DNA of 55,929 nucleotides from positions 1 through 55,929 of IMG/VR virus record IMGVR_UViG_3300050119_000489; one strand, 5' to 3'. The notes below the pieces were generated by a model that saw only the letters and a program-made list of their open reading frames with translations, was not told the origin of the DNA and made no database searches. Shown here in pieces: positions 1-55,929 of this stretch (position 1 is the first letter of the stretch; every line of letters starts with the position of its first letter). The stretch is from a virus. The position numbers were made by a program, and so were the translations under genes.

Positions 1-252
1 GAAAAGGTCTACTCGGACGCTTTCGAGGTCGGCGTCGGTGAGGTTGGCGCCGGTGAGGTCGGCGTAGGTGAGGTGGGCGCGGGTGAGGTCGGCGTCGGTG
101 AGGTCGGCGCCGGTGAGGTTGGCGCGGGTGCTAACAGCCCACCGAACCGCCAAGCCGAGTTTGATTGAGGTCGGTGCGTCTTCTGCGCAATCGATCTTCG
201 CCGTAAATTTAACCGCGCCGGTCCACCAATTTAGAACGCTGAAGTTGATCAT
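1..252 (-). CDS. Pentapeptide-repeat protein, partial at the window edge
   Basis: Leftward reading frame from an ATG at 252 that stays open to base 1, so only the first 84 residues are visible. The first ~48 residues are non-repetitive (start MINFSVLNWWTGAVKFTA) and contain a charged strand-like region. From residue ~50 the sequence becomes A(D/N/H)L-T-x repeats, the signature of a pentapeptide right-handed beta-helix. The GGTGAGGTCGGC-type DNA repeat visible at 1-130 is only the coding consequence. Proteins with this non-repetitive head followed by pentapeptide repeats recur in rhizobial prophages, and their function is not established. It is the first gene leftward from an operator-controlled promoter, so it is probably repressor-regulated. 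The 3' part lies outside the window. Confidence 0.85.
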   Translation of the reverse strand, partial: MINFSVLNWWTGAVKFTAKIDCAEDAPTSIKLGLAVRWAVSTRANLTGADLTDADLTRAHLTYADLTGANLTDADLESVRVDLF

Positions 253-285
253 GTCTTATCCCCGCTCGGTAATGAGCATGGGAAC

Positions 286-315
286 GTATTACCACGAAGG
301 TAAGACGAAAGGCAA
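286..315 (-). promoter_or_regulatory. Leftward early promoter, PL-like
   Basis: On the minus strand a -35 element TTGCCT (310-315) and a -10 element TAATAC (286-291) are separated by 18 bp. The operator TTACC-TTCGT-GGTAA overlaps the -10. The distance from the TTG of the -35 to the operator (12 nt) is the same as in the rightward promoter at 781-810. It would transcribe the pentapeptide-repeat gene. The -10 is a weak match, so the assignment rests mainly on symmetry with the rightward promoter. Confidence 0.6.
289..303. promoter_or_regulatory. Repressor operator OL1
   Basis: Perfect inverted repeat TTACC-N5-GGTAA. On the minus strand it reads TTACCTTCGTGGTAA and differs from the site at 793-807 by one base. 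It overlaps the -10 of the leftward promoter. Its centre (296) is 35 bp from that of the next site (331). Confidence 0.65.
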
Positions 316-323
316 GCGAAAAG

Positions 324-338
324 TTGCCATGGCGGTAA
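324..338. promoter_or_regulatory. Repressor operator OL2
   Basis: TTGCC-ATGGC-GGTAA, one mismatch from the TTACC-N5-GGTAA consensus. It lies upstream of the leftward -35. The 35-bp centre spacing to OL1 is the same as between the two promoter-proximal sites on the right side. An extra TTACC half-site follows at 340-344, with no matching right arm at the proper spacing. Confidence 0.5.
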
Positions 339-410
339 GTTACCGCTAAGAGTCGGGCAGACTTACCTATTCTTGATGGTTAGTGGATGGGTTTCGCGAT
401 TCTGCCTGCG

Positions 411-722
411 CTACGCGCGTCTTTTCAGGATGTCTTCAATCGCGCCGATTATTTCTGAATCGTCGGCAGGTGCGCCATCCGGCTTCGGGGCAGGCGGTGG
501 CCGCTCCACTATGTCGCCAACCGTGCAGTTAAGCGCATCGGCCGCAGCCTTGAGAAAGCCTAGCGTCGGGTCCCGCTGAAGGTTCTCGTTCCTCGAAATG
601 GTCGCTTCTGTCGTTTCTAGGCGCTCAGCTAACTGGAGCTGCGTCAGGCCGCGATGTTTCCTCCACTCCGCAAGAAAGATGCGCCGTGGCTTCAGTTTCT
701 TTGGACCAATTCGCGTAACCAT
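411..722 (-). CDS. HTH (XRE/CI-type) repressor
   Basis: 103-residue protein with a Cro/CI-type helix-turn-helix at residues ~27-46 (T-Q-L-Q-LAERL...A-TISRNE). A short second helical part follows, then a proline-rich, acidic tail (PPPAPKPDGAPADD) and a terminal helix. It is much shorter than lambda CI and has no LexA-like self-cleavage domain, so induction must work differently from RecA-driven cleavage. It is transcribed leftward and lies between two clusters of TTACC-N5-GGTAA sites, which makes it the likely immunity repressor binding both. No clear Shine-Dalgarno precedes the ATG, and the nearest operator (733-747) lies only about 10 bp upstream of the start, as expected for autoregulation. 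Confidence 0.85.
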   Translation of the reverse strand: MVTRIGPKKLKPRRIFLAEWRKHRGLTQLQLAERLETTEATISRNENLQRDPTLGFLKAAADALNCTVGDIVERPPPAPKPDGAPADDSEIIGAIEDILKRRA

Positions 723-732
723 CCAAGGAGCT

Positions 733-747
733 TAACCTAATTGGTAA
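733..747. promoter_or_regulatory. Repressor operator OR3
   Basis: TAACC-TAATT-GGTAA, one mismatch to the consensus. It is the site closest to the repressor start codon (centre 740, 25 bp from the next site), so it is well placed to control repressor synthesis. Confidence 0.5.
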
Positions 748-757
748 GGCTGCGGAT

Positions 758-772
758 TGGCCTCAATGGTAA
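758..772. promoter_or_regulatory. Repressor operator OR2
   Basis: TGGCC-TCAAT-GGTAA, two mismatches in the left arm. Its centre (765) is exactly 35 bp from OR1, matching the OL1-OL2 spacing. It is the weakest of the five sites by sequence. Confidence 0.4.
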
Positions 773-780
773 GTTGAGGC

Positions 781-810
781 TTGACGAGCGTATTACCTTC
801 ATGGTAATTC
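781..810 (+). promoter_or_regulatory. Rightward early promoter, PR-like
   Basis: A -35 element TTGACG (781-786), an 18-bp spacer and a -10-like TAATTC (805-810). The start codon of the Cro-like gene (820) lies only 10 nt beyond the -10 and no Shine-Dalgarno is seen, so the transcript may be leaderless or nearly so. The promoter should drive the early operon from 820 rightward. Confidence 0.6.
793..807. promoter_or_regulatory. Repressor operator OR1
   Basis: Perfect inverted repeat TTACC-TTCAT-GGTAA, extended by one base pair on each side (ATTACC...GGTAAT, 792-808). It overlaps the rightward -10, so bound repressor would block RNA polymerase. Confidence 0.65.
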
Positions 811-819
811 ATTGGCCCA

Positions 820-1050
820 ATGGAACATCCTCTGCGCGCCTATAGGGCTGAAAAACAGCTTTCTCTTAAGGACCTCGCCGGCCTCCTCGACGTGACGGAG
901 GCTCAGGTAAGCCGGATTGAATTGGAAAAGCGACCCGTGACTGCCGAGATGGCGGTCAAGATCGAGGAGAAAACAGGCGGCGCGGTTCCTCGTCAGGTGC
1001 TCCGGCCCGACCTTTGGCCGAACATCGAGCCTTCGGTGGCCGCGCAATGA
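820..1050 (+). CDS. Cro-like HTH regulator
   Basis: 76-residue protein with a helix-turn-helix at residues ~15-34 (S-L-K-DLAGLLDVTEAQVSRIE). It is divergent from the repressor gene and first in the rightward operon, the classic position of Cro. After the HTH a short tail contains a second helix and a tryptophan-containing end. The start at 820 is only 10 nt from the -10 element. The TGA stop overlaps the ATG of the next small gene (ATGA at 1047-1050), indicating translational coupling. Whether it acts as Cro or as an excision or lytic activator cannot be told from sequence. Confidence 0.8.
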   Translation: MEHPLRAYRAEKQLSLKDLAGLLDVTEAQVSRIELEKRPVTAEMAVKIEEKTGGAVPRQVLRPDLWPNIEPSVAAQ

Positions 1051-1178
1051 GTCGCCCAGCCATACCGATTGAAATCGATCTTGAGGCCGACACCACTTTC
1101 GTGGCGCGCAGCGCGATCAGCTTGGCGTTCACCACCGTCGAAGCGCTGATGCGGCGGCGACCGCGGAGGGCCGGCTGA
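1047..1178 (+). CDS. Small hypothetical protein (43 aa)
   Basis: 43-codon frame starting MSRPAIPIEIDLEADTTF and ending in an arginine-rich stretch (MRRRPRRAG). It is coupled to its neighbours on both sides: its ATG overlaps the Cro-like stop (ATGA), and its TGA shares a base with the next ATG (TGATG at 1176-1180). The acidic head and basic tail match no family I recognise. The tight stop/start chaining is the main evidence that it is real. Confidence 0.6.
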   Translation: MSRPAIPIEIDLEADTTFVARSAISLAFTTVEALMRRRPRRAG

Positions 1179-1321
1179 TGTCCTTCGCGCATCTTCATCC
1201 ATGGATTGCGGCCGGAATTCTTTATCTCAGCATCAGTGTGTTTTTCGTTTTGTATCGGCTGACGAGACTCGATTCACGGCCGCGTTGGTTTGTGGAACGG
1301 GCGAGGCGACCAATGCACTGA
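1178..1321 (+). CDS. Small single-pass membrane protein (47 aa)
   Basis: 47 codons with one hydrophobic segment at residues ~9-25 (W-I-A-A-G-I-L-Y-L-S-I-S-V-F-F-V-L), followed by a strongly basic tail (RLTRLDSRPRWF...RARRP). The charge pattern predicts the tail in the cytoplasm. It starts on the TGATG overlap with the preceding 43-aa gene. It is third in the early operon, directly behind the Cro-like gene. Small early membrane proteins in this place are often exclusion or host-modifying factors, but nothing in the sequence shows which. Confidence 0.6.
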   Translation: MSFAHLHPWIAAGILYLSISVFFVLYRLTRLDSRPRWFVERARRPMH

Positions 1322-1519
1322 CTGTTGAGGTCGCCCCGCCGCCTTCTCCCGGCCCGGGGCGGGCGCACGGGATGAAGTGAAACTGTTTGCGCGGCTTGCA
1401 GGCCGCGTGGTGTGAAGTCGAGTTGAGTACGAGTCCTTTTGTTCGCGTCTTCCATGCCGGTGAGTACAGCATGGAGGGCTCGTATTTTGCGTAACAAGTT
1501 TTTGCGGAAATCTACAGAA
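1322..1519. other. Early intergenic region
   Basis: 198 bp with no convincing gene. It holds a G+C-rich block around 1337-1370 and a short hairpin GCGGC-TTGCAG-GCCGC (1391-1406) with no T-run, so I do not call a terminator. In-frame TTG (1439) and ATG (1454) codons precede the next gene, so its true start could be inside this stretch. Confidence 0.4.
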
Positions 1520-1864
1520 ATGGACGGCGCGAGTTTAGTCGGCCAGGTGCGTAGGAAGCTTCACGCTCTCATCTCCGATGAAAGCCGCGGCTGGGGTGAC
1601 GCAAGCAATGCGCTGCGGCGTATTGCTTCACGCGAGTCAATCCCGGTCTCGTATCTCTGGCGCATTCTCTACAGATGGCGAGAACTGAAGGACGTTCGGA
1701 GTTCGGTGCTTTTGAAGGTGAGCCTCGCGCACGGGGCGATGTGCGAACGGCAGTTGCGGAAATATCGAGATGAGCGGGAAGAAACTCAGGCGGCGGGTTG
1801 GATTACTGAGGCTCTGGTTAGCGCGGCTGAGTCTTTGGCTGGCCAGGATGACCAAGAAAATTGA
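1520..1864 (+). CDS. Hypothetical early protein, possible DNA-binding
   Basis: 114 residues from the ATG at 1520. The same frame is open upstream to ATG 1454 and TTG 1439, but the extra residues look unstructured and basic, so the shorter form is preferred. Residues ~5-60 are helical and contain a possible HTH: R-R-I-A-S-R-E-S-I-P followed by V-S-Y-L-W-R-I-L-Y-R. A basic and acidic mix (RKYRDEREE) and an alanine-rich helix follow. I do not recognise a family. It opens the DNA-metabolism part of the early operon. Confidence 0.6.
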   Translation: MDGASLVGQVRRKLHALISDESRGWGDASNALRRIASRESIPVSYLWRILYRWRELKDVRSSVLLKVSLAHGAMCERQLRKYRDEREETQAAGWITEALVSAAESLAGQDDQEN

Positions 1865-1875
1865 AAGGGCGGGCC

Positions 1876-2355
1876 ATGTCGACAGATGACGCAGAGCGCG
1901 TAATTTCGCAGAAAGACTTGGTCTCGCTCGTCAAGGACGCCAACCTCAAACGAACGCGCATGCAGAGCATCTCCGGCGAATTAGGGGAGCGCGTCAAAAC
2001 CTTTATCGAAACCAAGCACCTCAACCGCGCCGCGTACACCGCCGTCGCGAAGCTCTGCCGCATGGACGATGAAGACAAGCGCAACGACTTCCTACGCAGC
2101 TTCGAGCTTTATCTCGATTACTGTCGCAAGGACGGCCTCCTCGGAAGCGAACACGCCGGCGACTTGGTCGACCAGGCGAACGGCGAAGATGACGCCGCGG
2201 CCGCGCAGGTCGCGCAAAACACCGCGCGCTTAGAGAGCGGCATCAAGGCCATCGATCCGACATTCGAAGACGATGCGGAGTCGGATGCACCGTCTCGGCG
2301 CAATCAGCCTGCGAATGACGACGCCGAAGCCAAGGGCACTTACCGCGAACACTGA
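1876..2355 (+). CDS. Early nucleoprotein-like protein, weak GapR (DUF2312) resemblance
   Basis: 159 residues. Start ATG 1876 is preceded by AAAGGGCGGG. Residues ~15-80 form a helical domain with I-S-G-E-L-G-E-R-V-K, HLNRAAYTAVAKL, R-M-D-D-E-D-K-R and a final Y-L-D helix. The layout of a long helix, a short loop, then K-x-x-R-x-x-K-x-D-K-R resembles GapR/DUF2312, a nucleoid-associated protein of Alphaproteobacteria, but identity is low and this is only a suggestion. The C-terminal ~60 residues are acidic and probably disordered (DDAAAAQVA, DDAESDAPS). A role in DNA binding or phage recombination is possible. Function unproven. Confidence 0.6.
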   Translation: MSTDDAERVISQKDLVSLVKDANLKRTRMQSISGELGERVKTFIETKHLNRAAYTAVAKLCRMDDEDKRNDFLRSFELYLDYCRKDGLLGSEHAGDLVDQANGEDDAAAAQVAQNTARLESGIKAIDPTFEDDAESDAPSRRNQPANDDAEAKGTYREH

Positions 2356-2373
2356 GGGCATTGGGGCAGGGGA

Positions 2374-2922
2374 ATGCTTATACTCGCTCTTGATTTGGCG
2401 GTTACGACCGGCTTTGCGTATGGCGAAAGCGGGACCATCCCGCGCTCGGGCGTCATCAGGCTGAAGAAGCCCGCAGATGGTCCGGAGATCGCCGCCTTCA
2501 ATGCCGTTTGCTGGATACGCGACAATATTAAGCGTGGCGAGATCATGCCCGACCTTGTCGCCGTCGAGGCCTATGTGCAGCCGGCCGCGCACAAGAGCTC
2601 TGACTCGATCATCCTTCAATACATGCTCCACGGCGCCGTGCAGGCATTCTGTCGCTGCCACGCCATCAGGATCGAGTCAGTCAGCGCCCAAACGGTGCGG
2701 AAGCATTTCTGCGGCCGAGCACATGCCGGCGAGCGAGCACAAACGAAATTGATGGTCGTAAGACGTGCCCAGCTTTTGAAATACCTCCCGAAGGATTGCT
2801 TTGACGATAATCGCGGCGACGCCTGCGCACTGTTCGATTGGGCAGCGGCAAAGATAGCGCACGTTCCGCCTCGCGAATTGGTCATGTTTAACGAAGCGCG
2901 TTCGGATGGAGTAGCCGCATGA
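2374..2922 (+). CDS. RuvC-like Holliday junction resolvase
   Basis: 182 residues with an RNase H-like/RuvC fold. The first strand ILALDLAVTTGFAY carries the catalytic Asp7, VAVEAY carries Glu65, and the C-terminal helix DDNRGDACALFDWA carries the acidic pair around Asp145/Asp149. This is the usual D-E-D-D metal-binding arrangement. The protein would cleave branched DNA during recombination or before packaging. Start ATG 2374 follows a strong GGGGCAGGGG. The stop overlaps the next ATG (ATGA, 2919-2922). Length is typical for phage RuvC-like proteins. Confidence 0.85.
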   Translation: MLILALDLAVTTGFAYGESGTIPRSGVIRLKKPADGPEIAAFNAVCWIRDNIKRGEIMPDLVAVEAYVQPAAHKSSDSIILQYMLHGAVQAFCRCHAIRIESVSAQTVRKHFCGRAHAGERAQTKLMVVRRAQLLKYLPKDCFDDNRGDACALFDWAAAKIAHVPPRELVMFNEARSDGVAA

Positions 2923-3557
2923 GCAATGTAGCTTTTGATTATTCGCGTGTGTCGGCCGACCGTTCTCACATCGAGCGCCGGGCGCGCATGGCGGCGATGG
3001 CTGTGCCAGATGACGGCATTCTAACCGACCATGAGCAGCGCGCGCTCCAGCGAGCGAAGTGCGAGGCGGAAGATGCAGCGAAGAGAAAAGAAATAGAAGC
3101 CGATAAAGAGCGGCAACTGCTCGAAGCGATAGCGCGCTGCAAGCTCGACGAAGAACGGATCGTGGCATCGTTTCGATATTATCACCCCACGCTCGCTGTC
3201 GAGGCCAGGAGGTGTGGACTCTCCGTCAAACTGATCCAGGTCGCGACGGCGGATTACTACAAGATGAGCGTAGGGGATTTGCTTGCGCCGCGCCGGTTCG
3301 CCCATCTAATACGCAAGCGCCAGGTTGCCATATATCTGGCAAAGACGCTGAAGCCGCGCTCTTTGCCTGAAGTGGCAAGACGTTTCAGCAAGGATCACAC
3401 GACGATACTATGGGCCGTCCGCAAGATCGGTGCGCTGCGCTTAACGGATCCCGCGCTCAACGAGACAATCACGCAAATCGAGGCATCGATCGCGGCGGCG
3501 ATGGCTGCGGCTGCTCCCGCCGCTGCATGTGCGCCTGTTGCTATGTGTGGGGAGTAG
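2919..3557 (+). CDS. DnaA domain IV (origin-box binding) protein
   Basis: 212 residues. A charged coiled-coil-like region (residues ~38-80) precedes a complete DnaA C-terminal domain at ~100-172: the V-A-T-A-D-Y-Y-K-M-S-V-G-D-L-L helix, R-K-R-Q-V-A-I-Y-L-A and the signature KDHTTILWAVRKI at 158-170. In DnaA this domain reads DnaA boxes. No ATPase (AAA+) domain is present, so it can bind such sites but cannot open an origin by itself. It may recruit the helicase to a phage origin or compete with host DnaA. An alanine-rich tail ends the protein. Confidence 0.9.
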   Translation: MSNVAFDYSRVSADRSHIERRARMAAMAVPDDGILTDHEQRALQRAKCEAEDAAKRKEIEADKERQLLEAIARCKLDEERIVASFRYYHPTLAVEARRCGLSVKLIQVATADYYKMSVGDLLAPRRFAHLIRKRQVAIYLAKTLKPRSLPEVARRFSKDHTTILWAVRKIGALRLTDPALNETITQIEASIAAAMAAAAPAAACAPVAMCGE

Positions 3558-3563
3558 GCCGGC

Positions 3564-4976
3564 ATGAGCATGGCTTGCGAATACGCCGATTTCATTAATC
3601 GCAAATCGCAGATTGAGGCGAAGGATGGCTTTGCGCCAAATTTCCTGCCGCGCGCACTGTTCGATTTTCAGGAACATCTTTGTGAGTGGGCGGTGCGAAA
3701 AGGGCGCACGGCGATCTTTGCGGATTGCGGCATGGGGAAAACACTCATGCAGCTCGCTTGGGCTGAAAATGTTGTACGCGAGACCAACAGGCCGGTGCTG
3801 ATAGCGACGCCCCTCGCCGTAGCGCAACAGACCGCGAGAGAAGCCCTAAAGTTCGACATCGAAGCGCATGTATCCTTGGATGGGAAAGTTCGACCTGGGA
3901 TCAATATCGCCAATTATGAGCGCCTTCATTATTTCGATGCCAGCGACTTCGCGGGAATGGTTTGCGATGAAAGCGCGATCCTAAAATCCTTCGACGGCGT
4001 GCGGCGACAAGAGATCACAGATTTCATGCGCAAGATGCGCTACAGACTGCTTTGCATGGCGACGCCATCACCCAACGAATACATTGAACTTGGGACGAGC
4101 TCAGAGGCCCTCGGCTATCTCGGCTATATGGATATGCTGTCAAGGTTTTTCAAAAACAATCAGGGCAATAGCATCAAGCCATTTGTCGCGCGCGATCGCG
4201 GACGAGCCTTTACGCAATTAGATGACAACGCTAAATGGCGCTTCAAGGGCCATGCGGAAGTGCCGTTCTGGAAATGGGTTTGCTCTTGGGCGCGAGCAGT
4301 TCGGAAACCATCAGATATTGGTTTTGATGATGGTCCTTTCGTATTGCCTCCGCTCATCGAGCGCCAGCATTTGGTCGAATCGCGCTCTAATCCAGACGGG
4401 ATGTTATTCGCCCTGCCGGCGTTTGGCTTGCGGGAGCAGCGTGACGAGCGGCGACGCACAATCGAAGAACGGTGCGAACGAGCTGCGGAGCTCGTTGCTG
4501 ACACGGGCGCTGCCGCCATTGCGTGGTGCCACCTGAACGACGAAGGCGACCTTCTAGAAAGCCTTATCTCCGATTGTGTCCAAGTGAGCGGGCGCGACAG
4601 CGAAGAAGCAAAAGAGGAGAAATTCTTAGCCTTCATCGATCAGAAAGCCGGCGCGCGAGTGCTCGTAACGAAGGAAAAGATAGGAGCATGGGGCCTGAAC
4701 TTTCAGCACTGCAATCATTCCGTTTCATTCCCTACGCATAGCTTTGAAGGATACTACCAAAGCGTTCGCCGCTGCTGGCGTTTTGGCCAGAAGAAGCCCG
4801 TGACTGTCGATATTGTCACGACAGAAGGCGAGAAGGATGTCCTCGCCAATTTGCGACGCAAGGCCGAGGCCGCGGACAAAATGTTTGCTGGCCTCGTCGC
4901 TCACATGCGCAGCGAGATTAACGTCAGCAGGTCATTAGAGTTTTGTCAGCCAGAGGAGGTTCCTTCGTGGCTGTAA
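3564..4976 (+). CDS. SNF2-type DEAD/DEAH helicase
   Basis: 470 residues with a superfamily-2 core. Motif I is A-D-C-G-M-G-K-T at 53-60. The Walker B position reads C-D-E-S (134-137) instead of the usual DEAH. The C-terminal lobe has motif V-like G-A-W-G-L-N-F and motif VI Q-S-V-R-R-C-W-R-F-G-Q at ~399-409, the hallmark of SNF2 enzymes. These proteins translocate on duplex DNA. Phage versions often sit next to methyltransferase genes, as here: the 3' end overlaps the methyltransferase start by 10 nt. The gene is probably early and may serve replication or remodelling. Confidence 0.9.
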   Translation: MSMACEYADFINRKSQIEAKDGFAPNFLPRALFDFQEHLCEWAVRKGRTAIFADCGMGKTLMQLAWAENVVRETNRPVLIATPLAVAQQTAREALKFDIEAHVSLDGKVRPGINIANYERLHYFDASDFAGMVCDESAILKSFDGVRRQEITDFMRKMRYRLLCMATPSPNEYIELGTSSEALGYLGYMDMLSRFFKNNQGNSIKPFVARDRGRAFTQLDDNAKWRFKGHAEVPFWKWVCSWARAVRKPSDIGFDDGPFVLPPLIERQHLVESRSNPDGMLFALPAFGLREQRDERRRTIEERCERAAELVADTGAAAIAWCHLNDEGDLLESLISDCVQVSGRDSEEAKEEKFLAFIDQKAGARVLVTKEKIGAWGLNFQHCNHSVSFPTHSFEGYYQSVRRCWRFGQKKPVTVDIVTTEGEKDVLANLRRKAEAADKMFAGLVAHMRSEINVSRSLEFCQPEEVPSWL

Positions 4977-6052
4977 TCGACCAAAAGCTCACGTCACGAT
5001 ACGCGGCCGTTAACGGGGATTGCATTGAGTACATGCAGTCCATGCCGTCTGAAAAGATCCATCTATCGATATATTCGCCGCCATTTGGTGGACTGTTTTG
5101 CTATTCGAGCTCTGATCGAGATCTCTCGAATTGCGGTAGCTATGAGCAATTCTTCGAGCACTACAATTTCGTGGTGAAGGAAATTGCGCGGCTTACTCGC
5201 CCCGGCCGAATGACCGCGGTGCATTGCATGGATGTGCCGTCTGGAAACAGCGGGACGGATCATCTGATTGATTTTCCAGGTGACATTATTCGTCTCCATG
5301 ATAAGCACGGCTTCAAATTTATCGCGCGCTATGCCGTGTGGAAAGAGCCGTTGGCAGTTCGCAATCGCACGATGGCCAAGAACCTTGCGCACCGCTCGCT
5401 CGTCGAAGATTCGTCGCGGTGTAGCGTCGCGTCTGCGGATTATCTGCTTGTCTTCCGCCGTAAGGGGGAAAACAAAATCCCCATCATGCACTCGAACGGT
5501 CTTCTGGAATACGCCGGGGAACGCCCGATTCCTGCTGACCTGTTGAAGTATCGAGGATGGACGGGAAATCAGATTGAGAATCGCTTTTCCCATTGGATCT
5601 GGCGACAATACGCATCGGCGTTTTGGGATGATATCCGGATCGGACGTGTGCTGCCGTTCCGCGGGAGCAGGGACGAGAACGACGAGAAACATGTCCATCC
5701 TCTGCAACTCGACGTCATCGATCGCTGTCTGACGCTTTGGTCAAACCCCGAAGAAACTGTGCTGACGCCCTTTATGGGCGTCGGGTCCGAAGTCTATTCC
5801 GCCCTGCGGCTTGCCCGCAAAGGGGTTGGGATCGAACTGAAGCCCTCTTATTACCAGCAAGCGTTGCGAAATATCGATGCTGTCGGAAGCGCAGATATAG
5901 AACAGCCTGCATTTGACCTTGATCCGCTTGAGCTGGGCACTGCGACGCCTGCCGAGCAAGCAAGCGCTGCGCCTGCATGGGACTCCATGTGGAAGAAGCC
6001 AATCGACCCGCAAAAAATGGCAAGCCTAAAAGCGGGGGAAAGCGGCGAATGA
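4967..6052 (+). CDS. DNA amino-methyltransferase (N4-C or N6-A, beta-type order)
   Basis: 361 residues from GTG 4967, chosen because AGGAGG lies at 4954-4959. The catalytic motif IV SPPF (37-40) comes first. The AdoMet-binding motif I F-M-G-V-G (269-273), followed by G-V-G-I-E, lies near the C terminus, which is the beta-class order. SPP(F/Y) enzymes are commonly N4-cytosine methyltransferases, but N6-adenine cannot be excluded. The specificity is unknown. The gene is sandwiched between the helicase and a GcrA-type regulator whose host counterparts sense methylated promoters. No restriction partner is seen, so it is an orphan enzyme, possibly for genome protection or regulation. Confidence 0.9.
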   Translation: MAVIDQKLTSRYAAVNGDCIEYMQSMPSEKIHLSIYSPPFGGLFCYSSSDRDLSNCGSYEQFFEHYNFVVKEIARLTRPGRMTAVHCMDVPSGNSGTDHLIDFPGDIIRLHDKHGFKFIARYAVWKEPLAVRNRTMAKNLAHRSLVEDSSRCSVASADYLLVFRRKGENKIPIMHSNGLLEYAGERPIPADLLKYRGWTGNQIENRFSHWIWRQYASAFWDDIRIGRVLPFRGSRDENDEKHVHPLQLDVIDRCLTLWSNPEETVLTPFMGVGSEVYSALRLARKGVGIELKPSYYQQALRNIDAVGSADIEQPAFDLDPLELGTATPAEQASAAPAWDSMWKKPIDPQKMASLKAGESGE

Positions 6053-6579
6053 ATTGGTTGCCAGAACATATCGCAATGGCTCGCAAGCTTTCCGCTGAAG
6101 GCTATTCGTGCGCGCAGATCGCCGGCATGCTCGGCATTCCGGGGCTCAGTCGCAGCGCTGTCATAGGCAAGCTCCATCGCTTCGGCGTCAAGCGTGCCAT
6201 GCCGCAGCGGGCGCGGAAGACGAAGCCTGCGGGCGGGCGACGCAAAGCTGTTGCGAAGCCGCTCGTTGCGACACAGCCGCCGAAGAAGCCGCAACGCAAT
6301 GGCAGCTCGTTTCGCTGGGGCAAAGGCAACGAAGACTACACTCCCAAGCCGCCGCGCGTGATGGCCGCAGATCCCGTCATCGCCGGCAAGACCATCATCG
6401 ATCTGGGCTTCGCCGAATGCCGCTTTCCGACGGGCGTGAACGAGGAGGGCACGCAAATCTTCTGCGCAGCCCCGACCGCGACTCCGTCTGAATCCTGGTG
6501 CGCGTGCCACCGCGAGATCGTATGGGCTCCGAGCACTCTGCGGCGGGCGCTGGATCGTAAGCTCGGGGTGCGGGCATGA
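6049..6579 (+). CDS. gcrA: GcrA-family cell-cycle regulator
   Basis: 176 residues from ATG 6049 (ATGA overlap with the methyltransferase stop, GGGGGAAAG upstream). Residues 1-46 are a GcrA-type HTH: W-L-P-E-H, A-M-A-R-K-L-S-A-E-G-Y-S, A-Q-I-A, then SAVIGKLHRFG. A basic linker follows. The C-terminal part has the cysteine/histidine cluster C124, C139, C151, C153 and H154 seen at the end of GcrA proteins. Host GcrA binds sigma70-RNA polymerase and stimulates promoters carrying methylated GANTC. A phage copy could redirect host polymerase. The slot beside a methyltransferase gene makes functional linkage attractive but unproven. Confidence 0.85.
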   Translation: MNWLPEHIAMARKLSAEGYSCAQIAGMLGIPGLSRSAVIGKLHRFGVKRAMPQRARKTKPAGGRRKAVAKPLVATQPPKKPQRNGSSFRWGKGNEDYTPKPPRVMAADPVIAGKTIIDLGFAECRFPTGVNEEGTQIFCAAPTATPSESWCACHREIVWAPSTLRRALDRKLGVRA

Positions 6580-8255
6580 GCGCGCGGCGGTTCACCGACA
6601 AAGCAAGTCTTGACCCGTCGGCCGTGTGGGAGCTTGCGCCGGTTCACCCGGCGATGATCGAAAACCGCACGCTGTTCCCGTCGACTGTGGTGGACGTCGA
6701 CGACAAGTTCGAGGGTCGCCTTCTCATCTCGGGCAAGAACTCACGCAAGCTCGGCGAGACGATCGAGAAAGGCCGCTTCAAGGGCTACAAGCTCTATTCG
6801 CTGACACTTGAAGAACGAGCGACATGCCCTCTTACATGCGACGCACGGGCTTTTTGCTATGGCGCATCGATGCAATATGCGCGGCGTCATAGGATCATCG
6901 ATCTCGACCTTTTCCATTTCAATATTGAGGACGAGCTGCGCGAATTGTTCCTTGACCCGAAGATCCCCGGCATCATGGTTCGACTGCATGTGCTAGGTGA
7001 CTTTCCAAGCACCGATTATGTCGCGATGTGGAACACGCTTCTTGAGGACCACAAGAAGCTTGCATGCTTCGGCTACACGCATTGCCTGCCGGAACGCCTC
7101 GGCGGCGTCGGCACCACCGGCGAGATCGGCAATTGGATCGAACTGCTCAAGAAAGACTTTCCGACGAGGTTTCGCATTCGCTGGTCCGCGCCGACTTCGC
7201 TCCCGGACGGGGCAGTCATCACCGGCGAGATACCTGACAAGCCGCGCACAAAGGAAGGCCTCGTCTGTCCAGCGCAAACGGATGCTACCGCCTGCTGTGC
7301 TTCGTGCGGGTTCTGCTGGGAGACGGCGAAAGACACTGTTGTCTTTATCAAGCACGGGCGCATCTCAGCCAGCGTGGCGGCTGAAGCCGCAGCAAGCGAC
7401 CCCGCTGCCATGCCTTCCGACGATGGCACGCGGCCAATCGCTCCTTTGAAGCTTCCCGCAAAGCCGACGCCAAGTCCTGCGGCCGGTTCTATTCCCGTGC
7501 TGCGGCTTGTCGCGCCGACCGAACTTCGCGTCGAGCCTCGTTACCAACGCGATCTTTCCGGCAAGTCGATAACTCTCATTCGCAAGATCGTCGCTGATTT
7601 TGACTGGCGGAAGTTCAAACCGCCGATCTGCGCCGAAACGCCGGACGGCCTCTTTGTGATCGACGGCCAGCATACCGCGATTGCAGCGGCGAGCCATCCG
7701 TTCATCAAACAGATCCCGGTCATGATCGTGCAAGCGAACATGATCGAAACACGGGCTGGGGCTTTCGTGGCCCACAACCGAGATCGCATTACAATGTCGC
7801 CGTTTCAAATCCTTCACGCTGAGGCGGCGGCTGGGGGTGCGGAAGCGGTTATTCTCTTGGATATAGTCAAGAGGGCTGGCGCCTTCATTCCCCGATCAAT
7901 GCCGCAAAAGGGCAAAGCGAGGCCGGGCGAAATCATCGCGGTTGAAGCTCTGCGCAGGATCACTAAGGGCAGCGCCGCGCAGCATCTTGAACGGATTGTT
8001 CGCATTGCAGTGATGGCCTCCTGCGCGCCGGCGACGACGACCGTCATTCGTGCGCTCCAGATGATCATGACCGAGGCTTATTTCGCAGAGACCGCAAAGC
8101 TTGGCGACGCGCCGATCGCTGACGCGTTGCATTCGATCAAAGATTTCGAGTTCGAGGCCGCATCCCATGCCGGCGCCGCTCTTATTTCGCGATACCGCGC
8201 CGGCGCCATCTTGATCGCTGAAGCCGCTGCGCAACGAACGGAGTGCGCGGCATGA
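6576..8255 (+). CDS. gp88-family protein fused to a ParB-like domain
   Basis: 559 residues in two parts. Residues ~30-260 match the phage gene-product-88 family layout: S-G-K-N-S-R-K-L-G, a cysteine motif C84-x3-C88-x5-C94 followed by Y, and R-L-H-V-L-G-D-F. A second cysteine cluster is at C231, C240, C241, C244 and C247. These clusters could bind metal or an Fe-S cluster. After a proline/alanine linker (~275-310), residues ~312-410 form a ParB/sulfiredoxin-like domain with R-V-E-P-R-Y-Q-R and IDGQHT (362-367). A helical C terminus follows. The function of the gp88 family is unknown. The fusion suggests DNA-directed or nucleotide-dependent action. ATGA overlaps join it to both neighbours. Confidence 0.75.
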   Translation: MSARRFTDKASLDPSAVWELAPVHPAMIENRTLFPSTVVDVDDKFEGRLLISGKNSRKLGETIEKGRFKGYKLYSLTLEERATCPLTCDARAFCYGASMQYARRHRIIDLDLFHFNIEDELRELFLDPKIPGIMVRLHVLGDFPSTDYVAMWNTLLEDHKKLACFGYTHCLPERLGGVGTTGEIGNWIELLKKDFPTRFRIRWSAPTSLPDGAVITGEIPDKPRTKEGLVCPAQTDATACCASCGFCWETAKDTVVFIKHGRISASVAAEAAASDPAAMPSDDGTRPIAPLKLPAKPTPSPAAGSIPVLRLVAPTELRVEPRYQRDLSGKSITLIRKIVADFDWRKFKPPICAETPDGLFVIDGQHTAIAAASHPFIKQIPVMIVQANMIETRAGAFVAHNRDRITMSPFQILHAEAAAGGAEAVILLDIVKRAGAFIPRSMPQKGKARPGEIIAVEALRRITKGSAAQHLERIVRIAVMASCAPATTTVIRALQMIMTEAYFAETAKLGDAPIADALHSIKDFEFEAASHAGAALISRYRAGAILIAEAAAQRTECAA

Positions 8256-9034
8256 AGACGCTCGCCGATGAGATTTTCGATCTGATCCCGGCGCACCCAG
8301 AGGGCCTGACGATTGCGCGCGCGGTTGAGTTGCTGGCGGTTGATGCAGCGCATGTGCGGAAGGCTTTCTATGCGCTGAACGAAACCCAGCGAGCCCGCCT
8401 TCGCAAGCGCCCCCAATCGCGGGAGCTATTCTTCCATCCCTCAAAATGGATTGATTACCGCGATCACAACGCGCCATTCGTTTGCGAGGCTTGCCGGGCC
8501 CCTTTCGGTCCGCCAAAGCATCCGAGGCGTTGTTGCTGTCGCTCATGCGCGGTCTCGTTAAGCTGGCGTGATCCAAATGTACATGCTGCTCGGTGCGCCG
8601 CTATCGGAGTTGAGAGGCGCACGCCCGAAGCGCTGGCACGCACGGCGAGGCTTAATGCGAAGCGGTGGTCCGATCCGGCTGAGCACGAAAAGCTCTCGGA
8701 ACATAATCGCCGCCAGTGGCAAGATCCGCAGCAGCGGGCCTCCCGATCACGCGGCATACGCGCGGCTCACGGAACGCCGGAGAAGCGAAAGTTCTATTCC
8801 GATTTTCGGCGCGCGGCATGGGCCGATCCCGAGCAGCGGCGCAAGATGCAAGAGGCGGCGGCGGAATCTCAGCGCAAAACAAATTATCGTAAGCTGATGG
8901 GCGACAAGCTTCGCGAGCGATGGAAGGATCCAGCTTATCGCGCATTGATGATCGAGAGATCGAAGGCTGCAAAGCGCGCTAAATCAGGAGCGTTTCTGCC
9001 CAAGGGCGAGCAGTCAGCGGAGGCTTGCCCATGA
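8252..9034 (+). CDS. DNA-binding protein with zinc ribbon and 17-residue W-x-DP repeats
   Basis: 260 residues from ATG 8252 (ATGA overlap). Residues 1-65 look like a winged HTH. Residues 78-99 hold a zinc-ribbon-like cysteine set (C78-x2-C81, then C94/C95/C96 and C99). From 105 to ~235 the motif W-x-D-P-x-x-x-R recurs with tryptophans at 105, 139, 156, 190 and 224, all on a 17-residue grid. Degenerate T-P units fill the intermediate positions 122 and 173. Such short helical repeats resemble the NUMOD3-like DNA-binding modules that accompany homing endonucleases, but no nuclease motif is present. It is probably a sequence-specific DNA binder. Confidence 0.65.
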   Translation: MKTLADEIFDLIPAHPEGLTIARAVELLAVDAAHVRKAFYALNETQRARLRKRPQSRELFFHPSKWIDYRDHNAPFVCEACRAPFGPPKHPRRCCCRSCAVSLSWRDPNVHAARCAAIGVERRTPEALARTARLNAKRWSDPAEHEKLSEHNRRQWQDPQQRASRSRGIRAAHGTPEKRKFYSDFRRAAWADPEQRRKMQEAAAESQRKTNYRKLMGDKLRERWKDPAYRALMIERSKAAKRAKSGAFLPKGEQSAEACP

Positions 9035-11517
9035 GCGAGAACGTCGTGCCCATGAAGGCTAACGAACCGGCGGAGCAGGTGCCGGCCGCCGTACCGCTCG
9101 TCTCGATCGAAACCGAGCAAGCGCTCCTCGGGGCCCTTTTGTTCAATAACCACATCCTTCCCGAAGTCGCCGCGATCGTCTCGGTCGAGCATTTTTCGGA
9201 AGACGTACACCGTCGCATCTTCTCCGTCGCGGCCCAGATGATCGAGAGCGGCCAGCGCGCCTCGCCGATCACGATGCCGCCCTACCTCGGCGAGCATAAA
9301 ATCGGAGAGATCACGCTATCGGCCTATCTCGTCCGGCTGGCCGCCAACGCCATCACCGTCTGCGATGCTCCAAACTTTGCGCGTACCGTCCGCGACCTGG
9401 CGCTGCGGCGTAAACTTGCCGAGGCTGGGGATGCTTTGGCGACCAGCGCGCGCGGCGCGGCAATCGGCAGTAACCCCGCAACGCTCGCCTCAAAGGCCAT
9501 AGGCGAGCTGCAGGAGGTCGCCGGCGCCGGACGGGCGCATGATACGCGGGCGGACGTTGGTGTGTCGGCTGCGGCGCTCCTGGCCCGCGCGCAACGCATT
9601 CAGGACGGCACCGAGAAATCACCCGCGATCTCGACCGGCATTCCGGATCTCGACCATGAAACAGGCGGGGGAATCCAGCCCGGCGATCTGTGGCTCGTCG
9701 GAGGCAGGCCAGGTATGGGAAAGGCCCAGCCGCTTGATGCTTTGATCCGGACGCCTAATGGCTGGGTAACGTTCCGTGACGTTTCGGCTGGCCAAGAGAT
9801 CGCGTCGATCGACGGCGCGGCTAATGTTGTCCTCGGTAAGTTTCCGCAGGGCGAAAAAGAGGTGTTTCGGCTTCGCTTTTCTGATGGTCGCAGTGTTGAG
9901 GCATGCGCTGACCACCTTTGGGAGGTGCGTTACCGTGAATGGGGTGTCCCGCGCATCAAAACAACTGAGCAGCTCTGCAAGATGTTGACGCGGGCGCGTT
10001 ATCAAAAGCGGCTGATGATCAGGCAATGCAACGGCGAGTTTGGCGCCGAACAGGCTTTGCCGGTCGACCCGTATCTTCTCGGAGCCATCCTTGGAGACGG
10101 CAGCATACTTTACGGTCGCGTCGGGTTTACCACTGCCGATAAACACATCCTTGACCGCGTCGAAGCGGCTCTGCCACTGGGGATGAGCGCGAACTTTATT
10201 TCGAAGCTCGGATACAACCTGGTTTCGCCACGCGGCAAACCCAACCCTCTCACGGTTGCGTTACGCGATCTCGGGCTAATGGGCCACGGGGCGGCCTCGA
10301 AATTTATTCCAAAGCAATACTTCTTCGGGAGTCGCGTGCAGCGCCTTGAGCTCCTGCGCGGATTGATGGATACCGACGGCTACGCGGGTGCTGACGGCGT
10401 CGTCAGCTTCTCATCGTGCTCGCAGGTGCTATCGCTCGGCGTGCAGGACCTAGCCAGGTCGCTGGGCTATTGGGCGAAGATAGCTCGCAAAGAATGCTTT
10501 CTGACAGTAAACGGCGTGCGGACTCAGCATCGCGACGCCCTCATCGTGACGATCACTGGCGTGGGCATTTCGGAGGTTTTCAGTCTCCCGCGCAAGGTTT
10601 CTCGCTGTTCTAACCGCAAGTGGAATCGCGCTCTGACCGTGGCCGAGATCGTACCGGCCGCACGAAAGGAATGCGCCTGCATCGCGGTTGGTCATCCTAG
10701 CCGGCTTTACATCACGAATGACTACATTCTGACGCACAACTCGATCGTCGCCACCGGCTTCTGCATTCGCATCGCCCAACGCGAGGTCGGCGTAAAGCTC
10801 TTCGAGCACGAAATGAACGAGGGCCAAACCACGGCCCGCTTTCTATCGGATCTCAGCTATCGCAAGGACCGGCGTATCGTTTACCGGCAGATCGTCACCG
10901 GCGATATAAACCCGACCGAAATGTGGTGCCTCGAGGATGCGCAGAAGCGCCTCGCCAAAATGCCGATCGTGGTCGACTATGCCACGGGCCTGACGCTGCC
11001 GGAAATCGCGGCCAGGATCCGCTCCGAAAAGACGAAGATGGACAAGGACGGCGTCAAGCTGGGCGTCGTCATCATCGATTATCTGCAGCTCGTCCAGGTG
11101 GCCGAGCGCTACCGCGGCAACCGCACCTATGAGCTCGCGGAGATTACCGCGGGCCTGAAGAAGCTCGCCAAGGACGAGAACATCGGCATCGTCGCCTTGT
11201 CGCAACTCACCCGCGCCAGTGCCGGCTATGAGCGCAAGGACAAGCGGCCGAACCTCACCGATCTGCGCGACAGCGGCGCGCTCGAGGCTGACGCGGACGT
11301 CGTCGTCTTCATTCATCGCGAGTCCTACTACCTCGCCAATTCGCCCGAGTACCGCAACGGAGACGAGGAGGCGGTGCAGAAGTTTCTCGACACCCAAAAC
11401 GAGGCGGAGCTGCTGATCGCGAAAACACGGCTCGGCGCAACCAAGCAGGTGAAGATTTGGTGCGACGTCGGCTGCTCGACGTTTGCTGCGCAGGCGAGAG
11501 GGGAGGGGATGTTCTGA
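9031..11517 (+). CDS. dnaB: Replicative DNA helicase DnaB with in-frame intein
   Basis: 828 residues, of which residues 232-570 are an intein. The mature helicase would be 489 residues, a normal DnaB size. Start ATG 9031 follows GCGGAGG and overlaps the previous stop (ATGA). Residues ~25-125 are the DnaB N-terminal domain (S-I-E-T-E-Q-A-L-L-G-A-L-L). The RecA-like motor starts ~200. Its Walker A loop GGRPGMGK (224-231) is cut exactly between Lys and Ser and resumes as S571-I-V-A-T-G. Downstream are Walker B VVIIDYLQLV, the S-Q-L-T-R loop and D-L-R-D-S-G. It unwinds DNA at the phage fork, and splicing should be obligatory because the ATP site is interrupted. Confidence 0.95.
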   Translation: MSENVVPMKANEPAEQVPAAVPLVSIETEQALLGALLFNNHILPEVAAIVSVEHFSEDVHRRIFSVAAQMIESGQRASPITMPPYLGEHKIGEITLSAYLVRLAANAITVCDAPNFARTVRDLALRRKLAEAGDALATSARGAAIGSNPATLASKAIGELQEVAGAGRAHDTRADVGVSAAALLARAQRIQDGTEKSPAISTGIPDLDHETGGGIQPGDLWLVGGRPGMGKAQPLDALIRTPNGWVTFRDVSAGQEIASIDGAANVVLGKFPQGEKEVFRLRFSDGRSVEACADHLWEVRYREWGVPRIKTTEQLCKMLTRARYQKRLMIRQCNGEFGAEQALPVDPYLLGAILGDGSILYGRVGFTTADKHILDRVEAALPLGMSANFISKLGYNLVSPRGKPNPLTVALRDLGLMGHGAASKFIPKQYFFGSRVQRLELLRGLMDTDGYAGADGVVSFSSCSQVLSLGVQDLARSLGYWAKIARKECFLTVNGVRTQHRDALIVTITGVGISEVFSLPRKVSRCSNRKWNRALTVAEIVPAARKECACIAVGHPSRLYITNDYILTHNSIVATGFCIRIAQREVGVKLFEHEMNEGQTTARFLSDLSYRKDRRIVYRQIVTGDINPTEMWCLEDAQKRLAKMPIVVDYATGLTLPEIAARIRSEKTKMDKDGVKLGVVIIDYLQLVQVAERYRGNRTYELAEITAGLKKLAKDENIGIVALSQLTRASAGYERKDKRPNLTDLRDSGALEADADVVVFIHRESYYLANSPEYRNGDEEAVQKFLDTQNEAELLIAKTRLGATKQVKIWCDVGCSTFAAQARGEGMF
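9724..10740 (+). mobile_element. Class 3 intein with LAGLIDADG endonuclease, in dnaB
   Basis: 339 residues (helicase numbering 232-570). The first residue is Ala, not Cys or Ser, so the usual N-terminal nucleophile is missing. The three residues that define class 3 inteins are all present: Trp297 two residues after the block B His295, Cys550 at block F position 4, and Thr568 directly before the terminal His569-Asn570. The +1 extein residue is Ser571. Two LAGLIDADG helices are seen, YLLGAILGDG (348-357) and LLRGLMDTDG (441-450), so the homing endonuclease looks intact. The insertion splits the P-loop Lys-Ser, a known DnaB intein site. Confidence 0.92.
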
Positions 11518-11870
11518 TGGCTTCGCCAGATCCCGTCTCAAAACTTCCGGCAGTCGTCAGATCGCAGCAAGCTCATGCAGCGGCCATGCGGCGTCCGATG
11601 CTGGGCGTCAGGATGGTAGGGGACCCGCGTTTCGATGATGCTGAAAACGATCTCATCGCCGATCTTCTGACGCGGCGAGCGGTCCAATATGCTACCGCAA
11701 TGCTCCGCCGGGACGGTCGCCTAGGCGACAATCTCCGCGAGGTCGATGCGGAATTCGCTCCGCCAGCGACGGTCTTGTTTTTTCGCGCCGATAAATCACG
11801 CACCAAGCTTGCCGAATTCACCGTGCCCGAGCGGGTGATGAGCTTTGACCCTACGGGGGGTGCCCCGTGA
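11517..11870 (+). CDS. Hypothetical early protein (117 aa)
   Basis: 117 residues from ATG 11517, sharing a base with the dnaB stop (TGATG) and preceded by GAGGGGAGGGG. There are no recognisable domains. The middle (DDAENDLIADLLTRRAVQYATAML) is helical, and the end contains a strand-like V-L-F-F-R and E-F-T-V-P-E-R-V. Its tight position between dnaB and the P-loop gene suggests a replication accessory role, but this is inference from context only. Confidence 0.65.
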   Translation: MASPDPVSKLPAVVRSQQAHAAAMRRPMLGVRMVGDPRFDDAENDLIADLLTRRAVQYATAMLRRDGRLGDNLREVDAEFAPPATVLFFRADKSRTKLAEFTVPERVMSFDPTGGAP

Positions 11871-12493
11871 CCCTTCACCCTCCTTCGAACCAAAATGCCG
11901 AGTTTCTCAGCGCCCTGAGCCTTGAAACCGGCAAGTCGCCGGCTCCTGTTCGCAAAGCGGCTGCCGCCCTCGCCGTTGTACCGTCACCGGCACCCGATGT
12001 GGTTCTTGGAGAGGCCGATACGGGCGGCGCGGTTGGCTTTGATCTCTCTGCCTTGATCGAGGGCCGTCTTCTTATTCAAGGCGTCTCGGGCGCCGGCAAG
12101 TCCTGGACCCTGCGCAGGCTGCTCGAGCAAAGCGCCGGCCGCGTGCAGCAGATCATCATCGATCCGGAAGGCGAATTCAGCACCTTGGCTGAGCCGCTTG
12201 GGCTGACCAGGCTCGATGCCGCCAAGCTCCTCGGCATGGACAACAAGACCATCTGCACCTGGTGCATCGCCGGCGACCTGAAGGCCACCAAACGCGGCAC
12301 GAAGCGGCTGGTGCAGCAGGGTGGCGACACCTGGTCGATCCAGCCTGCTGATCTCCGCGCCTTCGTCATCGACAATCTCGAGCGCATCGATATCCGCAAG
12401 GTAGAGAAGTTCTCTTTTGTGGCGCTGATCGCTGATGGGACAGGCGCGAAGGATAAGGGCTCCCTTAAGCAGAGGGATAACCCTGATGGCTAA
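11867..12493 (+). CDS. HerA-like P-loop stub fused to a DNA-binding domain
   Basis: 208 residues from GTG 11867 (overlaps the previous TGA). Residues ~45-110 look like the start of a HerA/FtsK-type ATPase: V-S-G-A-G-K-S-W-T-L-R-R (Walker A), then Q-Q-I-I-I-D-P-E-G-E-F. There the ATPase ends, with most of the RecA core missing. Residues ~112-200 continue as a different domain starting L-G-L-T-R-L-D-A-A-K-L-L-G-M-D, with an excisionase/MerR-like HTH look and QQGGDTWSIQPADLRAF. It could bind DNA and perhaps nucleotide but is unlikely to be a working translocase. It overlaps the next gene by 8 nt. Confidence 0.65.
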   Translation: MTLHPPSNQNAEFLSALSLETGKSPAPVRKAAAALAVVPSPAPDVVLGEADTGGAVGFDLSALIEGRLLIQGVSGAGKSWTLRRLLEQSAGRVQQIIIDPEGEFSTLAEPLGLTRLDAAKLLGMDNKTICTWCIAGDLKATKRGTKRLVQQGGDTWSIQPADLRAFVIDNLERIDIRKVEKFSFVALIADGTGAKDKGSLKQRDNPDG

Positions 12494-13457
12494 AACTGCG
12501 CTTCAAAAGCAGCCTTGGATGAAGTTTTACCTGGCCGATTGGCGTGCTGATCCTCGCCTCAAGTCTTGCTCCTTAGCGGCTCGTGGGCTGTGGATTGAGA
12601 TGCTGTGCGTGATGCACGAAGCCACGCCCCGCGGGTCGCTGCTTGTGAACGGAAATCCTATCCCAGCAAAACAGCTTGCAGGCCTCGTTGGCGCATCAGT
12701 CAAGGAAGTTGCCGGACTTCTCGAAGAGCTTGAAACGGCTGGCGTCTTCAGTCGTGACGAAGACAGCGTGATCTATAGCCGGCGCATGCGAAGAGACGAC
12801 GAGAAGGCCGAGAAAGCGCGAGAGTTTGGTTCGCAGGGTGGTAACCCAAGACTTAAGGCCAAGGATAACGACCGCCTTAAGGTCAGCGATAAGGTGCAGG
12901 ATAACGGGAGGGTTAACCCTACAGATAAGCCCTCGCGCGCGCGCGTCCCAGAAGCCAGAAGCCAGATACTAGAAGAAGCTGCTAACGCAGCTTCTAGCCG
13001 CGCGCCAATTGATAAGGATTTTCTCAAGAAGGTCGAAGATGCCTGCCGTCGAGCACTCGGAGAGGCCGCGCCAGCCGATGCCGTCATAGGTCCGATAGCC
13101 CTTGTCGCTGAGAGACACACCCTGGCCAGGGTAATCATCTGCCTGCAAAGCGAAGCGCGGCGGCCGCGTAAGTCGCCAATCCGAACCTGGCAGCTCTGGG
13201 CGGACATCGTCGATGAGCAGCTATCGCGCACCCCATCGCAAGGCAATGGCTCAACCGCACCTGCGCCCAAACCCAAACCCAAATACGAGCGCACGACCTT
13301 CATGGACGGCTTTAGGCCGCTGGTGACCGACGCAAACCTACTCGTGCACATCGAGCGATTTTTCCGAGACGGAACGTGGATTTTCGAGAGCCCGCCACCG
13401 GGTGAACCTGGGTGCAAGGTGCCTGCGGATTTGCTCGAGGGATTGGAGAGGATTTGA
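12486..13457 (+). CDS. DUF1376-type replication protein, probable helicase loader/primosome organiser
   Basis: 323 residues from ATG 12486. The N-terminal ~100 residues (P-W-M-K-F-Y-L-A-D-W-R-A-D, L-A-A-R-G-L-W-I-E-M-L-C, G-S-L-L-V-N-G) match the winged-helix domain of phage replication organisers (DUF1376/DnaD-like). A low-complexity linker with repeated D-N/K-V motifs follows (~130-180). A C-terminal helical domain contains R-T-W-Q-L-W-A-D-I-V. Such proteins bind the origin or load DnaB. Location three genes after dnaB supports this. AGAGGGAT upstream is the likely Shine-Dalgarno. Confidence 0.75.
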   Translation: MAKTALQKQPWMKFYLADWRADPRLKSCSLAARGLWIEMLCVMHEATPRGSLLVNGNPIPAKQLAGLVGASVKEVAGLLEELETAGVFSRDEDSVIYSRRMRRDDEKAEKAREFGSQGGNPRLKAKDNDRLKVSDKVQDNGRVNPTDKPSRARVPEARSQILEEAANAASSRAPIDKDFLKKVEDACRRALGEAAPADAVIGPIALVAERHTLARVIICLQSEARRPRKSPIRTWQLWADIVDEQLSRTPSQGNGSTAPAPKPKPKYERTTFMDGFRPLVTDANLLVHIERFFRDGTWIFESPPPGEPGCKVPADLLEGLERI

Positions 13458-13458
13458 G

Positions 13459-13689
13459 ATGCAGCCGGTTTCTAGCGTCGAGAAAAAGTTGATGACCGCC
13501 GCACAGTCAATGCACTGCGTGGTGGCGATGATCATGGAAGGCAAGCGCTGCTCGGAAATTGTTGCGCTGAATGACCTCTATGCGGAGGTGTTTTCGGGAC
13601 AATTGTGGCTGACCGGTTCGGAGCGAGAGCTGGCGCTGCAGCTGATCGACGCGCGGATCACGAGGGTGCGTAGAGGGGAGCCGCCCTGA
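13459..13689 (+). CDS. Hypothetical helical protein (76 aa)
   Basis: 76 residues from ATG 13459, one base after the previous stop. It reads M-Q-P-V-S-S-V-E-K-K-L then helices with C-V-V-A-M-I-M-E-G-K-R-C-S-E-I and a basic end (ARITRVRRGEPP). Mostly alpha-helical, no known family. Its stop shares a base with the next ATG. Confidence 0.6.
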   Translation: MQPVSSVEKKLMTAAQSMHCVVAMIMEGKRCSEIVALNDLYAEVFSGQLWLTGSERELALQLIDARITRVRRGEPP

Positions 13690-13871
13690 TGCGCGCTGCC
13701 TTGAACCGGCGCGACGTGTGGCTTGCGGAAACGCTGCGCTGCCATCGTTGCAGAAGCGAGCAAGTCCGTGAGATAACTATGATTCGAGGCCGTCGTACGT
13801 TTCGTGTGTTGATCATCAGAGTGCCAACGAACGGGGGTTCTGGGAATGGCGGCGGTGGAAACAAAATCTAG
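13689..13871 (+). CDS. Small basic protein with a C-x2-C pair, doubtful
   Basis: 60 residues starting on the TGATG overlap. It contains a single C-H-R-C knuckle, an arginine-rich middle and a glycine/asparagine tail (NGGSGNGGGGNKI). The last 26 nt overlap the start of the next gene in another frame, and that overlap covers the low-complexity tail. Only the start/stop coupling argues for it. Confidence 0.4.
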   Translation: MRAALNRRDVWLAETLRCHRCRSEQVREITMIRGRRTFRVLIIRVPTNGGSGNGGGGNKI

Positions 13872-14172
13872 CGAGTGGAGCGATGAGCAGATCGCGAAGC
13901 TTGGGTTCTTGGTCGGACGCGGCAAAACAGCGAAGCAGATTGCAATCGACATGCAGCTGTCGGAGACTGCGGTCTACAAGCGGGCCCATCGCTTCGGTCT
14001 TCGCTTCCGCGATGTGCCGAACGAGATCGTCGTCAATCTGCCGCCGGCTGAGTTTGCATCGCTTGTCGCGCGTGCTGCGCAGTATCGGTTATCGGTTACC
14101 GAGGCGTCGACGAAGGTGCTGAGTGTTTGCGCGGTCGAACCATACATGATGGGGAACATCATCGATGAGTGA
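13846..14172 (+). CDS. Second GcrA-like HTH protein
   Basis: 108 residues from ATG 13846 (GGGGGTTCTGGGA upstream). Residues 10-48 copy the GcrA N-terminal HTH pattern: W-S-D-E-Q-I-A-K-L, then G-K-T-A-K-Q-I-A-I-D-M, then S-E-T-A-V-Y-K-R-A-H-R-F-G-L. There is no cysteine cluster. Instead a ~50-residue C-terminal part (VNLPPAEFASLVARAAQYRLS) may be for dimerisation. It would bind DNA without the polymerase-contacting part of full GcrA. It lies near the end of the early operon, so it may act at the switch to late genes. Confidence 0.7.
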   Translation: MAAVETKSSEWSDEQIAKLGFLVGRGKTAKQIAIDMQLSETAVYKRAHRFGLRFRDVPNEIVVNLPPAEFASLVARAAQYRLSVTEASTKVLSVCAVEPYMMGNIIDE

Positions 14173-14263
14173 AACGGTTTTTCTCTTGCTGCCGCCGGTT
14201 TGCGGTCTGATTGGATTTTTGGGCGCGATTGCTTTCTGCAAGTGGACGCTGCCCCTTGACTAA
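14165..14263 (+). CDS. Very small membrane peptide (32 aa)
   Basis: 32 codons, MSETVFLLLPPVCGLIGF then LGAIAFCKWTLPLD. The ATG lies inside the end of the GcrA-like gene (overlap 14165-14172). One hydrophobic span covers residues ~5-25. It is supported only by its position between two real genes, the overlap and its membrane-like composition. Confidence 0.45.
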   Translation: MSETVFLLLPPVCGLIGFLGAIAFCKWTLPLD

Positions 14264-14282
14264 CGCACGAGGAGTCGCGCTG

Positions 14283-14858
14283 ATGCTCAACGATTCGAGC
14301 GACGAGCGGATTAACAATTACGGCACCTATCGCCGCGAGCAGCGGCGCTACGGGCCCGGCGACGCACCACCGCCGAAGCGCGAGCATGATCGCGAACAAC
14401 CCGAGATCTTCGACGATCCAATTCCCGTTAGGTGGACCGGCAGGCACGTAGGGCGTCGCCTGGTCGATGCCTTCAACGTTTTGCACCGCATGCCGCCCTT
14501 GCAGCGGCCAAAGGATCCAGGAGGCAACTGGCCGCCCCACGGCTACAGCAAGGACGATCTCGGTGGATGGTCAGATCAGGACAAAAACGACGCGCTTATG
14601 AGGACCGTGTTGAAGCCGACACGCGCGGAAATTACGCGCATGGAAGGCGCGCTTGAGTGGCTCCGCTGGCTCAAAACTAACGATGCGGGCATGGCGCTGC
14701 AGCTCATGTTTTGGGCCAACACCGTCGCCCGGCACCGCAAGATCGAGCGCATGTGTATCGAGAAAAAGTGGTGTCGCGCGGTGTTCTATCGGCGCATCCA
14801 CCGGGCCAAGGATTGGATCGCGCGCCAACTCAACGGACGACACGCTCCGGTTTACTAA
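14283..14858 (+). CDS. DUF6362-like helical protein, possible late regulator
   Basis: 191 residues from ATG 14283 with GAGGAG upstream. Central W-T-G-R-H-V-G-R-R-L-V-D-A-F-N-V-L-H-R-M-P-P and the later R-M-E-G-A-L-E-W-L-R-W-L match the layout of the DUF6362 phage family. The C-terminal helices (C-R-A-V-F-Y-R-R-I-H-R-A-K-D-W-I) look like the last HTH of a sigma-like or RinA-like protein. It is the last early gene before a spacer with an inverted repeat and the packaging genes, where late-transcription regulators often sit. Activator function is inference. Confidence 0.65.
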   Translation: MLNDSSDERINNYGTYRREQRRYGPGDAPPPKREHDREQPEIFDDPIPVRWTGRHVGRRLVDAFNVLHRMPPLQRPKDPGGNWPPHGYSKDDLGGWSDQDKNDALMRTVLKPTRAEITRMEGALEWLRWLKTNDAGMALQLMFWANTVARHRKIERMCIEKKWCRAVFYRRIHRAKDWIARQLNGRHAPVY

Positions 14859-14863
14859 CACCC

Positions 14864-14910
14864 CCAATTGGACAGATTTGTCTCCGGGGCTTGGCCAAAT
14901 GTCCAATTGG
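14864..14910. repeat. Inverted repeat CCAATTGGACA / TGTCCAATTGG
   Basis: Perfect 11-bp inverted repeat, arms 14864-14874 and 14900-14910, separated by 25 bp. Each arm contains the palindrome CCAATTGG, and a further TGTC (14879-14882) faces the GACA of the left arm. It lies in the ~250-bp spacer after the early operon. There is no T-run, so it looks more like a protein-binding site or a processed RNA hairpin than a terminator. Confidence 0.6.
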
Positions 14911-15110
14911 TCTGGCGGTCGGGGGGATTGACGGAGACAGTTGGTTACAGCTACACCCGCGCAGGTGATGGGCCCACTGCGCCCGCCGCCCAAATCCCCC
15001 AAAATTCAAAGTTTCGAGCGGGCCTTACGGCGCGTCGTATGCAGCCCCCCCAGCCGCGACGTCCCGCCGCTCGAAAGCCTTTCACCGCTTCTCCCGAAAC
15101 CGTGTCCGCA

Positions 15111-15332
15111 ATGAATGTCGTGAAGCTGCCGCCTATTGCTCCGCCCAAAAATCCATCGGACGAAGGTTGGAACGCCTACGTGCGCGATTGTGAGGACGCG
15201 GGTCCAGGGCTCAAAACATTCGAGCAATCTCAGGCAACATGCCCTTATCCGCTTTGGCGATTTCTGTCTCGCGCAAAATGGTTCGATGGCTGGCATGAAG
15301 CGCGTGAATTCGACGCTCAGGAGAACGGGTGA
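15111..15332 (+). CDS. Hypothetical protein (73 aa)
   Basis: 73 residues from ATG 15111. In-frame GTG 15102 and ATG 15039 are alternatives, since none has a good Shine-Dalgarno. Proline-rich head (K-L-P-P-I-A-P-P-K-N-P-S), then a compact W/C-containing domain (E-G-W-N-A-Y-V-R-D-C and P-L-W-R-F-L-S-R-A-K-W-F-D-G-W-H). No family recognised. It lies 3 nt upstream of the next gene. Confidence 0.55.
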   Translation: MNVVKLPPIAPPKNPSDEGWNAYVRDCEDAGPGLKTFEQSQATCPYPLWRFLSRAKWFDGWHEAREFDAQENG

Positions 15333-15335
15333 GCC

Positions 15336-15821
15336 ATGCTCAAGTCGGCTGACACCGCTCCGCATGACGGCTCGACATTCTGGGCTTATTGGCTCGACAA
15401 AGATCCGCCGCGTCGCTTCGTGAAGTGGAACGACAAGGCTGATCCGGGAATGAAAGATCCTGACGGTAACGTGGTCGCACCGCCGCTCGCTGTTGGATGG
15501 ATCACGCAGGACAGCGACGATGTAATGGACATCGACAGCTTTTCGTTCTGGGGTCCTCCGAACTTCCTCCTCGACTACCGAAATCCGCTTCCGAACTCGA
15601 ACGCATTTGTGCCTTCCCTCGACCAAGCGGTGCTCGCGCGTCTGTCGTACAAGCTCCAGGAAGTAGGCTATGCCGGGAGCTATATTTTTGAGTGTCTAAT
15701 CCCCGAGGGCGGACCCGTAGACATCGAGCGGACCTTAGACAAAATTGTCGGCTACATTACCGGCGCGTCTCATCTCCCAAAGCTCGACCCGGCCAAACCT
15801 TGGGAACGCTTGGAGCAATGA
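15336..15821 (+). CDS. Hypothetical phage protein (161 aa)
   Basis: 161 residues starting M-L-K-S-A-D-T-A-P-H-D-G-S-T-F-W-A-Y-W, the small beta-rich opening (TAPxDGT) seen in many phage hypothetical proteins. A second region (S-L-D-Q-A-V-L-A-R-L-S-Y-K-L-Q) is helical. Its stop overlaps the next start (ATGA). Function unknown. Confidence 0.6.
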   Translation: MLKSADTAPHDGSTFWAYWLDKDPPRRFVKWNDKADPGMKDPDGNVVAPPLAVGWITQDSDDVMDIDSFSFWGPPNFLLDYRNPLPNSNAFVPSLDQAVLARLSYKLQEVGYAGSYIFECLIPEGGPVDIERTLDKIVGYITGASHLPKLDPAKPWERLEQ

Positions 15822-16033
15822 TGCTCGCGGCGGCGCTCTACGTGTTTCTCGCCTATCGCACTGCGGCGATGACCGGCGATCCAGTGTATCACGTCCACAA
15901 TCTGACGATGCCGGAATGTCAGGCCGACAAGGCTCTCGGTGAGCAGATCTGGCGGGAGCATTTCTCCGACCATCCGCATCCGGGGTTCGTTTGCCGGCCT
16001 GAAGACAGTCTTAAACCGAGGGAGGGCCAGTGA
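15818..16033 (+). CDS. Small exported or membrane-anchored protein (71 aa)
   Basis: 71 residues from ATG 15818 (TGGAG upstream, ATGA overlap). A hydrophobic N terminus (M-M-L-A-A-A-L-Y-V-F-L-A-Y) precedes a polar part with two cysteines (PEC and FVC) and several histidines. The pattern fits a signal anchor with an extracytoplasmic, possibly disulfide-bonded domain. Its stop shares a base with the next ATG. Confidence 0.55.
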   Translation: MMLAAALYVFLAYRTAAMTGDPVYHVHNLTMPECQADKALGEQIWREHFSDHPHPGFVCRPEDSLKPREGQ

Positions 16034-16200
16034 TGTTGATCCTTTCCACGGTTTGGTTTCTCGTCTTGCAGGTCGTCTGCGGCTGCCAATCCTGCAACCC
16101 GGTTCGCGACGTGAAGATCGAGATGCCATCGTTGCAGACCTGCCAGCAGATTTCAGCCCATGCTGGCTACAACGCGCAATGCGAGCTCATCTCCCGCTAA
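16033..16200 (+). CDS. Small cysteine-rich exported protein (55 aa)
   Basis: 55 residues from ATG 16033 on a TGATG overlap. N-terminal hydrophobic stretch (M-L-I-L-S-T-V-W-F-L-V-L-Q-V-V), then C-G-C-Q-S-C and two more cysteines. A signal peptide with a periplasmic, disulfide-rich tail is likely. Together with the previous gene it forms a coupled pair of exported cysteine proteins of unknown role. Confidence 0.55.
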   Translation: MLILSTVWFLVLQVVCGCQSCNPVRDVKIEMPSLQTCQQISAHAGYNAQCELISR

Positions 16201-16235
16201 CGACATCTCACCCTCAAAACCAGGAGTGAAACCCA

Positions 16236-16421
16236 ATGGTGGACCTGAAGCAATCACCTCGCCAAACTGTACACGATGCGATTTCCGCTTACGCCAAGGA
16301 CAAGGGCCTATTCGAGCAATGGGGCGCGCACATCGATGTCTTGAGCGACAAGGTCATCGAGGCCCTTAAGGCCCGCGGCTACCGTCCGCCGGAAGATCGC
16401 GGCCCTGGCAATCTTGGCTAG
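16236..16421 (+). CDS. Small hypothetical protein (61 aa)
   Basis: 61 residues from ATG 16236 with AGGAG upstream. Mostly helical: T-V-H-D-A-I-S-A-Y-A-K-D-K-G-L-F-E-Q-W then D-K-V-I-E-A-L-K-A-R-G-Y, ending in a flexible P/G tail. Not recognised. Confidence 0.55.
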   Translation: MVDLKQSPRQTVHDAISAYAKDKGLFEQWGAHIDVLSDKVIEALKARGYRPPEDRGPGNLG

Positions 16422-16439
16422 GTCGAGGATCACAGCGTG

Positions 16440-16643
16440 ATGCTCACGAGGCAGCCGCCGGCAGCGATGGTCGCCGAGTTTGACGATCTGTGCGCCAAGC
16501 ACGCCATCCTGCTGTTGAAGCGCCGCGCCTCGAAGGACCTCTATGAGCGCGCGGTGATGCTCGACGATTCCTTCGACGTATTCGGTCGCGCAGTCGAGCT
16601 CTTTTGCAAAATTGGCATCGCCGCCGGCGCCGACCAAGTCTGA
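16440..16643 (+). CDS. Duplicated small helical protein, copy 1 (67 aa)
   Basis: 67 residues from ATG 16440 (a GTG codon at 16437 is also in frame). The core E-F-D-D-L-C-A-K-H-A-I-L-L-L-K-R-R, then S-K-D-L-Y-E-R-A-V-M-L-D-D-S-F, is nearly identical to the protein at 19794-20000, and the DNA is also clearly similar. The two copies bracket terminase and portal genes. Function unknown. A packaging or portal accessory role is inferred from position. Confidence 0.6.
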   Translation: MLTRQPPAAMVAEFDDLCAKHAILLLKRRASKDLYERAVMLDDSFDVFGRAVELFCKIGIAAGADQV

Positions 16644-16648
16644 TCATC

Positions 16649-17122
16649 ATGAGCAAAGTGAAAGACCCAGCGCGCCGGGCGCAAGCCCCGAAAAGCACAG
16701 GCAGGCTTCCGCATCAGCCTGATGACCAATCGCGCAGATTCGTCAACGCAATGGCGCAAGTCGGGATTAAGCAAGAGGACATCGGCAAGGTCGTCGGCAT
16801 TTCGCACGCCACGCTTGAAAAGCACTATCGGCAGGAGCTCGATACCGCGCTGACTAAGGCGCTCAGCCTCGTTGGCCAAAGTGTGCTCATGCAGGCGCTC
16901 GGCGGCCCGCCGTCCGCGGATGGCAAGATCAATTGGAAACAAGCCGTTCCATCCATGGCTATCTGGTTCGAAAAGACGCGGGGCGGCCTCAAGGAAATTA
17001 TCGGGCATGAGCATACCGGCAAGGACGGTGCGCCGGTCGCCCAAATAACAGAAATGCGCGTGGTCTTCGTCGATGCCGGACATCACCGTACCGAGTGCCT
17101 TCCGCTTCCTCTACCAAGGTAA
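16649..17122 (+). CDS. terS: Terminase small subunit
   Basis: 157 residues from ATG 16649. Residues ~20-60 contain a resolvase-like HTH (F-V-N-A-M-A-Q-V-G-I-K-Q-E-D-I-G, then I-S-H-A-T-L-E-K-H-Y-R) as in phage TerS proteins that recognise the packaging site. The middle is helical and would form the ring. The 3' end overlaps the large-subunit start by 50 nt in another frame. Position directly before terL supports the call. Confidence 0.75.
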   Translation: MSKVKDPARRAQAPKSTGRLPHQPDDQSRRFVNAMAQVGIKQEDIGKVVGISHATLEKHYRQELDTALTKALSLVGQSVLMQALGGPPSADGKINWKQAVPSMAIWFEKTRGGLKEIIGHEHTGKDGAPVAQITEMRVVFVDAGHHRTECLPLPLPR

Positions 17123-18296
17123 GGCTCGGTATCGCGCGGCCTACGGCGGCCGGGGCTCCGCAAAATCGCACAGCTTCGCTCAGGCGCTGGTCATCAAGGC
17201 CCGCCAAGCGCCGCTTCGAATACTCTGCGCTCGCGAGATCCAGAAATCGATCAAGGACAGCGTCAAGCGCCTGATCGACGACAAGATCGAAGCTTGCGGG
17301 CTGTCATCATTTTTTGAAAGCCTCGACACCGAGATCAGGGGGCAAAACGGCTCAATTTTCCTGTTCGCGGGGCTGAGGACCAACCCTGACAGCATCAAGT
17401 CGATGGAAGGCCTGGGCATCGCCTGGATCGAAGAGGCGAGCACGGTCTCTCAGCGAAGCCTCGATCTTCTGACCCCGACCCTTCGACTGCCCGACAGCGA
17501 AATATGGGCCACGTGGAATCCGCGCTTTCCGACAGATCCGATCGACGCCATGTTTCGCGGGGGCTCGCCACCGCCGAACACCCTCGTGAAGCAGGTCAGC
17601 TGCGAAGATAACCCCTGGTTCCCGGACGTCTTGCGCACGGACATGGAGTGGGATCGCGGCCGCGATCCCGAAAAGTACGCCCACGTCTGGCTAGGCGAGT
17701 ATCTGCGGAATTCTGAAGCGAGGGTCTTCCGCAACTGGCGCGTCGAATCCTTCGAGACGCCTGACAACGCCAGGTTTTACTACGGCGCCGATTGGGGCTT
17801 CTCCGTAGACCCGACGGTTTTGGTGCGCTGCTGGATTGATGATCGCACCCTCTACGTCGATAAAGAGGTCTACCAGGTCGGTTGCGAGATCGACCGAACG
17901 CCGGCGCTGTTCGACAAGATGCCAGGCTCAAGACTGTGGCCGATCCGTGCAGACAGCGCTTCGCCGCAGACGATCAGCTACATGCAGCGCCACGGCTTTC
18001 CCAAGATAGTGCAAGCCACAAAGGGGCCAAATTCGGTTGAGGAGGGGGTTAATTTCCTTAAATCGTACGACATCGTCGTGCATCCAGAATGCAAGCACAC
18101 GATCGATGAACTGACCCTCTACTCCTACGAGGTCGACAAGCTTACCGACGAGGTGCTGCCGATCCTTCAAGACAAGTCGAATCACTGCATTGACGCGCTA
18201 CGCTATGCGGTCGAGCTGGTGCGCTGTGCAGTGCACGCCCCGAAAATCGTCGTCCCCATTGTCGTGGGCCATCCGCGGCACAATCCTTTTGCTTAG
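17073..18296 (+). CDS. terL: Terminase large subunit (PBSX/XtmB type)
   Basis: 407 residues. The ATPase domain has Walker A G-G-R-G-S-A-K-S (25-32) and Walker B I-A-W-I-E-E (115-121). The nuclease domain has the first catalytic Asp in Y-G-A-D-W-G-F-S-V-D-P (Asp240), a second acidic motif R-A-D-S-A, and the final S-N-H-C-I-D-A-L-R-Y-A helix. It packages and cuts DNA at the portal. Length is typical for the PBSX/SPP1-like branch. The start lies within the end of the terS gene. Confidence 0.95.
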   Translation: MPDITVPSAFRFLYQGKARYRAAYGGRGSAKSHSFAQALVIKARQAPLRILCAREIQKSIKDSVKRLIDDKIEACGLSSFFESLDTEIRGQNGSIFLFAGLRTNPDSIKSMEGLGIAWIEEASTVSQRSLDLLTPTLRLPDSEIWATWNPRFPTDPIDAMFRGGSPPPNTLVKQVSCEDNPWFPDVLRTDMEWDRGRDPEKYAHVWLGEYLRNSEARVFRNWRVESFETPDNARFYYGADWGFSVDPTVLVRCWIDDRTLYVDKEVYQVGCEIDRTPALFDKMPGSRLWPIRADSASPQTISYMQRHGFPKIVQATKGPNSVEEGVNFLKSYDIVVHPECKHTIDELTLYSYEVDKLTDEVLPILQDKSNHCIDALRYAVELVRCAVHAPKIVVPIVVGHPRHNPFA

Positions 18297-18309
18297 CCAC
18301 GGATAGCCT

Positions 18310-19797
18310 ATGGCCGCCGATCCATATGCAGATTCGTCTGGCTGGTCGGCGGTTCCGCAGCTCACGTCAGGGATGAGCTTTCGGGATTATGGCAGCTACG
18401 GCCTACGTCAATACTCAGGCTGGGTCCGTGAAGAATTCCTGCCCGAGCTCGTCGGGCGGAACGGCGCCGGCGTCTACCGGGAAATGGCGGATAACAATCC
18501 GACCATCGGTGCCATTCTCTTCGCCATCAAGCAGGCAGTGCGCGAGATCGAGTGGCGCGTCGAAGCCGCGAGCGACAAGCCCGAGGCCAAAGCCGAAGCG
18601 GAGTTCGTCGAGTCGTTGATGAGCGACATGTCCCATACGTGGGACGACTTCGTGGTCGAAGCGCTCTCGATGCTCCAATACGGCTATGCGCCTCTGGAGA
18701 TCGTCTACAAGCGTCGGCATGGCGATCGGCCGGAAAGCCGCCCTGGCCCAAAGCCCAGCAAGGACATGCCGTCGAGCAAGTTCACCGACGGCAGGATAGG
18801 ATGGCGCCGGCTGCCGCTGCGCGGCCAAGACACCGTCATCAAGTGGTTCTTCGACGACAATGGCCAGGTTCGCGGTCTCACGCAGCAACCGTGGGTCGGG
18901 CAGCTGATCGATATTCCGATCGAAAAGATGCTGCTGTTCCGGCCGACGCTGCACAAGAACAACCCCGAAGGCTATTCGATCCTTCGCACGTCGTATCGGC
19001 CCTACTACTTCACCAAACGCCTCGAAGAGCAAGAGGCAATCATGGTGGAGCGATTCAACGGGCTCCCGGTCATCTACATTCCGAACGAGGTGATCGAAAA
19101 GGCGGCCGCGGGCGACAAAATAGCGATGAAGGCGCTCGACGCCTATAAGCAGATTGTCACTAACCTGCGCATCGACGAACAGATGGGCGCGGTTCTGCCT
19201 TCGGACGTTTACGTCGATCCGAGCACCGGCAAGCCTACCGCGACACGCATGTACCAGCTCGAGCTGGTGACACCGAACAGCGGCGGCAAGGCAGGCGGCG
19301 GTGACGCCGACAAGATCATCAGCCGCTACAAGCTCGACATGATGATGACGGTCCTCGCCGATTTCATCCAGCTCGGACATGAGGTGCGCGGGACCAACAA
19401 TCTCGCAGTCACCAAGGTCGACATGTTCTACAGCGCCGTGCAGGGGTGGAGCGGCAGTGTCGCTGACGTCCTAAATCGCTACGGCATTCCGCGGATCTGG
19501 CGAATGAACCGCCTCGATCGCGATCTGATGCCTGAATTGCATCCAGATCTGCCGCAGCGCCTCGACCTCGACGGCCTCGGCGGCTTTGTTGCCAACATGG
19601 CAGCGGCAGGCATGCCTCTATTCCCCGATGATGAACTGCAAGAATTCCTGCGCGAAGCTGCGGGGATGCCTGAGATGACCAGCAAGGACGCCGTGGCGCT
19701 GGCTCAGCGTGGCGGCACGGATGCGGTCAAAAAGATGCTGCTCGGCGCCATGGCTCGAAAGATCAAAAAAATGCGCGAAGAGAAGGTCGCCGCATGA
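18310..19797 (+). CDS. Portal protein (Mu gp29/DUF935-like)
   Basis: 495 residues. Typical early portal segments are seen: L-R-Q-Y-S-G-W-V-R-E-E-F, then N-N-P-T-I-G-A-I-L-F-A-I, R-E-I-E-W-R-V-E, then Q-Y-G-Y-A-P-L-E-I-V-Y-K-R. The crown-side region has G-N-L-like D-F-I-Q-L-G-H. It forms the dodecameric DNA channel that docks terminase. The C-terminal ~25 residues are strongly basic (A-R-K-I-K-K-M-R). The stop overlaps the next ATG. Confidence 0.85.
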   Translation: MAADPYADSSGWSAVPQLTSGMSFRDYGSYGLRQYSGWVREEFLPELVGRNGAGVYREMADNNPTIGAILFAIKQAVREIEWRVEAASDKPEAKAEAEFVESLMSDMSHTWDDFVVEALSMLQYGYAPLEIVYKRRHGDRPESRPGPKPSKDMPSSKFTDGRIGWRRLPLRGQDTVIKWFFDDNGQVRGLTQQPWVGQLIDIPIEKMLLFRPTLHKNNPEGYSILRTSYRPYYFTKRLEEQEAIMVERFNGLPVIYIPNEVIEKAAAGDKIAMKALDAYKQIVTNLRIDEQMGAVLPSDVYVDPSTGKPTATRMYQLELVTPNSGGKAGGGDADKIISRYKLDMMMTVLADFIQLGHEVRGTNNLAVTKVDMFYSAVQGWSGSVADVLNRYGIPRIWRMNRLDRDLMPELHPDLPQRLDLDGLGGFVANMAAAGMPLFPDDELQEFLREAAGMPEMTSKDAVALAQRGGTDAVKKMLLGAMARKIKKMREEKVAA

Positions 19798-20000
19798 TGG
19801 TTACGAAGCAGCCGCCGGCAGCGCCGGTCGCCGAGTTCGATGACCTCTGCGCTAGGCATGCCATCCTATTGCTTAAACGGCGCAAGTCGAAGGACCTCTA
19901 CGAGCGTGCGGTGATGCTCGACGATTCCTTCGAAATGTTCGGTCGTCTGATCGACCTTTACCTCAAAATTCGCATCGCTGCCGGGGCCGACTCCGCATGA
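19794..20000 (+). CDS. Duplicated small helical protein, copy 2 (68 aa)
   Basis: 68 residues, ATG 19794 overlapping the portal stop (ATGATG). Same core as copy 1: E-F-D-D-L-C-A-R-H-A-I-L-L-L-K-R-R, then S-K-D-L-Y-E-R-A-V-M-L-D-D-S-F. The difference lies mainly in the C-terminal third (E-M-F-G-R-L-I-D-L-Y-L-K). It is coupled to the portal gene on one side and to the next gene on the other (ATGA). Function unknown. Confidence 0.65.
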   Translation: MMVTKQPPAAPVAEFDDLCARHAILLLKRRKSKDLYERAVMLDDSFEMFGRLIDLYLKIRIAAGADSA

Positions 20001-20263
20001 CGAACGACGAATACATTGCGGCAAACTGGCCGAAATTGTCTCCCAAATTCCGCGAGGCTCACAATCGCCTGCGGCGCATGAAGGGCATGTCGTCAATCCC
20101 CGAGCCAAGGATCGATCTTTACGTTCCGCCGCGCGGGCCGAGCGCCAAACCTTTCGACTTCAACAGTCCCGAGTTTCTTGGCGCCGCACGCGAGTTTATG
20201 GGCCCGCGCATGATGGGCGGAGGGCCAGAAGGCTTCACCATCAACGGCAACCCGGTCAAGTAG
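19997..20263 (+). CDS. Hypothetical head-module protein (88 aa)
   Basis: 88 residues, with N-D-E-Y-I-A-A-N-W-P-K-L-S-P and a basic helix, then a proline- and glycine-rich C-terminal half (V-P-P-R-G-P-S-A-K-P; M-G-P-R-M-M-G-G-G-P). Probably flexible. It lies between the portal gene and the prohead protease. Not recognised. Confidence 0.6.
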   Translation: MTNDEYIAANWPKLSPKFREAHNRLRRMKGMSSIPEPRIDLYVPPRGPSAKPFDFNSPEFLGAAREFMGPRMMGGGPEGFTINGNPVK

Positions 20264-20271
20264 AGAGAGCC

Positions 20272-20781
20272 ATGCCCGCGCTGCTGTTTAAGGACGTCAC
20301 GGCTGCTGGCGTCCACGCCGAAACCGCTCTCGGCAATGACCGCGCACGCCCCAGGAAGCCAGACGATGCTGGCGATAACGATTCCGATTTCGAGACGAAT
20401 GTCGACGTCGTCAAGGTCGACGAAAGCCACGGCCTGGTGCTCGGCTTTGCGATCATCTGCAAGAGGGATGGCGCCGACTACGTTGATTTGCAGGGCGACG
20501 TCATTCCAGAGGACGCGATGCTCGCGGCTGCTGTCGACTTTATGTCGAATGCTCGCATGGCCAAGGAAATGCACGCTGGAGAGCAGAAGGGCATCATCCT
20601 GTTTGCTATGCCACTGACAACGGACATCGCAAAAGCCTTCGGTATCGAGACGAAAACCACAGGTTTAATGATTGCGATGCAACCAAATGACGCTGCAATC
20701 CTCGCCAAGTTCCGCTCAGGAGAGTACTCTGGGTTCAGTATTGGCGGGAAAATTATAGCATCGGAGGATGTCGCGGGTTGA
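20272..20781 (+). CDS. Prohead protease (XkdF type), N-terminal fragment
   Basis: 169 residues carrying the catalytic core of the XkdF/U35-like prohead protease. D-L-Q-G-D-V-I-P-E-D-A-M is followed by the His-containing K-E-M-H-A-G, and near the end G-E-Y-S-G-F-S-I-G-G carries the presumed nucleophilic Ser. It stops at TGA 20779, exactly where the HNH gene begins. The expected final strand (D-E-I-S-A-V-D-R-P-A) is found 500 bp downstream at the start of the 21280 gene, in the same frame. The protease is thus split. Whether the fragments assemble is not shown. Confidence 0.85.
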   Translation: MPALLFKDVTAAGVHAETALGNDRARPRKPDDAGDNDSDFETNVDVVKVDESHGLVLGFAIICKRDGADYVDLQGDVIPEDAMLAAAVDFMSNARMAKEMHAGEQKGIILFAMPLTTDIAKAFGIETKTTGLMIAMQPNDAAILAKFRSGEYSGFSIGGKIIASEDVAG

Positions 20782-21302
20782 AAGGGCGTCCACGCATCGA
20801 TCTTTGCGGGCATCGGTTTGGTCGATGGCTAGTCACTGGGCCTGCCGGGATCAACCCGCGTGGCGCAGTGGTCTGGGCATGCAGATGCGATTGTGGCCAG
20901 ACACGGGTGCTTGAATCACACGTTCTAAGAGCTGGCAAATCTCGTTCTTGCGGATGTTTTGCTCTGGACAATCCAAGTCAACTCACACATGGGCACGCCC
21001 GAAGGGGTGCGAAGTCGCCGACATACCTATCCTGGCGAGCAATGCAGATCCGCTGCACCGATCATTCGCACCCTGCGTGGTTGCGTTACGGCGGTCGCGG
21101 CATCACAGTCTGTTCTAGATGGGATTTGTTTGACAATTTCCTCGCCGACATGGGCGAGCGTCCAGCGGGGCGCACTTTGGAGCGCGTGGACAACGGCGGC
21201 AATTACGAACCCGGGAACTGCTGCTGGGCGACCCCGAAGGAACAAGCGAATAATCGTCGCAAACCTACAGGTCACGCGCATGGCTCCGCACCGCCGATTT
21301 AA
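20778..21302 (+). CDS. HNH homing endonuclease inserted in the prohead protease gene
   Basis: 174 residues from TTG 20778 (GGAGG at 20763-20767, TTGA overlap with the protease-fragment stop). The N-terminal half has the R-F-G-R-W-L-V opening and a zinc-finger-like C-R-C-D-C-G, S-C-G-C set. The C-terminal half has the HNH-family block Y-L-S-W-R-A-M, R-Y-G-G-R-G-I-T-V, T-L-E-R-V-D-N-G-G-N-Y-E-P-G-N-C-C-W-A-T. This family is common as freestanding homing endonucleases in phages. It fills the whole gap between the two protease halves, leaving no room for a separate intron RNA. Confidence 0.9.
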   Translation: MKGRPRIDLCGHRFGRWLVTGPAGINPRGAVVWACRCDCGQTRVLESHVLRAGKSRSCGCFALDNPSQLTHGHARRGAKSPTYLSWRAMQIRCTDHSHPAWLRYGGRGITVCSRWDLFDNFLADMGERPAGRTLERVDNGGNYEPGNCCWATPKEQANNRRKPTGHAHGSAPPI

Positions 21303-22485
21303 GAGCTTTATGATCGACGAGATCTCTGCGGTCGATCGGCCTGCGCAGGCTCACGCAAGGATGGCCATCATGAAACGCGCGGACCCTGACAGCTCACCGC
21401 TCGACGGCATGAGCAGCGAAGAGATCGAGGCGCTCGCCAAGGCCGTTGAAGCGCGCCTTTACGACGAAGCCTTCATTGGCAAGCGGGAATTCAGCGCCGA
21501 ACAGCGCCGCGAAGACGCCAAGAGTGGCGCGGCTATGCCCGACGGTTCGTTTCCCATCTCCAACGCTGGCGATCTCGCCAATGCTATGCGCCTGGCTGGG
21601 CACGCCAAGGACCCAGCGAAAGCTCGCGCCCATATCAAGGCCCGCGCGAAAGCACTCGGCCTCGCCGACAAACTGAGCGATGCCTACAAGAGCGAGGGCG
21701 GCCTTATCGCCAAGCTCAAAGAGTTTCTGAAAACCGTAGCGCCCGGAAATGGCGCTGAAGACGAGGACACGGAGCCCCAAATGTCCACAGCAGTGAAAAA
21801 GGCGCTCGGCCTCGCCGATAGCGCGACCGAAGAGGAAGTCTTGAAGGTGGTTACCAAGCTCGCCAAAACCGAGCTGTCCGACAAGGACAAGGAAATCGCA
21901 AAGCTTGCTCTTGAGAACGAGATTCTCAAAGCCGACATGAGCGACGACGAAAAGAAGCACCATGACGCGTTGCCAGACGACGCCGCTCGCAAGGCTTTCC
22001 GGACGCTGCCGAAAGACGATCGCGCCAAGCTGGTGAAGAAGGCCGAGCCCGAAGTCTCGCCTGAGCTCAAGAAGGTTCAGGACGAAAACGCGGACCTGAA
22101 GAAGCGCCTCGAAGCCGTCGAGACTGATCGCGAGATCGCGAAGTTCGCGAAGCGCGCTGAAGACATGGGCCTTCCCGCGACGCAAGGCGAAGTGTTGCGC
22201 AAAGCTGTCGCCGGCGCCAAGGATCCGGCTGCTGTCGAAGCCATCATCAAGATGCTCAGCGACAACATCGCTTTGGCCAACGAGGGCGGCGTCTTCAAGG
22301 AATTCGGCAGCGCGCAGGGTAAGACAGGTGACGCGCTGGACCAGCTCAATGCTAAGGCCGAGGAACTGCGCAAGAAAGATCCGAAACTCACCTCCGAGCA
22401 GGCCTTCGTCAAGGTCTACGCGGACCCGGCGAACGCAAAGCTTGTGCGCGAGGAGCGTAACGCCAACCGACCGCGCGCGAACTAA
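21280..22485 (+). CDS. Prohead protease C-terminal fragment fused to scaffold
   Basis: 401 residues from ATG 21280, overlapping the HNH end by 23 nt. ATG 21310, 8 nt after the HNH stop, is an alternative. The opening R-F-K-S-F-M-I-D-E-I-S-A-V-D-R-P-A is the last conserved strand of XkdF-type proteases. Residues ~65-130 match a DUF6582-like motif (E-F-S-A-E-Q-R, G-A-A-M-P-D-G-S-F-P-I, A-H-I-K-A-R-A-K-A-L-G). From ~168 the chain is charged coiled coil, typical of scaffold. Ends N-R-P-R-A-N before a terminator. Confidence 0.8.
   Translation: MAPHRRFKSFMIDEISAVDRPAQAHARMAIMKRADPDSSPLDGMSSEEIEALAKAVEARLYDEAFIGKREFSAEQRREDAKSGAAMPDGSFPISNAGDLANAMRLAGHAKDPAKARAHIKARAKALGLADKLSDAYKSEGGLIAKLKEFLKTVAPGNGAEDEDTEPQMSTAVKKALGLADSATEEEVLKVVTKLAKTELSDKDKEIAKLALENEILKADMSDDEKKHHDALPDDAARKAFRTLPKDDRAKLVKKAEPEVSPELKKVQDENADLKKRLEAVETDREIAKFAKRAEDMGLPATQGEVLRKAVAGAKDPAAVEAIIKMLSDNIALANEGGVFKEFGSAQGKTGDALDQLNAKAEELRKKDPKLTSEQAFVKVYADPANAKLVREERNANRPRAN
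21781..22485 (+). CDS. Possible nested scaffold protein from an internal start
   Basis: In-frame ATG 21781 inside the protease/scaffold gene, preceded by ACGGAGCCCCAA (a GGAG Shine-Dalgarno at suitable spacing). It would give a 234-residue product that contains only the coiled-coil scaffold (ALGLADSATEEEVLKVV onward). Many phages make scaffold this way from the 3' end of the protease gene. It is a prediction from start signals and domain borders, not proof. Confidence 0.4.
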   Translation: MSTAVKKALGLADSATEEEVLKVVTKLAKTELSDKDKEIAKLALENEILKADMSDDEKKHHDALPDDAARKAFRTLPKDDRAKLVKKAEPEVSPELKKVQDENADLKKRLEAVETDREIAKFAKRAEDMGLPATQGEVLRKAVAGAKDPAAVEAIIKMLSDNIALANEGGVFKEFGSAQGKTGDALDQLNAKAEELRKKDPKLTSEQAFVKVYADPANAKLVREERNANRPRAN

Positions 22486-22512
22486 GCAGCGGCATCAATC
22501 CTTCCCATTTAG

Positions 22513-22538
22513 CGGGCGCCTTCGGGCGCCTTTTTCTT
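22513..22538 (+). terminator. Rho-independent terminator with TTCG tetraloop
   Basis: GGCGCC (22515-22520), loop TTCG, GGCGCC (22525-22530), then TTTTTCTTT. It lies between the scaffold gene and the decoration gene. The gene that follows starts only 14 nt later, so part of the transcripts may read through, or head genes may have separate dosage. Confidence 0.85.
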
Positions 22539-22551
22539 TGGAGCTTCCAAA

Positions 22552-22977
22552 ATGGCAACCGAAGGCCCCCTTCTGAAGGACGGCGCGCAATGCGTAGCCG
22601 CCGCGAACTATTGGAACCCTGCGTCGGCCCTTGATGGCCCGAACGGCTCTGGGCAGTTCCTCGCCGTTTACGTCAGCGCAGCGCGTACTGTGGCCGCTGT
22701 CGCCACCGAAGGCGTCGCCATGTACGGCATTCTGCAGAACACGCCCGCCTTGGGCCAGGCTGCGGACGTCGCGATCGTCGGCGTCTCAAAGATGGTCGCC
22801 GGCGCGGCAATCACCGCTGGCGCCGAACTCATGACCGACGCCAACGGACGCCTGATCGCGTGGGTTGGTGGCAGCGACTACGTGAAGGTCGGCCGCGCGC
22901 TTGAAGCAGCGGGCGCAGCCAACGACATCTTCACCGGTATCATCTACCCGGCCCCGGTTGCGGGTGGCCTGACCTAA
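22552..22977 (+). CDS. Capsid decoration/stabilisation-like protein
   Basis: 141 residues, beta-rich and low in charge: A-R-T-V-A-A-V-A-T-E-G-V, M-Y-G-I-L-Q-N-T-P-A-L-G-Q-A-A, A-V-V-like V-A-I-V-G-V-S-K, T-A-G-A-E-L-M-T-D-A-N-G-R-L. This layout is typical of DUF2190-type capsid proteins that sit before the major capsid gene. It would trim or cement the capsid surface. Start ATG 22552 follows TTGGAG. Confidence 0.7.
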   Translation: MATEGPLLKDGAQCVAAANYWNPASALDGPNGSGQFLAVYVSAARTVAAVATEGVAMYGILQNTPALGQAADVAIVGVSKMVAGAAITAGAELMTDANGRLIAWVGGSDYVKVGRALEAAGAANDIFTGIIYPAPVAGGLT

Positions 22978-22992
22978 GCTCTCAAAACAACC

Positions 22993-23046
22993 GGCCTCGC
23001 CGCTGTGACACACCTCCACGGCGCGAGGCCGCACGTGAACACGTGC
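22993..23046 (+). other. Tandem hairpins in the capsid-gene leader
   Basis: First stem GGCCTCGC (22993-23000) pairs with GCGAGGCC (23023-23030) with a 22-nt loop. Directly after it, GCACGT (23031-23036), loop GAAC, ACGTGC (23041-23046). No T-run follows. Such back-to-back hairpins upstream of a highly expressed gene could protect or process the mRNA. Confidence 0.6.
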
Positions 23047-23109
23047 AAAACGAGGTGGCATCTAGCCTTCGCATAGACAGGCTATGTCATTTGATAATAG
23101 GAGGCTATT

Positions 23110-24108
23110 TTGCCGCAACCTACCGTCCAGCAGGTCCACGTACAAGCCGCACTCACGATGATTGCGACCGCGTACCTTCAGGACCAGAAAAACTACGTGG
23201 CCGATCAGGTGTTCCCTGTTGTGCCCGTCGAACATCAGTCCGACAAATACTTCGCCTTCTCGAAGGACGATTTCTTCCGCGATGAGGCGCAACAACGCGC
23301 TGATACTGCGGAATCGGCCGGCGGCGGCTTCAACCTCACGTCGAACAGCAGCTATTCGGCGGATGTGTGGGCTTTCCACAAGGACCTCGGCGAGCAGACG
23401 CGGCGCAATGCAGACCCAGCTGTCGACATGGATATGGCGACGACAAAGTTCTGCATGCAGAAGCTGCTAATCCGCAAGGATCGGTTCTTCGCAACGACCT
23501 ACCTGAAGACCGGCCTTTGGGGTACGGACAACGTCGGCACTGCCGGCGGGACGCCGGGCACCACCACGCCGGCCTTCTGGAATGACGACGCCAACGGCGA
23601 TCCCTTCACCGATATCGCAGTCGGTCAAACGACCATCCTGCAGAACACCGGTTTTGAGGCGAATACCCTCCTCATGACCTTCCCGGTCTATCAGGCGCTC
23701 AGGAAGCACCCGCTCGTCGTCGATCGTATCAAGTATACGACCCGCGCCGACGCTTCGAAAATCACCCCGGAACTTATGGCCGGCGCCTTCGACGTCGACC
23801 GCGTCCTCGTTTCCAAGGCCGTCTACAACTCGGCTCAGGAAGGCGCGACGGGCTCCTACAGCTTCATCGCGGGCAAAAACGCGCTGCTGTGCCATGTTGC
23901 ACCGGAGCCGGGCATTATGATCCCGAGCGCCGGCTACGTGTTCGCATGGTCGGGCTTCACCGGCATGAACACCATGGGCGTGCGCGTGTCGCAGATCCCG
24001 ATGCCCTGGCTCGGTCTCGGGACGGTGCGCACCGAGGGCGAGATGGCCTTCGACATGCAGGCGATCGGCACCGACCTCGGATATTATTTCAGCGGCATCG
24101 TTCAGTAA
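23110..24108 (+). CDS. Major capsid protein
   Basis: 332 residues, HK97-fold-like. The start is TTG 23110, chosen because TAGGAGG lies 5 nt upstream and no closer ATG fits. Features are a short N-terminal region (L-Q-D-Q-K-N-Y-V-A-D-Q-V-F-P-V-V), then the E-loop-like segment with F-R-D-E-A-Q-Q-R, and a central domain with T-D-I-A-V-G-Q-T-T-I and L-L-M-T-F-P-V-Y-Q-A-L. It ends with Y-Y-F-S-G-I-V-Q. It assembles the icosahedral shell and should be the most abundant product. Position after scaffold and decoration genes and before a terminator supports the call. Confidence 0.85.
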   Translation: MPQPTVQQVHVQAALTMIATAYLQDQKNYVADQVFPVVPVEHQSDKYFAFSKDDFFRDEAQQRADTAESAGGGFNLTSNSSYSADVWAFHKDLGEQTRRNADPAVDMDMATTKFCMQKLLIRKDRFFATTYLKTGLWGTDNVGTAGGTPGTTTPAFWNDDANGDPFTDIAVGQTTILQNTGFEANTLLMTFPVYQALRKHPLVVDRIKYTTRADASKITPELMAGAFDVDRVLVSKAVYNSAQEGATGSYSFIAGKNALLCHVAPEPGIMIPSAGYVFAWSGFTGMNTMGVRVSQIPMPWLGLGTVRTEGEMAFDMQAIGTDLGYYFSGIVQ

Positions 24109-24127
24109 GAGCGATTACGCAAAACAG

Positions 24128-24163
24128 AGCGGCGCGCTCGTCCCCCCAGGCGCGCCGCTTTTG
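24128..24163 (+). terminator. Rho-independent terminator after the major capsid gene
   Basis: Perfect 10-bp stem AGCGGCGCGC (24128-24137) and GCGCGCCGCT (24150-24159) with a 12-nt loop, followed by TTTT. It lies 20 nt after the capsid stop codon. Confidence 0.8.
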
Positions 24164-24227
24164 AATTCTTCAAGAGCGGAGCAGGACAGCTCTGTTGCTG
24201 AAGGATCCAATAAAGACGGAGATCGTC

Positions 24228-24530
24228 ATGCTTGCCATTGCGGATGAAGACATCGGCGGCGGCCGCGTGCGGATGCTGTTCCAGGGGGGCAAGTACCGTG
24301 CAGGCATGCAGCTCACCGCCGATGAAGTGCTCGGCATGAAGAACAAGGCTGCGCTGATCGAGCAGGGCTACATCGAAATCTATCCGAAGGCCCCAATCGA
24401 AGACGTCGGCGATTGCCACATCGTCCATCTCGGCGGCGGCAAATACGACGTCATCAAGGGCCGGCGCCTCAACGAGGACGGTCCACTTACGAAAGACGAG
24501 GCAGAAGACCTCGCCACGCGGCCGGGCTGA
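24228..24530 (+). CDS. Hypothetical connector-region protein (100 aa)
   Basis: 100 residues from ATG 24228 (GGAGATCGTC upstream; the in-frame TTG at 24195 is less likely). Beta-strand-like opening L-A-I-A-D-E-D-I-G-G-G-R-V-R-M-L-F, then Y-R-A-G-M-Q-L-T-A-D-E-V-L-G, ending with a short acidic tail. Not recognised. Position suggests a head or neck accessory protein. Confidence 0.55.
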   Translation: MLAIADEDIGGGRVRMLFQGGKYRAGMQLTADEVLGMKNKAALIEQGYIEIYPKAPIEDVGDCHIVHLGGGKYDVIKGRRLNEDGPLTKDEAEDLATRPG

Positions 24531-24565
24531 GGCGCGCACTTCTTCCGCCCTAACGAGAATTTGCC

Positions 24566-24979
24566 ATGAACATTTACGACAAGACCGTCGCCGGCGTCGG
24601 CGAAACCAAGACCATCAATGGTTCGCTCATCCTTTTATTGAACAACCTCGCCGCTGAGATTCGCGGCGTTGCCGGCAATCAAGACGCTACGCTAGGCCTC
24701 GCTGATATGGTGGCAAGCGAAGCCCCGCGGCTTTCCGCGACGATCCTGGCGAACACGCCGATGATTGAGGCAACGCCTCCTGTCCATCCAATGCCGGACT
24801 CAGCCGGGGGTCATGCCGATCACCTCGACGTCTCATCGATGACCGGCAAGCCCGAAGAGATCGCGAGCTGGCAGAAAGAGCATCCCGAGGTCCACGAGAT
24901 CGACCGTGACGCGCACGCGGATGGCACTGTCACCGCATATTTCCGCCCGCTGCCCAAAGGGGCAGAACCGAAGGCCTGA
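24566..24979 (+). CDS. Hypothetical head-tail region protein (137 aa)
   Basis: 137 residues. The first 60 are helical (S-L-I-L-L-L-N-N-L-A-A-E-I-R-G-V-A-G), a proline-rich link follows (E-A-T-P-P-V-H-P-M-P-D), then a charged His/Asp-rich end (H-P-E-V-H-E-I-D-R-D-A-H-A). No known domain. A hairpin follows its stop at 24992-25019. Confidence 0.5.
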   Translation: MNIYDKTVAGVGETKTINGSLILLLNNLAAEIRGVAGNQDATLGLADMVASEAPRLSATILANTPMIEATPPVHPMPDSAGGHADHLDVSSMTGKPEEIASWQKEHPEVHEIDRDAHADGTVTAYFRPLPKGAEPKA

Positions 24980-24991
24980 CCGTTCAGTGCC

Positions 24992-25019
24992 GCCGGGTTG
25001 ACATATAAATCAACCCGGC
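24992..25019 (+). other. 10-bp hairpin without T-run
   Basis: Perfect stem GCCGGGTTGA (24992-25001) and TCAACCCGGC (25010-25019), loop CATATAAA. The following bases are AACGCCAAAATTC, so a classic terminator is not supported. It may be an RNA stability or processing element or a protein site. Confidence 0.55.
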
Positions 25020-25055
25020 AACGCCAAAATTCAAAGACAATGATTGGAGATCGTC

Positions 25056-25511
25056 ATGGCCACAGGCTTCGCCACCAGGTTTCAGGGTAAGGTCAAAGCG
25101 GCCGCCCTCTGGTTGGGTAGCGGCGGCATCGTTGATGCCGTCTCAGGGATCGCCGGCAACGTGCGTGTCGCGCAGCGGATTTCCGCGACAGTCACAGCCG
25201 TGGCCAATACCGACCTTCCTCCGCTATCAATCCCGCCTGGTGCGACGATCCTCGGCATTACCGCCTATACGACCACGGCCTTTACCGCCGGCACTGACGC
25301 GAAACTCGAGGCGGGCATTTCGGCTGGAGATGCGACTTACGTCGCGGCTACCTCGATCAAGGCGCTCGGCGTGGTGGCGATGACGCTGGCCTCGGCGACG
25401 CTTGCCGCCATGGGAGCGACGCTTCCGAACCTGTTCATTCGCATTGTACAATCAGGCACGCCCACGGCAGTCGGGGCCGCAACGATCGTGGTCGAATATC
25501 TGATACCGTAA
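25056..25511 (+). CDS. Hypothetical beta-rich structural protein (151 aa)
   Basis: 151 residues from ATG 25056 (GGAGATCGTC directly upstream, the same leader as the gene at 24228). Low charge, Ala/Thr/Gly/Val-rich strands: I-S-A-T-V-T-A-V-A-N-T, P-P-G-A-T-I-L-G-I-T-A-Y-T-T, ending V-V-E-Y-L-I-P. This composition is typical of virion surface or neck proteins. Not recognised. Confidence 0.55.
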   Translation: MATGFATRFQGKVKAAALWLGSGGIVDAVSGIAGNVRVAQRISATVTAVANTDLPPLSIPPGATILGITAYTTTAFTAGTDAKLEAGISAGDATYVAATSIKALGVVAMTLASATLAAMGATLPNLFIRIVQSGTPTAVGAATIVVEYLIP

Positions 25512-25540
25512 AAGGCAATTGGCCAATCGGAGACGGAACA

Positions 25541-26041
25541 ATGAAGCGCGTTGCCGCTCTTGGTCTGGCCCTCGGGCTTTGGGCGGCGATTGCGCTCCCT
25601 GCATGGGCGACCGCGCTTCTCAACACGCCGGTCGCGACGGCAGTGAGCGCGCAGCTATCGCCGACGTTTCAGTTGCAGCCCCAGGCCGGGCCGGTGCTGC
25701 CGAGCGCTGTCGTGCTGCAGGGGACCTTCACTTACGGCTCGGGCGGTACATCCGCCGACGCCTACGTGCAAACCTCGCTCGATGGCGGCACCACTTGGAT
25801 TGACGTCGCCGATTTTCATTTCACCACCGCCTCGGCGCGCTTTGCCTACAACCTGAATTCTTCGACTTCGGTGACGACCGAATACACGCCGTCTGATGGG
25901 TCGCTTTCGGCAAACACCGCCAAAGACGGCATCGTGGGGCCGCTCTGGCGTGTCAAATACACGACCGTCGGGACCTACGCCGCTTCGACGAAGCTCCGCG
26001 TCGACATGTTCGCCAATGGCTTGACGGCGTCCTCGCCGTAA
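25541..26041 (+). CDS. Virion-module protein with a Sec signal peptide
   Basis: 166 residues. Residues 1-24 are a textbook signal peptide (M-K-R, hydrophobic A-L-G-L-A-L-G-L-W-A-A-I-A-L-P, cleavage after A-W-A). The mature part is beta-rich with a phage-like motif Y-V-Q-T-S-L-D-G-G-T-T-W-I-D-V-A-D-F, seen in small virion proteins. A secreted leader is unexpected among cytoplasmically assembled head-tail genes. It may mark a protein that acts in the envelope or a gene captured from an exported protein. RBS-like GGAGACGGAAC precedes ATG 25541. Confidence 0.65.
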   Translation: MKRVAALGLALGLWAAIALPAWATALLNTPVATAVSAQLSPTFQLQPQAGPVLPSAVVLQGTFTYGSGGTSADAYVQTSLDGGTTWIDVADFHFTTASARFAYNLNSSTSVTTEYTPSDGSLSANTAKDGIVGPLWRVKYTTVGTYAASTKLRVDMFANGLTASSP

Positions 26042-26050
26042 GGGGCGCCG

Positions 26051-26506
26051 ATGACTTGGTCCTATTCTCCGTTCAAGATTGCGACGTGTCCGAAGGACCA
26101 GGTACGGCTCCTCATCGGCGACGTGCTCGAAAATCACCCGCAGATCCAAGACGAAGAAATTTCGTTTCTGTTGACGGTGCGCGCGACGATCTACGGTGCC
26201 GCCGCGGAGTGTTGCTTGGCGCTCGCTGCGAAATTCTCGCGCAGTGTCGACGTGCAAGCGGGGACATCAAAATTTGCCTATAGCCAGCTCGCCAAGGCTT
26301 ACACGACCAAGGCGGCCTATTTTAACGCCAAGGCAGCGGCGGGCGGTTCCGCGCTTCCCTATGCTGGCGGCATCAGCATTTCCGACAAGCAGCAGCAGGA
26401 ACTCAACACTGATCGCGTACCGCCGCAGTTCAACATCGGCATGGACGACGATTACCTGCCCGTGGCACCTGCCGGGAACGAGTCCGAAGGTGAAGGCAGC
26501 CAGTGA
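26051..26506 (+). CDS. Head-tail connector (gp6-like adaptor)
   Basis: 151 residues. The helical start D-Q-V-R-L-L-I-G-D-V-L-E-N-H-P-Q-I-Q-D-E is the usual signature of phage head-tail adaptor proteins (HK97 gp6/SPP1 gp15-like). The middle is helical with paired cysteines (E-C-C-L-A-L), and the C terminus is acidic and disordered. It would bind under the portal. Its stop overlaps the next GTG start. Confidence 0.7.
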   Translation: MTWSYSPFKIATCPKDQVRLLIGDVLENHPQIQDEEISFLLTVRATIYGAAAECCLALAAKFSRSVDVQAGTSKFAYSQLAKAYTTKAAYFNAKAAAGGSALPYAGGISISDKQQQELNTDRVPPQFNIGMDDDYLPVAPAGNESEGEGSQ

Positions 26507-26934
26507 CCTACACGTGGGAAACTGGTGCTCTCGATCTTCCATGGGAGACGGGCCTTTTTCCGCGCATGATCGCGGTGCATCGTTCAAAGACGGTTGCAGT
26601 CAGCGGCGGCGTGCAGCAAATCGGCAATGTCGGTTATAGCGGCCGCGAGGAGTCGACCAGCCCAAGCGATCCCGAAGGCGAGATCGTCCTATTCACCGGC
26701 ATCTCGGCCTCGATCGAGGCGGTAGCAATCGGCAGGACGAGAGGCGGTATCGTTCCTGCTGACGCTGCAGAGAAGCCGCAATGGCGCATCCTCGTGCCCG
26801 TTGCCAATCTCGCGCAATATTCAGTGCGCGACCGCGACATCATCGTCGATGATGAGGCCTATCGCTATATCGTCGTTCAAGCCTGGTTCACCCCGCTTGG
26901 CTATCAGCTTGCGTGCATTCGCCTGGAGGCCTGA
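26503..26934 (+). CDS. Probable head-completion/neck protein
   Basis: 143 residues from GTG 26503, overlapping the adaptor stop. Beta-rich, with S-P-S-D-P-E-G-E-I-V-L-F-T-G-I-S and V-R-D-R-D-I-I-V-D-D-E-A-Y-R-Y, resembling head-closure or tail-connector proteins that follow adaptors in this gene order. Function is inferred from position. Confidence 0.55.
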   Translation: MTYTWETGALDLPWETGLFPRMIAVHRSKTVAVSGGVQQIGNVGYSGREESTSPSDPEGEIVLFTGISASIEAVAIGRTRGGIVPADAAEKPQWRILVPVANLAQYSVRDRDIIVDDEAYRYIVVQAWFTPLGYQLACIRLEA

Positions 26935-26937
26935 GCC

Positions 26938-27828
26938 TTGGCAGACCTCAGCGACGTCACCGCCTATCTCGCGCAGGCGGCGAGCGGGGCTGTCTATCCA
27001 TCGGGCACGTCGCAGCCAAGCGTCGTCTCGATGGACGTGCGGATCTTCGAAGGCTGGCCGATCCCGGAGCAGCTCGATCTCGACATCGGCGGCAAGATCC
27101 TTTCCGGCAATCCGCCTGAGCCGATTGCGCGCGCCGGTGGTCCTTGCTGCAACGTCTCGATCTTTCCGATGCCCGGGGCGACCGCAACCCCGTATCAGGT
27201 CCTCGACAACACGTTCGTGCTGCAAGCGCCGGTTTTCGGCATGTCGGCGTCGATCAGTGGCAACATGGTCACCATAACCGGTGAGCCTAACCCTAACGAA
27301 TTCCTGACGATCGTCGCCGACGGAAAGTACATCTATTCCGAGCCCGGTGCGAACACCGCAGCGATCCTCGAGGCTCTCGCGACAGCAATAGCCGCCAATT
27401 ACCCGAGCGTCTCCTACACCGCGACCACGATCACCGTGCCGGTGGTGAAGACGCTGACGGCGCGCATCGGTGGCGTCGGCTTGCTCGCCAAAGTCACACA
27501 TCGCCAGCGCCAAGGGATCATGGTGACGGCCTGGGCACCGAGCCCGAGCGTCAGAAGCGCTCTCGCCGCGGCGATCGACGTCGCGGTGAAGTCGCAGCTG
27601 ATCGCTGAAATGCCCGACACGACGCAGGCGCTTGTCGTCTATTCCGGCGCGCAGCAAAGCGACGACAACCAGAACGTCGCGATCTATCGCCGCGATCTCA
27701 TGTACCAAGTCGAATATGCGACGATCGAGCAGTTCAAAGGCGTCGTCATCACCTCGGTATCGAACACCATCTCGCCGCTGGATCCGACTGATCTCTCCGA
27801 ATTGCCAGAAGGCGTCGCCATAACTTGA
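26938..27828 (+). CDS. Tail-terminator/neck-region structural protein
   Basis: 296 residues from TTG 26938, chosen because GGAGG lies 8 nt upstream. Mixed alpha/beta: L-S-D-V-T-A-Y-L-A-Q-A-A-S-G, a strand-rich middle with V-T-I-T-G-E-P-N-P-N-E and V-K-T-L-T-A-R-I-G-G, and a C-terminal half with Y-R-R-D-L-M-Y-Q-V-E-Y. Location between connector and sheath genes suggests tail completion. No family recognised. Confidence 0.55.
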   Translation: MADLSDVTAYLAQAASGAVYPSGTSQPSVVSMDVRIFEGWPIPEQLDLDIGGKILSGNPPEPIARAGGPCCNVSIFPMPGATATPYQVLDNTFVLQAPVFGMSASISGNMVTITGEPNPNEFLTIVADGKYIYSEPGANTAAILEALATAIAANYPSVSYTATTITVPVVKTLTARIGGVGLLAKVTHRQRQGIMVTAWAPSPSVRSALAAAIDVAVKSQLIAEMPDTTQALVVYSGAQQSDDNQNVAIYRRDLMYQVEYATIEQFKGVVITSVSNTISPLDPTDLSELPEGVAIT

Positions 27829-27838
27829 GGTCGAACTC

Positions 27839-28087
27839 ATGGGTTACAAACTTATCGTCCGGCATCCCTTCAAGAAATTCGTGAAGGGTCAGGTCATCAC
27901 CGATCCGACGGAAGTCGCGCGCCTATCTGGCAGCCACGAAAAGTTTGTCATTCGCGTCGCGCTCAGCGCTGAAGAAGAGGCGGAAGCCGAAGCCGCGCGC
28001 AAAGCCAAGGACGTTGTGGTCAAGGACAAAGCGCCAGAACCGCCGCCGCTCGATGATTCAGCCGCTCCCATGAAGCGAGGCGGCTAA
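27839..28087 (+). CDS. Small protein before the sheath (82 aa)
   Basis: 82 residues. The start G-Y-K-L-I-V-R-H-P-F-K-K-F-V-K-G-Q-V-I resembles the small N-terminal domain common in short phage proteins of this position (entry-strand then K-G-D-x-I-T-D). The tail is charged and low-complexity (E-E-E-A-E-A-E-A-A-R-K). It converges with the minus-strand HNH gene, overlapping it by 4 nt. Confidence 0.6.
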   Translation: MGYKLIVRHPFKKFVKGQVITDPTEVARLSGSHEKFVIRVALSAEEEAEAEAARKAKDVVVKDKAPEPPPLDDSAAPMKRGG

Positions 28088-28755
28088 GCCGCGTATAGGC
28101 GACGCCACTCGAGCCATTCGTCCATCGTCTTGCGGCCCTTTGATCGGTTGCAGGTCGGACAAAGAAGCTGAAGATTATCCGGCCAGTTTGTTCCGCCACG
28201 GGCGAGCGGCCTCACATGATCAACGTGAAAATTCTCGGCGATATCCGACGGGCAAGCAGCGCATATGGCCTTTTGCGATGCGAGCAGAGCGATGATGTCG
28301 GGTTTCGTAAACTTGCCTTCCGCCGCGCGGCGCTTCGCTTTGGCGGCGCGCACATGCAGCGATGAGGCGGCTTTATTTCGGTGCCGCCATGCGCGCGTGT
28401 CCGCAGTGCGCTGGGCTTTATGCTTCTGGAAACTCTTGCTGAGCACCTCGCGATGACGGCTCGTCGGCTTGGCACGCAATAGACGCTTTTGCGCCGCCCG
28501 TTCACCTTTGTCGCGTTTCTGCCTCGACGCCTTCACTCGATCAGGGTGTGCACGCCGATAATTGCGCTGATGATCGCGCATGTAGTCGCGCCGACGATCT
28601 CGTTCCTTTGACGATGCGGCCTTGAGCCGACTGCATTCGACGCAGCCGTGGTCCGAAACACGTCGCTCTGCGATGTGGCCGCGGCTGCACGCCAAGCCAG
28701 TGAAATAGCGAACCAGACTCAACTCTTTCGCGGTCGCGCGGGAGATCACGTCCAT
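28084..28755 (-). CDS. HNH endonuclease on the opposite strand
   Basis: 223 residues read leftward. The N-terminal part has a C-x-R-G-H, C-V-E-C zinc-ribbon-like motif and a long basic helix. The C-terminal part has the HNH core: [19 protein letters not shown], then [10 protein letters not shown]. It sits between two rightward tail genes and runs against them, as expected for a mobile endonuclease. A TACAAT hexamer lies 7 nt upstream of its start, so it may have its own promoter and a leaderless message. Confidence 0.85.
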
Positions 28756-28796
28756 GCGCGGATTGTAGTTCGCGCCAGGGCCGGAGGGAAGATCGC

Positions 28797-30755
28797 ATGC
28801 CTGTATTCCTCGACGGTCAACAGAATTTGGCCGCTCTCACCGTGCCCGGGGTGTATGGTGATATCATCCTCCCGACTCCACTGCTGCTTGGCACGCCGAC
28901 CAACATCGAAGGCCTCGTCGGCGTCGGCTCTTGGGGTCCCACAAACTTTCTGATTGCAGTTTCGGATCCGACCAGCGCAGCGCTTGCTGTCGGTCCCCCG
29001 GTGATCCGCACCTATGACATGTCGACCTATGTGTCGGCAGCGAGCCAGGTTGGCGGCGCGATCGCTTTCTACTTGGTGCGCGTGACCGACGGGACCGACG
29101 TCGCGGCTTCCGGCCAACTCGGCGCGGTGGCTGCGGTCGCGGCTTCGGGCAGCATCCTGCTTCCGACGAACCCGACGAACAATTCGACGGTGACCGTCGG
29201 CGGCACTGTCGTGACCTTCGTCACCTCGGGCGCCACGGGCAATCAGGTCAATATCGGGGGCACCGTTCTTCTCACCGCCGCAGCTTTGCTCGCTTTCTTG
29301 CAAGGCTCGGCCGACACGAACATTTCGAAATGCTCTTATGCGGCGGGCTCGCCCGCGACCACGATTGTTGTCACCGATAAGACGCTGGGCACCGCAGGCA
29401 ATTCCTTCACGCTGGCGACGAACGTTTCGGGCGGCAGTGTATCGGGCGCAACCCTCGCCGGCGGCGCGGCCTCTTATTACGGGGCGTCGATCGCCGCCAA
29501 GTACACGGGCATCCTTGGCAACGGCATCCAGGTCTCGATCCAGAACGGCACGCTTGCGAATTCATATCTCGCGGTCGTGGCCTTCCCCGGGTTGCCGCCG
29601 GAGCAGTTCAACAACATCCCGGGCTCGGGCAATACGTTCTGGCAGAACCTCGTCAACGCGATCAACAACGGGACGGCCTATCACGGGCCCTCTAACTTTG
29701 TCGTCGCGACCGCGGGCACGAGCACGGCTGCGCCGACCGTCTCTTCGCCCGTTCAGCTCAGTGGCGGCACCGACGGTGCCTCCGGAGTTACCGACGCCAC
29801 GCTCATGGGGCAGGACACGCTGCCGCGCAAGGGCATGTATGTCCTGCGCAATGCTGGCGTTGATTGCTTCACTCTCTGCGACCACGACACGTCGGCGGAT
29901 TGGGCCGCGATGGGGTCTTTCGGCCTTGAAGAAACGTGCTACCCGATCGTCGCCACGGAATCGGGCGACAGCTATACGGACGCGATCTCGACCCGCACGA
30001 GCGCTGGCGTCGACACGCCCTGGTTCAAGATCCTGCTCGGCGACTGGCCGACGTTCTACGACAGCTACAATGGCGTCTCTCGGCTCGTCAGCCCGGCGGC
30101 CTTCGCGATTGGCATCTTCGGCAATCTGTCGCCTCAGCAATCGTCGCTGAACAAGCCGCTGCAGGGCATCTCGGCCACGCAGACCTCGACGAGCGGTCAG
30201 ACCTACTCCGACGCCGAGCTCTCGATCATCAATAACGGCGGGATCGACGTGATCCTGCCCGCAGTTCAGTCGCCCGGCGGGTTTTACTATTCGTTCGCGA
30301 CCGGTCGCAACGCCTCATCGAACACCGCGGCGAACGGCGACGAATACACGCGCATGACGAACTTCCTCATCCGCACTGCGCAAAGCAAGGCGGCCGGATC
30401 GTTCATTGGCCAGTTGCAATCGATCCAGCCCAACGATCAGACGCGCGCCAACGCCAAGTCTCTGTTCGATGGCTTCAGTGCGCAGCTCGCAAGCCCGCAA
30501 GTCGGCCTCGGCATCAACGGCCAGGGGATGATCGACGGCTGGGCGACGCAGTGCGATCTCAACAATAATCCGCCGAACCTGCAGGCGCTGGGCTACCTCT
30601 TCCTCTACTGGCAGGTCCGCTACCTGAATGTCATCCGCTACTTCGTCGTGAAGTTCCAGGGAGGCGGCAACGTGCAGGTGACGGTGCAGAGCACGGCTCC
30701 GACCGCGGCACAATTCTCATCGACGGCGAACGCCGGCACCTCAGTTAGCGGCTAA
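28797..30755 (+). CDS. Tail sheath protein with an inserted beta domain
   Basis: 652 residues. The N terminus ([10 protein letters not shown], then [12 protein letters not shown]) and the C terminus ([11 protein letters not shown], final beta-hairpin [11 protein letters not shown]) fit the contractile sheath. Residues ~117-224 form an extra domain ([25 protein letters not shown]) found as an insertion in many phage structural proteins. The sheath makes the contractile tail. Strong CGGAGGGA upstream of ATG 28797. Confidence 0.9.
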
Positions 30756-30793
30756 ACGCGCGCCTTCATCATTACTGATCTTGGAGAGCTTCA

Positions 30794-31231
30794 ATGCCGC
30801 AGAACTTGATGAATGTCGGCGCCGACTATTCGTTCAGCTGCTATGACGGCACGAGTGGCGCGCTGGTCGATTTCGACGACATCGAAAGCATCAAGATCAC
30901 TGCGCAGAAGCACGACATCGCGGCGCGGCCCTATAACGATGATCCGCGCTTCGGGTATGTCGCGGACGGCTTCAAGATCGAGTTCGACATCGTCCGTACC
31001 GACTCCTCGCTTGAGGACTATGCGGTCCTGCAGAACCAGAACCTCGACAATGGTGTCGTGCAAAATCCGGGCTTCTTGAACGAGACGATTATCAACCCGG
31101 ACGGCAGCACGAGCCGTTACCAATATACGAACTTTGTCTGGTTCGTGACCGACCATGGCGATGTGTCGCGCGAGAAGATCGTCAAGATCAAAGTCGAAGG
31201 CATGGCGTCGAGGAAAGTGCAAATCGCATAG
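30794..31231 (+). CDS. Tail tube protein
   Basis: 145 residues directly after the sheath. Beta-sandwich pattern: D-Y-S-F-S-C-Y-D-G-T-S-G, I-K-I-T-A-Q-K-H-D-I, then F-K-I-E-F-D-I-V-R-T, a strand-rich end with V-K-I-K-V-E-G. It forms the inner tube through which DNA passes. Size and gene order fit the P2/Mu-like tube protein. Confidence 0.8.
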   Translation: MPQNLMNVGADYSFSCYDGTSGALVDFDDIESIKITAQKHDIAARPYNDDPRFGYVADGFKIEFDIVRTDSSLEDYAVLQNQNLDNGVVQNPGFLNETIINPDGSTSRYQYTNFVWFVTDHGDVSREKIVKIKVEGMASRKVQIA

Positions 31232-31239
31232 GGGGAGCA

Positions 31240-31656
31240 ATGACGCCGACCGAGGAATATACGGAACGCTATAAGCAGATCGAACGCCACAGCGACACGA
31301 TAGGCCGAGTGATCGGCGTGCATCGGCTGCGCATGTCGCAGCAAATGAAAATCAGCGAGATGACGCCAGGTCTCGAGGGCACCACAGAGGTGACGACGCT
31401 CGAAGGCGAGGTTATCACGATTTCTCGGCGCTCTTTGCCGCTCATTGCCGCCGCTGTCTGCGAGATCGACGGAATTCCGATACCTTTTCCGAAGTCGCGC
31501 GGCGAGCTCGACTCGATCATGGATCGCCTCGACGAACCCGGCATTCTTGCCGCGATTGAGGCGTCGAATAAGCTCAATCCGAAGCCTGCGCCGAAACCGC
31601 AGGCCGGCGGAGACAGCACGGATGACGAAGACGCGGTCGAACAAGCAAAAAATTAA
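31240..31656 (+). CDS. Tail assembly chaperone, unshifted product
   Basis: 138 residues. The body (R-L-R-M-S-Q-Q-M-K-I-S-E-M-T, then T-L-E-G-E-V-I-T-I-S-R-R-S-L, and P-F-P-K-S-R-G-E-L-D-S-I) and its place after the tube and before the tape measure fit a gpG-type chaperone. It ends at TAA 31654 directly after a slippery A-AAA-AAT. A longer form is made if ribosomes slip (see the frameshift entry). The gene is needed to assemble tube around the tape measure. Confidence 0.8.
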   Translation: MTPTEEYTERYKQIERHSDTIGRVIGVHRLRMSQQMKISEMTPGLEGTTEVTTLEGEVITISRRSLPLIAAAVCEIDGIPIPFPKSRGELDSIMDRLDEPGILAAIEASNKLNPKPAPKPQAGGDSTDDEDAVEQAKN

Positions 31657-31826
31657 GCAGGGACCCGTGCCTGCGCAATTGCCTTGCGCTTGTCAAACAC
31701 GGCGTCCCTTTCGATGTCGCATTCTCGCTTAACTGGCCTGAAATTATCGCGTGGCTGGTGATCTTCGGCGAACTGGATGGCTTCGAATTCAGTTGGTCTA
31801 AGATGCGGTTTTTGGACCCAAGCTGA
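31647..31826 (+). CDS. -1 frameshift extension of the tail assembly chaperone
   Basis: Slippery heptamer A-AAA-AAT at 31647-31653 (zero frame GCA AAA AAT TAA). After a -1 slip the next codon is TTA at 31653, and 57 codons follow without a stop: R-D-P-C-L-R-N-C-L-A-L-V-K-H-G-V-P, then W-L-V-I-F-G-E-L-D-G, to TGA 31824-31826. That TGA shares a base with the next gene's ATG. A 5-bp hairpin GCAGG (31657-31661)/CCTGC (31670-31674) follows the slip site. The fused form is ~195 residues. This is the classic G/GT device of long-tailed phages. Confidence 0.85.
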   Translation, partial: KKLSRDPCLRNCLALVKHGVPFDVAFSLNWPEIIAWLVIFGELDGFEFSWSKMRFLDPS

Positions 31827-32260
31827 TGATGACCTTGCTACAAGGCGCTGCGCTGTTCACAGAGATGGGCGTGCGCTATCAAGCTGGCATTCACGATGCG
31901 CTGGACACTGCCTGCCGTGTCATCGAGACCGAGGCTAAGCGGGTCATCGGCACGTATGATTATGGCTGGACCCCTCTTCAGCCAGAGACGATCGAGCGCA
32001 AGGCGACCGGCGATAGCCCGCTGCTCGAAACTGGTGAAATGCGCGATTCGATCGAGCATACCGTCGAAGGCAAGTCAGGCCATGTCGGCTCAGACAACGA
32101 CAAGGCGGTGTGGCAGGAGCTCGGCACGTCGCGCGGAATTCCGCCTCGCTCATTCCTCGCTGGCGCTGCCATGCACAAGGGCCACGAGGCTGCGCGCGCG
32201 ATCGGCTATACGCTTTTCGAAGCGATGAACGGTCGCAAGGTTTCTATCGGCCCGTTATAG
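31826..32260 (+). CDS. Tail-completion/virion-morphogenesis protein (gp10-like)
   Basis: 144 residues from ATG 31826, coupled to the frameshifted chaperone end (TGATG). It has T-P-L-Q-P-E-T-I-E-R-K, then L-L-E-T-G-E-M-R-D-S-I, and V-W-Q-E-L-G-T-S-R-G-I-P-P-R-S-F-L, the pattern of the HK97 gp10/Mu morphogenesis family. It helps finish tail or head joining. The 3' end overlaps the converging membrane GIY-YIG gene by 17 nt. Confidence 0.75.
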   Translation: MMTLLQGAALFTEMGVRYQAGIHDALDTACRVIETEAKRVIGTYDYGWTPLQPETIERKATGDSPLLETGEMRDSIEHTVEGKSGHVGSDNDKAVWQELGTSRGIPPRSFLAGAAMHKGHEAARAIGYTLFEAMNGRKVSIGPL

Positions 32261-32975
32261 CGCGGCCGAGACCTTCGACCCAGCGCGGAACGCAATAGAG
32301 AAGCCAGATCAGAAGCGCCCAAGCGGTAATGAGGACGACGATAGAGAAGGCGAGCCAAGGCTCGTAAGTGCCGTCTTTCGTCATCGTGCTCACGCCAACC
32401 CAAATCATCATGATCGGGAAGAAGCCGGTTACGAGCAGAAGCGCAATGCCCCATTTTGCTTGAAACGAAAGATGACGCCTGGGTGCTTGCGCTGCGGCGA
32501 ACTGGTCCTGTTTCGCCGCTATCGCCAAGACGGTGCTGATCTTATCAATCGGGATCTCCACAATGGGATCCTTTAGACGAAACGATGCTGCGCCAATGGC
32601 GGCGACCGCAAGCTCCGGAGTGGTCTCGAACCACTCGCCGGTTAGCCGGTGATTGACGAGCATATTGTGCGCCACTTGCTCGATGGCATAACCATCGTCG
32701 CTTTTTGGAACTGCGACATAGGCCAATTCCAAACGTGAAGCCGACGCTGTTTGCAAACCAGCGAGCCGTGCGATGGGGTCGGCCGTGATCCCGAGTTTAA
32801 TCGGGCCCGCCTCTGACTTGATGACATAGATGAAAGACGGCGGCCGTGGCGAGGGGTTGGTGGTAGGACGAGAGGGCCCAGGACCGGAGCGGGCGTTCGC
32901 CTGAAAATCCTGCGGGCCGAAGCTGATGCCAGTTCGCCGTCCGAAAATGCGTGGCCCTGAAAACCAGAAGCGCAT
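32244..32975 (-). CDS. Membrane-anchored GIY-YIG domain protein, probable moron
   Basis: 243 residues read leftward. A disordered proline-rich head (1-46) is followed by a GIY-YIG/T5orf172-like domain (~47-125): F-I-Y-V-I-K (48-53), K-L-G-I-T (60-64), the helix D-P-I-A-R-L with Arg70, then Glu99 in A-I-E-Q-V, and G-E-W-F-E (113-117). A linker leads to two transmembrane helices (~176-195 and ~207-228), placing the domain in the cytoplasm. Its own strong promoter lies at 32982-33010. A single accessory gene opposite to the tail operon is typical of a lysogenic-conversion or exclusion moron. Nuclease activity is not proven. Confidence 0.7.
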   Translation of the reverse strand: MRFWFSGPRIFGRRTGISFGPQDFQANARSGPGPSRPTTNPSPRPPSFIYVIKSEAGPIKLGITADPIARLAGLQTASASRLELAYVAVPKSDDGYAIEQVAHNMLVNHRLTGEWFETTPELAVAAIGAASFRLKDPIVEIPIDKISTVLAIAAKQDQFAAAQAPRRHLSFQAKWGIALLLVTGFFPIMMIWVGVSTMTKDGTYEPWLAFSIVVLITAWALLIWLLYCVPRWVEGLGRAITGR

Positions 32976-32981
32976 AAGGAC

Positions 32982-33010
32982 AATATATCGCCAATGAGTG
33001 ACATCTACAA
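32982..33010 (-). promoter_or_regulatory. Sigma70-type promoter of the membrane GIY-YIG gene
   Basis: On the minus strand TTGTAG (-35, 33005-33010), 17-bp spacer, TATATT (-10, 32982-32987). The ATG begins 7 nt beyond the -10, so the transcript should start at or next to the ATG and be leaderless. The -35 lies inside the tape measure coding sequence. This promoter is independent of the late operon. Confidence 0.7.
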
Positions 33011-34907
33011 GATTGGCGTAGAGATCGCGCTAACAGGCTCAATACTTCAAGGGCTTGAGGCGATTTCGTCTCGGCTGCTGGGCCTCAACCTTCAGGCGAA
33101 GAACGTCGAGGGCGGCTTTAAGCGGATGGCTGTGGCTATCGGCGGCGTCGCGTCGATCTTTGGCGGCGTGGCCGTCTTTAAAGGTATGGAAAAGGTCGTT
33201 TCGGCCGGCGGCGAGCTCGTCAAGCAGCAGGCGCTGCTGCGCAATCTCGGCGTTAGCCAGGCCGATGTCATGGAGACCACGGCCAAGGCCCAACTTGCGA
33301 CCCATAAGATCATCGGCACCACGATCGCCGAGAACGTCAAGGGCATGCGCGAGATGATGGGCGTCATGCCCAATCTGAAGGAGGCGCAAGACAAATACGT
33401 CAGCACAATGCAGGCGGCCAAGGTCCTCGAGAGCCTGACCGGCACTCCCGCCGATCAATCGTTGCAGACGCTCGCCAAGGCGATCGAATTACGCGGCGGC
33501 GGCGTCGATCCTAAGACGCACCAGCTCGACCCTGAGCGGTTTCAGCGTGAGGCGATCGCGGCCACGAAGGCGATCATCGCTTCTGGTGGCCTCGTGAACG
33601 CGCAGCAGCTTCTCGCCATGATGAAGACGGCGGGCCCCATGGCCCGCATGATCGACAACCCTGACGTCTTCTACAAAGGCATCATCACTGCGATGATGGA
33701 TATGGGCGGCTTCCGAGCCGGCACCGCAATGACAGCTCTCGGCCGCCAGCTGCTCGGCGGCAAGATGACGAAACCGACCGCCGAAGAAATGGAGCGCTTC
33801 GGGGTGTTGAAGCATGGCGGCTGGCATTCCTCCGGCGTCGGCGTTTATGTCGATCCGGGCGCCTTGAAGGGCGAAGACATTCTCAAGGATTCCAATCGCG
33901 GCGTTGCGGCTTGGATGAACTTGGTCCTGATTCCAGCATTCAATCAAATGGGCTTGAAGTCCAACGCCGACGTGCAGCAAGAACTCTATCGCTTCTTCGG
34001 CACAGAAACCGCGCGTCGAACGGCCGGTCTGTTTGTTCAGAACCAAGGCCAGATTGCTCGCGACGCAAAACTCTACGACCAGGCGCTTGGCGGTCAGGCT
34101 TATGGAAATGTCGCAGCTGGTGATCTAGGCGCAAACGTCACGAACCTGCAAACGGCCTTCACCAATCTCATGCAGGCCTTCGGCGCGCCGATGGTGCCCG
34201 TTGCGATCCAGGCGATGCAGAGCCTCGCCAATGCCATGAACAACATGGCTGGCTTCGCGTTGGCGCATCCTGGCGCGATGAAGATGATCGGCGAGGGGCT
34301 TGTCGGCTTGAGCGCCGGTCTTGTTGCGCTTGGCGTTGGGGCGGTGATCGCTGCGGCGGTGGCGCTGGCTCCTGGCGGAATGATAGCGGCCGCAATCGTC
34401 GGAATCGGCGCGGCAGTGGCGGCGTTGGCCGCCATGAACTGGTCCGGCGTGAGCAAAGGATTGCAAGATTTTCGAGATAGCGCCGACAAATGGCACGCCT
34501 CGGTTCACGACGCGATCGCCAGCTTGGCATCGCGCTTTGTTACTGAGGTCAGTGCACTGCCCGGTATAGTCGGCGGAGCCATCAAGGCGGCGTTTGCCGC
34601 GATAGGCTCCGAGATCATTTCCGCTGTCAGCGCTATTCCTGGAGAGATCGCAAAGAGCGTCGGCGGGTTCTTCAATAATCAAGCGCCAGTGGGTCGTCAC
34701 AATCCACTTCTAAACAAGAACAGCTTCGTCACGCCGCGCGGTCGGGCAGCCGTGCATGTTACCACCGCTCTCAACCTCGACGGCCGCGAGCTCGCGCGGG
34801 CGGTTTCATATCATGTCGCCGCACTCTATGAGCATCCGCTCAAGGCACCGTACTTCGACGACCACGAAGGCTACGCCGGTCCCGATATGCAGACGGTGAC
34901 AACCTGA
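32994..34907 (+). CDS. Tail tape measure protein
   Basis: 637 residues. The long helical, alanine-rich body has phage tape-measure features: M-E-K-V-V-S-A-G-G-E-L-V-K-Q-Q-A-L-L-R-N-L-G-V near the start, and a hydrophobic double segment ~430-480 (G-L-V-A-L-G-V-G-A-V-I-A-A-A, A-A-I-V-G-I-G-A-A-V) that may enter the membrane on ejection. At roughly 1.5 angstroms per residue the tail would be near 95 nm. Its start lies 18 nt from the start of the divergent GIY-YIG gene. Confidence 0.85.
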   Translation: MSDIYKIGVEIALTGSILQGLEAISSRLLGLNLQAKNVEGGFKRMAVAIGGVASIFGGVAVFKGMEKVVSAGGELVKQQALLRNLGVSQADVMETTAKAQLATHKIIGTTIAENVKGMREMMGVMPNLKEAQDKYVSTMQAAKVLESLTGTPADQSLQTLAKAIELRGGGVDPKTHQLDPERFQREAIAATKAIIASGGLVNAQQLLAMMKTAGPMARMIDNPDVFYKGIITAMMDMGGFRAGTAMTALGRQLLGGKMTKPTAEEMERFGVLKHGGWHSSGVGVYVDPGALKGEDILKDSNRGVAAWMNLVLIPAFNQMGLKSNADVQQELYRFFGTETARRTAGLFVQNQGQIARDAKLYDQALGGQAYGNVAAGDLGANVTNLQTAFTNLMQAFGAPMVPVAIQAMQSLANAMNNMAGFALAHPGAMKMIGEGLVGLSAGLVALGVGAVIAAAVALAPGGMIAAAIVGIGAAVAALAAMNWSGVSKGLQDFRDSADKWHASVHDAIASLASRFVTEVSALPGIVGGAIKAAFAAIGSEIISAVSAIPGEIAKSVGGFFNNQAPVGRHNPLLNKNSFVTPRGRAAVHVTTALNLDGRELARAVSYHVAALYEHPLKAPYFDDHEGYAGPDMQTVTT

Positions 34908-35344
34908 TGCCCGCTGACGTTCTGAGCATCGGCGGTATTGCGCTCGTCGGTTATTCGCCGCCTGACGCCATGATGGCCGGCGGCAAGCAGGCCATGGTCG
35001 TCCACAAGCTGCCGGGCGGCTCGAGGGTCATTGATACGCTTGGGCCGGACGAAGCCGACATCAGCATCAAAGGCTTTTTCTTCGGAAGCGATGCCTACTC
35101 GACTGCGCAAGCCTTCGATGCGATGCGCGCCGCAGGCGAACCGGTCCCGCTTGTGTGGGGTGGTCAATACCGCACCGTCATCATCGAGGATTTCACCTAC
35201 CACGTTCGGCGCCTTCCGTTCTGGGTCGAATACGACTTCAACCTGACCGTCGTCTCTAACCCAGCGCTCGGCGCTCTCGGCGGTATAGCGAGCACGATCG
35301 ATACGCTCGTCTCTGGCGATCTCGGAACGGCACTGGGCTTATGA
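34907..35344 (+). CDS. Baseplate/tail hub-associated protein (gpU-like)
   Basis: 145 residues, with I-G-G-I-A-L-V-G-Y-S-P-P, D-I-S-I-K-G-F-F-F-G-S-D-A-Y, then A-F-D-A-M-R-A-A-G-E-P-V-P-L-V-W-G-G. This resembles P2 gpU-type proteins following the tape measure. A role in the tube tip or baseplate hub is likely. The start shares a base with the tape-measure stop (TGATG). Confidence 0.65.
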   Translation: MPADVLSIGGIALVGYSPPDAMMAGGKQAMVVHKLPGGSRVIDTLGPDEADISIKGFFFGSDAYSTAQAFDAMRAAGEPVPLVWGGQYRTVIIEDFTYHVRRLPFWVEYDFNLTVVSNPALGALGGIASTIDTLVSGDLGTALGL

Positions 35345-35658
35345 CCCTTCCAGCGAACATTTCGTCTGAAATCTCCGTCCTGCAGACCCAGGTCACAGCC
35401 AATGCGCCGTTGGCCTCGGCTCCGCGAGCGGCAATCCTCGCCATGCAGCTCAACGCCGACGAGCTTGTCGCGGACACCGATACCGCGCTTGCAGCGGCCG
35501 CTGGCGACCTCGACACATGGATCGCGCCGGTGGACCCTTCTGCGATTATATGTGGCATCCTCGCCCTTGAGGCAGACGCCGAGGACCAGACGTCGCTTGC
35601 CGACTGCCGGGGCGTTGTCGGGCGCGTTGCCTCGAATCTTAATCAGTTGCCCTCATGA
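35341..35658 (+). CDS. Hypothetical baseplate-region protein (105 aa)
   Basis: 105 residues, strongly alpha-helical and alanine-rich (A-N-A-P-L-A-S-A-P-R-A-A-I-L-A-M-Q, A-D-T-D-T-A-L-A-A-A-A). It overlaps both neighbours by 4 nt. Not recognised. Confidence 0.6.
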   Translation: MTLPANISSEISVLQTQVTANAPLASAPRAAILAMQLNADELVADTDTALAAAAGDLDTWIAPVDPSAIICGILALEADAEDQTSLADCRGVVGRVASNLNQLPS

Positions 35659-35876
35659 GCACCGAGTACATCGCTGCGACAGTTCCAGCCAAGATCGTCA
35701 GAGTCAGCGGCACCACGCTCTTCCGCGTTGCAATGGAACAGGCCGGCGACCCGCTGCAATGGCCTGCGATCGCCGCGCTGAACGGCCTTACTGACCCCTG
35801 GATCATAGCCCAGGTTGATCTGAAGATCCCGCCCGTTTTTCCGACAGGCACGCCAACTGGAATCCTCGGGCAATGA
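35655..35876 (+). CDS. LysM-like tail protein X
   Basis: 73 residues. V-S-G-T-T-L-F-R-V-A-M-E-Q-A-G-D-P-L-Q-W-P-A-I-A-A-L-N-G-L, then I-P-P-V, matches the single LysM-like domain of P2 gpX-type tail proteins. Located between gpU-like and gpD-like genes, as expected. Confidence 0.75.
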   Translation: MSTEYIAATVPAKIVRVSGTTLFRVAMEQAGDPLQWPAIAALNGLTDPWIIAQVDLKIPPVFPTGTPTGILGQ

Positions 35877-35879
35877 TCA

Positions 35880-36890
35880 ATGGCAATTTCTTCAGGCGTC
35901 GGGCCGCATTCGGCGTGGCTCTCGATCAATGGCGGAATGTTTCCCATAGAGCACGGCACGGTCGAGCAAACGAGTACGCGCAAGAGTGCGACGTTCTCAG
36001 CTGATATTCCGCTGAATTGGCCTGGTGCTCTCGGCGCGCTCGCCAGCCTCGGCGCGAACACCGCAACGATTATCGTCAACGGGTCGCCACTTATCGTCGG
36101 CGAAATCGACAGCGCCGAGTTTGATCTGATCACTTCGACAATGATCCGCGTTAGCGGACGGGATCAGGGCGCAAAGCTGCACGAAAACAAGACCGCCGAG
36201 AAGTGGACGAACAAACTCGGCTCAGACATCGCAACGGATCTTGCGGGCCGCGTCGGACTCGGCGTGCAGGCCGACTCGAGCATGCTCAAAGCGGGCAAGC
36301 TCGTTAACATCGACTTCGCTAAGCTGACCGACGGCATTTCTTACGCCGCGGCAATTCAAAAGGTCGCCGAACTCGACGGCGCGCGATGGTGGGTAAAGAA
36401 CGGAATTCTTAATTATCAGTCGCAGCAGAACCCGGCCGGCACCTATCCAATCAGCTATAGCGCGGGACCGCCGATTGTCTCTGACGCGCTCAGCTTGCGC
36501 ATCAAGAAGAACATTCAAGCCGGCAAGCAACTGAACGTCACGGTCAAGAGCTGGCATCCGAAGAAGAAGCAAGTCTTCACGGGGCAGGCGCAGGGCGGCG
36601 GCGCTAATGGCGGGTCGCTCAATTACGTCTACCACATTCCGAGCCTCGATCAGGATCACGTCAACCAATACGCGAAGGCAAAGGCGAAGGCGCACTCGCG
36701 CCACGGTACGACAATCGACGCGGAGGTGTGCGGCGATCCTTCGATCGACGTCGCAATGGCCCTCGTGCTCAGCGGCACCGGATACTTCGATGGGCAATAT
36801 CTGATCGACGCGGTGAGCCATAAGTTCGGCATGGGCGGCTATACGATGACGATCACCGCGAAGCTCCCGGGCAGCGATAGCGGCTCGTGA
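35880..36890 (+). CDS. Baseplate hub protein (gpD-like)
   Basis: 336 residues, beta-rich. It contains S-A-E-F-D-L-I-T-S-T-M-I-R-V-S-G-R-D-Q, then L-N-V-T-V-K-S-W-H-P-K-K-K, and A-Y-A-K-A-K-like A-K-A-K-A-H-S-R-H-G, typical of late-control gpD-type hubs. It would bind the spike and tube end. It overlaps the following gene by 4 nt. Confidence 0.75.
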   Translation: MAISSGVGPHSAWLSINGGMFPIEHGTVEQTSTRKSATFSADIPLNWPGALGALASLGANTATIIVNGSPLIVGEIDSAEFDLITSTMIRVSGRDQGAKLHENKTAEKWTNKLGSDIATDLAGRVGLGVQADSSMLKAGKLVNIDFAKLTDGISYAAAIQKVAELDGARWWVKNGILNYQSQQNPAGTYPISYSAGPPIVSDALSLRIKKNIQAGKQLNVTVKSWHPKKKQVFTGQAQGGGANGGSLNYVYHIPSLDQDHVNQYAKAKAKAHSRHGTTIDAEVCGDPSIDVAMALVLSGTGYFDGQYLIDAVSHKFGMGGYTMTITAKLPGSDSGS

Positions 36891-37399
36891 ACGAAGACCT
36901 GATTAATCTCATCTATAGGTGCATCGAGCGCTACAACGCCGAACGCTTCACTGAGCGGCACGGCCTGGTCACCGCATACGATCCAAAGACGCACCTCGCA
37001 AAGGTCGCTCTTCAGCCAGAGGGCCAAGAGACTGGCTGGGTTGAGATCGAGACGAATCACATTGGCAACGGGTATGGTTGGGCCGTCGGACTCACGCCAG
37101 GCGATGGCAAGTCTACTGGCGACCAAGTGATTGTACGCTTTCAGGAAGGCGATCTTGAGTCCGGCAAGGTCGTCAAGGTTGTGCATTCGGATCAGGATAA
37201 GCCGCCTGAGGTGCAGGCGGGCGAGGGCGTCCTCTGGCACAAGTGGGGCCAGAAAATCTATTTCAAAAACGATGGCTCGATAACCATCACGGACGGCAAG
37301 GGCGCGACGTGGTTTGGCGACGGCAAAGGCAATATCACTGAGACCGGCAAAGCCATCGCTATCAACAGCACGTCCGGGAACGTCGATATCAATAAATAG
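36887..37399 (+). CDS. Baseplate spike protein (gpV-like)
   Basis: 170 residues from GTG 36887. The N-terminal part is an OB-fold: H-G-L-V-T-A-Y-D-P-K-T-H-L-A-K-V-A-L-Q, then G-D-Q-V-I-V-R-F. The C-terminal part has short beta-helix strands (S-I-T-I-T-D-G-K-G, N-G-N-I-like G-N-I-T-E-T, S-G-N-V-D-I). This is the membrane-puncturing spike, tipped by the PAAR protein encoded two genes later. Confidence 0.8.
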   Translation: MNEDLINLIYRCIERYNAERFTERHGLVTAYDPKTHLAKVALQPEGQETGWVEIETNHIGNGYGWAVGLTPGDGKSTGDQVIVRFQEGDLESGKVVKVVHSDQDKPPEVQAGEGVLWHKWGQKIYFKNDGSITITDGKGATWFGDGKGNITETGKAIAINSTSGNVDINK

Positions 37400-37407
37400 G
37401 GGGTTGT

Positions 37408-37794
37408 ATGAAACGATCAGAAATCCAAAACATCCACATGGCCCTTCTGCGCGTTCAGTCGATTCCGCGCCCGGTGCCGATCAAGTTCGCATACGCTCTC
37501 ACGAAGAATTTGAAGAGCGTGTCTGCGGCCGCAGAGGCGAGCGAAGTCAAGCGTCAGGCGCTGCTTGATGAGCACGTCGCCAAGGACGAGGACGGCAAGC
37601 GCCGCACGACCGAGGACAAAACCAACTATGTCATGATCGACAAGGACGCGTTCGAAGCCGCCTTTAAGGCCGTGCAGGATGAGGACGTCGAAGTCGAGTT
37701 TCACATGATCAAGCTGTCGTCCTTCCCCCCGGAAATTGAGCCGGGTTTCGTCACCGCGCTCTCGCCGCTGATCGACGACTCCGAATTCGTCTAG
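37408..37794 (+). CDS. Hypothetical baseplate-module protein (128 aa)
   Basis: 128 residues, with a helical N-terminal half (F-A-Y-A-L-T-K-N-L-K-S-V, then A-E-A-S-E-V-K-R-Q-A), a basic middle and V-E-V-E-F-H-M-I-K-L. Strong GGGGG upstream of ATG 37408. Not recognised. It lies between spike and PAAR genes. Confidence 0.6.
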   Translation: MKRSEIQNIHMALLRVQSIPRPVPIKFAYALTKNLKSVSAAAEASEVKRQALLDEHVAKDEDGKRRTTEDKTNYVMIDKDAFEAAFKAVQDEDVEVEFHMIKLSSFPPEIEPGFVTALSPLIDDSEFV

Positions 37795-37797
37795 GCG

Positions 37798-38058
37798 ATG
37801 GGAACGCCTGTCGCGCGTCTCGGGGATACTTCAACGCACGGCGGCGCAATTATTACGTCGGCTTCTAAGTCGAAGTGTGAAGGGCAGCTGATAGCCCGCG
37901 TCACCGACATTCTCGACTGCCCTATCCATGGCCCAAACCCGATCATAACCGGCTCGCCGAAGTTTCCGACCGAAGGCCAAGACACCGCCCGCACGGGTAG
38001 CGTGTGCCAATGTGGCGCCATCATCATCGGCGGCGCTCAAAAGACGGTGTGTGTATGA
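37798..38058 (+). CDS. PAAR spike-tip protein
   Basis: 86 residues, with the PAAR pattern: P-V-A-R-L-G-D-T-S-T-H-G-G, I-L-D-C-P-I-H-G-P-N, V-C-Q-C-G-A. Cysteines and histidines would bind the metal at the tip. It caps the spike made by the gpV-like protein. Confidence 0.85.
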   Translation: MGTPVARLGDTSTHGGAIITSASKSKCEGQLIARVTDILDCPIHGPNPIITGSPKFPTEGQDTARTGSVCQCGAIIIGGAQKTVCV

Positions 38059-38059
38059 C

Positions 38060-38428
38060 ATGGCCGATCTTTCCCTTGAGTGGACAGACGACTTCGAAGC
38101 CGATGCGACGGGGGATCTGCTTGTCGTCGATGGTGATGTCGAGGTTCGTCAGCGCCTAGAACGACGACTGTTCACTGCAGTCAGAGGTTACGTCTGGCAT
38201 CCCGAATATGGCGCGGGGTTGCCGCAGAAGATCGGCAGCGTCCTTTCGGTCGCACAGATCAAGTCGATTGTGTCGTCGCAACTCGCCCTTGAGGCTTCGG
38301 TGGCCACGAACCCGCCGGCGCAACTGACGGTGACGGCCGATCCGAACGATCTTGGCAATGTCGGGATCGCGATAAAATATTGGGACGCGGTAACCGGCGA
38401 AACGGTCTCATTCACCATCACGTCTTGA
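38060..38428 (+). CDS. Baseplate wedge protein (gp25/gpW-like)
   Basis: 122 residues from ATG 38060. R-Q-R-L-E-R-R-L-F-T-A-V-R-G-Y-V-W-H-P-E-Y-G and G-L-P-Q-K-I-G-S match gp25/GpW-type lysozyme-fold wedge proteins. Links hub to wedge in the contractile baseplate. Confidence 0.8.
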   Translation: MADLSLEWTDDFEADATGDLLVVDGDVEVRQRLERRLFTAVRGYVWHPEYGAGLPQKIGSVLSVAQIKSIVSSQLALEASVATNPPAQLTVTADPNDLGNVGIAIKYWDAVTGETVSFTITS

Positions 38429-38435
38429 GGCCGAA

Positions 38436-39662
38436 ATGCCGACCCTCCCGACGCGGTCATTCGCGACAATCGTTCAAACGCTCGTCGCCGGCGTGCAGGG
38501 GAGGGCCTCAAAGCTTATCAACTTTGCGATAGGCTCGACGTTGCGGGCGATCGCCGAAGGCTTTGCTGGCCTGTTCCTATGGTTCCAATCCCTCGTCCTG
38601 CAGCTGCTCACCGCGATCAGGCTTTCGACATCGCAAGGGACAGACGTCGACACGTTCACCGCTGACTTCATGCCGATCATCCCCGGCAGTCAGACGGCAG
38701 CACTTCCTGGCGGCTCGCCGCGCCTTGGCGCTCAATACGCAAGCGGCCAGGTCACGTTCACCCGGTTCACGGCCGGCGCCTCAACGATCTTCATTCCGGT
38801 CGGCTTTAACGTTCAAACGTCGGACGGCTCGCAAACTTTCGCGGTCACTGGCGATCCGACGCTCGGAACTTACACGCCGGCGATCGGCAACGCGCCCGCT
38901 GGCTATACGATGGCGGCGGGGATTGCCTCGCTTATCGTTCCAGTCGAAGCGCTCGTGCCCGGCTCGGCCGGAAACATTGCTGCCGGCGCGATCAGCGTCA
39001 TCTCGAGCACGGCAAGCGGCGTCAGCCCCGATACCGTGGTCAACAATGCGCCCTTTACCAATGGCGCGGATGAAGAAAGCGACTCAGCGCTTAAGGCCCG
39101 CTTTTCGGCCTATATCCTCGGCCTCTCGCGCGGCGACATTTACGGGCTCGACGCCTCAATCGATGGCACTGCAGTTACCGTTCAATACAAACTGACCGAG
39201 AGCTACAACCTCGATGGCTCTTGGCATCCCGGCTTCTTCTTCGTCGTGGCGGACGATGGCAGCGGCTCACCGTCCGCGGCCTTCTTGCAGATCATCAAGA
39301 ACGCCGTGTGGGCGGTGCGCCCGCTTAGCATTTGGCCGGCCGTCTTTCCGCCGACGATCATATGGGCAGAACCTTCGCTGCAAATTCAGACGGCGCCCGG
39401 ATACGATCACAATACGGTCGTCGGTATTGTCGAAGCCACTATCGTCGAGAATATCAACGCGCTCGGCCTAGGCAACGATCTCGACATAAACCGCCTCGCC
39501 GCATGGGCTTACAGCGTTCCCGGCGTAACGAAGGTGTTGGACGTGCAAATCAATGACGTCTCGGGCGACGGCGGCTCGCTCAATACATGGACGTTAACGC
39601 AAGACGGCCTTTGGAAAATTTACGCCTCGACCATCAAGTGCCAAACTTGCATCGTGAGCTGA
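38436..39662 (+). CDS. Baseplate protein J
   Basis: 408 residues. Opening helices (L-P-T-R-S-F-A-T-I-V-Q-T-L) lead to the conserved V-N-N-A-P-F-T-N-G-A-D-E-E-S-D-S-A-L and R-A-R-F-like K-A-R-F-S-A-Y-I. The last part (V-P-G-V-T-K-V-L-D-V-Q-I-N-D-V) is a classical gpJ ending. Forms the outer wedge ring. Confidence 0.85.
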   Translation: MPTLPTRSFATIVQTLVAGVQGRASKLINFAIGSTLRAIAEGFAGLFLWFQSLVLQLLTAIRLSTSQGTDVDTFTADFMPIIPGSQTAALPGGSPRLGAQYASGQVTFTRFTAGASTIFIPVGFNVQTSDGSQTFAVTGDPTLGTYTPAIGNAPAGYTMAAGIASLIVPVEALVPGSAGNIAAGAISVISSTASGVSPDTVVNNAPFTNGADEESDSALKARFSAYILGLSRGDIYGLDASIDGTAVTVQYKLTESYNLDGSWHPGFFFVVADDGSGSPSAAFLQIIKNAVWAVRPLSIWPAVFPPTIIWAEPSLQIQTAPGYDHNTVVGIVEATIVENINALGLGNDLDINRLAAWAYSVPGVTKVLDVQINDVSGDGGSLNTWTLTQDGLWKIYASTIKCQTCIVS

Positions 39663-39665
39663 TCG

Positions 39666-40430
39666 ATGGCGACCGGCGACAGTGACGACATCCTCGGCCG
39701 CGTAAAGGCCGTCATTCCATTTCGGTGGTTTGCCTACGTCGCGCCGCTTTGCGACGCTGTTCTTGGCGGGCTCTCCGATCTCGGCGCGTGGTGCTACTCG
39801 TTTTATCAGTACGCCGTTCAGCAGTCGCGTATCGCGACGTCGACTGGTCCGTTCCTCGATCTTATCGCCTATGACTTCTTCGGGCGCCTATTGCTCCGCA
39901 ATGGCAGCACCGATTCGGTCTTTCTCACGAAGATTAAGGCGCTCCTCTTTCAAGAGCGTGTGACGCGCGCCGGTATGGTTGGCGTCATCACCGCCCTCGT
40001 CGGCACGCCGCCCGTAATCTTCGAGCCTTGGAACCCTGCCGATGCTGGCGCGTGGGATATGGGCGCAATTGCTTGGCAGGGGCCGAGCGCTGAAAGCCAA
40101 CCCGGCGGCGGCTGGGACGTCGCTGCGGGCTGGGATACGAACGCCAGCGGTTTCGATATTACGCCATCTTCGTCGGAAGGCTCAGGCGGCGCTGGCGGTT
40201 GGGGCGATACGGCCCTTCCTGCGCAATTCCTCATCACCATCAAGCGTCCAGGCCTGCAAGGCATCCCGAACATTTCAGGCTTTGATTCCGGCGGCGGCGG
40301 TTGGGATCAGGGTTCGATCGAGTGGACCGACCCCGACATGGTCGCTGGCCCGGTAACCGATCAGGACATTTACGACGCGATCAACGCGACGCGCCCGACC
40401 GGCACGATCGGTTGGACACAACTCGACTAG
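39666..40430 (+). CDS. Baseplate protein I-like
   Basis: 254 residues after gpJ. It starts with a helical part (P-F-R-W-F-A-Y-V-A-P-L-C-D-A-V-L-G-G-L-S, then F-L-D-L-I-A-Y-D-F-F-G-R), as in gpI/YmfQ-like proteins. The C-terminal part is rich in Gly/Trp/Asp (S-A-E-S-Q-P-G-G-G-W-D-V-A-A-G-W-D). It connects wedge and fibres. Confidence 0.7.
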   Translation: MATGDSDDILGRVKAVIPFRWFAYVAPLCDAVLGGLSDLGAWCYSFYQYAVQQSRIATSTGPFLDLIAYDFFGRLLLRNGSTDSVFLTKIKALLFQERVTRAGMVGVITALVGTPPVIFEPWNPADAGAWDMGAIAWQGPSAESQPGGGWDVAAGWDTNASGFDITPSSSEGSGGAGGWGDTALPAQFLITIKRPGLQGIPNISGFDSGGGGWDQGSIEWTDPDMVAGPVTDQDIYDAINATRPTGTIGWTQLD

Positions 40431-40467
40431 CGCCGAAACACATCCGAAAAATTCAGGACTTGCCCGA

Positions 40468-42225
40468 ATGGATAGACCTATCGTCTATGCCGGCGAATTG
40501 CCGCGCTCTGCCGACTTTTTGGGCTTCGCCAAAAGCGCGCTCTATGGCCTCGGCGGACTCGCGCAAGCAGTCCTTGGCGCAAGCACTTGCGTCAGTGGCT
40601 TGCCTTGTGCGCCGACATCACCGGCCTCGCTCCAAGTCACGGTCGGGCAAGGATCGATTTATGAGCAAGAGACGGTCGACGCGACGGCCTACGGCGTCCT
40701 CGGCACGGACACGAATACGATCGTTAAGCAAGGGCTTCTGAATAGCCCTGCAACTCTGACGATCACGCCGCCCTCGACGTCAGGCTACAGCCAGGTCTTT
40801 CTCGTCGAGGCGATCTATAGCGACGTCGACAGCGGCACGACGGTTCTGCCCTATTACAATTCGGCGAACGTTGCGCAGCCGCTTTCCGGCCCGAACAATA
40901 GCGGCACGTCGCAATTTACCGTACGCGGCGGCATTTGCACGATTGCGCTGAAGGCGGGCACCGCGGCGCCAACCGGCTCGCAAACCGCACCGTCGCCCGA
41001 CAGCGGCTACGTGGCGCTCTATTACATTCTCGTCGCCAACGGTCAGAGCACGATCACCTCCGCGAACATCACCGTTGCGAGCGGCGCGCCATTTATCCCT
41101 CTCACGCTTCCGCAAGTCCCGCTCGCCATCCAAGAACAGGCCGGCAATTACGCGGCGGACACGGGTACGGCGAACGCGCTTGCGATTGCTCTGCCGAGCA
41201 CCACGCCGAACCCGCCGCCGGCGGGCATGCCTGTTCGGTTCAAGAAGAGCGCCAGCCCGAACACGACGTCCTCGACGATTGCGATCAACGGCAACAGCCC
41301 AATCAATATTCTTTGGGGCGATGGCAGCTCGGTTATCGGCGGCGACTTGCCGGGCAGCTCCTATTGCGAGACGGTTTCTGACGGGACCAATTTGCGGCTC
41401 ATCGGCCCCCCTGGCCCGACCGTCTTCGCACGCGGCGCGGCGCCTGGCGTCATGGCCGGGCTTCTGCCGACCTTCGGCACGCTGACGAATACCGGCGCGA
41501 CGATATCGGTTTCGGTCGGTGCTGCCGCCGACACGACCTATGCCCGCCTGATGACCCTTGCCTCGACCGCCAATTGGGCGGTGAGCAACGGCAACGCGAT
41601 CAACGGCTATGCCGGCGGCACCACGCTGCCGAACTCGTCGACGATTCACTTCTTCCTTTGCCAAGGCGCAACAGGCGTCGGCGTCTTCGCGTCGACCACG
41701 CTTGCGCCGGCGCTCAGCGCCTTCCCGACGGGCTACAATCTTTATTATCGCCGCATCTTCTCGGCGATCACGAACAGCTCGGGCTCGCTGATCCCTTACA
41801 CCGCGCGCGAAGTCGAAGGCGGCGCGGTGTTCTGCACCTATCAGACGCAGATCCTCGATCTCTCTTCCGTCACGCCGACAACAGTTTCGCGGACCCTTTA
41901 CACGCTCTCCGTGCCGCTTGGCCTCATTGTCGATTGGCAAGGGCTCGGCGCACCTGGCCCCGGCGGCCCAAGCGCGATCACCATCTATATGTCGTCGCCA
42001 GACGAGCCGGATACGGCGGTTGCCTCGGGCGGCACCGGTACAGGCGGCTTCACTGGCGAGACGGCTTACAATGCGGGCCAAGCGAGCGACACGTATTACT
42101 ATGAAGCCATGTTCAGACAGATGCTCACCAACACGAGCGCGCAGATCGGCATGCGCTGCGAAACCGGCGTCACTGGCGAGATCAATGTTTACACGATCGG
42201 CTTCAAAGACTTCAGGAGAAACTAA
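40468..42225 (+). CDS. Tail fibre/receptor-binding protein (N-terminal part conserved)
   Basis: 585 residues. The first ~60 residues bind the baseplate (D-R-P-I-V-Y-A-G-E-L-P-R-S-A-D, then G-L-G-G-L-A-Q-A). The rest is Ser/Thr/Gly-rich beta-structure with many short strands and a typical receptor-binding end (E-I-N-V-Y-T-I-G-F-K-D-F-R-R-N). It should recognise the host. Shares a base with the next start. Confidence 0.75.
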   Translation: MDRPIVYAGELPRSADFLGFAKSALYGLGGLAQAVLGASTCVSGLPCAPTSPASLQVTVGQGSIYEQETVDATAYGVLGTDTNTIVKQGLLNSPATLTITPPSTSGYSQVFLVEAIYSDVDSGTTVLPYYNSANVAQPLSGPNNSGTSQFTVRGGICTIALKAGTAAPTGSQTAPSPDSGYVALYYILVANGQSTITSANITVASGAPFIPLTLPQVPLAIQEQAGNYAADTGTANALAIALPSTTPNPPPAGMPVRFKKSASPNTTSSTIAINGNSPINILWGDGSSVIGGDLPGSSYCETVSDGTNLRLIGPPGPTVFARGAAPGVMAGLLPTFGTLTNTGATISVSVGAAADTTYARLMTLASTANWAVSNGNAINGYAGGTTLPNSSTIHFFLCQGATGVGVFASTTLAPALSAFPTGYNLYYRRIFSAITNSSGSLIPYTAREVEGGAVFCTYQTQILDLSSVTPTTVSRTLYTLSVPLGLIVDWQGLGAPGPGGPSAITIYMSSPDEPDTAVASGGTGTGGFTGETAYNAGQASDTYYYEAMFRQMLTNTSAQIGMRCETGVTGEINVYTIGFKDFRRN

Positions 42226-42734
42226 TGGCCATTGCACTTCTCAATGAAGCTGGCACGGCTGTCGTTTCTCTTTTCGCGCAGCCGCAGGGCGAGAGCGTCG
42301 GCGCTGTCGAAATTGACGACAGCGACGCGCGAGTTCTTGCGTTTATAGCGGCGCAAAACTCAGCGCAGCTCGTTTCCTATGCCATGGCGAAGCAGGCTCT
42401 AATCGCGAACGGCGGCGTTTCGATCAACGTGGCCGCAAGCGGGCCGCCAATCATGGCGTCGGCGGATACGAGCGTAACCGGGCGCGTCGATCTTTCCGGC
42501 GTCTTACAGTCCGCGCAGCTTAATTCCGGTTATACGACCGTATGGGTTCAGACGTCTGGCAATCTCACGCTGAACGCAGCGGCAATTCTCTTGCTCGCGG
42601 TCGGCGTTGGCGCCTTCATCGAAGCAACCTATGCCGCGCTGGCCGGCGTTCTCGCGGCCATCGCAGCCGGGACCGTCACTACCACCGCCGAGATCGACGC
42701 CTTCGCCTCGCCCGCTTGGCCGGCGAATAGCTGA
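42225..42734 (+). CDS. Fibre-associated protein (169 aa)
   Basis: 169 residues. Begins with a beta-rich part (A-V-V-S-L-F-A-Q-P-Q-G-E-S-V-G), then D-D-S-D-A-R-V-L-A-F-I-A-A-Q and a helical alanine-rich C terminus. The DDSD..V..F motif resembles small domains in fibre-associated (DUF4376-like) proteins. A chaperone or tip role is possible. Confidence 0.55.
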   Translation: MAIALLNEAGTAVVSLFAQPQGESVGAVEIDDSDARVLAFIAAQNSAQLVSYAMAKQALIANGGVSINVAASGPPIMASADTSVTGRVDLSGVLQSAQLNSGYTTVWVQTSGNLTLNAAAILLLAVGVGAFIEATYAALAGVLAAIAAGTVTTTAEIDAFASPAWPANS

Positions 42735-42738
42735 TCTC

Positions 42739-42942
42739 TTGCAACGCCTCGGCGCTTATCTGATCGCAATTGCGATTGGCTTCGACGTTCTCGTGAATGC
42801 GCTCCTCGGCGGTCGGCAATATCAAACGCTGAGCTGCCGTGTTGGCGAGAGCATCGAGAGCGGCGGCTGGGCTTCGCGCGTGCCGTGGCCTGCATGGTGG
42901 CGCGCGCACTGCATATCGGCGGTTTATCGAACGGTTGTCTGA
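42739..42942 (+). CDS. Small membrane-like protein (67 aa), start uncertain
   Basis: 67 residues from TTG 42739 (no ATG in frame, no clear Shine-Dalgarno). Hydrophobic segment A-Y-L-I-A-I-A-I-G-F-D-V-L-V-N-A-L-L-G-G, then a family-like tail with S-C-R-V-G, W-P-A-W-W and H-C-I-S. Such short proteins with a final H-C-x-S are common downstream of fibre genes. Function unknown. Confidence 0.55.
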   Translation: MQRLGAYLIAIAIGFDVLVNALLGGRQYQTLSCRVGESIESGGWASRVPWPAWWRAHCISAVYRTVV

Positions 42943-42954
42943 GCAGAGGCGCAC

Positions 42955-43569
42955 ATGACGAACCTGCTCAATCTGCCGCAGCTCCCGCTCGGCACGGCGA
43001 TAACGCTTGCGTCGAACGACGACTTTCTCGACCAGCTCTACATGCCGGCGCCAGGCTATCCCGGCGGTTCAATCGGCATAACCGGCAATCTTTCTTCATC
43101 GTCGACCACGGTTTCTTCGCCCAGCACGACCAACGGCATTGTGCCGGGCATGCAAGTGGTCGGCGTGGGTATTCTCGCCAATACGACCGTCCTCTCGCTT
43201 TCGCCGCTCGTTCTGAGCAATGAGCCGACGGAAACTCTCAGCGGTGTTGAGCTGACTTTCTTCGCCCCGCCGCTCGATCTTACCGGCATCAGCTTCAAAT
43301 CCGTCTTGCGTTCAAGCGTCATCAGCACGCAAGCGCTGCTCACCATGTCGACGGCAAACGGCATGATGACGAACGGGCTCACCGGCGGTCAGTTCGGTTG
43401 GAACGTGCCGGCCGACGAACTGCCCGAGTGGCCGAACGCGCTTTATAGCGCCGGCACTCTTTCGCTTGTCCTCGACATAGAAGCGGCCGATGCGACGGGC
43501 GCAACGGTCAATCTCTGCAAAGAGTGCGGCCCGATTCCCGTCACCGTAAATTTGGCAGTCACCCGATGA
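42955..43569 (+). CDS. Virion structural protein (204 aa)
   Basis: 204 residues, Ser/Thr-rich beta-structure: S-S-S-S-T-T-V-S-S-P-S-T-T-N-G, V-G-V-G-I-L-A-N-T-T-V-L-S, then A-D-A-T-G-A-T-V-N-L-C-K-E-C-G-P. Probably a fibre or baseplate decoration. The stop overlaps the next start. Confidence 0.55.
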   Translation: MTNLLNLPQLPLGTAITLASNDDFLDQLYMPAPGYPGGSIGITGNLSSSSTTVSSPSTTNGIVPGMQVVGVGILANTTVLSLSPLVLSNEPTETLSGVELTFFAPPLDLTGISFKSVLRSSVISTQALLTMSTANGMMTNGLTGGQFGWNVPADELPEWPNALYSAGTLSLVLDIEAADATGATVNLCKECGPIPVTVNLAVTR

Positions 43570-45530
43570 CGATAACGATTCCCCCGAATATCGTCCCGGG
43601 CGCGCCGGTTCCTTGCGGCCCAGCGGGCCCGACAGGCGCGCAAGGCCCCGCTGGGGCACAGGGCGCGCAAGGCCCCGCCGGCAGCACCGGGGCCGCTGGC
43701 GCCGCCGGCCATTCGCCTTTTGCTACACCGATTCCTTGGACAGGCCCGGGGCTTGTTTGCGTCGCGAGCGCGCCGGCGACCACGGTTATTTATGCCGACG
43801 CGCTCTATGTCTGCATCAACAATCACACAAGCGGGAGCGTGTTCGACCCGACGCAATGGCAGCTTGTCATTAACTTTCCGTCGGTGCTTTCGACCGCCGT
43901 TGTTTCATATATTAGCCGCACGCCGAACGCGATGCAGGCGAACTCGCTTCTTCAGGTCAGCGGCCAAGACGGCACTGCGGTTCGCGCCGAACTGAACAGC
44001 TATGCCGGCGCCTGCCATTTCGCCGGTATGCGATACGACGGCACGCTCGCTTCCCCGACCGCCGTTCAATCCGCCGATGAACTGTCAACGTTCTCGGCGT
44101 GGGGCTACAATGGCGCCTCGCTGCTCGGCCCGTCGGCCGCAGTTCGTATGTACGCGGCCGAGAATTGGGCGGTAGGGCATCAAGGGACATATCTTCGCTT
44201 CTCGGTGACGCCGATTGCGTCGACCACCCTGACCGACGCAGGCATGGTTGCCAACGATGGCGGCTTGTGCTGGCCGCCGGCCGTCACCGGCGGGAGCCAG
44301 GGCGCAGGAACGGCGAACTTCTCGGCGATCTATATTGCCGGCGCGCTTGTCAGCGCGCATTCCAATTCGAACTTTGCCGGGGATACCGGCTCAGGCGGCA
44401 CGGCCGGCCTTGTCGTCGCCCCGCCGACGGGCTCTGCCGCAGCCAACGAAGTCCTCGGCGCCGGCGGCGCGTGGGTTGGCCCCATGTCGGGCTTCCGCAA
44501 CCGCCTCATCAATGGCGCGATGCTCTTCGACCAAACGAATGCGGGCGGCGCAGTCACGCCATCGTCGAGCCCGGCTTACACGGTCGACCAGTGGCGCCTT
44601 CAGTTCTCGCAAAACTCGAAGATCACCTTTCAGCAATCGACGACCGTTCCCGCCGGCTTCTCAAACAGCCTGAAGCTGACTGTAGCGGCGGCCGTCGCCT
44701 CGCCGGCGGCAACCGACTTCTTCTATATTGAGCAGCCCGTCGAAGGAAATGAAGTCTTCGATCTTGGTTTCGGCACCTCGGGCGCGCTGTCGGTCGCGGT
44801 TTCGTTTTGGGTTCGCTCGTCGGTTACCGGCACCTATACGGCGCGCATTACGAATTCGGCGACCAATCGTTCGTATGTCTTCACGTTCAGCATCGGCACC
44901 GCGAACACCTTCATCAAGATCACCCAGGCGATTCCTGGCGATACCGCTGGCACTTGGCTGACCGGGACGAGCATCGGCCTAACGCTGTCGATTGACCTCG
45001 GCTCGGGCACGAATTTCAACACGACGGCGAGCGCTTGGCAGGCCGGCAATTTCACGAAGACTTCCGCCGCGGTTCAATGGATCAAGACGGCGAGCGCCAC
45101 CTTCTATTTGACCGGCGTGCAGCTTGAAGCGGGGATCTCGGCGACGCCGTTCGAAATGATCCCGATGTTCGTCGGCCTGCAAAGATGCCAGCGCTTCTTG
45201 CAGAATACCTATGGGCCAGGCGTCGCCGCCGGGGCCGCAACGCACACCGGCATGGTGAGCGCTGGCTTCATTGTTCCGAGCTTTGCTCAAAGCGTATCGG
45301 TTAATCTTGCCGCGCCCATGCGCGTCGCGCCGACGATTTCCTATTGGGATGGTGCGGGCAACGCGAGCAAGGTTTCGGTTACGCCTTCCGCGTCGCTAAC
45401 CTTCGTCGACAACGAGGTAATAGGCATTGCGCCGACGAACATCAGTCCGACTGGGTTTCAAATGGTGCCATCCATCGGGACCAACTATTATTCGACATTT
45501 CTTCATTATCAGGCGAGCGCGCAGTTCTAA
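43566..45530 (+). CDS. Tail fibre with collagen-like repeat and C-terminal binding domain
   Basis: 654 residues from ATG 43566 (ATGA overlap). Residues ~18-46 form Gly-X-Y repeats (C-G-P-A-G-P-T-G-A-Q-G-P-A-G), a short collagen-like triple helix. A globular part and a carbohydrate-binding jelly-roll-like domain follow (N-R-L-I-N-G-A-M-L-F-D-Q-T, later R-C-Q-R-F-L-Q-N-T-Y-G-P-G). This is the common arrangement of receptor-binding fibres of G+C-rich phages. A terminator follows. Confidence 0.75.
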   Translation: MTITIPPNIVPGAPVPCGPAGPTGAQGPAGAQGAQGPAGSTGAAGAAGHSPFATPIPWTGPGLVCVASAPATTVIYADALYVCINNHTSGSVFDPTQWQLVINFPSVLSTAVVSYISRTPNAMQANSLLQVSGQDGTAVRAELNSYAGACHFAGMRYDGTLASPTAVQSADELSTFSAWGYNGASLLGPSAAVRMYAAENWAVGHQGTYLRFSVTPIASTTLTDAGMVANDGGLCWPPAVTGGSQGAGTANFSAIYIAGALVSAHSNSNFAGDTGSGGTAGLVVAPPTGSAAANEVLGAGGAWVGPMSGFRNRLINGAMLFDQTNAGGAVTPSSSPAYTVDQWRLQFSQNSKITFQQSTTVPAGFSNSLKLTVAAAVASPAATDFFYIEQPVEGNEVFDLGFGTSGALSVAVSFWVRSSVTGTYTARITNSATNRSYVFTFSIGTANTFIKITQAIPGDTAGTWLTGTSIGLTLSIDLGSGTNFNTTASAWQAGNFTKTSAAVQWIKTASATFYLTGVQLEAGISATPFEMIPMFVGLQRCQRFLQNTYGPGVAAGAATHTGMVSAGFIVPSFAQSVSVNLAAPMRVAPTISYWDGAGNASKVSVTPSASLTFVDNEVIGIAPTNISPTGFQMVPSIGTNYYSTFLHYQASAQF

Positions 45531-45605
45531 TCGCAATTCTTGGATCTCGTCGTCGTATTCTCCCAGAATGCCATCGACATGGCATGCTCGGCGCCACCGC
45601 TAACC

Positions 45606-45631
45606 AAGCCGCTCCTCTGGGCGGCTTTTTT
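45606..45631 (+). terminator. Rho-independent terminator after the fibre gene
   Basis: AAGCCGC (45606-45612), 8-nt loop, GCGGCTT (45621-45627), running into a T-run (45626-45631). Separates the main tail operon from the next structural block. Confidence 0.8.
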
Positions 45632-45661
45632 GTTGACTAATCCTCAAGCAAGGACTCCGCG

Positions 45662-46750
45662 ATGAGCGTTCTTCCTTCTGACATCGTGGTCTATGGCTGC
45701 GTCGACATGCCGGAAGCGGACGGCTCGACCGTCGGCGGCGCGCCCGACTTCACGAAACGTCTCGATTTTTCCGACGTAAGCCCAAACGGCACGCTCGATG
45801 TGGTTTCGTCGTCGACCTCGGACACGGCCACGAAGATCACCTACCTGGTCCGTGATGCCACCGGCGCAATTCAAAGCGTCACCGCAACCCTGAACGGACA
45901 GACGCCGGTCACAGGATCGCAAACCGCCGAACGATTGCTTGCGGCGGCTATTACCGGCGGCGCGATCGCGGGCATCACGAACCCGGGCGGGACGACTGCG
46001 GTCGGCGATATTGCGCTCTTCGCGCACACGCTGATCGTTTCGGCACATACCGCACAAGCTGGTTCGGCAAACCATTCTGGCACCACGCCGGCGCTCATGA
46101 AATTGCAGAGCGGCGACGGTTCGACGGTGGCTGTCGGCCAGCTCATTCGCACCACAGGCGGCACCGGGCCACAGCAGATTCGCCGCATCATCGCGATCAC
46201 CGGCTATGGCACCGACGTCGTGGCGGTCAACCGCGATTGGGGAACAGTGCCCGACGCGACGACGACTTACAATGTCGCCGAAGGAATGCTGTTCGAGATC
46301 TCGCCGAATGCGGTTCTCGCCATCACGCGCATGTTCGCAACGGCGGCGGCGGACGTTCCAGGCGGTTCGACGCGTACCTTTTACGAAAAAGGCTTCGTCG
46401 TTAACAACAATACCGCGACTGCCCTGACGCCGCAGAGCCCTAACACCGGCGTCGGCGTCGAGATCAGCGGCGACTCTCCTTCATTGCCCGGAAGCGCGCT
46501 CTTGGATCTTGGCCTCGGCACCGCCTATGACGACTCGACGACCGCGGCCAATCGTCAAACAGCGCCAAGCGGCATCACCTTTACCACGCAGCCGGCGAAT
46601 GTCTTTGCGCCTTCGCCCGGCAACCTCGCTTCTGGCGCAGCGCCGAACACAGCCGGAGCACTTGCAGTGTGGTTCAGGCTCACCGTTCCTGCCGGCACTG
46701 CACCTTACAAGGGTGCCGCGACACTTCAGACCACCGGCAACACGACCTGA
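45662..46750 (+). CDS. Surface/fibre protein (362 aa)
   Basis: 362 residues, beta-rich, low in charge. First part P-S-D-I-V-V-Y-G-C-V-D-M-P-E-A-D-G-S-T-V-G-G and later I-R-R-I-I-A-I-T-G-Y-G-T-D-V-V-A-V-N-R are typical of phage virion proteins of unknown role found after fibre genes. Probably a decorating or appendage protein. Confidence 0.6.
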   Translation: MSVLPSDIVVYGCVDMPEADGSTVGGAPDFTKRLDFSDVSPNGTLDVVSSSTSDTATKITYLVRDATGAIQSVTATLNGQTPVTGSQTAERLLAAAITGGAIAGITNPGGTTAVGDIALFAHTLIVSAHTAQAGSANHSGTTPALMKLQSGDGSTVAVGQLIRTTGGTGPQQIRRIIAITGYGTDVVAVNRDWGTVPDATTTYNVAEGMLFEISPNAVLAITRMFATAAADVPGGSTRTFYEKGFVVNNNTATALTPQSPNTGVGVEISGDSPSLPGSALLDLGLGTAYDDSTTAANRQTAPSGITFTTQPANVFAPSPGNLASGAAPNTAGALAVWFRLTVPAGTAPYKGAATLQTTGNTT

Positions 46751-46775
46751 ACTCTGGCGCTGAAGAACCATCACG

Positions 46776-47243
46776 ATGGCCACCGAAAGATTAATCGCCG
46801 GCAGCGGCGTCGGTCTAACCTGGACTTCATGTTTTGGCACAGAGCTGAACTCGCTTACCAGTGCCGACTCGGTCTTGAGTTCGGTGCAGATCGACAACAC
46901 CACCGCGCTGGATATGTATGCCGATCTTTGCATTCAGCTCGCATCGGTCACGCCTGGCGCGGGTGCTCCATTCCTCGGCTTCAACCTGTGGCCGCTGAAT
47001 GAGGATGGCTCGACCTACGGCACCGGCCAGTTCACTAGCAAAGCCGCTGGGCAGTCTTTCCTAGGATGGATTGGTAACATTCCGCTGATCCCCTCGACCG
47101 CTGGTGTGCTGGTCGGCGTGCTGTCGATGTTTCAACTTCCGCCGGCGAAATTCAAATTTGTCATCTACAACGGTGCCGGCATCGCGCTGGCCGCTTCCGC
47201 CAACACGATTTATTATCGAACCTACAACATACAGGTCGCTTAA
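46776..47243 (+). CDS. Virion protein (155 aa)
   Basis: 155 residues. S-S-V-Q-I-D-N-T-T-A-L-D-M-Y-A-D-L-C-I-Q-L-A, then P-F-L-G-F-N-L-W-P-L-N-E-D-G-S-T-Y-G, ending N-T-I-Y-Y-R-T-Y-N-I-Q-V-A. This jelly-roll-like layout occurs in surface proteins of many phages. It ends immediately before the next ATG. Confidence 0.6.
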   Translation: MATERLIAGSGVGLTWTSCFGTELNSLTSADSVLSSVQIDNTTALDMYADLCIQLASVTPGAGAPFLGFNLWPLNEDGSTYGTGQFTSKAAGQSFLGWIGNIPLIPSTAGVLVGVLSMFQLPPAKFKFVIYNGAGIALAASANTIYYRTYNIQVA

Positions 47244-49994
47244 ATGGCCGCGCCGATTCGAGTCGGTCAATGGGGCCGATTCTATCGCGCTGGGCAGGTT
47301 CGACCGCCGGGACTAGCTCCAAGCATTAACTGGACGCATCCGCTTGCGCGCGGGTTAGTCTTCTACGGTTGGGATTCTGGTTGCCAAGTTGTCGATCTCG
47401 TCAATGGCGCGATCGGCGTCAAGGGCGGCACGCTCGTCACGTCGTTGGTAGCGTCGGGGCCGGCAATTAGCTACGGCGGCCCAGGCGTCAAGGGCAACTA
47501 TAGCAGCTTTTCTCTCAGCTCAATTTTCGCGGATCTCAATAGCGCTTGCACGCTCGCTTGCGGGCTGGTCGGATACACAGACACCACGGGATTTGAAAAC
47601 GCCGTCGCGCTGGCCGTATCCACAAGCAAGCTTATACAATTTTATAATAACAGTGCCACAAATGTAACGTGGGGAATCAATTATAATTCCGGCGCTGGTC
47701 AAATTGGTAGCGCGACGCTCGGCATCGGATTCAATTCACTTGCCGCAATCATAAACGGGGCGTCGTCTGCATTTTATTTTAATGGCGCGCAGCAAGCGAC
47801 TGGCACGATCCCGACCATCGCCTTCACGTCCGCGACGACGATGTATATCGGCGGCGATTCTGGCACGTATAGCGACTACAGCGTCCAACAAGTCCCGTAT
47901 GCCGCGCTGTGGAACCGGGTGCTATCGGCATCCGAGTTACAGCAACTAAACCTCGATCCGTATTGTTTCCTGGTGTTCACCGAGGATGAGCAGCTTGCCG
48001 CCGCGCTTTACAATCCCTCTACCAGTACGGCCGTCACCGCTTTAGCGTCGCTCGGGTGCGAATCTCTCGGTTCTATTGCGTCCTCGGCGTTCGCCGGTGC
48101 TGAGTTCGTGGCCGCAGCATCCTCGTTGGCAAACGGTGGCACAGAATTGCGGGCCCTTGTCGGCGCGCGAGCTCTGCCCGCCATTGAGTCTCTCGCAAAG
48201 GTAGTTTCTTTCGACCAAGCAGGAGACGAGCTGCTCGCATCGACACTGACGCAGAGCAGAGCGGCGATCGAGGAGGTCTGCGACGTCAAGGCGTCGGCTA
48301 TCGACTCCTCCGAATTTATTAGCGGAGTTCGAATTTCGGGAAGGGCGCCGGCCGAGCTTCTCGCGGCCGTTCGTGCCCCGCTGGCCATCCAGGCAGAACT
48401 CTTAGCGGTATCGACCGCGACTGACCGCACAATCGACGAGATCCTGGGTGCCGCACGCGCCAACGAAACGATCCTCGCTGAGGCGCTCACCACGCCCAAA
48501 GGGCAAAGCCTGCCTTCTGCCGAATGGACGGGCTGGATCAAGCCCGGGGCTCGCGCAGCCGTCGAAATTACAGGCTCTCTAAAAGGCACTGGCTCTCCGG
48601 AGACCGAGTTCGGCGCCGCGGTTAAACGGCTGGGCTCGCCCCTGCTGGAATCGCTATCCGGGACTAAAGCGCAAACCCTCGCGGGAGCCGAGATTGTGGC
48701 CACCGCACGGGCCCAAGGAGCGCCCCTAGCCGAATGGCGCGCCGGCCTCGCCAAGTCGGTTCCTATTCAGGCCGAGGCTCTTACGGGAGTCGCCAAGCAT
48801 TCCTCTGCCGCGCTCGAAATCTTGCGCGCAGTAGCGCGCTCAATGACCGCCATTGCCGAGGTTCTTGCCGGAGTGGCCGGCGTGGCGCGCCCCAGCTCGG
48901 AGATCATCTCGGGCATCAATTCCATCCTTGCGCTCGACGTCCTTCAGTTGGAGATCCTAGGGGCGGTCGCACCGAGAGCCATCGTCCACTTTGAAACTGT
49001 CGTCGCCGTTCGTGCGAGTGCGGTGGCGGCCGCCGAGGCCATTGCCGGCGTCAAAACAATTCGCCACGCATCGATCGAGGCTATGGGTGCCTGCCTTGGA
49101 GTGGCCAAGGTCGAAGCGGAATCGCTCGTCGGTTCCCTGTCAATGCGTTCGGCGCCGGCGGAAAGCCTTTCCGGCACCGTCGCCAAGGCCGATCCTGACC
49201 TCGAGCTGCTGAGCGCCTCACCATCTGCGGCGAGGTTTGCGGTCGAATTCGATGGCGCTGTCGGCGCAGTCTCAAAAGCGCTTTCCGAGTGCGCCGCGGC
49301 GCTATCCGCAGTTTCGACCCCTCAACTCGAAACGACCGCCTCGGCGACCGCTGTTGCGGCGCTTTCTAAACTCGTTATCGAGATCTTAGGAGCGAGTCGA
49401 ACCGCAGAACTCGCGGCGATCGAACTGCTCGCCGCGACAGGCGGGCTCACCTCGGCTCAAATAGAGCTTCTTGCCGAGGCTCTTCAGGTTGATCCCTGGT
49501 TCATATCGACACTTCTTGGCCGCGTCATAACGAGCGCGGCCGCCGGGCGGGAATTCATTTCGTCATCTCGCACTCGTGTCCTGACGAGCACGAGCGAACG
49601 CGCGCTGACATCGATCGGAAAGTCTCGACAGCTTGTTGCAACGGTGCCCGGCATGCCACTCGGAAATCCATTCTCGCCGATCGATCCGACGGTCGAGAGG
49701 CTCACCCTTACATTCGACTATTCGGATGAGATGGATACGGGCGTCACGATTACCAGCGTCGCCTCGGTCGGATGTACCGTCGTCTCTGGCACCGACTCCA
49801 ATCCGAGTAGCCGAATAGTTGGCTCACCGACAATCGGGCCGTCACCAAACACCGGCGCTGCGTCTCAGGCCGTCCTTCAGCAAGTCGGCAATTGTCTGCC
49901 GTGCGTTGTCTATCTCATCCAGGTTCTCGTCAACACGTCGGACGGCCAAATCCTGAACCGCGGCGGCCTTCTGCCGTGTACGCCGCTCGTCTAG
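47244..49994 (+). CDS. Repeat fibre: LamG-like head and thirty-three 14-residue units
   Basis: 916 residues. Residues ~30-245 form a concanavalin/LamG-like domain (N-W-T-H-P-L-A-R-G-L-V-F-Y, L-W-N-R-V-L-S-A-S-E-L-Q-Q-L). Residues 274-741 are an uninterrupted chain of 33 tandem units; 31 are exactly 14 residues and two are 17. Each ends in Glu, with a hydrophobic start and small residues in the middle (loose form hLxxV-x8-E). The C-terminal ~150 residues are a separate beta-rich domain (F-D-Y-S-D-E-M-D-T-G-V-T). It is likely a long appendage displaying the LamG head. Confidence 0.7.
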   Translation: MAAPIRVGQWGRFYRAGQVRPPGLAPSINWTHPLARGLVFYGWDSGCQVVDLVNGAIGVKGGTLVTSLVASGPAISYGGPGVKGNYSSFSLSSIFADLNSACTLACGLVGYTDTTGFENAVALAVSTSKLIQFYNNSATNVTWGINYNSGAGQIGSATLGIGFNSLAAIINGASSAFYFNGAQQATGTIPTIAFTSATTMYIGGDSGTYSDYSVQQVPYAALWNRVLSASELQQLNLDPYCFLVFTEDEQLAAALYNPSTSTAVTALASLGCESLGSIASSAFAGAEFVAAASSLANGGTELRALVGARALPAIESLAKVVSFDQAGDELLASTLTQSRAAIEEVCDVKASAIDSSEFISGVRISGRAPAELLAAVRAPLAIQAELLAVSTATDRTIDEILGAARANETILAEALTTPKGQSLPSAEWTGWIKPGARAAVEITGSLKGTGSPETEFGAAVKRLGSPLLESLSGTKAQTLAGAEIVATARAQGAPLAEWRAGLAKSVPIQAEALTGVAKHSSAALEILRAVARSMTAIAEVLAGVAGVARPSSEIISGINSILALDVLQLEILGAVAPRAIVHFETVVAVRASAVAAAEAIAGVKTIRHASIEAMGACLGVAKVEAESLVGSLSMRSAPAESLSGTVAKADPDLELLSASPSAARFAVEFDGAVGAVSKALSECAAALSAVSTPQLETTASATAVAALSKLVIEILGASRTAELAAIELLAATGGLTSAQIELLAEALQVDPWFISTLLGRVITSAAAGREFISSSRTRVLTSTSERALTSIGKSRQLVATVPGMPLGNPFSPIDPTVERLTLTFDYSDEMDTGVTITSVASVGCTVVSGTDSNPSSRIVGSPTIGPSPNTGAASQAVLQQVGNCLPCVVYLIQVLVNTSDGQILNRGGLLPCTPLV
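48063..49466 (+). repeat. Region encoding thirty-three tandem 14-residue units
   Basis: 42-bp period at the protein level (two units are 51 bp). DNA identity between units is low, so the repeat is ancient and maintained by protein structure, not by recent duplication. Every unit has Glu as its last residue. Confidence 0.85.
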
Positions 49995-50019
49995 CGGCCT
50001 TCAAATACGAGGGTGAATA

Positions 50020-50787
50020 ATGTTTCCATACCGCCTTTACGGCGCGCTTCCGCGCGTCGTCGGAACCGCGCTGTTCCTGCTTGTGATCCTGGTCATGGCG
50101 TTCTCGGCACATGCCGACGGCAGGCATCATCACCGCCATCATTGGCATCACCATCACGCGCGTCACCATCGCGTCGCCACGCTCGACACCTTCACGCATG
50201 CGTTGGCCTACGCCAAGCCGATCATGCACGAGCAGGCGCCGGTCGGCTTCACGGTGTTCGGGCGCGAGGTGGGTGCGGCCAGCACCGGGGCAGGCTTCGT
50301 CCCCGATGTGCAAGCCGGTCTCGCCCACGCGACCGGTGTAATCGTTGAGGCGCACGGCGCTGTTGCGGACCTGGTTCGCGCAACCGCTGCCCGAATTGGC
50401 GTCCCGGAGCGCTATGCCCTCGCCATCGCCCATTTCGAATCCGGCTATCGCATGTCAATGCGCGGTGCGTCGGGCGAACGCGGTGCGATGCAAGTCCTGC
50501 CGCAGACCGCATGGCATGTGGGCGTCACCGGTAATCTGTACGGTCAGGCCGGCATCGAGGCAGGCGTTCGCTATCTAAAGGAAGCGCTCGACATGCAAGG
50601 GCGCTACGGGCCTTGCGCAGCGCTGTCAGCCTATAACCACGGGCTCGGCTATGTCTCCTGCTCGGGATATGGCCGCACAATCCTGGCGCTCGCCAGCGGT
50701 GCGCCAACGCTCGGCTCTGCGCTTATCGAGGCGAGGTGGTCGGTGCGGACCTGGCGTCGGCATCGTCATCGGCATTGGAGAGCCTGA
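50020..50787 (+). CDS. Exported lytic transglycosylase
   Basis: 255 residues. N-terminal signal or signal-anchor sequence (~12-33, G-T-A-L-F-L-L-V-I-L-V-M-A-F-S-A-H-A-D), then a histidine-rich stretch (11 His in residues 35-50). The SLT domain contains I-A-H-F-E-S-G-Y-R (catalytic Glu140), G-E-R-G-A-M-Q-V-L-P-Q-T-A and A-L-S-A-Y-N-H-G. It cleaves murein without water, leaving 1,6-anhydro ends. First gene of the lysis cassette. The basic tail R-H-R-H-R-H-W-R-A is unusual. Confidence 0.85.
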   Translation: MFPYRLYGALPRVVGTALFLLVILVMAFSAHADGRHHHRHHWHHHHARHHRVATLDTFTHALAYAKPIMHEQAPVGFTVFGREVGAASTGAGFVPDVQAGLAHATGVIVEAHGAVADLVRATAARIGVPERYALAIAHFESGYRMSMRGASGERGAMQVLPQTAWHVGVTGNLYGQAGIEAGVRYLKEALDMQGRYGPCAALSAYNHGLGYVSCSGYGRTILALASGAPTLGSALIEARWSVRTWRRHRHRHWRA

Positions 50788-50912
50788 TGATCCTCGCCGC
50801 CATCGTTACCGTCATTGCTCCGCAATATCCTAACCTCGCTGCGGTCTGGTGGAGTTGCGGGATTGCACTCGGCCTCGTCCTTCTTGCCGTTCTGATAACC
50901 GAGAACAATTAA
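50787..50912 (+). CDS. Small membrane protein (41 aa), holin-type candidate
   Basis: 41 codons from ATG 50787, overlapping the transglycosylase stop (TGATGA). Two hydrophobic segments: M-I-L-A-A-I-V-T-V-I-A and A-A-V-W-W-S-C-G-I-A-L-G-L-V-L-L-A-V-L-I. Ends T-E-N-N. It lies inside the lysis cassette, so a holin or antiholin role is plausible, but the length is very short. Confidence 0.55.
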   Translation: MILAAIVTVIAPQYPNLAAVWWSCGIALGLVLLAVLITENN

Positions 50913-50915
50913 GCC

Positions 50916-51455
50916 ATGGACACCGCCGCGAAGACTTTCATTCAGCAATGCTCGCCGGTGCAGCTCGCAACGGCCAAGGAGTCGTTCGACTTCTGGATCG
51001 GCAAGCTGCCGCCTGTTGCCTACACGATAACTCTGCCGAACGGGGCGATTTACGCGCCTCCGGTTCCACCGTTGCTCTTCGACGCCCAGGCTTACGGCTT
51101 CCTTGGCAATGAGCAATGCGAGGACTCTTTCAGAGGCGAGCTGCGCGGCGACAAGGACACGGCGGGCGGGGAAGAGCAGTGGCATGCAGATCGCCAGCAA
51201 GCCCTCCTCCGATTGACGGGCATCGACGTGTGGAATGATCCGCACCCGAAACAGCTCATTGCTGCATATTACGAACTGCTCGAGATCGAGAAAGCCGCGT
51301 TTGCAAAGATCACTGCCGCGAAGACGCCGGCGCACGCTGCTGCTGCCGTTTGCGACTACCTCGAGCGTGCGGGAGAGCCCGGCGCTGTCGAAGAGCGCTC
51401 GGCTGCGGCGGACGCATGGGCCGCATACGCGACCGCGAATTGGGGCGCGTCATGA
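50916..51455 (+). CDS. Phage-tail-lysozyme-like endolysin
   Basis: 179 residues. G-F-L-G-N-E-Q-C-E-D-S-F, then G-G-E-E-Q-W-H-A-D-R-Q-Q-A-L, matches the phage tail lysozyme family (catalytic Glu before an E-x-S/D-F element, then the Q-W-H segment). A helical C-terminal half follows with A-A-V-C-D-Y-L-E-R-A-G. No signal sequence is seen, so it would rely on a holin. It is a second peptidoglycan enzyme in this cassette. Confidence 0.65.
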   Translation: MDTAAKTFIQQCSPVQLATAKESFDFWIGKLPPVAYTITLPNGAIYAPPVPPLLFDAQAYGFLGNEQCEDSFRGELRGDKDTAGGEEQWHADRQQALLRLTGIDVWNDPHPKQLIAAYYELLEIEKAAFAKITAAKTPAHAAAAVCDYLERAGEPGAVEERSAAADAWAAYATANWGAS

Positions 51456-51685
51456 CGCATTTATTCGCCGGCACCGTGGTTACCGTCATCGGTGGAACGG
51501 GCTGTGTCCTGACGTTCTTCTTTGATGACTATACGCCGATCCAACTCGGACCAATTCCGTTTTTCTTGTGCGTCGGCGTGGTGATAGCAGGGTTGATTAT
51601 CGCCGGTCTGCCGGGCGTTTGGATCCTGGGAACTTCAACATTTGTGCTCGCCGTCCTTCTGATCTGCGTGGGGCTAGATCAGTGA
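51452..51685 (+). CDS. Three-helix membrane protein, holin candidate (77 aa)
   Basis: 77 residues from ATG 51452 (ATGA overlap). Three transmembrane segments: F-A-G-T-V-V-T-V-I-G-G-T-G-C-V-L-T-F, P-F-F-L-C-V-G-V-V-I-A-G-L-I-I-A and G-T-S-T-F-V-L-A-V-L-L-I-C-V. It lies between the lysozyme-like gene and the amidase gene, overlapping both. This is the best-placed holin candidate, though the 53378 gene has a more typical sequence. Confidence 0.6.
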   Translation: MTHLFAGTVVTVIGGTGCVLTFFFDDYTPIQLGPIPFFLCVGVVIAGLIIAGLPGVWILGTSTFVLAVLLICVGLDQ

Positions 51686-52311
51686 CGCCGACCTTCCTCA
51701 ATCCGCCCAAAAACTACACTCCGGCGGCGTTTCAAGCTTTCGTCGCGTCTCTCAAATGGACCGGATGGCGCCCGAAATTCATCACGCTCCACAATACTGC
51801 CAGCCCGACGCTCGCCGAATATCTCAACCAAACCGAGGCGCAACGCGAACAGCGGCTCGTCAATATCGATGCGATCTATAAGAACGTCGATCACTGGCAC
51901 GCTGGACCGCATCTGTTCATCGATCCATACGAAGACGGGATCTGGAACGCGAGCGATCTCGGCGTCTATGGAGTGTCCGTTTCCTGTTGGAACGAGATCA
52001 CCATGGGCGTCGAGATGGTCGGCAATTATGCGACCCCCGAAGAGCAGGCGCAGGTAGAGAATCCTCCACCGATCGACGACTGGACAAGCGCGCCCGCAAT
52101 GACGGTCCTCAACAACGCAGTGGCCGCGCTTGCTATTCTGCACAATGCGCTCGGCTTTCGACCCGATGGCTTCGTGCTCGGACAGAGCGGGCTTCACTTC
52201 CATCGCATGTGTACGGCAGACGGTCATCAATGCCCTGGCGGTCAGGTCGATTATGCCGACATGGTCGCGCGCATCCTCGCCAAGATGGCCGAGTTGGGCG
52301 CTGTCGCCTGA
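51682..52311 (+). CDS. N-acetylmuramoyl-L-alanine amidase
   Basis: 209 residues from GTG 51682, overlapping the previous stop. The Amidase_2/PGRP fold is shown by F-I-T-L-H-N-T (His37), H-W-H-A-G-P-H-L-F-I-D (His71-His77) and G-L-H-F-H-R-M-C (His172/174), the expected zinc ligands. It cuts the stem peptide from murein. No signal peptide, so export needs a holin. Confidence 0.85.
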   Translation: MTPTFLNPPKNYTPAAFQAFVASLKWTGWRPKFITLHNTASPTLAEYLNQTEAQREQRLVNIDAIYKNVDHWHAGPHLFIDPYEDGIWNASDLGVYGVSVSCWNEITMGVEMVGNYATPEEQAQVENPPPIDDWTSAPAMTVLNNAVAALAILHNALGFRPDGFVLGQSGLHFHRMCTADGHQCPGGQVDYADMVARILAKMAELGAVA

Positions 52312-52342
52312 GCAATCCAATCTCGTCATCATCTGGTGATCC

Positions 52343-53107
52343 ATGGTCGACCATTCGTCAATGAAGCTCGGCCGCCTGCCGCCGCGCTTCGATCCACGCA
52401 TTCGCCGCTTCGCCGCCTATCTGCCTGCCGTTCTGCCGACCGTTCCTGACTTCCCGGATTGGAGCGGCGGCCGCACCTCATGGGACATGCTCGGCAATGA
52501 CCATATCGGCGATTGCGGGATCTGCGCACCGTCGCACATGCTATCGGCTCAGACCGCGGTGCTCGGGCGCCGGTGGACGCCGACAACCGCCGAGATCGTT
52601 GCGATCTACTGCCAGGTCACGGGAAGCCGGCCGCCGACGACGGACTTCGGCACTGTCGAAACAGACTTTCTAACTTGGTGGTTAGGACAAACGACGGACG
52701 GCTTTCTCGGACGGCATTTAGTTGGATGGGCGAGTGTAGACCCGAAGAACCATCAGGCCTTGCGCGTTGCGGTCTACTTGCTTGGCGGAGTTTTGTGCGG
52801 CCTTAATCTTCCCCTGAATGCTCAGCAGCAGGATACATGGGACCTTACATCGGCCGGCTTAACGGGAGACGGAATGCCCGGCGGATGGGGCGGACATGAA
52901 TGTGCAATCGTCGCCATCGACAAGGATGGCCCGATCTGTGTTACCTGGAACATCCTCCAAAAAATGACGTGGGCCTGGTTCGACGCTTATTGCGAGGAGA
53001 TTGATGCCTGCCTTACCGGCGCATGGATTCGCGGTGGCGCGTCGCCAGCGAACATCAACCTCCAGATGCTCGAGTCGGACATGGCGCTCATCCGCTCGGC
53101 CACCTGA
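52343..53107 (+). CDS. Papain-like cysteine peptidase
   Basis: 254 residues. The C1-like triad can be traced: G-D-C-G-I-C-A-P-S-H (Cys58 or Cys61), G-G-H-E-C-A-I-V-A-I-D (His185), then V-T-W-N-I-L (Asn203). The N-terminal part is short. It sits in the lysis cassette after the amidase. Substrate unknown. It could cut a peptide cross-link or a host protein. Confidence 0.65.
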   Translation: MVDHSSMKLGRLPPRFDPRIRRFAAYLPAVLPTVPDFPDWSGGRTSWDMLGNDHIGDCGICAPSHMLSAQTAVLGRRWTPTTAEIVAIYCQVTGSRPPTTDFGTVETDFLTWWLGQTTDGFLGRHLVGWASVDPKNHQALRVAVYLLGGVLCGLNLPLNAQQQDTWDLTSAGLTGDGMPGGWGGHECAIVAIDKDGPICVTWNILQKMTWAWFDAYCEEIDACLTGAWIRGGASPANINLQMLESDMALIRSAT

Positions 53108-53114
53108 CGCACCC

Positions 53115-53381
53115 ATGCTCACTGCAAAGCAAAGACGCGAGATCATTCTCGCGAGATGGACGTCGTCGGCGCGCACGCTCGCTAAAGAGTATGACTGCGA
53201 AATCAAACGCATTTATCTGACCTGGCGGGAAGGTTACGCTCTCGGCCTTTTGAGCAAGGCTCCGACAGTCAAATCGAGCCAGGGCCGCGAATGCGCGCGC
53301 AGGCCTTCTCGCCTCAACGAAATCATGGACGAACTGCGCGCAGTGCCGCGCGGTTCGCGGCCTAAAGGACATATATCATGA
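53115..53381 (+). CDS. Small basic HTH-like protein (88 aa)
   Basis: 88 residues from ATG 53115. Q-R-R-E-I-I-L-A-R-W, then A-R-T-L-A-K-E-Y-D-C-E-I-K-R-I-Y-L-T-W looks like a short HTH. The end is basic and flexible. ATGA overlap with the next gene. Confidence 0.55.
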   Translation: MLTAKQRREIILARWTSSARTLAKEYDCEIKRIYLTWREGYALGLLSKAPTVKSSQGRECARRPSRLNEIMDELRAVPRGSRPKGHIS

Positions 53382-53785
53382 ACCTTCCTTCTATCTCCGC
53401 GAGGCAGTGGCAATCAGCGGGGCGCCACGTAGTTACGTTCTTCGCGGGAGCTGCTCTAGGAGTTGCCGGAGTCGCGGCCTACGGCGTCTCATTTCATTTC
53501 GTGAACGGGGGCCAAGCCGACAGCATTGTTGCCGCGTTCAAGGATCTGTCTACCGGGGTCGCGGCGGTCGTCAACGGTTTGGGCACGATTGCAGGGGCGC
53601 TCGCGACTCTCATTGGAATAGCCTCGGGACTCTGGGCCGCTTATTCCGCTTCCAAAAAATCAATGACGCAGGCAGTGGCAGCCATTCCAGGCACGACGGT
53701 CGTCACCACGCCGGCCCTCGCGGCGGCCACGCCGGATCAGCCGAATATCGTCAGCAATACGAAAAACGCGGTCGTTCCAAAATGA
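53378..53785 (+). CDS. Holin-like membrane protein
   Basis: 135 residues. Two hydrophobic segments (T-F-F-A-G-A-A-L-G-V-A-G-V-A-A and G-T-I-A-G-A-L-A-T-L-I-G-I-A-S-G-L) followed by K-K-S-M-T-Q-A-V-A-A-I-P-G-T-T-V-V and a polar tail. This tail pattern is common in holins of rhizobial phages. Likely controls timing of lysis. Confidence 0.65.
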   Translation: MNLPSISARQWQSAGRHVVTFFAGAALGVAGVAAYGVSFHFVNGGQADSIVAAFKDLSTGVAAVVNGLGTIAGALATLIGIASGLWAAYSASKKSMTQAVAAIPGTTVVTTPALAAATPDQPNIVSNTKNAVVPK

Positions 53786-53816
53786 AGAACTAACCAGAAT
53801 TGAAAAGGAGAAAGCT

Positions 53817-54260
53817 ATGGAAATGAATATGGATAGACGGCAAGCCCTGAAGCGCGGTGCTTCGATGGTGCTTGCGGGCGGCGCTGCCGTAGTGCTTGCG
53901 GGCGGTCTCGCCGGATGTGCAACAAGCACAAATCCGACAACCGGCCAAGTGACGTACGGCCTCGACCCGACCGTCGTGACATTTATTCAAGACGCCGTGG
54001 CAGCGGTGGCCAAATATACACCGGCCATCGAGAGCATTGCTGCGACTGCCGCGAGCCTGTTCGGCCCCGCATATACGGCCGTCGTCGCGGCGGGCAGCGC
54101 GGCTGTCAACACCGTCATCGCCACGCTTGAAAATCTTGTCCCATCGCTTCCGGTCGGGGCGGAGAGGGTCCACGCGAAGTTTCGGGTGATGGCAACTCCT
54201 CCTCTCGGCGGAAAGTTTGCCGGCTATACCAAGCAGGGCGTCCCTGTCTTCGGCATCTGA
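53817..54260 (+). CDS. Predicted Tat-exported lipoprotein
   Basis: 147 residues from ATG 53817 (AAAAGGAG upstream). The N terminus combines a twin-arginine motif (D-R-R-Q-A-L-K, residues 6-12), a hydrophobic stretch and a lipobox L-A-G-C (Cys34). The mature part is helical and alanine/valine-rich. Predicted to be folded in the cytoplasm, exported by Tat and lipidated. A phage lipoprotein near lysis genes could be an outer-membrane spanin-like or exclusion factor. Confidence 0.7.
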   Translation: MEMNMDRRQALKRGASMVLAGGAAVVLAGGLAGCATSTNPTTGQVTYGLDPTVVTFIQDAVAAVAKYTPAIESIAATAASLFGPAYTAVVAAGSAAVNTVIATLENLVPSLPVGAERVHAKFRVMATPPLGGKFAGYTKQGVPVFGI

Positions 54261-54277
54261 TCGTCGGCATCTGATCG
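54250..54277 (+). repeat. Perfect 14-bp tandem duplication
   Basis: TCGGCATCTGATCG twice in a row. The first copy holds the lipoprotein stop codon, and GAGGAAGAA, the Shine-Dalgarno of the next gene, follows the second copy. Confidence 0.85.
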
Positions 54278-54286
54278 GAGGAAGAA

Positions 54287-54592
54287 ATGACTGACGCCGA
54301 TCTTGCTGCGGGCATCGCAGCCCTCACGGCTTACGTTCAGGGAATCGCTCCGTTCGAGTCGATGTTCGTTCCTGCGAGTGCCTATCAGACTGCGGTAACG
54401 GACATCATTACGGCGTCGGATGGAAGCGCCGACCAGACGCCCGCCGGCCGCCAGGCAGTTGCGCAAACCGCGATGCGCGCCGCCATCAATTCTGCCGGCT
54501 TGGGCTCGCAGATCTCAAATCAGCAATGTCATGATGGAACGGCAATAGTTCTAGCGGCGGTGAATAAAAGCGTTGCGCTAGGATCTGACTGA
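54287..54592 (+). CDS. Hypothetical helical protein (101 aa)
   Basis: 101 residues from ATG 54287 with GGAGGAAGAA upstream. Helical, small residues (L-A-A-G-I-A-A-L-T-A-Y-V, then T-A-M-R-A-A-I-N-S-A-G-L-G). Not recognised. Confidence 0.55.
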   Translation: MTDADLAAGIAALTAYVQGIAPFESMFVPASAYQTAVTDIITASDGSADQTPAGRQAVAQTAMRAAINSAGLGSQISNQQCHDGTAIVLAAVNKSVALGSD

Positions 54593-54605
54593 GGTGGCCC
54601 ACGCG

Positions 54606-54833
54606 ATGTTCCGCGCATGGGCCGGTGCAACAGACCTCGGCCTTATCGCGTTAGCGCTTATCTTCACCGCATGGGGCCTTCTCTGCCAGGCTGAGCTGCG
54701 CAGCTTCAACGGCAGCGCGATGATGTCGCCGGCGCTACGCGAGATCAAGCAGCGCGCGGCGTTTTCGGTATCCGCGACCGTCATCATTTATTCGGCGATC
54801 GTTGCGGTGACGATCCTGCTCGTCGCGTCATAA
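54606..54833 (+). CDS. Two-helix membrane protein (75 aa)
   Basis: 75 residues from ATG 54606 with GAGGTGG 9 nt upstream (GTG 54594 is an in-frame alternative). Transmembrane segments A-T-D-L-G-L-I-A-L-A-L-I-F-T-A-W and T-V-I-I-Y-S-A-I-V-A-V-T-I-L-L-V. The loop carries a polar helix (L-R-E-I-K-Q-R-A). Holin-like by size, function unknown. Confidence 0.55.
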   Translation: MFRAWAGATDLGLIALALIFTAWGLLCQAELRSFNGSAMMSPALREIKQRAAFSVSATVIIYSAIVAVTILLVAS

Positions 54834-54886
54834 GAACACTTCTCCTGGGTTGCGACGCCGCTCTTGCTCGTGAACGGGGATTTATC

Positions 54887-55216
54887 ATGGCTGCGCAATG
54901 CTTGCTGCATCTCGGGTTAGTCATTTGTCTCAATGTTCCAGTTGCGATCCCAAACGAGCTGATGAATTTCGCGGGTGGAGATCCATGCCAAGCGGCGATG
55001 GATGGCGTCAATCACGCGCAAGACATCGCCATGAAGGCGACAACGGAAACAGCCGATTGCGTGAATGATCCAGATAAATGCGTCGTGAAGACTGCGGATA
55101 CAGGCCGCGCCGCCGAGGCAATGAAAACAGCCGTTGCCGAACTCTACAAGGCTTGCGCGGCTCAACCAGGAAAGCCCGGCGGTCCTCACGCGACATTCGG
55201 CTTACCGGCTGGCTGA
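54887..55216 (+). CDS. Exported cysteine-containing protein (109 aa)
   Basis: 109 residues. Short hydrophobic N terminus (C-L-L-H-L-G-L-V-I-C-L-N-V) and a polar, helical body with several cysteines (D-P-C-Q, T-A-D-C-V, D-K-C-V, K-A-C-A). Probably exported and disulfide-bonded. Not recognised. Confidence 0.5.
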   Translation: MAAQCLLHLGLVICLNVPVAIPNELMNFAGGDPCQAAMDGVNHAQDIAMKATTETADCVNDPDKCVVKTADTGRAAEAMKTAVAELYKACAAQPGKPGGPHATFGLPAG

Positions 55217-55262
55217 GTTATTCGGCAGATTTCGTCCCGCTGCAATAATCAAGAGGCTGCCT

Positions 55263-55748
55263 GTGGAAGACAACATTCCGAGACCGGATCCGTCCGACAG
55301 GACCATAGAGGCGATTAGGAACGCAATTCTAGGATTGCGTGAGCTTCTTGGAATGCAGATGTGCGGGATCGAATCCAGCATCGGGCAGCATTTTAAGAAC
55401 ATCGAAAAGCAGCTCGCCGATAGTGCAACTAGGATTGCTCTTGACAATGCCACTTCGAGGGAAGCGGTCGCCGTCGCGCTTGCTGGCGTGTTGGAGGCAG
55501 CCAACGAACGAACCATAAAGTTTGAAGCCTTAGAACGCCGTGTCGCCGCGCTTGAACTCGCTATATCGCAGGCGGGAGGTAGGTCGCTTGGTACATCGCT
55601 TTTCGGAAGCACCGTTGTTCAAGCGTCGGTCGTTATTTCTGTGGTGGTGGGTATCATTGCGCTGATTTTAACGTGGCAGAATAGCAGCAGATTGGCGACG
55701 GCTGATATACCGGGCAGCATGTATTTGAAGCAGCATAACAGTCCATAG
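55263..55748 (+). CDS. Coiled-coil protein with C-terminal membrane anchor (161 aa)
   Basis: 161 residues from GTG 55263 (AAGAGG upstream; the frame is open further 5' without good signals). A long helical middle (S-S-I-G-Q-H-F-K-N-I-E-K-Q-L, A-L-E-R-R-V-A-A-L-E-L) ends in one transmembrane helix (A-S-V-V-I-S-V-V-V-G-I-I-A-L-I-L-T-W) and a short outer tail. Tail-anchored topology. Unknown role. Confidence 0.6.
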   Translation: MEDNIPRPDPSDRTIEAIRNAILGLRELLGMQMCGIESSIGQHFKNIEKQLADSATRIALDNATSREAVAVALAGVLEAANERTIKFEALERRVAALELAISQAGGRSLGTSLFGSTVVQASVVISVVVGIIALILTWQNSSRLATADIPGSMYLKQHNSP

Positions 55749-55764
55749 CTAGAGGATCGCTCTC

Positions 55765-55929
55765 ATGGTCATCATTATCATCATCGTTCTGTTGATTCTC
55801 GCGTTCGGTGGCCTGCCGCAGATCGGCGGCGGCTTTGGTTATAACCATGGATACGGCTACTATCCGTCAGGCGGACTCGGACTGATCATTGTCGTGCTGA
55901 TTATCTTGGTGCTGCTCGGACGCTTTTGA
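55765..55929 (+). CDS. DUF3309-like small membrane protein
   Basis: 54 residues ending exactly at the window edge (TGA 55927-55929). Isoleucine-rich first helix (V-I-I-I-I-I-V-L-L-I-L), a Gly/Tyr-rich middle (G-Y-N-H-G-Y-G-Y-Y-P-S-G-G) and a second helix (G-L-I-I-V-V-L-I-I-L-V-L-L-G-R-F). This Y-Y-P-S-G-G-L-G-L pattern is that of DUF3309, common in Proteobacteria. Function unknown. Confidence 0.7.
   Translation: MVIIIIIVLLILAFGGLPQIGGGFGYNHGYGYYPSGGLGLIIVVLIILVLLGRF

Follow-up and report, generated by a model that had tools for sequence, protein, structure and literature searches.

A membrane-anchored GIY-YIG protein encoded antisense in the tail operon of contractile-tail phages, a candidate superinfection-exclusion nuclease

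SNIPE (formerly PD-lambda-1; Nature 2026) is a membrane-bound GIY-YIG protein that has been shown experimentally to cut phage DNA during injection.(PMC13190303) Its catalytic Glu is essential, its anchor prevents the cutting of host DNA, and loss of the anchor renders it toxic to the host.(PMC13190303) The protein probably binds tape-measure proteins through its DUF4041 domain,(PMC13190303) and it is largely by location, together with contact with the injection machinery, that SNIPE separates self from non-self DNA.(PMC13190303) HK97 gp15 is a prophage inner-membrane protein that blocks injection,(PMC10883804) the moron Tab is established as acting on tape-measure proteins,(PMC10884400) and the T5orf172 protein Odn (Gp88) of ICP1 is a proven nuclease in the conflict with a phage satellite, for which the same Glu is needed.(PMC8263062) In a literature search for membrane-anchored GIY-YIG prophage proteins, the first PD-lambda-1 paper was the only relevant report, and judging from the full-text literature on Bradyrhizobium, prophages, and superinfection exclusion, few exclusion systems seem to have been described for rhizobial phages.

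The window analyzed here, i.e., the whole stretch of 55,929 bases that constitutes an IMG/VR virus record, contains terminase and portal genes and a contractile-tail module, the sheath gene of which was assigned from a weak profile match and from its similarity to an annotated sheath gene. Within the tail operon, as the preliminary description had stated, one gene runs antisense to its two neighbors (both on the plus strand), and its reading frame occupies the entire interval between the end of the tail-completion gene at 32260 and the start of the tape-measure-like gene at 32994. The features of the locus are as follows:

31826..32260, plus strand: left flank, tail completion/Neck1 gene (phrog_222, 5e-17)
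32244..32975, minus strand: gene of the membrane-anchored GIY-YIG protein (ORF, 243 aa; MUG113/T5orf172 matches; 21 relatives)
32298..32447, minus strand: transmembrane hairpin (segments 177-195 and 208-226 by hydropathy; AlphaFold helices 171-197 and 206-241)
32595..32834, minus strand: GIY-YIG (MUG113/T5orf172) domain, residues 48-127, with Arg70, Glu99, His103, and Glu-Trp-Phe 114-116 conserved
32916..32975, minus strand: N-terminal motif shared within subfamily A (residues 1-20, MRFWFSGPRIFGRRTGISFG), identified by its conservation there
32982..33010, minus strand: proposed promoter TTGTAG-17-TATATT (8/12 matches; unsupported)
32994..34907, plus strand: right flank, tape-measure-like gene (phrog_28, 3.5e-8)

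Elsewhere in the window, a DnaB helicase gene (9025-11517, plus strand, 830 aa) carries a LAGLIDADG insert at approximately residues 440-501, which is probably an intein, and the gene at 4943-6052 (plus strand), which a helicase gene adjoins, matches both DNA methyltransferase and helicase families.

The assignment of the antisense protein to the GIY-YIG nucleases rests on profile matches of the window protein to MUG113 (E=9.5e-10, 39.4 bits against a curated cut-off of 22.3) and T5orf172 (E=2.1e-8, 35 bits against a curated cut-off of 20), both of which were matched by all 11 members of the subfamily-A alignment A2 as well. In a structure model obtained with AlphaFold2, which was fed with ten family members, the GIY core reached pLDDT values of 93-98; the best viral structural matches that carry names were MUG113, T5orf172, or GIY-YIG proteins, and sequence and fold searches of the PDB with the protein returned no meaningful match. 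None of the 22 family members described below deviates at Tyr50, Gly62, or Glu99, and Lys60, Arg70, and His103 are each kept in 21, so that both residues singled out in the preliminary description for mutation, Arg70 and Glu99, were correctly named. The protein is a probable nuclease, as judged from its sequence. A match to PDC-S57 of PADLOC (23 bits, E=1.2e-5), which pairs residues 47-172 with positions 6-131 of a 212-position profile and is therefore not full-length, was dropped as too weak for membership.

The two transmembrane helices that had been proposed correspond to the hydrophobic segments 177-195 and 208-226, which were modeled by AlphaFold2 as a C-terminal helical hairpin at moderate confidence. 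Three Lys/Arg and no acidic residues precede the first segment, two Lys/Arg and one acidic residue follow the second, and the short loop between them holds one basic and two acidic residues, a distribution that favors cytoplasmic termini; the GIY domain and both ends of the protein are accordingly predicted to face the cytoplasm. Across the family, C-terminal transmembrane segments, one or two in number, were found in 22 of 22 members, as called from windowed hydropathy and a single structure model. The sequence gives good support for a GIY-YIG protein that is anchored in the membrane and keeps its catalytic residues.

A pattern scan of viral contigs with the single protein recovered no homologue. 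The family was assembled by gathering related phage contigs via the sheath gene, locating homologues in their tail regions, and then scanning with family alignments, which resulted in 22 distinct contigs that encode the family, the window included; Bradyrhizobium prophages are among them. The proteins measure 170-243 aa and fall into two subfamilies. Subfamily A (14 members) begins with the motif MRFFFxGPRxxGIRPGISFG; in every contig that shows both flanks, its gene is antisense and separates the tail-completion gene from the tape-measure gene. M1-R2, P8, and G12-x-R14-x-G16 do not vary in any of the 11 A2 rows, which supports the start codon. In subfamily B (8 members), the protein opens with the GIY domain itself, and its gene is found upstream of the chaperone/tail-completion genes, again in antisense orientation. 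Conservation is higher in the GIY domain than in the anchor, and two close pairs show purifying selection, with dN/dS of 0.14-0.31 and 0.05-0.07 by two methods. One member (contig L079, 5995-6663, plus strand) has an 80-residue extension past a single transmembrane segment, which would be expected to be periplasmic.

Several family contigs are short metagenome fragments, and lifestyle and context are known for part of the family. Copies are present in contigs of Bradyrhizobium sp. Tv2a-2 and B. lablabi that extend over several hundred kilobases, with the surrounding tail module conserved; in B. lablabi, approximately 43 kb separate an integrase from the first match to the tail module, and the two likely belong to one prophage. 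A further copy occurs in a MAG labeled Rhodocyclaceae, which may be mis-binned. Among GIY matches in approximately 800 sampled genomes of the host family or host order, the layout of a GIY domain plus C-terminal anchor was seen in the prophage copies only; a few of the others have a lone hydrophobic stretch, and nearly all lack a transmembrane segment. As far as searched, the anchored version appears to be confined to this contractile-tail phage group. Of named phages, the two whose sheath is related, Komagataeibacter phiKX1/2, have more distant tail modules, and in phiKX1 no annotated antisense gene was found just upstream of the long gene of tape-measure size.

Comparison of the insertion sites bears out the earlier proposal that the gene is a moron. 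In eight loci lacking it, the stop of the tail-completion gene and the start of the tape-measure gene are separated by 0-11 bp, and in most carriers the gap is approximately 570-760 bp and is filled by the antisense GIY gene. The gap of one carrier (L065) is 1278 bp, with an extra plus-strand ORF (8468-9139, 223 aa) between the GIY and tape-measure genes. Wherever flanks are visible, the gene is antisense to the late genes, at two tail junctions and at the terminase gene of contig L151, where, going by names read from the translations, it sits between a YqaJ-like exonuclease gene and the terminase large-subunit gene. Because relatives have empty sites, the orientation is antisense at several sites, and the family is confined to the group as far as searched, it is well supported that the GIY gene is an accessory (moron) insertion in a contractile-tail phage group with prophage members.

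The window phage itself is probably temperate. An HTH repressor-like gene is located at 411-722 on the minus strand, opposite to the early genes; a tyrosine integrase was looked for in the 55,929-base window, and none was found. The GIY gene may be expressed in lysogens, and the promoter offered earlier as evidence for this is indistinguishable from chance. That site, described as a good sigma70 promoter, matches the consensus at 3/6 positions in the -35 box and 5/6 in the -10 box, is one of 295 sites in the window scoring at least 8/12, and has a -35 box that is the antisense of the tape-measure codons Tyr-Lys-Ile; no equivalent -35/-10 pair was found at the same position in the homologues checked, and a stricter scan of the region of the GIY gene yielded no promoter-like site. 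The accompanying suggestion of a leaderless mRNA survives in part, since the window gene is not preceded by a Shine-Dalgarno match and leaderless initiation is possible there, but most homologues do have an SD-like match, so such initiation is not general in the family.

The gene, its domain, catalytic residues, and transmembrane segments, the family, the insertion at empty sites, and the copies in bacterial genomes are established directly. The job that appears most likely for the protein, to which about an even chance is given, is superinfection exclusion, in which a nuclease expressed from the prophage and tethered to the membrane would cut DNA as it comes in. In the mechanism proposed here, the C-terminal anchor would hold the GIY-YIG nuclease on the cytoplasmic side of the inner membrane, where, in a lysogen, the enzyme would wait at a distance from most of the nucleoid and would cut the DNA of a rival phage as it leaves the injection channel. 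Counting in favor of this reading are the domain with its active-site residues, the anchor in all 22 members, the insertion antisense to late genes, the copies in Bradyrhizobium genomes, the purifying selection in close pairs, and the precedents of SNIPE, Odn, HK97 gp15, and Tab. Profile searches with the window protein and 11 members detected neither DUF4041 nor any other known DNA- or tape-measure-binding domain, and the candidates for finding injection sites without DUF4041 would be the anchor and, in subfamily A, the conserved motif at the N terminus.

Besides the missing binding domain, the lack of a convincing promoter, and the tyrosine integrase not found in the window, two sets of observations count against exclusion by a nuclease, and these two lead to an alternative in which the membrane part hinders DNA entry in the manner of HK97 gp15, with a GIY domain that only binds DNA or is decaying. 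The first is the member in L151 (2418-3083, plus strand), which has lost Arg70 and His103 and is catalytically degenerate. The second is the presence of antisense ORFs at the same sites that encode transmembrane segments only. In L008, the tail-completion/tape-measure gap of 237 bp holds a 65-aa ORF with one transmembrane segment and no nuclease domain (approximately 12222-12430, minus strand), preceded by a good Shine-Dalgarno; in L030, a 105-aa ORF with two transmembrane segments, also with a good Shine-Dalgarno, occupies the subfamily-B site (11540-11857, minus strand), and a 105-aa two-segment ORF is likewise present at that site in L024, L027, L028, and L054. With two catalytic residues gone from the L151 protein and small transmembrane ORFs alone retained at these sites in L008 and L030, the nuclease part may be dispensable, and both HK97 gp15 and P22 SieA provide precedent for exclusion by a membrane protein. 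Against this, Lys60, Arg70, Glu99, and His103 are kept in 21 of the 22 members, the GIY domain is conserved better than the anchor, and any homology between the small ORFs and the anchor is tentative (for the L008 ORF, 2 of 22 comparisons were notable), which leaves exclusion by the anchor alone as an unlikely explanation.

It could also be argued that the gene is a free-standing homing endonuclease, i.e., a selfish gene lodged between tail genes with incidental transmembrane segments, given that GIY-YIG is a common homing-endonuclease fold, that the gene lies between other genes at sites that are empty in relatives, and that there is more than one insertion site. In that case, however, neither the anchor in all 22 members nor a C-terminal part that is transmembrane, with no DNA-recognition module found in Pfam, would be expected. 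The divergence of the GIY domain, moreover, tracks that of the tail-completion gene next to it (Mantel r 0.70, 0/2000 permutations), a correlation that may stem in part from the split between subfamilies A and B, and does so better than that of the sheath (0.40), tube (0.23), or gpU (0.20) genes, which suggests that the gene has been inherited or exchanged with its neighbors rather than homing freely; a selfish origin is thus considered quite improbable. Least probable is another membrane-linked role, such as a lytic-cycle function (e.g., breakdown of host DNA) or abortive infection upon membrane damage, which is conceivable in that accessory-gene placement alone leaves the function unfixed and a nuclease could target host DNA, but which has no specific support and fits poorly with an orientation opposite to the late genes and with a membrane location that suits entering DNA more than the nucleoid.

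Should compact prophage proteins of this kind indeed cut entering DNA without DUF4041, a simpler design than that of SNIPE may suffice, and phages would be using the trick against one another. The antisense slots in tail operons would then be places in which to seek exclusion genes in rhizobial phages, and a family of proteins of 170-243 aa offers a tractable test case.

Compared with the known systems, the nuclease-based exclusion proposed here is closest in principle to SNIPE, with which the protein shares a membrane anchor, a GIY-YIG domain (cytoplasmic in SNIPE and predicted to be so here), and a proposed access to entering DNA via its location at the membrane. The architecture differs, in that SNIPE has the order N-terminal transmembrane segment, DUF4041, and C-terminal GIY-YIG, whereas here the GIY domain (48-127) comes first and the transmembrane segments (177-226) are C-terminal; the protein is, furthermore, phage-carried, and the window protein shows no match to DUF4041 at E <= 1. 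Membership in SNIPE was rejected on the grounds of the reversed domain order and the missing DUF4041 (in the window protein and in the families listed for 11 members). With HK97 gp15 and other inner-membrane exclusion morons it has in common that it is a small membrane protein encoded by a phage accessory gene with a proposed block of entry, but it differs from the HK97 gp15 type, which blocks injection and for which a nuclease role is undescribed in PMC10883804, in its nuclease domain and antisense position. Odn and the soluble T5orf172/MUG113 proteins of phages fall into the same subgroup of GIY-YIG proteins and likewise have the catalytic Arg and Glu; Odn, however, is targeted by a RepA-like DNA-binding domain, in place of which the present protein has a membrane anchor. 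Zorya and Kiwa likewise use the membrane as the site for catching entering DNA, although they are multi-protein systems of unrelated components.(PMC12904381) The "possible new exclusion system" of the preliminary description is therefore new in the layout of the variant, its principle being already known from SNIPE. The protein may share the mode of action of SNIPE although it is no member of that group. It is tentatively suggested, with the odds judged to lie somewhat below even, that this phage family arrived independently at the SNIPE principle with fewer than 250 aa, a GIY-YIG domain plus a C-terminal anchor, and no known recruiting domain, such that prophages would cut rival DNA at entry from genes held in antisense slots of the tail operon, where some relatives carry small transmembrane-only proteins.
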